In this document: positions 1-33,482 of the stretch, one piece after another
How positions within the stretch are numbered: position 1 is the first letter of the stretch
How the letters are laid out: the number at the start of each line of letters is the position of its first letter
Assembly: GCA_022729795.1 (NCBI GenBank)
Contig: DZBD01000011.1
Location: forward strand, 1 to 33,482
DNA: 33,482 nt
Origin: Sulfuricurvum sp.
Lineage (GTDB): Bacteria; Campylobacterota; Campylobacteria; Campylobacterales; Sulfurimonadaceae
Direction: 5' to 3'
Notes under the pieces: generated by a model
The model's database searches: none
Told to the model about the DNA's origin: nothing
The model's input: only the letters and a program-made list of their open reading frames with translations
Program-made: the position numbers and the translations under genes

Positions 1-606
1 ACCGGCAATGTGCGCGATGTCGGCAAACAGAATTGCTCCAACTTCGTCAGCTATTTCACGGAATCTTTTAAAGTCGATTTCACGAGCATAAGCAGAAGCA
101 CCGCAGATAATAATCTTAGGTTGAGTAATCTTAGCGATATCTAAAACTCTGTCGTAGTTAATACGTCCATCAAGTTCAACTCCGTATGTAAAAGAGTTAT
201 AATTTTGACCTGAAAAACTCGGTTTAGAGCCGTGTGTTAAGTGACCGCCATGGCTTAAATCCATACCTAATATTTTATCACCGGCTTTTATAAGTCCCGC
301 ATAAACTGCAGCATTTGCCTGACTTCCGGAATGGGGTTGAACATTTGCGTAATTACAGCCAAAAAGCTCACATGCTCTGTCGATTGCTAACTGCTCAACA
401 CCATCAGCATACTCACAACCGCCGTAGTAGCGTTTAGCAGGGTAACCTTCAGCATACTTGTTTGTAAATACTGAACCCATAGCTTCCATAACTGCAGGAA
501 GTGTAAAGTTCTCAGACGCTATCATCTCTAAATGGTCAGTTTGACGCTCTAACTCTTTTTCGCATAACTCATAAATTTCACTATCAAACTCTTTTAAAAA
601 ACTCAT
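1..606 (-). CDS. glyA: Serine hydroxymethyltransferase, C-terminal part truncated by window start
   Basis: Own translation of minus strand from ATG at 606: [34 protein letters not shown]...[13 protein letters not shown]...[13 protein letters not shown]-like motifs typical of SHMT; not in the ORF track because it runs off the edge. Confidence 0.96.
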
Positions 607-610
607 TTTC

Positions 611-2128
611 TTATACCTCTTCTTCTTGATTTAATTCTTCGTTGTATATAGGTTTCATTGCAGGAAACAATAAAACATCTCGTATAGAGTGCTCATTGGT
701 TAAAAGCATGACAAGTCTGTCTATGCCGATACCTTGTCCGGCTGTTGGAGCCATACCATAACTTAGGGCATCTATGAAATCTTCATCCATTGCATGTGCT
801 TCATCATCTCCACATTCTTTGGATGCCATTTGCGCTTCAAAGCGACCTAGCTGGTCTACAGGGTCATTTAACTCACTAAATGCATTTGCAATTTCACGAC
901 CTGCAATAAATAATTCAAATCTCTCCGTGATATCCGGATTGTAATCACTTCTTCTTGCTAATGGAGAGATTTCAACAGGATATTCTGTGATAAAAGTTGG
1001 ATTGATTAGTTTTTCTTCAACAAATTCGTCAAAGAGTTCTCCTTGAAGCTGCCCTAAATTTAAACCCGGCTTAACTGTAATATTTTTATTTTTAAGAAAT
1101 TCTAAAATTTTATCTTTATCATTTACTATTGTTTCTGGTATGCCACCGATTGTTGAGAGAGATTGAATGAGAGGCACTTCGGTAAATTGTGAAAAGTCTA
1201 CTTCCAAATCGCCGTACGGAAGAAGTGTGGGTAGATTTAAATGTTCAAAAAGATATGCAAAATACTCTTTTGTAATTACAATAAGGTCTCTATAAGTTTT
1301 GTAAGCCCAGTAAAATTCAATAGAGGTAAATTCAGGGTTATGTGTAGCATCCATCCCTTCGTTTCTAAAGTTGCGGTTTATCTCAAATACTGCTTCAAAA
1401 CCACCGACAATAAGTCTTTTGAGGTAAAGCTCAGGAGCAATTCTTAAAAATCTATCTATCCCAAGCGCATTATGATGCGTAACAAAAGGTTTTGCATTTG
1501 CTCCGCCTGCGATAGGATGCATCATAGGTGTTTCAACTTCCAAGAATCCTTTGTCCTCAAAAAAGCGTCTTGTTAAAGAGATTACTTTAGAGCGTGTTTG
1601 GAAGGTTTTGCGCACTTCAGCGTTCATAATAAGATCAAGATATCTCTTTCTATATCGAGTCTCTTTATCTGTAATGCCATGAAATTTTTCAGGCAGGGGA
1701 GCAATAGCTTTTGTTAATAGTTTAAATTCAGAAACGTGAAGTGAAAGTTCCCCTTTGCCTGTAATAAACGGATAACCGCTTACCTCAATAATATCGCCTG
1801 TCTCAATATTTTTTTTAAAAACATCATTATAAAAACCTTCCGGCAGGTTGTCTCTAGTGATATAAACCTGAAGTACTCCGCTTTCATCTTCTATCTGCAA
1901 AAAGCTTGCTTTTCCCATAACTCTAAAAAGTTTAATACGGCCGCAAAGAGTGTAGTGCCTGTTTTCATCTCTTTTATCTTCTTTGTTTTCTAGGTCAGAG
2001 TTTACATTTAAATATTTTATAATTGTAGTGTTTCTTTTAGAATTATTAGAATAAGGGTTAATTCCCTCACGTCTGAGTAATTCTACTTTTTCAATTCTTT
2101 GGAGAATAAATTTATTTTCAAAAGCCAA
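611..2128 (-). CDS. lysS: Lysine--tRNA ligase (class II)
   Basis: ORF with OB-fold N-terminus and class II motifs ([44 protein letters not shown]). Confidence 0.97.
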
Positions 2129-2139
2129 TGGGTTTCCTT

Positions 2140-2643
2140 TTAATTATTAATTGATTTATTTTGGCATTTTTTGCAAATGCCGTAAATTTGCATTGAGTGG
2201 TCAGACATTAAAAAGCCCAAAGAATCTGCTATTTTATGCTGTCTTTCTTCTATCTGTTCATCTACAAATTCTGTAATTTCACCACATTCTGTGCATATCA
2301 GGTGGTCGTGATGATGCTTTGCCCCAAGCTCATATTTTTTTCCCTGAGCGCCGAAAGAGAGAGATGTTACCATGGCGGACTCTTCTAAAAGTGATAGTGT
2401 TCTGTAGACCGTAGCAATACCTGTTTTTAAATCCGGATATTTTTCTTTGATAAGATGATGAAGAGATTCCGGCGTTAAATGCTCATTAGAGCTATACAGA
2501 GTTCCTAAAATCACTTCTCTTTGAATGGTAAACTTCAGATTATTCTTTTTGAGCAATGACTTGAAGTCATGAATAAGCTGTTCGTAAGCAACAGTTTTAT
2601 CATTTATATTTACTGTACTTAGAACCATCTTACTTATAATCAC
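2140..2643 (-). CDS. fur: Fur family metalloregulator (true start probably internal, e.g. MVLST)
   Basis: HHHDHLICTECGEITEF and CKKCQ metal-binding motifs, winged-helix N-terminus; located upstream of lysS-glyA as in Campylobacter. Confidence 0.85.
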   Translation of the reverse strand: MIISKMVLSTVNINDKTVAYEQLIHDFKSLLKKNNLKFTIQREVILGTLYSSNEHLTPESLHHLIKEKYPDLKTGIATVYRTLSLLEESAMVTSLSFGAQGKKYELGAKHHHDHLICTECGEITEFVDEQIEERQHKIADSLGFLMSDHSMQIYGICKKCQNKSINN

Positions 2644-3295
2644 TTAAATTTGTATCTAGTGTTTTTGCAGTTTCAGGCATACTTTTTTTTATTTGCTCTT
2701 TAGTTTCTTGTATCATATCCAAGGGAGACGTGTTTATAGTACCTTCTATTTTTTCCTGTACTACTTTTGCATTTTTAGTGATACTAGAATTGATATCATC
2801 AGCTATTTCAACCGGATCAATTTTCATAATAAAACTACCTGTTTGTACAAGTACAGGGAAGAGTATACTTGATGCAACTGCGCTGTCAATATTTCCTCTT
2901 ATAGCTTTAATATTGTAAACTGCATAAGCAATAACTGCTGCGATGAGAAAAAATTTACCTGCACCAAATACAAAGCCTAGCAGCCTGTCTATAGGACCTA
3001 AGCCGCTTAAGGAGCTAAGCTTTTTAAAGATAAACCCTACAAAAACCATTAAAAACCAGAATAAAAATAATGTTGCCAAAAATCCTGTAAAACCTATAGC
3101 AGAGCTATTGTCAAATTTAAAAATAAGTTCACTTAAGTAAATGCCAACTTTGTCACCGACGCGTGAAGCTATAAAAATACCGCCAACAATTCCGATAAGA
3201 CCAAAAAGTTCTTTGAAAAACCCGTTTATAATCCCTTTTAAACCTAAAAGAATGATGATGATTGTCGCTATAAGATCAAAATAGTTAAATTCCAT
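2630..3295 (-). CDS. CvpA family membrane protein
   Basis: Multiple TM helices; N-terminal FDLIATIIIILLGLKGIINGFFKELFGLIGIVGGIFIASR typical of CvpA/colicin V production family. Confidence 0.85.
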   Translation of the reverse strand: MEFNYFDLIATIIIILLGLKGIINGFFKELFGLIGIVGGIFIASRVGDKVGIYLSELIFKFDNSSAIGFTGFLATLFLFWFLMVFVGFIFKKLSSLSGLGPIDRLLGFVFGAGKFFLIAAVIAYAVYNIKAIRGNIDSAVASSILFPVLVQTGSFIMKIDPVEIADDINSSITKNAKVVQEKIEGTINTSPLDMIQETKEQIKKSMPETAKTLDTNLSDYK

Positions 3296-4208
3296 TTTTT
3301 AATTCCGTATGTATTTGATTTTTACCATTGTGTTTTGCTCGATAAAGAGCTTCGTCAGCCCTTGCAACGAGGGTGTCCGGAGTGTCGCCGTGAGCATATA
3401 TCGTTGTTCCTATACTCATCGTTACATTAATGTTCTGACCCTTATATATTAGCTTATTGCCTCTAATGAGTTCAAGGAGCCTGTGAGTAATTTTTTTACA
3501 ATGCAAACTGTCGATTCTGTTGAGTACGATTATAAATTCTTCTCCGCCGTATCTAAAAATTTTGTCGCCGTCTCTGAGTGTTTTTTTAAGGATATTGGCA
3601 ATAAAGATCAATATTTTATCACCTGCTATATGCCCGTAAGTGTCATTTATTTTTTTAAAATCATCAATATCTAAAATGAGAAGATGAAATTCATAAGTTA
3701 TGTTTTCTTGTGAACAAATTTCATCTAAATATGATGTTAAAGCCCGTCTATTAAAAACCTTCGTGAGTGCATCAATATTAGATGTTTCTTCTAATGTTTT
3801 AATTTGTTTTGTAAGTTCAGAAATGGTTGCATTTGCTTTTTTAACTTCATTTGTCATATGTGTTTGGATGTCATTAAACTTTTCTGTTATTACAGGCAAG
3901 TTAATTTGCTGTTGATGGCATTCGTTGAGAGTTTCTTTATGCATTTGTGCTAATTCTTCAAATCTATCACTGGTGTGTTCATAAGAGGAAAGACTTCGTG
4001 TTGCTATCTCTTTGTAAGCATTTATAAATGTTAATTTTGCCTGATCTATAGAATGTATATCATCATTTTTGATGGTTGAAATGATGTCTGCAGCTTCTTT
4101 GAAATATTCTACGACATATTCTTTTGTCGCATCTTTTTGCTCATCAATTTGCTCAAGTAAGTTTTTATATATCTGAGTTACGAGAGATTTTAAATCATCT
4201 TTGAGCAT
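3285..4208 (-). CDS. GGDEF-domain diguanylate cyclase
   Basis: DALTKVFNRRAL and RYGGEEF motifs; RDGD five residues upstream fits an RxxD inhibitory site. Confidence 0.93.
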   Translation of the reverse strand: MLKDDLKSLVTQIYKNLLEQIDEQKDATKEYVVEYFKEAADIISTIKNDDIHSIDQAKLTFINAYKEIATRSLSSYEHTSDRFEELAQMHKETLNECHQQQINLPVITEKFNDIQTHMTNEVKKANATISELTKQIKTLEETSNIDALTKVFNRRALTSYLDEICSQENITYEFHLLILDIDDFKKINDTYGHIAGDKILIFIANILKKTLRDGDKIFRYGGEEFIIVLNRIDSLHCKKITHRLLELIRGNKLIYKGQNINVTMSIGTTIYAHGDTPDTLVARADEALYRAKHNGKNQIHTELKNGI

Positions 4209-4360
4209 TGCATTTCCCTATAAAATATTTCGCTATTATACATTTATAAGCATAAAAAAAACTTTTGCATTGTTGTTTAGAAAAAAAGGCCTCTTTTGAG
4301 TCAGAGCTATTTTAGGTATTTTTATGTAAAATTGCGAAAATTATTTTATTAAGGTTTATT

Positions 4361-5719
4361 ATGAGTATATGGAGCCCTTCTAGCTGGAGAGAGAAACCTA
4401 TCTTACAGCAACCAACTTATCCAAATAAAGATGAATTAGACAAAGTGTTGGCTGAGTTAAAAAATTATCCGCCTCTTGTTTTTGCTGGGGAAGCTCGTTC
4501 TTTAAAGGAACAGTTAGCGAATGTGTCTGAGGGTAAAGCATTTTTACTTCAAGGCGGAGACTGTGCCGAGAGTTTTAGTGAATTTCATGCAGTGAATATT
4601 CGTGATACTTTTAAGGCTATTTTGCAGATGTCGGTTGTAATGACTTATGCTGGCGGGCTTCCAGTTGTAAAAGTCGGTCGTCTTGGCGGTCAATTTGCGA
4701 AGCCTCGCTCTTCTGACATGGAAACAATTAACGGAGTGACACTAGATTCTTACCGTGGTGATATTATTAATGGTGCCGATTTTACTCCTGAGTCTCGCAT
4801 ACCGAATCCACAAAGAATGATAAAAGCATATAATCAGTCCGCAGCAACATTGAATTTACTTCGTGCTTTTGCCTCCGGGGGCTTGGCAGATTTAAATCAA
4901 GTGCATAAATGGACTTTAGATTTTGCTCATAAGAGTGAAATTAGCCAAAAATTTGAAGATTTAGCGGAAGATATAGGTAAATCTTTAAAGTTTATGGAGG
5001 CATGTGGAATTAATTCTAAGACATATAGAACATTAAGAGAAACAGATTTCTTTACGTCGCACGAAGCACTTTTGTTACCGTATGAAGAGGCTTTTACAAG
5101 AAAAGATTCTTTGACCGGTGAGTGGTATGACACTTCTGCACATATGCTTTGGATAGGCGATAGGACACGCGGTCTGAACGATGCCCATGTTGAGTATATG
5201 CGCGGTATTAAAAATCCTATCGGTCTCAAAGCAGGTCCTTCAATGGACGCAGATGATTTGGTGAAGTTAGTAAATGTTCTTAATCCGGAAAATGAAGCGG
5301 GTCGCCTAAATATCATCGTAAGAATGGGTGCCGATAAAGTTGGCGATGAAAAAACCGGGATGGCAAGACTTATTCGTGTAGTTGAAAGAGAAGGCTTGAA
5401 AGTTGTATGGAGCTGCGATCCTATGCATGGAAATACAATTAAATCATCCAATAATTATAAAACGCGTCCAGTAGATGCGATTTTAACCGAGATGAAACAA
5501 TTTTTCCAAATTCATAAGGCAGAGGGAACATTCGCCGGCGGTGTTCACTTGGAGATGACAGGTAAAAATGTTACCGAGTGTATCGGTGGCTCATTTACTG
5601 TAAGTGAAGAAGATTTATCTTCTCGTTATCATACACATTGTGACCCTCGTCTCAATGCCGACCAAGCTCTAGAACTGGCATTTTTGATTGCTGATTCTTT
5701 AAAAGAAGCGCATAAATAA
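4361..5719 (+). CDS. Class II 3-deoxy-7-phosphoheptulonate synthase
   Basis: [51 protein letters not shown] motifs. Confidence 0.97.
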
Positions 5720-5729
5720 CGAGTATTTT

Positions 5730-5756
5730 CTATCACATTTATTGAGAATGTGATAG
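5730..5756 (+). terminator. Hairpin downstream of the DAHP synthase gene
   Basis: ctatcacatt-tattgag-aatgtgatag, perfect 10-bp stem and 7-nt loop, followed by attctttccttt. Confidence 0.7.
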
Positions 5757-5830
5757 ATTCTTTCCTTTAGTAATCACAAAAAAATATTTTATTAGTCAAA
5801 CATCTTTATTTATGAAAAGGTTAGCATATT

Positions 5831-7636
5831 ATGGCTCATTTTACTCCATTCTCAAAAAACGCAACAAATATTATGGAGGTGCTTGTTGATGCTGCAAAAG
5901 ATAGAAAAATACAACCTGAAGAGGTTGATTTTGAATTATTGAGCGTGCAAACTCTTGTAAAAACACTAAAGCATAAAGATTGGACTATTATCGAAGAGCC
6001 GATTGAAACATTATTTGACGAAAAGATGCTTCGATCTGTTTTGTTGGAAATAAGACAAGAATATACGATTCGGGTAAAACCTTATGAAACCAATCAAGAA
6101 TTAAAAGATATTCAAATAGATATTTTGGCAAATAAAGCAAAAAATAAGGTTATAGCTGTTTTCAAAGAGGGAAGTGTTTTTCCCGATACAATAAATCTTG
6201 CAAAAGAGCTCAAAAAAGAAATTTACCGTAAAAAACTTCGTGCCGGTTTATTGATAAAGCATTTTGAAACAGATTTAAATAGTACGATTATTAAACTATC
6301 AAAAGCTGTAAAACCGGGTATTGCTCTTGCAAAAGATATTCGAATTAGTATTGCACAGTCTCCTGCAATACTATTACCACGCAATGATGAGATTATTTCT
6401 CATTATAAAAATAAGCAAAAAATCTCTCGAAATCTTATAGACACCGTAGATGCCGGTGAGATGTTTTTCGAATATATAAAGCCAAAAGAGGGGATAAGCG
6501 GTCGTAGATGTGATGGCAAATTTGCAGCAGCGCAAAAGCCAAAAATAATGTATAAAAACTATAGACCTAATGAAGAGACTGTTTTTACTAAAGAAAGTGA
6601 AGATTCAGTTCAATACTATGCAAAAAAAGAGGGATATTTTAAAGAGGAATCCGGACTTATTAGTATCTCTCAAAAAATTGCAATACAATCCGCTACTTTT
6701 AAAAATGTAGGTTCTATAGATGCCGGCGGTAATAAAGATATCTCGGTAAATATTGCCAAAAGAGACCATAATGATGACTCGGTAGGCAGCGGTGTTGTAA
6801 TAGATGTTAAAGAGCTTACCATAGAGGGCACCGTCGGTGCAAGTGCAAAAGTAAAGGCGAATGTACTTAGTGTGGGGGAGCAAACGCACAGAAGATCTGA
6901 GCTTGAAGCAGTTGATAATGCTAAAATTAAACTGCATCGCGGAAGATTAAAAGCAAAAACTGCGGAGATAGAGATACTTGAAAACGGCACAGTCGAAGCA
7001 GATGATATTCATGTGAAAAAAATGCTAGGCGGAGAGATTATAGGACAACGAATAGTTATTGAAGAACTGGTTGCAAACACAGTTGTAATCGCCTCAGAGT
7101 CTATAGAAGTAGGTACAATCTCTGGTGAACATAACGTGTTAATGATTAATCCAAATAAAATTGAAACGTACCATAATAAAATAGAACTCCTTAAAGCTGA
7201 AGTGAAAATCAAAAATTCACAGCAAAAGAGTTTAGCGGAGGAGCATAGTAAAAAAATTGCAAAGCATAAAGAACAAATTGGGAGAATTAAAACTTTTCAA
7301 AAAAGAGTGCAGGCTTCTCTCAAAGCAGGGGAAACACCGAATAAAGCCGATGTACTGAGAATTAAGCAGTATAAACTTGATGCGTTGAAGCTTCAGCAAA
7401 TTTCTGATGATATTGCTCAAAAAGAGCAATTTTTAGAGACGCTCAAGTTGCAGCTTGAAGAATTGTATGAAGCGGATATGCATGCCAAAGTTATTAATAA
7501 AGGGGTGTATGACGGGCATACACAGGTAGTTTTTGTAGATGCAAAAACCGGTCAAAATTATTCTATGATACCGCAAGGTCACTATGAAAGATTGTTTTTG
7601 AAAAAAGTCGGTGATGAAAAAATAATTAGTCGGTAG
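5831..7636 (+). CDS. DUF342/FapA family protein
   Basis: Repeated beta-helix-like region (VSVGEQTHRRSELEAVDNAKIKLHRGRLKAKTAEIEILENGTVEADDIHV) followed by C-terminal coiled coil. Confidence 0.8.
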   Translation: MAHFTPFSKNATNIMEVLVDAAKDRKIQPEEVDFELLSVQTLVKTLKHKDWTIIEEPIETLFDEKMLRSVLLEIRQEYTIRVKPYETNQELKDIQIDILANKAKNKVIAVFKEGSVFPDTINLAKELKKEIYRKKLRAGLLIKHFETDLNSTIIKLSKAVKPGIALAKDIRISIAQSPAILLPRNDEIISHYKNKQKISRNLIDTVDAGEMFFEYIKPKEGISGRRCDGKFAAAQKPKIMYKNYRPNEETVFTKESEDSVQYYAKKEGYFKEESGLISISQKIAIQSATFKNVGSIDAGGNKDISVNIAKRDHNDDSVGSGVVIDVKELTIEGTVGASAKVKANVLSVGEQTHRRSELEAVDNAKIKLHRGRLKAKTAEIEILENGTVEADDIHVKKMLGGEIIGQRIVIEELVANTVVIASESIEVGTISGEHNVLMINPNKIETYHNKIELLKAEVKIKNSQQKSLAEEHSKKIAKHKEQIGRIKTFQKRVQASLKAGETPNKADVLRIKQYKLDALKLQQISDDIAQKEQFLETLKLQLEELYEADMHAKVINKGVYDGHTQVVFVDAKTGQNYSMIPQGHYERLFLKKVGDEKIISR

Positions 7637-7641
7637 AAGGA

Positions 7642-8448
7642 TTAGCTTTTATTTTTAAATTGATACATCATAATTGATGCGGCAACGCTTACATTGAAGC
7701 TTTTCACACCTTCTTGCATCTCAATAGTAACAACTTCATCGCAAATATCAAGAATCTCTTTTTTGAGCCCTTTTCCTTCATTTCCCATAAGAAGTACCCA
7801 TTTTTTTGGAACTTCCACATGCCAAAGGGGTGTTGAATTTTCTACTATTTCTGCTGCAAAAATTTTGTAACCTAGTTTTTTTAAAGCTTGGCATGTGCAA
7901 AAGATATCATCATAAATATGGATATTTAGCATACTTACATACCCCATAGAAACCCTAAGCGCCCTTCTATTGTAAGGATGTGGAGCCTGTTTTGGAAGAA
8001 TAAAAGAGTCAACACCTAGTGCCGCTGCACTTCTTGCAAGTGAGCCTACGTTCTCACTCGAAGAGATGATATCTAACATGATGATGTTGTCTCCAAGCGC
8101 ATGTAGAGAACTCTCTTTTGGGCGGATTCCATGCATCATTACATTATGATGTATCTTATGTCCGACAATCTTTTGCATCTCTTTTTTATCTGTAATAAAA
8201 AGTTTTGGAATAGTTTTACGGCAAATTAAATCTCTAAATTCTTCATAATATTCTTTTGTAGCCAAAATACTTTTAATCTCCATGGAAGTTTTCAAAATTA
8301 TATTTGCAACCTTTGGACTATCTGCAACAAAACTATTATCTTCATTGAAAATATTTTCTCTTAAACTATGATATATCTCTAGTTCTGGCATGTGGATATC
8401 GTCAATTTTTATTAAGTTCATTTTGCACTTTTCCTTTAATGGTGCCAT
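7642..8448 (-). CDS. TrmH/SpoU family RNA methyltransferase
   Basis: SSENVGSLARSAAALGVDSFILP, LLMGNEGKGLKKEI, FNVSVAASIMMYQF motifs. Confidence 0.92.
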   Translation of the reverse strand: MAPLKEKCKMNLIKIDDIHMPELEIYHSLRENIFNEDNSFVADSPKVANIILKTSMEIKSILATKEYYEEFRDLICRKTIPKLFITDKKEMQKIVGHKIHHNVMMHGIRPKESSLHALGDNIIMLDIISSSENVGSLARSAAALGVDSFILPKQAPHPYNRRALRVSMGYVSMLNIHIYDDIFCTCQALKKLGYKIFAAEIVENSTPLWHVEVPKKWVLLMGNEGKGLKKEILDICDEVVTIEMQEGVKSFNVSVAASIMMYQFKNKS

Positions 8449-8555
8449 TTTACCCTTTTGAATCTTTGAGAATGAAATTTTGAATAGCTGATTTTTTTGA
8501 TTTTATTTTCAATATATATTGCTACAATTGTGCTATTTTATTTGAAAGTAGTATT

Positions 8556-9110
8556 ATGTTGAAAATATGGATTATACTTATGTTATCAATTTTTTCTCTT
8601 GCTGATAGTGTCGATGGAAGAGAGGCTTTACATAACTTTGTTTACTATGAGCAATACGGGGATGTGAAGAAATTACTCAAGAGCGGTACTAATGTAGAAA
8701 CGACGAACGCTGCTGGATTAACACCTTTGCATATTGCGGTAAAAAAAAGAGATTTAAAAATGGTTATTTTACTCAAAAATGCCGATGCAAATATAAATGC
8801 ACAAGATAATCGCGGCAATACTCCGCTTATCATAGCCGTAAATATGAAAAATATGGAACTTATTAGATTTTTGATACTTCACGGTGCAGAAATAAACTTA
8901 AGTAACGATGAAGGAATTACGCCCCTTCACCAAGCAACATTTAGCGGGAATCCCGCTGTGGTGGAGTACCTGATGAATGCAGGCGCTGATAACACTCTCA
9001 AGACAAAACTGGGATACAGTGCCTTTGATTTTGCAGTAAAAAAAAATAATTTAGCAGTTATTGATGTGCTAAAATCTTATGAAAAGAGAAAAAATGACAA
9101 TCATAATTAA
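8556..9110 (+). CDS. Ankyrin repeat protein with N-terminal signal peptide
   Basis: Tandem ankyrin repeats (AGLTPLHIAVKKRDLKMVILLKNADANINAQDNRGNTPL...), hydrophobic N-terminus. Confidence 0.9.
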   Translation: MLKIWIILMLSIFSLADSVDGREALHNFVYYEQYGDVKKLLKSGTNVETTNAAGLTPLHIAVKKRDLKMVILLKNADANINAQDNRGNTPLIIAVNMKNMELIRFLILHGAEINLSNDEGITPLHQATFSGNPAVVEYLMNAGADNTLKTKLGYSAFDFAVKKNNLAVIDVLKSYEKRKNDNHN

Positions 9111-9294
9111 TGGTAAAATACAAGAGTTGCGTGAGGGGATAACTTTAGAAGAGATTTTAAAAGAACTTTCTTTAGTCGGCAAAGTGATGGCTGCAGCCGT
9201 AAATATGAATATTGTCAAGCAAAATGACTGGAATTCATTCGTATTGTGTGAGGGCGATAAACTTGAACTTCTCGATTTTGTCGGCGGTGGCTGA
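9094..9294 (+). CDS. thiS: Sulfur carrier protein ThiS
   Basis: Small ubiquitin-like protein ending LLDFVGGG; likely start at MTIIINGK (ORF track start 9079), overlapping the ankyrin gene. Confidence 0.88.
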   Translation: MTIIINGKIQELREGITLEEILKELSLVGKVMAAAVNMNIVKQNDWNSFVLCEGDKLELLDFVGGG

Positions 9295-9295
9295 T

Positions 9296-9646
9296 TTATC
9301 TGCTTTGAATCGTTACAACTGCGATTGCATAATCTCCGTCATGTGTAATTGAGAGGCTAATGTCTATAATATTAAATTTTTCTACAATATGTCGGGAGAG
9401 TTTGATTTGGGGCGCACCTTTTTGTGTTTTTGTTATTTCAATGTCATGAAATCTGCACTCTGCACCAATTCCAACTCCAAGGGCTTTGGAACAAGCCTCT
9501 TTTGCAGACCAAAAGCCGGAAGCAGTTTTATAGTTTTTTACTAGTAGTATTTCATTCTGAGATAAAAATTTTTGTAAGGCTTTCTCGCCGAATCGCTCTA
9601 GAAAGCGATTCATACGATCAGTTTTAATGAGATCTATACCAATCAT
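9296..9646 (-). CDS. acpS: Holo-[acyl-carrier-protein] synthase
   Basis: MIGIDLIKTDRM, FWSAKEACSKALGVGI, ISLSITHDGDYAIAV motifs. Confidence 0.94.
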   Translation of the reverse strand: MIGIDLIKTDRMNRFLERFGEKALQKFLSQNEILLVKNYKTASGFWSAKEACSKALGVGIGAECRFHDIEITKTQKGAPQIKLSRHIVEKFNIIDISLSITHDGDYAIAVVTIQSR

Positions 9647-10210
9647 TTACTGAATAACAAATTCCGTAAAATAAATCCCTTTAATTTTTCCGTCTGAAAT
9701 CATGGCATTGAGAGTATCCATAATTTGTACAGAAACTTTTTGTTTCCCTTTTTTGGATGAAATCTCTTCAAGTGTTTTGGACGTTAATATTCTAATGATT
9801 CTGTCTCTAAGCACGGCTTTTTTGTTGTCGAGTTCTAAACTCAGTTCCTCACCTTCAAGTTCTATGGACATTGTAACTTTCAAATAGCGGCGTCCTGCAT
9901 CGCTTTTCAAGTTTACGGTAAAGGTATCCATTGGATATAAAATCCCTATTTGACTTAGCTGTCTCGTGTCTTCTGACTCTAAATCTGCGTTTGCACTGCT
10001 TTTTTGCGTTTTCTTTGCACTTTGCTCTTTTACCTGAGGCTCTATGTTTTTAGGGGTTGCTTCCTCTTCACTTCCACCCATCAAAAGAATACCGACTACG
10101 GCACCGATAAGTATGATAAGAATTAATACTACAATAATAATTATCATCAATAAATTACTAGATTTTTTTTCTGAGGGTATGTCTTTATCTATTTTTTCTT
10201 CTTCAGCCAT
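9647..10210 (-). CDS. fliL: Flagellar basal body-associated protein FliL
   Basis: Single TM then FTVNLKSDAGRRYLKVTMSIELE; C-terminal IYFTEFVIQ. Confidence 0.92.
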   Translation of the reverse strand: MAEEEKIDKDIPSEKKSSNLLMIIIIVVLILIILIGAVVGILLMGGSEEEATPKNIEPQVKEQSAKKTQKSSANADLESEDTRQLSQIGILYPMDTFTVNLKSDAGRRYLKVTMSIELEGEELSLELDNKKAVLRDRIIRILTSKTLEEISSKKGKQKVSVQIMDTLNAMISDGKIKGIYFTEFVIQ

Positions 10211-10262
10211 GTGAATATTCCTTATTTTTTTATCATGGTAGTATATCGAAATTTATAAAATG

Positions 10263-10919
10263 CTATAAATTTATATTTGCTTCAAGTAAATCTTTAAGAG
10301 GCAAAAACTCATAAGTATCCGCATTGTAATAGTCTATCTCGCCTGTTTCTATATCGTAATACCAGCCATGAATATGTAAATCGCCGTTTTCAAATCTTTG
10401 TTTTACATTCGGATAAGTTAATATTCTTTCGATTTGTTTTATTACGGATAATTTTTCTGTTAATCGTAATAAGTCTTCCATAGGTGCGTTTGCTCCAAGG
10501 CTAAGTAGTGCGGAAGATTTGGCACTTTCTCCAAGTTCAAGCCATTTTTTAGTATGAATTAAAGAAGAATCTTCTATCTTTTGATAAAGATGTTGGCACG
10601 CACCGCAATGGGAATGTCCGCAAATAATAATCTCTTTAACGTTCAATACGCTTACTGCATATTCAATGCCCGAAGCTGTAGCATGGTAATCTTCATCCGG
10701 TTTATAGGGCGGAACAAAATTTCCAACATTTCTTATTACAAACAAATCCCCCGGATTTGATTGCACCATCATATCGGGTATAACTCTTGAATCTGAGCAT
10801 CCTATGAAAAGTGCTTTTGGAGATTGCCCTGTCTTGACAAGATTCAGCAAAGATTCTTGATTTTTTTTAAAATAGGACTTAAATAATACATTTCCTTCCG
10901 CAAAATCTTCGAGATTCAT
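10263..10919 (-). CDS. Beta-class carbonic anhydrase
   Basis: CSDSRVIP, NPGDLFVIRNVGNFVPPY, GHSHCGAC zinc-site motifs. Confidence 0.96.
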   Translation of the reverse strand: MNLEDFAEGNVLFKSYFKKNQESLLNLVKTGQSPKALFIGCSDSRVIPDMMVQSNPGDLFVIRNVGNFVPPYKPDEDYHATASGIEYAVSVLNVKEIIICGHSHCGACQHLYQKIEDSSLIHTKKWLELGESAKSSALLSLGANAPMEDLLRLTEKLSVIKQIERILTYPNVKQRFENGDLHIHGWYYDIETGEIDYYNADTYEFLPLKDLLEANINL

Positions 10920-10921
10920 GG

Positions 10922-11182
10922 TCAGTCACACTGCTTTATATCTAATTTTTTTAGTATCTCTTCAAAAATAGGCCCTGCTTCACGGCTGATATCATCATGA
11001 TACTCAATGACAAGCACATCTTTTGAATCTGATATATTACAGGTATATGTTTCAGGCTGTATTTGATATTTTGATATTATATTTTCTATTGTGGAGCAAA
11101 CAAGCTCACCTTCTTGTTTTCCTTCATAGGCAATGGATAGTTTCGAATATCTCTCTTCGCTTCTAAACTGAGCATCAATCAT
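10922..11182 (-). CDS. Conserved small hypothetical protein (86 aa)
   Basis: ORF between radA and carbonic anhydrase; no family recognised. Confidence 0.65.
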   Translation of the reverse strand: MIDAQFRSEERYSKLSIAYEGKQEGELVCSTIENIISKYQIQPETYTCNISDSKDVLVIEYHDDISREAGPIFEEILKKLDIKQCD

Positions 11183-11255
11183 GTGTTACCCTTTTCGTAT
11201 AAATTTTAATTCATGCGAATATTATATAGTAAAAGTTCTTTGAATGGCGCTAAAA

Positions 11256-12602
11256 TCAGTACCATTCTAGAAGTTTTGTGACTTCATCTACGATGAAAGT
11301 TTTTATTTTTGTTTTTTCTAAAGGTTTTCTTGCTAAAAGTGCTTTGGATATATTTTGCATACTTGCCTCTTTGAGTCTGACATCGAGTCCGTAAACTTCT
11401 CGCACATCCCCGACTAGTGAAACTTCGCCGATAAAGACGGTTTCTTTGGATATGGCACGATCTCTAAAACTGCTGATAATAGCTGCCAAAACCGCTAAAT
11501 CCGCGGATGTTTCTGTGATTTTTATTCCGCCTGTTATATTAATAAATACATCATAACCGGAGAGGGGAATCTCAAGCTTTCGCTCCAAGAGTGCCAAAAG
11601 CATATTGAGTCTATTGGTATCAAACCCTGTTGCCTGCCTTTTTGAGTTGGAAGTATGTGATTCTGAAACAAGTGCCTGTACTTCCAAAATGATGGGGCGG
11701 GAGCCTTCCATTACAACTGTAAGAGCAGAGCCTGACTGTGTAGAATTTCTGCTGAAAAATCTTGAGGCTACATCCTTGGCGGAGACTAACCCTTCTGCCT
11801 TCATCTCAAAAACACCTATTTCGCTTGTAGGTCCAAAACGATTTTTAAAACCTCTAAGAATTCGTAATTCCTGTGAAGAGTCGCCCTCAAAATACAAAAC
11901 CGTATCGACCATATGTTCGAGCACGCGAGGTCCTGCTATTGAACCCTCTTTTGTAATATGACCGATGATAAATATAGCTATATTTTTTTCTTTTGCTATG
12001 CGCATGAGTTCAAAGGTTATTTGTCTTACCTGTGTTACGGAGCCGGGTGCCGAGGAGATATTTTCTGAGTAGAGCGTTTGAATCGAGTCAATGATTATCA
12101 GCTCATATATCCTATGTTCAAGTTCCGTTAAAACCTGTTCTAATCGAATTTCGCTCAAAAGATAAAGAGTATCCTGATTGGAGTCCAGTCTGTTTGCACG
12201 GAGCTTTATCTGGCCGCTGGATTCTTCACCTGTTACGTAAAGAACATTTTTTCCAAGGGATGCTATGTTGGAGCCGATTTTTAGTAAAAGAGTTGATTTT
12301 CCGACACCGGGACTTCCTCCGATGAGAGTAAGTGAACCCGGAACGATTCCTCCTCCCAATACATTGTCGAGTTCATAATCAAGGGAACTGTATCGATACA
12401 CTTCGCATTCTTCTATTTCGTTTATGCTTATTGCTTTGGCAGTGCAAGTGAGAGAAGATTTTGTTTGTTTTACGACTTCTTGCTGATGTTCACTAAGTTC
12501 TATAAACGAGTCCCATGATCCGCAATTTGTACATTTTCCCATCCACTTTGGAGTGGTGAATCCACAATGTTGACATTCGAAGAGAATTTTTTTCTTAGCC
12601 AT
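11256..12602 (-). CDS. radA: DNA repair protein RadA
   Basis: N-terminal C4 zinc finger, GGSPGVGKSTLLL Walker A, KNRFG motif. Confidence 0.97.
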   Translation of the reverse strand: MAKKKILFECQHCGFTTPKWMGKCTNCGSWDSFIELSEHQQEVVKQTKSSLTCTAKAISINEIEECEVYRYSSLDYELDNVLGGGIVPGSLTLIGGSPGVGKSTLLLKIGSNIASLGKNVLYVTGEESSGQIKLRANRLDSNQDTLYLLSEIRLEQVLTELEHRIYELIIIDSIQTLYSENISSAPGSVTQVRQITFELMRIAKEKNIAIFIIGHITKEGSIAGPRVLEHMVDTVLYFEGDSSQELRILRGFKNRFGPTSEIGVFEMKAEGLVSAKDVASRFFSRNSTQSGSALTVVMEGSRPIILEVQALVSESHTSNSKRQATGFDTNRLNMLLALLERKLEIPLSGYDVFINITGGIKITETSADLAVLAAIISSFRDRAISKETVFIGEVSLVGDVREVYGLDVRLKEASMQNISKALLARKPLEKTKIKTFIVDEVTKLLEWY

Positions 12603-12625
12603 AAATTTGCCTTTTTTTGAAAAGT

Positions 12626-12656
12626 ATTATAGTATTCTTGGCATGTGGAAGTTCAA
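12626..12656 (-). promoter_or_regulatory. Putative sigma70-type promoter of radA
   Basis: On minus strand TTGAAC-19 nt-TATAAT; spacer slightly long and contains a CCACATGCC copy. Confidence 0.4.
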
Positions 12657-12657
12657 A

Positions 12658-12676
12658 ATATGACGTGTTGTCATAT
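12658..12676. repeat. Inverted repeat upstream of putative radA promoter (operator or hairpin)
   Basis: atatgac-gtgtt-gtcatat, 7-bp arms. Confidence 0.5.
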
Positions 12677-12694
12677 CGGCATGTGTAAAAGAGT

Positions 12695-13576
12695 TTAAAT
12701 CTCTTCTTCGACAAAGAGCGCGTCAAGTAGACCGTCGACAAATTCATATTTATCAAAGGGTGTGAGATTTTCCGGTTTTTCACCGGTTCCTACATAAAGG
12801 ATGGGAAGTTCAAGTGCGTAGGCTATACTAAAAATGCTTCCCCCTTTAGCTGTTCCGTCGAGTTTTGTAATGATTATACCGTCTATGCCTATCATCTCGT
12901 GAAATGCTTTTGCTTGTGCTATTGCCGAGTTACCTTGCGTGCCGTCTATGATAAGGAGAGTTCTTTGCGGTGCTCCGCTATGGGCTTTTTCACAGATGCG
13001 CTTTATTTTTTTAAGCTCATTAGCAAGATTCGTTTGTGTATGTAAACGTCCCGCCGTATCAATAATAACATGATCAAAGCCTTTTGATTTTGCAGAATCA
13101 ATAGTATCGTAAGCAACCGCCGAAGAATCATGCCCTTGTTTGGAGGACACGATAGGGATATCTAATTTGTTTGCCCAAAGGGTGAGTTGTTCAATTGCCG
13201 CCGCACGGAATGTATCTCCCGCACCGAGCATCACTTTTTTCCCTTGGCTTTTATAAAGAGCAGCCAATTTTGAAATAGTAGTAGTTTTTCCTGCTCCGTT
13301 GACACCTACGATAAGTTCTACGAAAGGGGGATTAAAAGCAGGTTCTTTATAGGATGTGTATGCCAATGTTGCCAAGAGTTTGGAACGTAGAATTTCACGT
13401 GTTATTTTTTCTTGGTAAATTTCATTGACGATAATCTCTACTAAGGCGTATTCTACATCCGCTTCGAGGAGAATATTTTCCAGTTCGTCTTTTGAAAATG
13501 TAATCTTTTTTTTGGGTGCTACGGCTCTTATAGCTTCAACGGTTTTTTTAAGAGAATTTTTTATAAATCCAAACAT
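12695..13576 (-). CDS. ftsY: Signal recognition particle receptor FtsY
   Basis: [48 protein letters not shown] motifs. Confidence 0.97.
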
Positions 13577-14140
13577 CTATCTTCCAAGAGCTTTTTTTAT
13601 GTCACTCTCTACAAACTCTTCTAAAACAGCACCGACGTAATGGTTCACAAGTTTTCCGTCTTTATACATTGCCATTAGAGGGATAGGAAATCTGTCTCCA
13701 AGTTTGAGTGAAGCTGCAATTGCATCTACTAATTCACGATTCTGTGGAGAATTTACTAAGGTATAAGTTGCATCATAGTTTTTACTAAATTCTTGCAATT
13801 TTGCGTTGGAGATATCGTCTTCGATTGTAACTCCGATGATAACTAAGTCGTTTTTATATTTTTTTTGAAGTGAGCTGAGGTGTGATGCGGACGCTTGACA
13901 AGGGGGACACCATGTTGCAAAAATGTCAAAAATAATTACTTTCGTCGTTGCATTTTCAAGAGTAAAACCATCAGATATTCTTTTGATTTTATATTGGGCA
14001 GCATTCAAATCAGTTAAAACGTATTCTTTTGTCGAGATTATGTCATTAATTTCTTGTGTTTGCGAACTTTTCTTTTCGTTACACCCTTGAAAAAATAATA
14101 CGAATGTAAATAAGATTGAAAAAATGGATTTTTTGAACAT
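13577..14140 (-). CDS. TlpA-like thioredoxin-fold lipoprotein
   Basis: Lipobox LFFQGC, ATWCPPCQA active site. Confidence 0.9.
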   Translation of the reverse strand: MFKKSIFSILFTFVLFFQGCNEKKSSQTQEINDIISTKEYVLTDLNAAQYKIKRISDGFTLENATTKVIIFDIFATWCPPCQASASHLSSLQKKYKNDLVIIGVTIEDDISNAKLQEFSKNYDATYTLVNSPQNRELVDAIAASLKLGDRFPIPLMAMYKDGKLVNHYVGAVLEEFVESDIKKALGR

Positions 14141-14204
14141 TTGAGGACACCTTTTTTTGTTTTTTTTAGTAAAATAAGCAAAATTATAGCCATAAAGATT
14201 AAAT

Positions 14205-14786
14205 ATGTCCCTTACAAAAACTGTATTTAGAAAAAAATGTCTTCAAAAAATAAAAAATATGCCAAAACACAATATGTTCTATCGCAATAGTATTTTAAAT
14301 AGACGTTTGCAACAAGAACTCAAAATAATAAGAAATAAAAAAATCTTATTTTATTATCCTTTGCCGTTTGAAGCTGACCTGAAAAAAACTCTTTTTAAAA
14401 TGCGTAAAAAATGTGATATTTACGTGCCGTTTATGCAAGGAAAAAGTTTTAAGATGGTACCATTCAGGCTACCGCTTAAACAAAATGAATTTGGTATTTT
14501 TGAAGCGGGAAATACGATAAAAAATATAAAAAATATTGATGTAGCTATAGTGCCTGCGGTTGGTGTAGACGGGAATTTACAAAGAGTCGGTTTTGGAAAA
14601 GGGATGTATGACCGTTTCTTTGCAAAATTTAAAAAGAGACCATATACTATTTTTATACAACCGGAAATTTGTTTTACTAAAAAATTTATTTGTGATAATT
14701 ATGATGTCGCATGTGATTTACTACTGACACCAAGGGCAAAAATTTTACCCGTAGCTAGAGTCAAACAGAGGAAATACAGATGTTAA
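14205..14786 (+). CDS. 5-formyltetrahydrofolate cyclo-ligase family protein
   Basis: FYYPLPFEADL, VPAVGVDGNLQRVGFGKGMYDRFF motifs. Confidence 0.88.
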   Translation: MSLTKTVFRKKCLQKIKNMPKHNMFYRNSILNRRLQQELKIIRNKKILFYYPLPFEADLKKTLFKMRKKCDIYVPFMQGKSFKMVPFRLPLKQNEFGIFEAGNTIKNIKNIDVAIVPAVGVDGNLQRVGFGKGMYDRFFAKFKKRPYTIFIQPEICFTKKFICDNYDVACDLLLTPRAKILPVARVKQRKYRC

Positions 14787-16348
14787 ATGAGATATTGCTA
14801 GGCGGTGGCATTGCTACCTTTAGTGGAATTGCAGGATTTTTCATCTCTAAAAAAATTACTAGTGCCAATTTTGATATTTACACGCAACAGGCAAAAGCAA
14901 AAGCGAATGCTATCGAAAGTGAAGCTGAAATGCTTTTACAAAAATCGAATCTAAAGTCTCAAGAGATTGAATTAGAAGCTATTAAGCACTATGAAAGTGC
15001 AAAAGACAGAGCCAAAGCAGATCTCTCTCAAAGAGAAGACGATGTAATACGAAAAGAGCAGAGTTTTAAAAGATACAAACAGATTGAAGATCAACGGATT
15101 CAGGATGAAAGTACCGCTCTGCAAGCAAAAAGAAATGATTTAGAGAGAAATGAAAAATCGCTCAATACACTCAAAAAAAGATATGAAGCCAAGATAGATG
15201 AAGCACTCCATACTATTGAACATAGTGCAGGGATGACAAAGGATGAAGCGCAAGTTGTTTTACTTGAAAAAGTAGAAGAAAAATCTCGTGCGGAGATAGC
15301 TCATATTGTTCGAAGATACGAAAATGAAGCAAAACAGGATGCCAAAAGAAAGGCAAACTATATACTCGCACAAGCTACAAGCCGGTTTGCGGGAGAATTT
15401 GCATCGGAGCGTTTGACTAATTTGGTTCATCTTGAGAATGATGAACTTAAAGGTCGAATTATCGGTAAAGAGGGGAGAAATATTAAAGCGCTTGAGACGC
15501 TTATGGGTGTCGATATAATAATAGACGATACGCCAAACGCTATTATTGTAAGCAGTTTTAATCTTTATCGTCGTGCCATTGCTACAAAAACATTGCAGCT
15601 TTTGATAGAAGACGGAAGAATCCAGCCGGCGAGAATAGAAGAAATTTTTGAGAAAGTTTCCGATGAATTTGAAGCGTCTATCCTTACCGAAGGGGAAGAA
15701 CTTATTGCCGATATGAATATCGGTGTGATGCATCCCGAACTCACAAAGCTCATAGGAAGACTAAGATACCGTGCAAGCTATGGACAAAATGCACTTGCTC
15801 ATACTCTTGAAGTGTCGTACTTAGCCGGAATTATGGCTTCTGAAATGGGGGGAGACCCTATTTTAGCAAAACGTGCCGGATTATTGCACGATATCGGAAA
15901 ATCTTTGACTCATGATCATGACGGAAGTCATGTGGATTTGGGCGCAGAGATTTGTAACCGTTATAATGAACATAGCGTTGTTATTAATGCAATTTATGCG
16001 CATCACGGGCAAGAAGAGATAAATTCCATAGAGTGTGGAGCCGTATGTGCCGCAGATGCACTCTCTGCCGCAAGACCGGGTGCAAGACGTGAAGTTCTTG
16101 AGAGTTTCTTAAAGCGTGTGACGCAGATAGAAGATATAGCTTCCGAACATACGGGAGTAAAACAGGCGTATGCAATTAACGCAGGACGTGAAATACGTGT
16201 TATAGTCAATGCTACTTTGATAAATGATGATGAGTCCGTTTTATTGGCAAAAGAGATTGCAAAAGAGATAGAATCAAAAGTTCAGTATCCGGGTGATATC
16301 AAAGTAAATGTTATTCGCGAGAGTAGAACTGTAGAGTTTGCAAGATAG
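14780..16348 (+). CDS. rny: Ribonuclease Y
   Basis: N-terminal TM, coiled coil, KH domain (GRIIGKEGRNIKALE), HD domain (GLLHDIGKSLTHDHDGSHVDLG). Confidence 0.97.
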   Translation: MLNEILLGGGIATFSGIAGFFISKKITSANFDIYTQQAKAKANAIESEAEMLLQKSNLKSQEIELEAIKHYESAKDRAKADLSQREDDVIRKEQSFKRYKQIEDQRIQDESTALQAKRNDLERNEKSLNTLKKRYEAKIDEALHTIEHSAGMTKDEAQVVLLEKVEEKSRAEIAHIVRRYENEAKQDAKRKANYILAQATSRFAGEFASERLTNLVHLENDELKGRIIGKEGRNIKALETLMGVDIIIDDTPNAIIVSSFNLYRRAIATKTLQLLIEDGRIQPARIEEIFEKVSDEFEASILTEGEELIADMNIGVMHPELTKLIGRLRYRASYGQNALAHTLEVSYLAGIMASEMGGDPILAKRAGLLHDIGKSLTHDHDGSHVDLGAEICNRYNEHSVVINAIYAHHGQEEINSIECGAVCAADALSAARPGARREVLESFLKRVTQIEDIASEHTGVKQAYAINAGREIRVIVNATLINDDESVLLAKEIAKEIESKVQYPGDIKVNVIRESRTVEFAR

Positions 16349-16376
16349 GTATCATTGCAACTTTTAAAGAATATTT

Positions 16377-16406
16377 CTTGGCATGTGGAAATTTCCACAT
16401 GCCAAG
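16377..16406. terminator. Perfect 30-bp palindrome made of two inverted CCACATGCC words between convergent genes; putative bidirectional terminator
   Basis: cttggcatgtggaaa|tttccacatgccaag, 15 bp arms, between the rny stop (16348) and the convergent CDF stop (16413). Confidence 0.75.
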
Positions 16407-16412
16407 GTAAAA

Positions 16413-17309
16413 CTAGAAATACATATTTTCCGCTTCATTAATTTGAGAATCATCGTATGGATCCATGTGAATCATAATATGTGTTCTCTTGTCTGCAAAA
16501 AGATTTCTTAACTTATCTTCAACCCTGTCAGAGGCGATATGTGCTGCATATAACGAGATATGCATGTTGTACACAAGATGGACATCGATAAAAACATGGG
16601 AACCAGACTCTCTTGTCTTTAAATCATGATAATCGGTAATAACAGCTTCATTTTCAATAAGCTCTTTAATTTTTTGTATATCTTCTTCGGGTATTGCAGC
16701 ATCAAGAAGCATCATGATACCCTCTTTGATAATCGGATATGCGGAATAAATCATATACATTGCAATTGCAATACCCAAAATAGGATCTATTAACTGCTCT
16801 TGCGTATACGCTATCAGTCCAAGTGCCAAAAGAACGGCACCGTTTGAGAAAAGGTCTGTTTTATAGTGAAGCGCATCTGCTCGAATTACCATATTTTTTG
16901 TTTTTTTTGCAACATAGTTTAAAAAAAGAACTAAAGCAAAAGTTATAACTAAAGAGGCAATCATAACATAGACGCTCTCTTGAATATGTTGTGTGGGTCT
17001 GTTATGTGTAATTTTAGCAAGAGCTTCAAATAATATAAAAACAGCAGAAAGAGAGATAATTGTCCCTTCTATTACAGCTGCCAAAGGTTCTATCTTGCTT
17101 CTTCCGAAGTGAAATTTGTCATCGGGATCTTTTTCCGTATTATGGAGTGCAAAATAGTTAAAAAGGGAAACCGTAAGGTCTAAAAAAGAATCTATTGCCG
17201 ATGCCAAAACAGCAATAGAACCACTCACAAGCCCGATAGTCATTTTCATTATTACAAGTAATCCGGCTACGGACATGGAAACAACTGTTGCTTTTTTCTC
17301 TAATCTCAT
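16413..17309 (-). CDS. Cation diffusion facilitator transporter
   Basis: SAIDSFLDLTVSLFNYFAL, FHFGRSKIEPLAA, HYKTDLFSNGAV motifs; multiple TM. Confidence 0.94.
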   Translation of the reverse strand: MRLEKKATVVSMSVAGLLVIMKMTIGLVSGSIAVLASAIDSFLDLTVSLFNYFALHNTEKDPDDKFHFGRSKIEPLAAVIEGTIISLSAVFILFEALAKITHNRPTQHIQESVYVMIASLVITFALVLFLNYVAKKTKNMVIRADALHYKTDLFSNGAVLLALGLIAYTQEQLIDPILGIAIAMYMIYSAYPIIKEGIMMLLDAAIPEEDIQKIKELIENEAVITDYHDLKTRESGSHVFIDVHLVYNMHISLYAAHIASDRVEDKLRNLFADKRTHIMIHMDPYDDSQINEAENMYF

Positions 17310-17384
17310 AAAATATTCCTAATAAATTTTTAGGGTACAATTATAGTTCAAATAACATAGAATATGGATTAAGCAGAGTAGAGT

Positions 17385-18284
17385 ATGAATTTAAACGAGC
17401 TAAGACAAATCAGAAAAACGTGGATGACGTGGAAAAATATTGCCCCGCTGAGAGAAGCACTGGAAACCTTAGAAAAAGGTACTTGGCATGTGGAACTTGG
17501 CGATGTCGTCAAAATAAGCGGCTGCGATACAGGGGATGAGCAAAAGATATATGAGATTGCCAAACTGATGATGCCTTGGAGAAAAGGTCCGTTTGAAGTT
17601 TGCAACACATATATAGACAGTGAGTGGCAGAGTAATATAAAATATAATCTGCTCAGAAAACATTTTAATTTAAAAGATAAGCGTGTTGCCGATATAGGGT
17701 GTAACAACGGATATTATCTCTTTAGAATGCAAGAGGATAAACCAAAGTCTCTAGTGGGGTTTGACCCTTCGGCTTTGTATAAAACACAGTTTGATTTTAT
17801 CAACCATTTTGTAAAAAGTGAGATTGTATATGAGCTTTTAGGGGTTGAGCATCTTGAATTTTATGAAGAAAAATTCGATACTATCTTTTGTCTTGGAGTT
17901 CTGTACCATAGAAGCGACCCCGTAATGATGCTGAAATCACTTTTGAAGGGTTTGGATAAAAAAGGGGAAGTGATACTTGACACCTTTTATATAGAAGGGG
18001 AAGATGAGATGTGTTTGTGCCCTGCATCCTCATATTCTAAAATTCCCAATATCTATTTTGTACCGACAATAAGTGCTCTGAAAAACTGGTGCATCAGAGC
18101 CGGCTTTGATAGTTTTGAAGTTTTGGAAACCTCTACAACTTCTGCAAATGAACAAAGAAAAACTCAGTGGATAGAAGGGCAGTCACTGGAAGATTTTTTG
18201 GATCCACAAGATAACAGCAAAACGGTAGAAGGTTATCCGGCACCCAAAAGAGTATATGTGAGACTAATAAAGGATAAAAATTGA
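17385..18284 (+). CDS. cmoB: tRNA U34 carboxymethyltransferase CmoB
   Basis: [45 protein letters not shown] motifs. Confidence 0.95.
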
Positions 18285-18772
18285 AAAAAGATAATAGTGC
18301 TGAAGATAACGAACTGAGTATAGAAAATGAATATGACAACGAAGAAAAAGTTATTCTCCAAACTCATGAGAAAATAAATCAAAATTTAAGCGGTGAGATT
18401 ACTCTCCTCAAAATCGGGTATGTAGAACTTCTCTTAAAAACCACCCCCGAAATGCTTGCAGATGAGAAGGGACTTATTCACGGAGGCTTTATATTTTCTG
18501 CAGCCGATTATGCGGCAATGGCGGCGGTAAATGAAAAGAATGTTGTTTTAGTTGCAGGTGAAACACAATTTCTCTCTCCTGTAAAGCTTTATGACGAGGT
18601 AAAATTTATAGCCAAAGTTCGTCAAAAAGAGGGAAGAAAAAGAAATGTCCATGTCGAAGCATTCGTGTATGATATCAAAGTTTTTGAAGGGGAATTTAAG
18701 ACCGTAATTACCGAAAAACATATCTTGAAGCTCAAGCTATTGAATGAAGATAAAAACGGCGACGTTATATAA
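18281..18772 (+). CDS. Hotdog-fold thioesterase (PaaI-like), TTG start
   Basis: [21 protein letters not shown] hotdog motif; overlaps the cmoB stop. Confidence 0.8.
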
Positions 18773-18778
18773 TAGGCG

Positions 18779-19375
18779 CTATTTTTGCGCCGTAAGTAAA
18801 AAGATACCGAAATCTCTGTGGGGCTTGTTAATTGTATTGATATTTTCAAAGCTTATATTTTTAAATCCACATGCCAAGACAATATCCACTAAAGTTTTTT
18901 CTTCAAAACCAAAGTGGAAAACTCCCGTATTATCATCGTGAAATGTACCGTCCTCGCTCTGTAAATCAGCGATAGCGATAAATCCCGCCTCTTTTATATT
19001 TTTGTAAATAGTTTCAAACAAGAGTTTTAAATCTTCGATATGATGTAATGTCATAGAACTTACAAGTCCGTCAAAACTTTGCGTGAGCGGATTTTTAATA
19101 ATATCTTGACAGTATGTTTGTATATGCAGCTCCGGAGTATTTTTTGCTTGTAATTTTGCAAGCATAGCCGCAGAGGTATCTACTCCATGTACTTTTTGCG
19201 TTGCTTTAGCTATCTCAAAACCTAAAAGTCCGGTGCCTACTCCAAAGTCTATGATCTCCATCTCTTTATGAAGGGCAATTTTTTGGCGTATGGCATGTGC
19301 AATTACTTTTGCACCCTCTACTCTTATCTTTCCTTCGTCCCAAGTTTGTGATTTTGTGTGAAAATGGTCTTGCAT
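18779..19375 (-). CDS. Class I SAM-dependent methyltransferase
   Basis: IIDFGVGTGLLGFEIA SAM-binding motif, MTLHHIED. Confidence 0.9.
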   Translation of the reverse strand: MQDHFHTKSQTWDEGKIRVEGAKVIAHAIRQKIALHKEMEIIDFGVGTGLLGFEIAKATQKVHGVDTSAAMLAKLQAKNTPELHIQTYCQDIIKNPLTQSFDGLVSSMTLHHIEDLKLLFETIYKNIKEAGFIAIADLQSEDGTFHDDNTGVFHFGFEEKTLVDIVLACGFKNISFENINTINKPHRDFGIFLLTAQK

Positions 19376-19385
19376 CTTTTTTCCT

Positions 19386-19979
19386 TTATAAATTATTTAT
19401 CCAGTAGTCTGTATATTTTTGTTCTTCTTTTATGGTTGTTTTTCCGCCGTGACCTGGATAAATTATTTTATCATAATTCAAATTTTTAAATTTCCGTAAA
19501 CTTTCTCTCATAGCATCAGGACTAGAATAAGGGAAATCTATTCTTCCGATAGAGCGTTCAAAAATAAAATCTCCGCTGAACATTGCATCTCCTATCTCTA
19601 TAGTAGAACAGCCGGGGCAATGTCCCGGAAAATGGCGAAATTTTACCTTTACACCCTCAAAATCAAACTCTGCATCTCCGTCTACTTCTACATCGGGCGT
19701 AGATGGCGGTAAATCCGGCATCCAATCGCTTGCTCTGAGTAACATGACGTCACCTTTGGGAGTATAAAGAGGGATATGAAGTTCTTTTTGAAGTTGGGCA
19801 TTTGACCAAACATGGTCAAAATGTCCATGCGTATTTAAAATTGCGACCGGGTTCTTGACGTTTTGTAAAACCCATGCAGTTGCCCCCACTCCCGGATCGA
19901 TAATGAAATCTTTTGCGTCTACGCTTACAATGTAGCAGTTTGTCTGATATGGACCCATCGGCTGCATTTTTATTTGCAT
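19386..19979 (-). CDS. MBL-fold hydrolase (glyoxalase II-like)
   Basis: NTHGHFDHVWS, FPGHCPGCSTI, SGDFIFERSIGRIDFP, YPGHGGKT motifs. Confidence 0.93.
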   Translation of the reverse strand: MQIKMQPMGPYQTNCYIVSVDAKDFIIDPGVGATAWVLQNVKNPVAILNTHGHFDHVWSNAQLQKELHIPLYTPKGDVMLLRASDWMPDLPPSTPDVEVDGDAEFDFEGVKVKFRHFPGHCPGCSTIEIGDAMFSGDFIFERSIGRIDFPYSSPDAMRESLRKFKNLNYDKIIYPGHGGKTTIKEEQKYTDYWINNL

Positions 19980-20018
19980 TTTATCCCTTTTTTAGCGTGA
20001 TTATAGCATGATTGGTTT

Positions 20019-20834
20019 ATGAATTTTTATAAAGAATTAGAGCTAATTTTAGAAGCTGAAAATCCACATGCCAAGATAAATTTGTTTTATACTTTCTATG
20101 CTGCTTATAAATCAAGGCATGTGGAATTTGAAGAAAATTATAAAGTAAAAGAGTTTGTGCTGCCCTCTTATAATTCCACATGCCAAGTGGTTTCTCCGCA
20201 AAATGTTCCCAAGCGAAGCAATCTTACTACAAAAGAGGGGCAGATAACTCTGCTTCACGCCATAGCACATATAGAATATTCGGCAATTGATTTGGCTTTG
20301 GACGGGGCATATAGGTTTGCGGGTTTGCCCAAACAATATTATACCGATTGGCTTGAAGTGGCAGAGGATGAGATACGTCACTTTTTGTCGCTAGAAAAAC
20401 TGCTCCATGAACTCGGGGCAAAGTACGGTGACTTAGTCGTGCATAATGCTCTGTTTGAAGCAAGCCAAAGAACGCAGACGCTGTTAGAGAGAATGGCGGT
20501 TGTCCCAAGATATCTTGAAGCTAACGGACTCGATGCAACACCGATGATACTTGAAAAACTTGAAAAACTTCCAAAAACACAGATAATAGAGAAGATAATA
20601 GCAACGCTCAGGATTATATTGGATGAAGAAACAGACCATGTCAAAAAAGGGGATGTTTGGTTTCAACGGGCATGTGTAATGGAAAATAAAAAGAGTGATG
20701 TTTATTTTGACATCATTAACAAATACTATCCTCAAGGTTTTTTAAGAGCAAAAAATCTTAATATTGATGCTCGCAAAGAAGCAGGGTTTAGTTGTAAAGA
20801 GCTTAACTTTATGGCGAAAAAAGAAGTTTGCTGA
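20019..20834 (+). CDS. DUF455 family ferritin-like protein
   Basis: LLHAIAHIEYSAIDLALDGAYRF, VAEDEIRHFLSLEKLL, DEETDHVKKG conserved metal ligands. Confidence 0.9.
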   Translation: MNFYKELELILEAENPHAKINLFYTFYAAYKSRHVEFEENYKVKEFVLPSYNSTCQVVSPQNVPKRSNLTTKEGQITLLHAIAHIEYSAIDLALDGAYRFAGLPKQYYTDWLEVAEDEIRHFLSLEKLLHELGAKYGDLVVHNALFEASQRTQTLLERMAVVPRYLEANGLDATPMILEKLEKLPKTQIIEKIIATLRIILDEETDHVKKGDVWFQRACVMENKKSDVYFDIINKYYPQGFLRAKNLNIDARKEAGFSCKELNFMAKKEVC

Positions 20835-20908
20835 CTCTCTTATCCTTTTTTTACAAAACTTAGTTATAATATTTTTTATTAACTTTCCTGAAAGGTTTAA
20901 GTAATTAG

Positions 20909-21715
20909 ATGAATAAATATTCGCAAATATCAGATTATCTCGAACGGTTTTTAGACAATGAAGTGCGCAAAACAGGGATACAAAAAGTTGTAGTGGGTTT
21001 GAGTGGCGGACTTGATTCTGCCGTGGTTGCTGTTTTGGCGCATAAAACCTTCGGGAATGAGCTTCTGTGCGTCAAAATGCCCTCACATTATTCTTCAAAG
21101 AGTTCGATTTCTCACGCAGATGATTTGTGCCGTGATTTTGGAATGAATTCTATCACAGCGTCCATAGAGCCTATGTTAAAAGCTTATGAAGCGATGAATC
21201 CCGACATGGATAATCTCAGACGCGGAAATTTTTCTTCGAGGATGCGTATGGCAACACTTTATGATATTTCCGCCAAACAAAATGCCTTGGTTTTGGGAAC
21301 AAGCAATAAAAGTGAACTGATGCTTGGTTACGGCACCCTTTACGGTGATCTTGCAAGTGCCGTTAATCCTATAGGAGATTTATATAAGAGTGAAGTATAT
21401 GAACTTGCAGCCTATCTTGGTGTTACAAAAAGTATCATAAATAAGGCTCCCTCCGCAGATTTATGGGATGGGCAGAGTGATGAGGCGGATTTAGGTTATA
21501 CATATGCGCAATTGGACGAAGCGATGCAGCTTTATGTAGAAGAGAGACTCAGTAAAGAAGCTATAGTAAAAAAAGGGATAGATGAAAAAATGTTAGAGAT
21601 GATAGTAGGAAGAATTTTTCGTAATCACTTTAAGCGAAAAATGCCTCTTATTGCAAAGCTTACGTCCCGAACGATTAACCACGATTTTAACTACCCAAGA
21701 GATATAACTTTATAA
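20909..21715 (+). CDS. nadE: NAD+ synthase (short, NH3-dependent type)
   Basis: VGLSGGLDSAVVAVLA, LGTSNKSELMLGYGTLYGDLASAVNPIGDLYKSEV. Confidence 0.96.
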   Translation: MNKYSQISDYLERFLDNEVRKTGIQKVVVGLSGGLDSAVVAVLAHKTFGNELLCVKMPSHYSSKSSISHADDLCRDFGMNSITASIEPMLKAYEAMNPDMDNLRRGNFSSRMRMATLYDISAKQNALVLGTSNKSELMLGYGTLYGDLASAVNPIGDLYKSEVYELAAYLGVTKSIINKAPSADLWDGQSDEADLGYTYAQLDEAMQLYVEERLSKEAIVKKGIDEKMLEMIVGRIFRNHFKRKMPLIAKLTSRTINHDFNYPRDITL

Positions 21716-21725
21716 GGAAGATAGG

Positions 21726-22847
21726 ATGAAAATACCATTTAGTAAATATGTAAACGGACGGGATGAGCACTCTAATGTGAGTGATGTTTTAGACGGTGAG
21801 GATATTGATCAAGTTGAAGAATTACAAAATGATTTTGCCTCTTACGTAGGTTCAAAATACGCTTTGGCAACTTCTCACGGCACTTCGGCACTCCATTTGG
21901 CGATGCTTGCACTGGATTTAAAAAGAGGAGACAAAGTAGTCTGTTCCGTAAATGCACATCCTAATGTTCCGGAGGTTGTCCGCCATTTTGATGCAGAACC
22001 CATATTTATTGATATTTCCGCTGGCAGTTACAATATTAATCTTGACCATTTAGAAAATTACTTGGAAGATAACCGATCTAAAAAACTCAAAGCTGTTATT
22101 GTCACACACATTGCAGGTTCTTGTGTAGATTTAGAGAGGCTGTATTCTATTGCAAAGATTTATGAAGTTCGTATAGTTGAAGATGCCTGTGATGCATACG
22201 GAACAACATATAAAGGGAAAAAAATCGGTGCAACGGGAGCAGATATTGTTTGTTTTGACTTCTCTTCTCATTTGAAGAAAAATATCTGTAACGGTGGTAT
22301 GCTTGTTACAAATGATGAAGAGATTATCGAAAGAGCAAAATTACTCAGTAATCATGCTATCGTTCGTGATGAAAATTCTTTGGATTATATTTATGATGTC
22401 ACGAATATCGGGAATGATTATTCCATTAGCCAGCTCAATGCGGCTTATATACGTGCACAAATAAAAGAGCAAGATAAAAAAATTAAAAGACATCAAGAAA
22501 TTGCAAAAATGTATAGCGAAGCTTTGGGCGGAGTTGCACACATAACAATCCCGAGTATGCAAAACGAGGAAGACCCTTTTTGTTTATATATAGTTAAAAT
22601 AGACAAAAACCGCGATTCTTTTGCCGTTGAATTAAAAGAGGCGGGAGTTCAAACCGGGTTACACTATATTCCCCTTCATCTTTTAAGTTATTACAAGGCA
22701 AAATATTCTCTTCGCGTAAATGATTTTCCCGTAGCACTTAGAAGTTTTCAGCAGGTTTTATCTCTTCCTATTTACGCAAGTATGGAAGATAAAGAGGTGA
22801 AGTTTGTGATAGAAAAAATGAAGAAAATTGCTAAAACAAGAGTTTGA
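21726..22847 (+). CDS. DegT/DnrJ/EryC1/StrS family aminotransferase
   Basis: YALATSHGTSALHLAMLAL, VEDACDAYGTTYKGKKIGATGADIVCFDFSSHLKKNICNGGMLVTND. Confidence 0.92.
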   Translation: MKIPFSKYVNGRDEHSNVSDVLDGEDIDQVEELQNDFASYVGSKYALATSHGTSALHLAMLALDLKRGDKVVCSVNAHPNVPEVVRHFDAEPIFIDISAGSYNINLDHLENYLEDNRSKKLKAVIVTHIAGSCVDLERLYSIAKIYEVRIVEDACDAYGTTYKGKKIGATGADIVCFDFSSHLKKNICNGGMLVTNDEEIIERAKLLSNHAIVRDENSLDYIYDVTNIGNDYSISQLNAAYIRAQIKEQDKKIKRHQEIAKMYSEALGGVAHITIPSMQNEEDPFCLYIVKIDKNRDSFAVELKEAGVQTGLHYIPLHLLSYYKAKYSLRVNDFPVALRSFQQVLSLPIYASMEDKEVKFVIEKMKKIAKTRV

Positions 22848-23746
22848 AAAAAGCTTTTATTTTTTGGGTTGAAGAGTATTTTTACAACCCAAATCTATTT
22901 CAAAAATGTATCTCATTCCTACTGCTTCCTTTGAGCTGGATTTACTGTTTTGTTATGTATCTCAGGTTTCAAAGTAAAAAACCTCTTGATTTTGGAGTCA
23001 AAATAGTGAGCGTCGGAAACTTGAGTGTCGGTGGAAGCGGCAAAACACCTCTCGTGAGTGCACTCTCTCAAAGATATGAAAATGTTGCAATCGTTCTTCG
23101 AGGGTATGGAAGAAAAAGCAGCGGTCTTGTTGTGGTAAAAGAGGGCAAAAACATTCTGTGCGATGTAAGTATAAGCGGTGACGAAGCGATGATTTATGCG
23201 CATAAAATTCCACATGCCGTAGTTATAGTGAGTGAAGACAGAAAAATAGGAATCCTTCAAGCCAAAGAGATGGGAGCAAAGATTATTTTTTTGGATGATG
23301 CATATTCAAAACACGATATAAAAAAACTCGACTTGCTTATAGAAGTCAAGAGTGAAAATAAGGGTTGTCTTCCCTCGGGACCTTTTAGAGAAAGACTTTG
23401 GAGAACAAAAGAGGCTCATATTCTTACAGAGGGGATAGATTTTGAAAGAGTCGTGGAGTTGAAGAATCAAAGCGCAAAGATGTCTTTAGTCACGGCGATT
23501 GCAAGACCCTCCCGTCTTGATCCCTTTTTGCCTTTTGTCGTGAGTAAAACTTACTTTGAAGATCATCATATGTTTCAGAGAGAGGAATTAACGGGTGTGC
23601 TGCAAAAAGACGGTTCCGATTCTCTTTTAGTGACATACAAAGATTTTGTAAAGCTTGAAGCAATGAACCTTCCTCTTTCACTTTTGGATTTGCACGTGGA
23701 AGTAAATGAGAGAGTTTTTACTCTTATTGATAGATATTATATATAA
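22844..23746 (+). CDS. lpxK: Tetraacyldisaccharide 4'-kinase, TTG start
   Basis: VSVGNLSVGGSGKTPLV, GYGRKSSG, GDEAMIYA, FLDDAYSKHDI, PSGPFRERL. Confidence 0.95.
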   Translation: MKKAFIFWVEEYFYNPNLFQKCISFLLLPLSWIYCFVMYLRFQSKKPLDFGVKIVSVGNLSVGGSGKTPLVSALSQRYENVAIVLRGYGRKSSGLVVVKEGKNILCDVSISGDEAMIYAHKIPHAVVIVSEDRKIGILQAKEMGAKIIFLDDAYSKHDIKKLDLLIEVKSENKGCLPSGPFRERLWRTKEAHILTEGIDFERVVELKNQSAKMSLVTAIARPSRLDPFLPFVVSKTYFEDHHMFQREELTGVLQKDGSDSLLVTYKDFVKLEAMNLPLSLLDLHVEVNERVFTLIDRYYI

Positions 23747-23789
23747 AAAATTAAAGAACAAAGCACGAAAAATAACTATGCGAAGAATA

Positions 23790-24053
23790 ATACCAAATAC
23801 AGCTAACTATGCATACGCTAAACGAGCATAGCACATTGGAGTGCAAGGCGAAAAGACGTAGGAGCTACTAGTAGCTTCAAGTATTTTCAACGAAGCAATA
23901 CGATGTGCTATGCTCGCCCGTAGGGTAAAAGAGAAGCCCGCATCTACTTCGTTACATCTTTTTGGGTTAGCCATGCTAGCCCTGCAAAGATGTGCCTTGT
24001 AGTTACAGGCTTCTCTTTTATTTATCGTATGCATAGTTAGCTGTATTTGGTAT
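23790..24053. repeat. 264-bp element with perfect 28-bp terminal inverted repeats and nested hairpins; MITE-like or structured intergenic repeat
   Basis: Arms 23790-23817 ataccaaatacagctaactatgcatacg and 24026-24053 (exact reverse complement); inner perfect stems 23823-23836/23903-23916 and 23926-23938/24008-24020. Confidence 0.85.
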
Positions 24054-24099
24054 AAGATAGCAGATTGTATAATCGCATAAATTTAGTAAAGGAAATAAA

Positions 24100-24381
24100 A
24101 TGTACGGATTATTTGAAGACGAAGATGATATATTTATGGGGTCACCGAAAAGTAAATTTATGGATGTCGTGTTTAACGCAAACAATGACATTGTAAGACA
24201 AGAGTTAGCACGGTTTATAGACAAAGTTGCCGCAATGGAAGTTCTTTTAAGCAAATATATCGGTGATGATATGGATAAACAAATAAGAAGTATTGCTATA
24301 ACAGAGCAAGATGAAGTAGATATGAAAGCAAAAAGTTTGTATGTTGAACTTATGGGTGCAGTACTTTCTCAAAGTGAATAA
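24100..24381 (+). CDS. DUF2018 / HP0242-like protein
   Basis: MYGLFEDEDDIFMGSPKSKFMDVVFNANNDIVRQELARFIDKVAAMEVLL resembles recalled Helicobacter HP0242 family; syntenic position next to polyprenyl synthetase-hemA-proS-hemC. Confidence 0.72.
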   Translation: MYGLFEDEDDIFMGSPKSKFMDVVFNANNDIVRQELARFIDKVAAMEVLLSKYIGDDMDKQIRSIAITEQDEVDMKAKSLYVELMGAVLSQSE

Positions 24382-24387
24382 ACAAAA

Positions 24388-24801
24388 GTGAAATTATTTT
24401 TACAATTATTTCTTTTGTCGGCACTCTTTTTGAACACTGTTTGCGCGAATGATTTTAGAGAAATTCAGGAAATAAGACTAAAAAAGGATGAGCAAAAGAA
24501 AATTCTTGTAAAATACGAATCTTTTGAAAAACTTTTTAAATTTAGGTGGACATTGTTTACAAACGGCGGGTTAGTCGTTTTTAAATCCTACGATAAGATA
24601 GTCTCACAAAACATGCTCTATCTTAGACATAAAAATCAAAGTTTAAGAGTTGAGTTAAAGTCAAAAGGGGCGGATCCCCTTCATGTGCCTTATATGCTAC
24701 TTAAATTTAAAGAGTTTAATTATGAGACGAAAGAAGCCGTTTTTGCATTCATGCTTTGGGATGAAAAAATGCAAGTGAATTTAAAATATTTACCACAATA
24801 G
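24388..24801 (+). CDS. Small exported hypothetical protein, GTG start
   Basis: N-terminal signal peptide (KLFLQLFLLSALFLNTVCA); syntenic with HP0241. Confidence 0.75.
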   Translation: MKLFLQLFLLSALFLNTVCANDFREIQEIRLKKDEQKKILVKYESFEKLFKFRWTLFTNGGLVVFKSYDKIVSQNMLYLRHKNQSLRVELKSKGADPLHVPYMLLKFKEFNYETKEAVFAFMLWDEKMQVNLKYLPQ

Positions 24802-24812
24802 AAGAGGGATGG

Positions 24813-25700
24813 ATGCAGAGAGTTGAGCAAGAGATAGCGCGATTGATTAAAGAGATTGATTATGATGAGGTGACACGACTTTTCAATACGCTCAGCGGTG
24901 GTAAAAGACTTCGGGCAAAATTGATTTTGAAAATAGCACCTTTTCATGAAAAAGCTCCTTTATTGGCAGCGATAGTAGAGCTTATACACGGAGCAAGCCT
25001 TCTCCATGATGATGTTATCGATGAGGCTTCTCTTAGACGTGGCGTAGCCTCGGTCAATGCAACCGATGGAAGTAAGACGGCCGTGATGCTTGGAGATGTT
25101 CTTTATTCAAAAGCCTTTACCGAACTTCTGGAATTTGACAAAGAGATTGCAAAAATAGTTGCCTCCTCCGTAACTGCCCTCTCTAAAGGGGAGATGCTAG
25201 ACGTAAAAATGGCAGCTACATTTAATACTGATGAAAAAAAATACCTCGATATGCTTTATCTTAAAACAGCAACTCTTATAGAAGCCGCCGCAATCAGTGC
25301 TGCTTTGCTTGTAGGTAAAAATGCTCACAAATATGGCATATATGGACGGAACCTCGGTCTTTCTTTTCAGATAATCGATGATATTTTAGATATTACTGCG
25401 GATGAAAAAACTCTTGGTAAACCCTCTATGAATGACTTTACTGAAGGAAAGTGCACACTTGCTTATATTTATCTTTATCATGTTTTAGATGCAGCAGATA
25501 AAGAAAGATTGCGCAATGCACATGCCAAGACTCTCTCACAGAGTGAAGCTCTTTGGATAAAACAAAAGATGGATACATATAAAAGTATAGAAAAATCTTT
25601 TGAGCTGGCACAAAAACTTTCCAAAGAAGCTATGAAAGCAGTAGAAGAGGACAAAGAACTTGTCTTGATTTTAGAAACTATGATACAAAGAAGTTATTAA
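24813..25700 (+). CDS. ispB: Polyprenyl synthetase
   Basis: LLHDDVIDEASLRRG and FQIIDDILDI aspartate-rich motifs, GGKRLRAKL. Confidence 0.92.
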   Translation: MQRVEQEIARLIKEIDYDEVTRLFNTLSGGKRLRAKLILKIAPFHEKAPLLAAIVELIHGASLLHDDVIDEASLRRGVASVNATDGSKTAVMLGDVLYSKAFTELLEFDKEIAKIVASSVTALSKGEMLDVKMAATFNTDEKKYLDMLYLKTATLIEAAAISAALLVGKNAHKYGIYGRNLGLSFQIIDDILDITADEKTLGKPSMNDFTEGKCTLAYIYLYHVLDAADKERLRNAHAKTLSQSEALWIKQKMDTYKSIEKSFELAQKLSKEAMKAVEEDKELVLILETMIQRSY

Positions 25701-26989
25701 TGCACTATTTAAATATAAGTTTTTCACATAAAAATTCTACAATGGAAATACGGGAAAAGTTATCCTATCCTAATGATGAAAATGTGTATGGATGTCTCAA
25801 AAAACTCAAAGAAAGTGAATCTATAAATGAAGTTATTTTAATTTCCACATGTAATAGAATGGAGGTTTTTTGTAGCTGCAACGACATTGAATCGGCGACA
25901 CGACATATTTTTCAAATGTTGCACAACCGCTCAGGAATCTCTAAAAAAGAGCTTCAAGAGAGAGCGGATATTTTTGACGATAGTATGGCAATTCACCATC
26001 TTTTTAGTGTTGCAAGCTCACTTGATTCTATGGTTGTCGGGGAAACCCAAATTGCAGGTCAGCTGAAAGATGCTTTTAGATTTTCTCTTGATAACGGTTA
26101 TTGCGGTCAAAAACTCTCCCGTGCAATGCACAGTGCTTTTAAGTGTGCGGCAAATGTAAGAAACCAAACTAATATTTCTTCTAAGCCCGTTTCTATTGCA
26201 AGCGTTGCAGTCTCAAAACTCAAAGCTCTGCTACCGGATTTATCACAAAAAAAAGCTTTGGTAATCGGTGTCGGTGAAATGTCGGAAATTACTGCCAAGC
26301 ATTTGATTTCAAGCGGCGTGGATGTTTACATCATGAACAGAACAAAAGAAAATGCAGTTCATCTCGCCGAAGTTTGCGGAGCCAAAGTGATGGATTATTC
26401 ACAACTTCCACATGCCGTTAATCAGTTTGAAATTTTATTTACCGCTACATCAGCGCATGAAGCAATCATCACGGATGTAATGATCGAAGTATGTGATTTT
26501 GAGCGATATTGGTTTGATTTGGCTCTTCCAAGGGATATTCACTGCACTAAGGACGAGAAAATTCACTTGTTTGTAATAGATGACTTAAAAACGATTGTGA
26601 ATGAAAATATGGAATGTAGAGAAGATAGTGCGAAATCTTCCCATGCTATCATAGGCAGAGCAGTTGTCGCATTTTTTGAGTGGCTCAATACCTTGGATAT
26701 TGAGCCGATGATAAAAGAGATTTATGAAAAAGCGTATATGAGCGCTTCTGTTGAGAGTAAAAGGGCGGTGAGTCATGGCTATATTCCCAAAGAATACGAG
26801 CTTCAAGCACAAAAAATGTGTGAACAGACATTAAAGAGATTTTTACATGACATGATAAAAAAAATGAGAAGTGTATCTCAAGAAGCAAAATCCGATACGA
26901 TTACCGGAACTTTGCAATTTTTGATACAAGATGAAAAAAATATACCCGATCAATACAAGTGTGAACATATGTTAAAAGGACAAAAATGA
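25700..26989 (+). CDS. hemA: Glutamyl-tRNA reductase
   Basis: [40 protein letters not shown]. Confidence 0.97.
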
Positions 26990-28686
26990 GAAGAAGCAGA
27001 GCATTTATCCCGACAAGTAAAGAAGCACCATCAGATGCTTCTTTGGCTAGTCATATCTATCTTTCCCGTGCAGGATTTATATCTCAAGTGGCGAGCGGAC
27101 TTTATAGCTATATGCCCTTGGCAAAAAAAGTAATTAAAAAGATAGAAAAAGTAATCAATGAAGAGATGGCAAAAGCCGGTGCCCAAGAGGTTGAACTCAG
27201 CTTCGTGACGCCTGCTACCTTGTGGCAAGAAAGTGGACGAATCGAGAAGTTCGGAAAAGAGCTTTTACGCTTTCATGACAGAAAAGATAATATGTTTGTC
27301 CTTGGACCGACGCACGAAGAGATGATGGTAGATTTGGTTCGCAACCGTGTGACAAGCTATAAGCAACTTCCAATGAATCTGTATCAGATAAAAACAAAGT
27401 TTCGTGATGAGGCACGACCGAGATTCGGTTTGATGCGCGGACGTGAATTTATCATGAAAGACGGATACAGTTTCCATGCTTCGGTAGAGGATATGGATAG
27501 AGAATTTGATGCGATGGAAGCTGCGTATAAAAAAATTCTCACTAGACTTGGACTTGATTTCAGAATTGTTGAAGCTGATAGCGGTGCTATCGGCGGAAGT
27601 GGCTCTAAAGAGCTTATGGTGCTTGCAGGAAGCGGCGAGGATACTATTGCGGTTTGTGATAAGTGCGAATACGGTGCAAATGTAGAAGCGGCTAAGCGTT
27701 CAGGACGTGCGATGATTCCTAAAGCTCCAGAAGCTGAATTTAACAAATTTAAAACACCTAATGCAAAAAGTATAGAAGATTTGGAAAACTTTTTTAAAGT
27801 AGACGGCTATTACACGATGAAATGTGTAGCAAAAAGAGCCGTGTATGAAGAGGATAGCGAGATAGTACTTTTCTTTATTAGAGGGTGTGATACGCTTCAA
27901 GAAGTTAAAGCACAAAATGCAACAGGAGCCCTAGATATCGTAGATGTGAGCGAAGAGGAACTTCGTGCACTCGGGCTTATTCCAGGTTTTATAGGACCGC
28001 TGGAACAGGCATGTGCAAAACATGTAATAGATAACGACCTCAAAGATGCGAAAAATATGATTTGCGGTGCAAATGAAGAGGATTATCATTTCGTAAATGT
28101 GGATATGTCTGTGATGAGCGAAGCCTATTTCGCTGATATTGCAGAGGTAAATGAGGGTGATATCTGCCCTTATTGCGATGGGAAACTTTCTTTTACAAAA
28201 GGGATTGAAGTGGGGCATATTTTTAAACTCGGTACTACATATTCTAAAGCCTTAAAAGCCGAATTTTTAGATGAAAACGGTAAAGCACAGCCTTTTGTTA
28301 TGGGAACTTACGGGATGGGTGTGAGTAGACTTGTCGCGGCAATTATTGAGCAGCACCATGATGATAAGGGCTGTATATGGACAAAAGAAAGTGCTCCTTA
28401 TATGGTAAATATTATGATTTCAAATATAAAAGATGAATCACAGGTTATTCTTGGTGAGGAACTTTATAGAAGGCTACTAGAAGAAAAAGTAGAAGTGATG
28501 CTTGATGATAGAAAAGAGAGATTCGGATTTAAGATGAATGATGCCGAACTTATAGGTTTTCCATACACAATCATAATAGGAAAAGAGTTGGAAAATGATT
28601 TGGTACAAATCTATGAGAGAAAAACGACAGAAAAAATTTTAGTCCATAAAGATGCAATTTTTTCAAAAATTTTAGAGTTGATTTAG
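26986..28686 (+). CDS. proS: Proline--tRNA ligase
   Basis: [65 protein letters not shown]. Confidence 0.98.
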
Positions 28687-29115
28687 ATGATTTATTTTTT
28701 AATATATCTTTTTCTTGAGGTTCTTGTTTCTGTAAATATCTCATCTTATCTTGGTGGTTTGATGACGTTTTTTGAGATAATACTCAGTGCTTTTATCGGT
28801 ATAGTTATATTAGTGAATTTTAGAAAAACTTTAATAGAAAATTTGAGAGCCGTATCAAGTAATCATATTGATTTGTTAGAGTTCCAAAGTTTAAATCTTT
28901 TTACGATTCTAGGCGCTATTTTACTCATATTACCCGGTTTTCTGACAGATATTATAGGGTTTTTCATGCAATTTAGTGTCTTCACATCTATGCTTGTTAA
29001 CCGTTATAATGTAAAATCCGAGAGCCATAAAACGCAGTACAAAAAAAATCATATAAAAAAGGATTCAAATGTTATCGATGTTGAAATTATTGACAATCAC
29101 ACTTCTCTTAAATAG
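28687..29115 (+). CDS. fxsA: FxsA family membrane protein
   Basis: GAILLILPGFLTDIIGFFMQF motif, TM segments. Confidence 0.87.
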   Translation: MIYFLIYLFLEVLVSVNISSYLGGLMTFFEIILSAFIGIVILVNFRKTLIENLRAVSSNHIDLLEFQSLNLFTILGAILLILPGFLTDIIGFFMQFSVFTSMLVNRYNVKSESHKTQYKKNHIKKDSNVIDVEIIDNHTSLK

Positions 29116-29905
29116 CGTACTTTTCGCGGGCACGTCTAATGAAGCAGTGGAAAAGTATTTAGAAAAAAATTTTAAAAGTAATCCAAATATACTGGCTTTA
29201 AAAGTAAAAGTAGTAGATAAGATGAGCTTAGAAAAACTCAAAGGCTGGGATGCTTTGATTGTGAGTGTTGAAGCAACGGTGAAAGCAAAAGAAGAAAATA
29301 GAGAAATAAAGCAAAAAATGATTTGGTTTACCAACGGCACAATTATTACTCAGGAACTTACGGATATACAAACCGGTGATAGTTTAAAAGAGTTAGTTTC
29401 TCCATCTTTTAAAAATGAGTATTATAAAAAAGAAAATTTGCTCTACGGAAATGCGAACGCAAAACATAAAGTAGTTATTTTCTCAGATCCGCTTTGTCCA
29501 TTTTGTAGAGGTTATGTGCCAAAAGCAATACAAGAGATGAAAAAAAGTCCGGATATGTTTGCAGTTTATTATTACCATTTTCCTCTTCCTTCACTTCATC
29601 CTGCATCGATAGAACTTGCGCAAGCGGCTATTGCAGCAGAGCTAAAAGGGGAAAAAGATGTAATATTGAAGCTTTATACCGTCGAAGTTGATGCCAGAGA
29701 GCGCGATGTAAGTAAAATATTAGCAGCTTTTAATAAAGCTCTCAATACGGATATTAAGCCGGCTGATTTAACATCTGAAGCTGTACAAAAATATAATAAA
29801 GGCGATTTAAGCGTTGCTGAGGATGTAATGATTCAGGGAACTCCGACAGTTTTCTTTGACGGTAAAATAGATAAAACAAAAAGACTGTATGAAAAGGCAA
29901 AATAG
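29069..29905 (+). CDS. Secreted DsbA/DsbC-like thioredoxin-fold protein
   Basis: Signal peptide; VVIFSDPLCPFCRGYVPKAI (CPFC) and IQGTPTVFFDGK cis-Pro motif; start overlaps fxsA. Confidence 0.9.
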   Translation: MLSMLKLLTITLLLNSVLFAGTSNEAVEKYLEKNFKSNPNILALKVKVVDKMSLEKLKGWDALIVSVEATVKAKEENREIKQKMIWFTNGTIITQELTDIQTGDSLKELVSPSFKNEYYKKENLLYGNANAKHKVVIFSDPLCPFCRGYVPKAIQEMKKSPDMFAVYYYHFPLPSLHPASIELAQAAIAAELKGEKDVILKLYTVEVDARERDVSKILAAFNKALNTDIKPADLTSEAVQKYNKGDLSVAEDVMIQGTPTVFFDGKIDKTKRLYEKAK

Positions 29906-29908
29906 AGA

Positions 29909-30856
29909 ATGAAAAAATTAACAATAGCAACTAGAGGCTCACAATTGGCACTTTGGCAGTCAAACCATATTAAAGCCATACTAGAAGAGCAAAATCCCGG
30001 TCTGGAAGTTGTACTCAATGTAATTATTACAACCGGAGACAAGATTATAGATAGGCCTCTGGCGGCTATTGGCGGAAAAGGTTTGTTTCTAAAAGAGCTA
30101 GAAGAAGCTATGCTCAGAGGAGAAGCGCAAATAGCCGTGCATTCTCTTAAAGATGTTCCTACAATAATGCCTGAGGGTTTACTTTTGGCTGCAATCACTC
30201 AAAGAGAAGATGTGAGAGATGCACTTTTATCGGAAAAATATCCTGATATTGATTCTCTTCCAAGAGCTGCCGTAGTCGGAACATCCTCACTTCGCCGTCG
30301 CATGCAGATTGAAAAAATCAGACCTGACTTAAAAATAAAAGACTTAAGAGGAAATGTTGACACAAGAATAAGAAAGTTGAAAGAGGGTGAATTTGATGCT
30401 ATCATATTGGCAGCTGCAGGAATCAATAGACTGGGTCTTGTAGAGAGCGTAAAATATTGCTATCCGATTTCACTTTATGAAATGGTCCCGTCCATGGGAC
30501 AAGGTGCCTTAGGAATAGAAGCGATAAATGATGCAGAGGTGCTGGCGATTGTGGCTAAGCTCGAAGATGAATATACAAGAATTGAGACAACGATTGAACG
30601 TGATTTTGTTGATATGCTTAATGGCGGCTGTCACGTTCCTATCGGCGTAAATGCTACGGTTTTAGAGAATGATGATGTTTTGGTAAAGGCTGTTTTGGGA
30701 CTTCCTAACGGCACGAAAATGTTGGCTGATACAAAAATTGTTTCAAAAGAGGTTTATAAAACCATCGGAAGAGAAATTGCGCAAGAATTTATCAACAGGG
30801 GTGCAAAAGAGTTACTAGCACAAGCCCAAGAGATGCAGACTGAGATGCATCAATAG
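29909..30856 (+). CDS. hemC: Porphobilinogen deaminase
   Basis: IATRGSQLALWQSNHIK, VHSLKDVPT, GTSSLRRRMQI, LRGNVDTRIRKL, LNGGCHVPIG. Confidence 0.98.
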   Translation: MKKLTIATRGSQLALWQSNHIKAILEEQNPGLEVVLNVIITTGDKIIDRPLAAIGGKGLFLKELEEAMLRGEAQIAVHSLKDVPTIMPEGLLLAAITQREDVRDALLSEKYPDIDSLPRAAVVGTSSLRRRMQIEKIRPDLKIKDLRGNVDTRIRKLKEGEFDAIILAAAGINRLGLVESVKYCYPISLYEMVPSMGQGALGIEAINDAEVLAIVAKLEDEYTRIETTIERDFVDMLNGGCHVPIGVNATVLENDDVLVKAVLGLPNGTKMLADTKIVSKEVYKTIGREIAQEFINRGAKELLAQAQEMQTEMHQ

Positions 30857-30857
30857 T

Positions 30858-32672
30858 ATGCAAACAACTATCAATCTTTTCAAAAAAGAGAATGAACTTC
30901 GAATTATAGAAGATGAACTAGACATTTATCTTGAAATACCTCATATTGCTTATGCAGAGGTGAAGAAAAAAGATGGCGGAAAGGCTCTTTTGTTTACACA
31001 TGCCGTAGACAAAAAAAACGGAACAAAATTTCAAGAGCCTGTATTGATGAATATTTTTGGTTCTTACAGAAGATGTGAACTTCTCTTTGGAAGAACTATA
31101 GAATCCGTAGCCGATGAAATTACAAGACTTCTTCATATGAAACCCCCTGCAGGATTTTTAAATAAGCTCTCTATGGCAGGCGAACTTTTTTCTCTTAAAA
31201 ATATCTTTCCCAAAAAATTAAAAAAAGCAGGCGCTTGTCAAGAGATAAAATATTTGGATGATGCTGTTGATTTGTACAAAATTCCTGTTTTAACTACTTG
31301 GGAACAAGATGGCGGTCCTTTTATCACCATGGGGCAAGTTTATACGCAAAGCTTAGACGGTGAACTTGTAAATCTTGGAATGTATAGACTTCAAGTGTAT
31401 GATAAAAATCATCTGGGTATGCATTGGCAAATTCATAAAGACTCTTCCCATTTTTTTGATCAGTATCAAAAAGCAGGTAAAAAAATGCCTGTAAGTATTG
31501 CAATCGGCGGTAATCCACTCTATACTTGGTGTGCAACAGCACCGCTTCCCTATGGTGTGAACGAGCTTTTAATGTATGGCCTCATCACAAAACAGCCTGC
31601 GAAATTGGTGAAGTCTTTAACAACTCCGCTTTATATTCCTCAAGATGTAGACTACGTAATTGAAGGTTGGGTGGATACTGCTACACTTAAAATAGAAGGT
31701 CCCTTTGGAGACCATACCGGTTATTACACTCTTAAAGAGTCTTATCCTGTTTTGCAAGTAAGTGCTATTACAATGAAAAAGAAAAGGGTTTATTTAGCAA
31801 CCGTGGTAGGTAAACCCCCTTTGGAAGATAAATATATGGGTTGGGCAACGGGAAAAATATTTTTGCCCTTACTAAAAACGACTGCGCCTGACCTCATAGA
31901 TTACCACATGCCGGAAAATGCAGGCTTTCATAATCTTATTTTCGCAAAAATGGAGCCACATTACAAAGGGCATGCAAAACAATTTATGCATGTTTTTTGG
32001 GGTGCCGGTCAAATGAGTTTTGTAAAACATGCTGTATTTTTGGATGAAAATGCTCCAAAGCTCGATAATTATGAGAGCCTTGTCTCTTATATATTAAATA
32101 GATTTACTCCAAAATCTATGTTTATATCCGAGGGGATATTGGATGCACTTGACCACTCTTCTCCGGAATCACTTGTTGGGGGAAAACTTGGCATTGATGC
32201 TACTGCTGCAAATAAAGTAGACGCACCGCAGCTTTTGGGAGATGAGGAGCTTCTTTTTAAAGTAAAAGAGTTAGTGCCCGATACAATTGCTTTGCATCAG
32301 TATATGAGACACACGAAAAATCCGATTACTGTTATTAGCCTCAACAAAAAAAGAAAAGCCGGTGAATATTTTGATGCTTTAGTTTCTTTAAGTACAAATA
32401 TTAGAATCGTTATTTTTGTAGATGAAGTAAGAAATGATGTATTTAATCCTTACATGCTTGTATGGAGAGTGACAAACAACATGGATGCATTGAGAGATGT
32501 TTTTGTCTCAGGACTCATGGTCGGTATCGACGGTACGAATAAAACACTGCTTGATGGGTTTACGAGAGAATGGCCTGCAGATGTAGATTGTACGCAAAGT
32601 GTTGTTGATTCATTAAAGCACAGAGGTATCTGGGACTTTGATGACGAGCTTTACAATAAGTTTCAATTGTAG
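30858..32672 (+). CDS. UbiD family decarboxylase (possibly menaquinone biosynthesis)
   Basis: EGPFGDHTGYYTL, VVGKPPLEDKYMGWATG, KLGIDATAANK motifs. Confidence 0.93.
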   Translation: MQTTINLFKKENELRIIEDELDIYLEIPHIAYAEVKKKDGGKALLFTHAVDKKNGTKFQEPVLMNIFGSYRRCELLFGRTIESVADEITRLLHMKPPAGFLNKLSMAGELFSLKNIFPKKLKKAGACQEIKYLDDAVDLYKIPVLTTWEQDGGPFITMGQVYTQSLDGELVNLGMYRLQVYDKNHLGMHWQIHKDSSHFFDQYQKAGKKMPVSIAIGGNPLYTWCATAPLPYGVNELLMYGLITKQPAKLVKSLTTPLYIPQDVDYVIEGWVDTATLKIEGPFGDHTGYYTLKESYPVLQVSAITMKKKRVYLATVVGKPPLEDKYMGWATGKIFLPLLKTTAPDLIDYHMPENAGFHNLIFAKMEPHYKGHAKQFMHVFWGAGQMSFVKHAVFLDENAPKLDNYESLVSYILNRFTPKSMFISEGILDALDHSSPESLVGGKLGIDATAANKVDAPQLLGDEELLFKVKELVPDTIALHQYMRHTKNPITVISLNKKRKAGEYFDALVSLSTNIRIVIFVDEVRNDVFNPYMLVWRVTNNMDALRDVFVSGLMVGIDGTNKTLLDGFTREWPADVDCTQSVVDSLKHRGIWDFDDELYNKFQL

Positions 32673-32767
32673 ACATTTAATAATAAAAGAATGATTTATA
32701 ATTTCTATAAGGTAAATGTAATATTTTCTAATGTAATATAAATAAAAGTTATTTTAGGGGTTAACAA

Positions 32768-33103
32768 ATGAATAAAGTGTTTCTTGCTGCTATTTCAATT
32801 GCATTTTTTACGCTTCTTTCGAGTAATGCTGCAGTGTATAAAGGTCAAAAAGTTTTTGTCAAGGAATGTGTGAAATGTCATGAAAACGGTCAGGTATTTA
32901 TTTCTAAAAAGAAAATAAAAGAATGGAAGGAATTAATGGACCAAAGTGGCAAAGCACTTGCATCTTTGCACCTCAAAAATGAAAAAGCGAAAGATTCTTG
33001 GTCTTATTTTGAAAGTAAAAATTATGAAAAGAATTCGAAAAATCTCAAGCAATTTTTAGTTGAATATGCAAAAGATAGCGGTAATGTCCCCGCGTGTAAC
33101 TAA
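32768..33103 (+). CDS. Small periplasmic mono-heme c-type cytochrome
   Basis: Signal peptide plus single CVKCH heme-binding motif. Confidence 0.85.
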   Translation: MNKVFLAAISIAFFTLLSSNAAVYKGQKVFVKECVKCHENGQVFISKKKIKEWKELMDQSGKALASLHLKNEKAKDSWSYFESKNYEKNSKNLKQFLVEYAKDSGNVPACN

Positions 33104-33133
33104 GCCGTAATTTCCATTTTTCCCAACGCAGCG

Positions 33134-33150
33134 GTAGCAATTTTTGCTAC
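33134..33150 (+). repeat. Short hairpin downstream of cytochrome gene
   Basis: gtagcaa-ttt-ttgctac, 7-bp stem; no clear T tract. Confidence 0.4.
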
Positions 33151-33224
33151 TCCTGTTCTACATGCCATTTTGTAAAATCATTTAATTTAGCTAAAATACG
33201 AAACTTTTTAATATTGGAGAAATC

Positions 33225-33482
33225 ATGGACAAAATGTGGTCAGGTCGTTTTTCAGCGAGTGCATCAAGCCTTTTAGATCAGTTTAACGCATCTATTATGT
33301 TTGATAGAAAACTTTATCGTGAAGACATTGAAGGCTCTATTGCACATGCTACAATGCTTGCAAAACAGGGTATTTTAACTGCTGATGAACTATCTCAGAT
33401 AACAAAAGGGCTCTCTCAGGTAAAAGAGGAGATAGAGTCTGGAGTGTTTGAGTGGAAAATATCGGATGAAGACCTGCACATG
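33225..33482 (+). CDS. argH: Argininosuccinate lyase, truncated by window end
   Basis: Own translation [51 protein letters not shown]...DLHM, typical ArgH N-terminus. Confidence 0.96.

Follow-up and report, generated by a model that had tools for sequence, protein, structure and literature searches.

Close inverted pairs of the dispersed word CCACATGCC are concentrated behind stop codons in a Sulfurimonas genome, above all between convergent genes, and the best explanation (probability about 0.6) is that these uptake-signal-like word pairs are kept as hairpins at the 3' ends of genes, probably working through Rho termination and trimming or as tail-less terminators rather than as classic ones. 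The example from which the analysis starts is a palindrome of two such words lying between the gene for ribonuclease Y (rny) and that for a cation-efflux transporter, within a window (the whole stretch of DNA that was analyzed) of 33,482 nucleotides. Its source is a Sulfurimonas MAG of 2.25 Mb in 140 contigs that is 92% complete.

The original prediction described a perfect 30-bp inverted word pair placed in a 64-bp gap between convergent rny and CDF transporter genes, and both parts of this description stand (Table 1): the palindrome is exact, its arms (16377-16391 and 16392-16406) being 100% complementary with a spacer of 0, and the gene coordinates and Pfam domains confirm the size of the gap and the convergence of its neighbors. 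By chance, a perfect zero-loop palindrome of 30 bp is expected only ~0.0001 times per window of the same size and composition. The two words are ordered GGCATGTGG...CCACATGCC (termed type A), with the 9-mers 6 nt apart, and the palindrome is off-centre in the gap, 28 nt past the rny stop and 6 nt from the stop of the efflux gene. On either strand its RNA is predicted to fold into a hairpin with a 13-14 bp stem, a 4-nt loop and an energy of about -23.5 kcal/mol, and no shuffled version of this RNA gave an equally stable fold. The center had been expected to be partly unpaired over AAAUUU, and an unpaired center does exist in the predicted fold, but with such a stem and loop it is restricted to AAUU. 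The hairpin is followed on its 3' side by GUAAAACUAG on the + strand and by AAAUAUUCUU on the - strand, and an Rfam search of the window gave zero matches at the gathering score.

Table 1. Positions in the window of the palindrome, its flanking genes and other copies of the word.
Feature	Position	Strand	Basis or remark
rny, ribonuclease Y	14780..16348	+	PF12072 (RNase_Y_N), PF00013 (KH), PF01966 (HD)
Palindrome CTTGGCATGTGGAAATTTCCACATGCCAAG	16377..16406	no strand	Two inverted extended words, zero spacer, type A
Word CCACATGCC, left arm of palindrome	16380..16388	-	Word search
Word CCACATGCC, right arm of palindrome	16395..16403	+	Word search
Cation diffusion facilitator (cation-efflux) transporter gene	16413..17309	-	PF01545, PF16916; convergent with rny
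Single intergenic CCACATGCC copy	12640..12648	-	Tandem gap
Three CCACATGCC copies in DUF455 gene	20064..20184	20064+, 20116-, 20176+	Word search, domain search

The word itself is found 14 times in the window, where dinucleotide shuffles give an expectation of 0.06, and 893 times in the genome (461 and 432 by strand), while the reversed control occurs 6 times. Its extended form is AnTTCCACATGCCAAG, in which the flanks are weakly conserved (AnTT before, AAG after), and these flanks are present in the genome itself (G000) and in four others (G194, G168, G167, and G180). Conservation around the word ends at ~16 nt, with none beyond, and a repeat of the REP/BIME or MITE type was ruled out, there being no conserved element longer than the word and no ends of its own. 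Occurrence in hundreds to thousands of copies on both strands and the presence of longer, weak flanks around a core are traits shared with DUS and USS sequences, and a role of CCACATGCC as an uptake sequence is plausible. The ComEC and DprA families were found in the genome and in most of the tested congeners, whether word-rich or not. Literature matches to CCACATGCC itself were unrelated as judged by title (plants, human genes, and similar), and searches pairing uptake sequences with Sulfurimonas or Campylobacterota found no paper, with Epsilonproteobacteria a general review only, and among the papers searched there was none on a dispersed word in Sulfurimonas. Within the DUF455 gene (window 20019-20834) the three copies lie within 121 bp, two of them inverted relative to the third.

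The association of the inverted pairs with gene ends, which was part of the original prediction, holds across the genome. Within a distance of 20 nt, 65 inverted CCACATGCC pairs occur in the MAG vs. about 3.7 expected by random placement, and same-orientation pairs, for which the expectation is likewise about 3.7, number 10 (binomial p = 5e-11 for 65 vs. 10), so that the excess is particular to the inverted arrangement. Gene calls were made mechanically with a home-made gene finder, by which 56 of the 65 pairs could be placed. Convergent gaps received 31 of these, tandem gaps 15, and a divergent gap one, and the other nine fall inside called genes, three of them no more than 43 nt from the 3' end. 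Of the sampled intergenic bases, 12% belong to convergent gaps, yet these gaps hold 31 of the 47 intergenic pairs (p = 3e-18). When the tandem-gap pairs of the genome are combined with those of its relatives, 29 of 30 lie 4-38 nt past the upstream stop, while the distance to the next start ranges from 18 to 272 nt. Stretches of the genome, and partly those of the relatives, were sampled around pairs, and hence the share of pairs among hairpins is inflated but the placement of the pairs is unaffected.

It was also proposed that the palindrome is a likely bidirectional terminator. What stands of this is the gene-end and convergent placement together with the strong hairpin, and what does not is the classic intrinsic type: the pair resembles a terminator by its placement but is not one of the classic kind by its sequence. 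Downstream of the arms, T is no more frequent than background for either type or over all pairs, although T-runs do lie 5-10 nt downstream of a few of the genome's pairs, and in tandem gaps there is no asymmetry between downstream and upstream tails (5.33 vs. 5.23 T, p = 0.94). At the palindrome the - strand alone scores in the terminator scan, with a weakly terminator-like T-rich tail, whereas a U-tail is absent from the + strand by both sequence inspection and the scan. In addition, type A pairs (GGCATGTGG..CCACATGCC, as at the palindrome) number 31 and type B pairs 34, so that neither orientation is favored, whereas in Neisseria it is the head-to-head bias of the pairs that supplies the A/T tails (PMC1852404). 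A classic bidirectional Rho-independent terminator, as formed by the uptake-signal pairs of Neisseria and Haemophilus, is therefore unlikely, in spite of the few tails that would suit it.

The absence of a U-tail makes it likelier that the hairpins kept at gene ends function with Rho and trimming or as tail-less terminators. The word would owe its spread in the genome to something else, most probably self-DNA recognition in transformation, and inverted pairs would then arise easily because its copies are so common. Those pairs that arose just past stop codons would be retained as 3'-end elements, where the RNA hairpin may mark or protect the end of the mRNA or aid polymerase release, and would do so in both directions where genes converge. 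The end itself could be generated by Rho termination, after which an exonuclease would trim the RNA as far as the stem, or by a hairpin terminator that has no tail. An RNA-level function, the mechanism behind it, and a role of the word in uptake are all inferred from sequence; a rho gene is present.

Such hairpins extend beyond the word. Among 125 gene ends sampled from the genome itself, in stretches selected for their pairs, 57 carry a hairpin, compared to 5 after shuffling and 12 of 163 positions before starts, and hairpins made of other sequences occupy the same place in the genus. In larger samples these other gene-end hairpins are equally devoid of U-tails (T fraction 0.33-0.39), and the word pairs thus follow the habit of the genome. 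Strong hairpins that lack U-rich tails were observed behind many stop codons in Sulfurimonas, and termination of the classic intrinsic type may thus be infrequent there.

Comparison of the gap with those of relatives, which the original prediction had put forward as a check, also favors an element of the gene end. The relatives whose rny is 84-88% identical are Sulfurimonas. In three of the ten congeners that are rich in the word, an inverted pair is found behind rny, with the same layout as in the window in two (G194 and G168) and the opposite layout in the third (G161). In these three the pair starts 10-15 nt past the rny stop, and rny is followed, 206-329 bp away, by a gene other than the efflux gene. 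Since the pair persists in front of different and distant genes, the hairpin follows the end of rny and not the convergent partner. Several species that lack the word have unrelated hairpins behind rny, but three genomes (G167, G183, and G036) have no clear hairpin there, and so this feature is not universal. Variant words are found at the rny end of related species, for example, GGCATGTGAAAGTTCTACATGCC in G185, and such variants (GGCATGTGAAAGTTCTACATGCC; CATGGCATGTGATTTTTTACATGCCATG) form the hairpins noted at the rny 3' ends of three stretches, L210 (G185), L203 (G186), and L215 (G035), which suggests that further variants of the word exist. A search of 228 genomes of the family revealed ten congeners with 411-1,427 copies of CCACATGCC and a few with 50-226, with the others at about background. 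In the rny tree, which is based on a single gene and has a weak backbone, the species rich in the word are spread over more than one clade.

A still less likely explanation is that the pairs are a by-product with no function at the 3' end, whereby biased uptake piles up words in harmless places and template-switch correction perfects neighboring copies. This would account for the near-perfect palindromes in both layouts and for the minimal spacers of many pairs (2 nt in type B), which are poor as RNA loops. It would also fit the limited covariation outside the word. Position +3 outside the 9-mer pairs above chance in type A and type B alike (p = 0.011 for each), but positions +4 to +9 have no excess complementarity in either type, and covariation beyond the word is accordingly small and the evidence for selection on pairing is modest. 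However, in data pooled with the relatives, 48 of 79 pairs but only seven of 42 single words are in convergent gaps (Fisher p = 3e-6), and in tandem gaps the pairs crowd the upstream stop (KS p = 4e-9) much more than single words do (mean relative position 0.20 vs. 0.39), and therefore the placement of pairs is not merely the landing pattern of words. Moreover, pairs recur at the end of rny in several species and in different layouts. The least probable alternative is a DNA-level dyad serving as a protein site (for the nucleoid, a barrier to replication-transcription conflict, or the uptake machinery) rather than as an RNA element, since, although perfect zero-loop palindromes and a location between convergent genes would suit a barrier, the two layouts are about equally frequent, their half-site order and spacing differ and their spacers span 0-20 nt, a variability that is seldom compatible with a dimeric DNA-binding protein, and the tandem pairs adjoin stop codons and not promoters.

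Other dispersed words occur in the genus. A different one, (Y)TACATGTA, was seen in roughly 18 Sulfurimonas genomes (including G011, G032, G144, G146, G157, and G006), with 400-1,260 matches to YTACATGTA per genome, a count in which the strands are summed and matches that overlap on both strands are counted twice. None of the genomes rich in this word is also rich in CCACATGCC, and in sampled stretches it is almost wholly intragenic and without gene-end pairing. The idea that the TACATGTA of G011 and G032 is a dialect of the CCACATGCC system was dropped, as nearly all copies are intragenic and the sampled stretches contain no gene-end pairs of it. An unrelated short repeat, TCGCAATGAC, is present in stretches L171-L175 of another genome (G162), with 11 copies in 81 kb vs. 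0.1 expected.

The Campylobacterota, to which Sulfurimonas belongs, include Campylobacter and Helicobacter. Uptake sequences have been described for two families, the Pasteurellaceae and Neisseriaceae (PMC5031613, PMC3630211). We tentatively propose, at somewhat less than even odds, that Sulfurimonas may have an uptake-signal system of its own with species dialects and may independently have made tail-less gene-end hairpins from inverted signal pairs, which would be a third origin with a different mechanism of termination or of 3'-end formation. If true, this third and unrelated case would open the question of what drives such words, would allow the origin of word dialects between species of one genus to be addressed, and would bear on whether such words generally come to be reused as gene-end hairpins. 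Because it lacks a U-tail, the hairpin is set apart from classic termination and hence provides a test of what such hairpins are selected for.

That uptake signals occur as inverted pairs at gene ends is established for Neisseria and for the Pasteurellaceae (PMC1852404, PMC3630211, PMC2397512). Like the pairs of the Neisseria DUS (GCCGTCTGAA), those of Sulfurimonas consist of an abundant dispersed word, are in excess when inverted and rare in the same orientation, and are enriched in tail-to-tail regions (PMC1852404, PMC3630211), but the word and the phylum are unrelated, and there are no U/A tails and no orientation bias. The pairs of the Pasteurellaceae USS (AAGTGCGGT) share the inverted excess, the same-orientation rarity, and the tail-to-tail enrichment, and the USS is likewise a 9-mer core in a longer weak motif, present about 1,000 times per genome (PMC1852404); the Sulfurimonas word differs, however, and its extended motif puts no T-runs behind the hairpin. 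Thus, of the traits of uptake-pair terminators, the Sulfurimonas pairs display the inverted excess and the convergent enrichment but neither direction-matched tails nor an orientation bias, and for this reason they are not assigned to the intrinsic-terminator class, even though their placement is alike. In Sulfurimonas the uptake role is predicted from sequence, and the TACATGTA word may be of another kind, unlike the eight DUS dialects of the Neisseriaceae (PMC3630211), but in both groups related species carry related yet different enriched words.

Follow-up and report, generated by a model that had tools for sequence, protein, structure and literature searches.

Between the genes for LpxK (PF02606, upstream) and a DUF2018 protein (PF09442, downstream), the window, by which we mean the whole 33,482-nucleotide stretch of Sulfuricurvum sp. 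DNA analysed here, carries a short branched arrangement of inverted repeats, and the locus raises the question of what this element is and why its interior is so elaborately paired. The sequence-only reading had the upstream neighbour right and called the downstream gene HP0242-like, which the DUF2018 match corrects. Its paired arms were all found where it had placed them, but its extent of 264 bp (23790–24053) and its statement that there was no clear target-site duplication have to be revised: a 3 bp TAA stands on both sides, and the boundaries taken from this duplication and from the empty site described below give an element of 262 bp with the ends TACC...GGTA. The parts are as follows.

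23788–23790, no strand: left TAA copy of the target-site duplication (TSD), from the sequence itself and the lone TAA of the empty site
23791–24052, plus strand (chosen arbitrarily): whole element, very likely a non-autonomous transposable element (MITE), from a second full copy, genus-wide copies, the TSD and the empty site
23791–23822, plus: left terminal inverted repeat (TIR) of the TACCA type, its complementarity kept in 23 elements while the letters vary
23823–23916, plus: hairpin A, with an outer stem (23823–23836 with 23903–23916) that holds core A, from the fold, covariation and wobble
23842–23898, plus: core A, from model R1 and a pattern scan of public genomes
23917–23925, no strand: linker mini-hairpin CCCGTAGGG between hairpins A and B, from the fold
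23926–24020, minus: hairpin B, with an outer stem (23926–23938 with 24008–24020) that holds the inverted core B, from the fold and wobble
23944–24001, minus: core B, from model R1
24021–24052, minus: right TIR, from the inverted repeat
24053–24055, no strand: right TAA copy of the TSD, from the sequence itself and the empty site

The further copies that the sequence-only reading anticipated exist. A second full copy lies in the window genome itself (G000:C68, 97% identity), along with partial copies and isolated ends, several of them at contig ends, as expected of repeats that break assemblies, and the element has matches in about half of the genus as sampled (51 of 101 genomes). Identical 3 bp flanks were found for 20 of 25 TACCA-type elements (10.1 expected by permutation), and the flanks were TWA in every case inspected; two related types behave in the same way, with identical flanks in 12 of 15 GAGCCTG-type elements (5.8 expected) and in 12 of 14 GAACYTG-type elements (8.9 expected). 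The orthologous site is empty in another genome of the genus (G057, locus L259), where a single TAA is found 5' of the DUF2018 gene; the alignment of the flanks across the insertion point scores 87, against a maximum of 57 for shuffled sequences. The window copy thus inserted as a 262 bp unit into a TAA 5' of the DUF2018 gene and duplicated this TAA. The element is shorter than 500 bp, is non-coding and is present in dispersed copies, and the copies, TIRs, 3 bp TSD and empty orthologous site together make it very likely that it is a MITE, one of the identities suggested from the sequence.

The fold was also borne out. The terminal arms, noted as a perfect 28 bp repeat that could be extended, comprise 33 nt that are 97% complementary, including the 28 perfect base pairs (TIR sequence TACCAAATACAG). 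As RNA the element folds with an energy of −138 kcal/mol (z = −14.2; none of the shuffled sequences was as stable), and as DNA it gives z = −14.6 for the plus strand and −13.9 for the minus strand, so that the branched structure is far beyond chance by both RNA and DNA energies and on both DNA strands. An alignment of 23 TACCA-type elements, most of which were found by BLAST with the window element and not by structure, has a consensus fold of 98 pairs with 96.7% of the pair cells kept. The covariation test proposed with the sequence-only reading gave 420 two-sided changes in these 23 elements, compared with a mean of 121 and a maximum of 143 in shuffles, controls that leave shared ancestry uncorrected. 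The outer stems and TIRs differ in sequence from copy to copy and retain their complementarity, and the fold of the TACCA-type elements is under selection. One TACCA-type element, L112 from a Helicobacteraceae MAG, has an extra 40-nucleotide palindromic insert in hairpin B (AAGCGAAGCGCTCGGCGAAGCCGATG...), a second repeat nested within the first. A coding function can be rejected, in line with the earlier impression that there was no believable gene: across the 23 elements the longest stop-free stretch ranges from 37 to 85 codons, the element lengths differ by single bases and no reading frame is conserved. The right end of the MITE lies just 5' of TTGTATAAT and, judging from the sequence, may be near the promoter of the DUF2018 gene; ∼15 bp downstream of this end (window 24053–24075) stands a TATAAT that relatives conserve, and the terminal TTGGTA may serve as the −35 element of the DUF2018 gene.

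Within this fold the two hairpins, A when read along the top strand and B along the bottom one, carry a common core, which is thus present in inverted orientation. Core A is a 51-nucleotide module, AAGGC..GTAG..CAA..AACGAAG, and the interval listed above adds three flanking bases on each side. Its consensus is C-AAGGC-[8 bp stem]-GNAG-[apical hairpin]-CAA-[stem]-AACGMA-G, with a length of 51 nucleotides in nearly all copies. Model R1 scores core A at 72.4 bits (E = 2.1e-17), with a similar sequence present in the model seed, and core B at 55.1 bits (E = 9.2e-13); the third-best match in the window reaches 15 bits. The internal loops are near-invariant and the stems around them covary freely, with 298 two-sided changes in 56 cores compared with 90 in shuffles, some columns having been fixed beforehand by the search pattern. 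No Rfam covariance model matches the window at its gathering score, a search by E-value returned weak chance matches and nothing else, and the same models applied to eight core-bearing loci gave tRNA matches alone. A literature search that reached few subscription journals found no published description of the core.

The core is not confined to this genus. A scan of GTDB genomes for the exact core pattern gave at least 120 matches, where by our own estimate about 0.015 would be expected by chance; in an Oscillibacter control the forward pattern matched 68 times and the backward pattern not once. Among the matches listed are Sulfurimonas, Sulfurovum, Sulfurospirillum, Hippea, Oscillibacter, Ruminococcus, other Clostridia and Saccharospirillum. 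The core is present in at least 18 of 200 Campylobacterota genomes and at least 49 of 299 sampled genomes of Pseudomonadota (the phylum of Saccharospirillum), both being lower bounds since few candidates were scored per genome, and single genomes can hold many copies: at least 105 in Oscillibacter sp. 1-3, 95 in a Ruminiclostridium MAG and 38 in a Sulfurospirillum MAG. Two further matches on viral contigs both lie in Oscillibacter-like elements.

In every element that could be delimited (120–320 bp), the core was found between inverted repeats. Two-core elements of ∼260–280 bp, with a CCC-loop-GGG linker, occur in Campylobacterota, Saccharospirillum and other Pseudomonadota (L333 and L337), and the linker CCCGAAGGG recurs in Sulfurimonas and in the Pseudomonadota elements L333, L337 and L343. 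One-core elements of ∼120–170 bp are found mainly in Bacillota and in some Pseudomonadota. Those in Bacillota (for example L106 and L105) have, outside the core, a second pair of conserved internal-loop letters that might be a further recognition site (GGATT..CGAG / CCG..AAGACG). The core is flanked by at least nine TIR kinds, with TNA, TA or CTAG-like targets; an element of two-core size from Pseudomonadota, L336, has ends (GGGAAGGTACGAATAAGTC) that we take to resemble those of IS5 itself. The conserved core is common to Campylobacterota, Bacillota and Pseudomonadota, and it is far older and wider than the window MITE, occurring in MITEs with unrelated TIRs. Some elements are reduced to little beyond their TIRs (L008, and about ten pairs 37–43 bp apart in the Hippea MAG G298), which suggests that the hairpins were lost by deletion. 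In this 1.7 Mb MAG, 86 repeat ends were counted, and full copies of 250–265 bp stand beside short pairs of TGAGACCACTGCAC repeats, such as C1:41988–42038, C4:32672–32725 and C10:29923–29973.

The wobble pairs bear on what the core might do. Among the pair changes in the middle stem, scored over 77 cores, 44 leave G-T on the core strand and five leave A-C. In window-type elements the tally was restricted to pairs that both strands are predicted to form; on the plus strand it gives 25 GT and six AC pairs for hairpin A and two GT and 17 AC pairs for hairpin B, which folds best on the minus strand, and for the TIRs 13 GT and eight AC pairs. These counts imply selection on each core's own strand and, for the TIRs, on neither. 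Wobble is tolerated mainly on the top strand in A and on the bottom strand in B, which argues against one folded RNA. One-core elements show no preferred orientation relative to the genes beside them (12 sense, 13 antisense and seven divergent), and Oscillibacter cores divide 19 to 14 for read-in from adjacent genes. The single structured RNA offered by the sequence-only reading is disfavoured by the wobble pattern and by the indifference of one-core elements to gene orientation. With respect to replication, the G-rich strand carries 20 of 62 cores in several genomes, 21 of 65 Oscillibacter cores when judged by the nearest sample (p = 0.006) and 13 of 30 Oscillibacter cores with local sequence; these sets overlap, and the bias towards the C-rich strand is suggestive, weak and not firm in the local subset. 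In G296, orientation depends on the scaffold (C1, C5, C8 and C9), with 18 of 24 cores on the minus strand of C1 and 10 of 12 on the plus strand of C5. This runs roughly against the GC skew, and an orientation linked to replication is possible.

The explanation that we favour, and consider rather probable, is that the MITE is moved in trans by a DDE transposase and that the core is a strand-specific single-stranded DNA module that aids it. A transposase encoded elsewhere, probably of the IS5 superfamily and targeting TNA (IS1031 group) or YTAR, would bind the TIRs and move the element; the core would be kept because it helps the MITE to spread or persist, acting as a single-stranded hairpin on its own strand, for example at the replication fork or in a transposition intermediate. 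A protein would recognize the folded core through its invariant internal loops, and the inverted pair would provide one functional hairpin per strand.

The same wobble pattern could instead arise if the core worked as RNA, since a transcript entering the element from either side always meets a sense core first. Such a folded core, acting in processing, anti-termination or RNA stability, might make insertions tolerable. Acceptance of G-U and rejection of A-C on the core strand are what a structured RNA would show, as are stems that covary around invariant internal loops, and the inverted pair offers a sense core whichever way transcription runs. The indifference of one-core elements and of the Oscillibacter cores to gene orientation and the lack of any Rfam match speak against this alternative, which we judge unlikely; own-strand selection without gene orientation leads us to prefer the single-stranded DNA hairpin to RNA with moderate confidence.

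The TIRs suggest which enzymes may be concerned. Resident insertion sequences (ISs) of IS5 type have ends that match core-bearing elements for three kinds of TIR: an Oscillibacter IS (L211, ends GGTCTTGTTTGAAAAAT, DUF4096), a Ruminiclostridium IS (L212, ends GAACCTGTACCAATAG, DUF4096) and a Sulfurimonas IS (L228, ends GGGCACCTCTAAAAAC, DDE_Tnp_1 with an in-frame stop). The transposase with matching ends that the sequence-only reading had looked to was thus found for three other TIR kinds and not for TACCA: no autonomous TACCA-ended partner appeared by TIR pattern in seven genomes or through the transposase families PF13340, PF01609 and PF13586, and the window genome, a MAG that is 92% complete, has no match to any of the three. 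A complete Sulfurimonas genome of 2.3 Mb (G094) has at least 50 DDE_Tnp_1 matches, with ∼18 copies of one type. The 3 bp TNA duplication of the IS1031 subgroup is present in the window type as TWA; the GARCCTGTY-type TIR of that subgroup is present in the Bacillota relatives and absent from the window MITE. By analogy, the window MITE is likely to be moved by an IS5-type transposase.

It might then be supposed that the window element is an ordinary deletion product of an IS5-type element, its core a functionless palindromic filler that was inherited or that converged by chance. TIRs that match resident ISs would fit, as would the stable stem-loops that MITEs commonly form (PMC10969869). None of the 47 transposase loci examined has a core inside it, however, the one core match being to a MITE adjacent to an IS fragment (L226), so that the core was apparently not inherited from an IS. 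Identical loops and the 51-nucleotide spacing, on different stems, in three phyla and with at least nine TIR kinds, together with the strand-specific tolerance of wobble, largely contradict such an origin, and we regard it as quite improbable. A REP-, BIME- or REPIN-like hairpin pair moved on single strands by a RAYT-type tyrosine (HUH) transposase would share the inverted design and strand-specific folding and make the DDE-type ends coincidental, which is very improbable given that the TIRs, 3 bp TSDs and empty site are hallmarks of DDE transposition and that the TIRs match DDE insertion sequences.

Returning to the core as a single-stranded DNA module, we tentatively extend this explanation, in a form whose chances we place slightly short of even, to an ancient strand-specific module that is exclusive to MITEs and that, in no fewer than three phyla, was repeatedly joined to TIRs belonging to different transposases. 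Bacterial MITEs are usually viewed as lineage-specific deletion products of ISs with an arbitrary interior. In these elements it is the interior that is conserved, its loops and spacing being common to three phyla although the ends appear to belong to different transposases. If the extended reading is true, the core is not a decayed IS; it would ride along with the elements and bring its own device, a single strand that folds and is bound by a host or transposition protein. The testable claim that MITEs possess a functional internal module follows, and a covariance model of the core could put a name to thousands of unannotated intergenic repeats.

Among known systems, ISLrh of the IS5 family, IS1031 subgroup, serves as the autonomous yardstick (PMC12016507). 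It shares the 3 bp TNA duplication, and its TIR is nearly the same as that of core-bearing elements in Bacillota (GAACCTGTCT...); it differs in that the TACCA repeats of the window are unlike its own and in that the core, found in MITEs, is lacking from the ISs. MITEPsy1 of Pseudomonas syringae, which transposes in vivo (PMC3189936), is likewise short and gene-free, with an IS5-type TIR (GGAAGGTCTG...) and a target duplication, but its target is a 4 bp CTAG/YTAA; as a carrier of the core it was rejected, since a homologue on plasmid pRSB105 (L348:31625–31725) that has the MITEPsy1 ends is coreless. The enterobacterial ERIC/IRU repeat, to which the sequence-only reading had likened the element as one option, is also an intergenic structured MITE, with loops that by eye resemble AAGGC and AACGCAG; it differs in its length of 127 bp and in its TA termini (PMC2229807), and homology was rejected when R1, run on an E. 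coli ERIC with filters off, gave 3.4 bits (E = 1.6). REPINs and BIMEs resemble the element in being an inverted pair of palindromic units, whereas the window MITE has long TIRs, a TSD, an empty site and units with two conserved internal loops.
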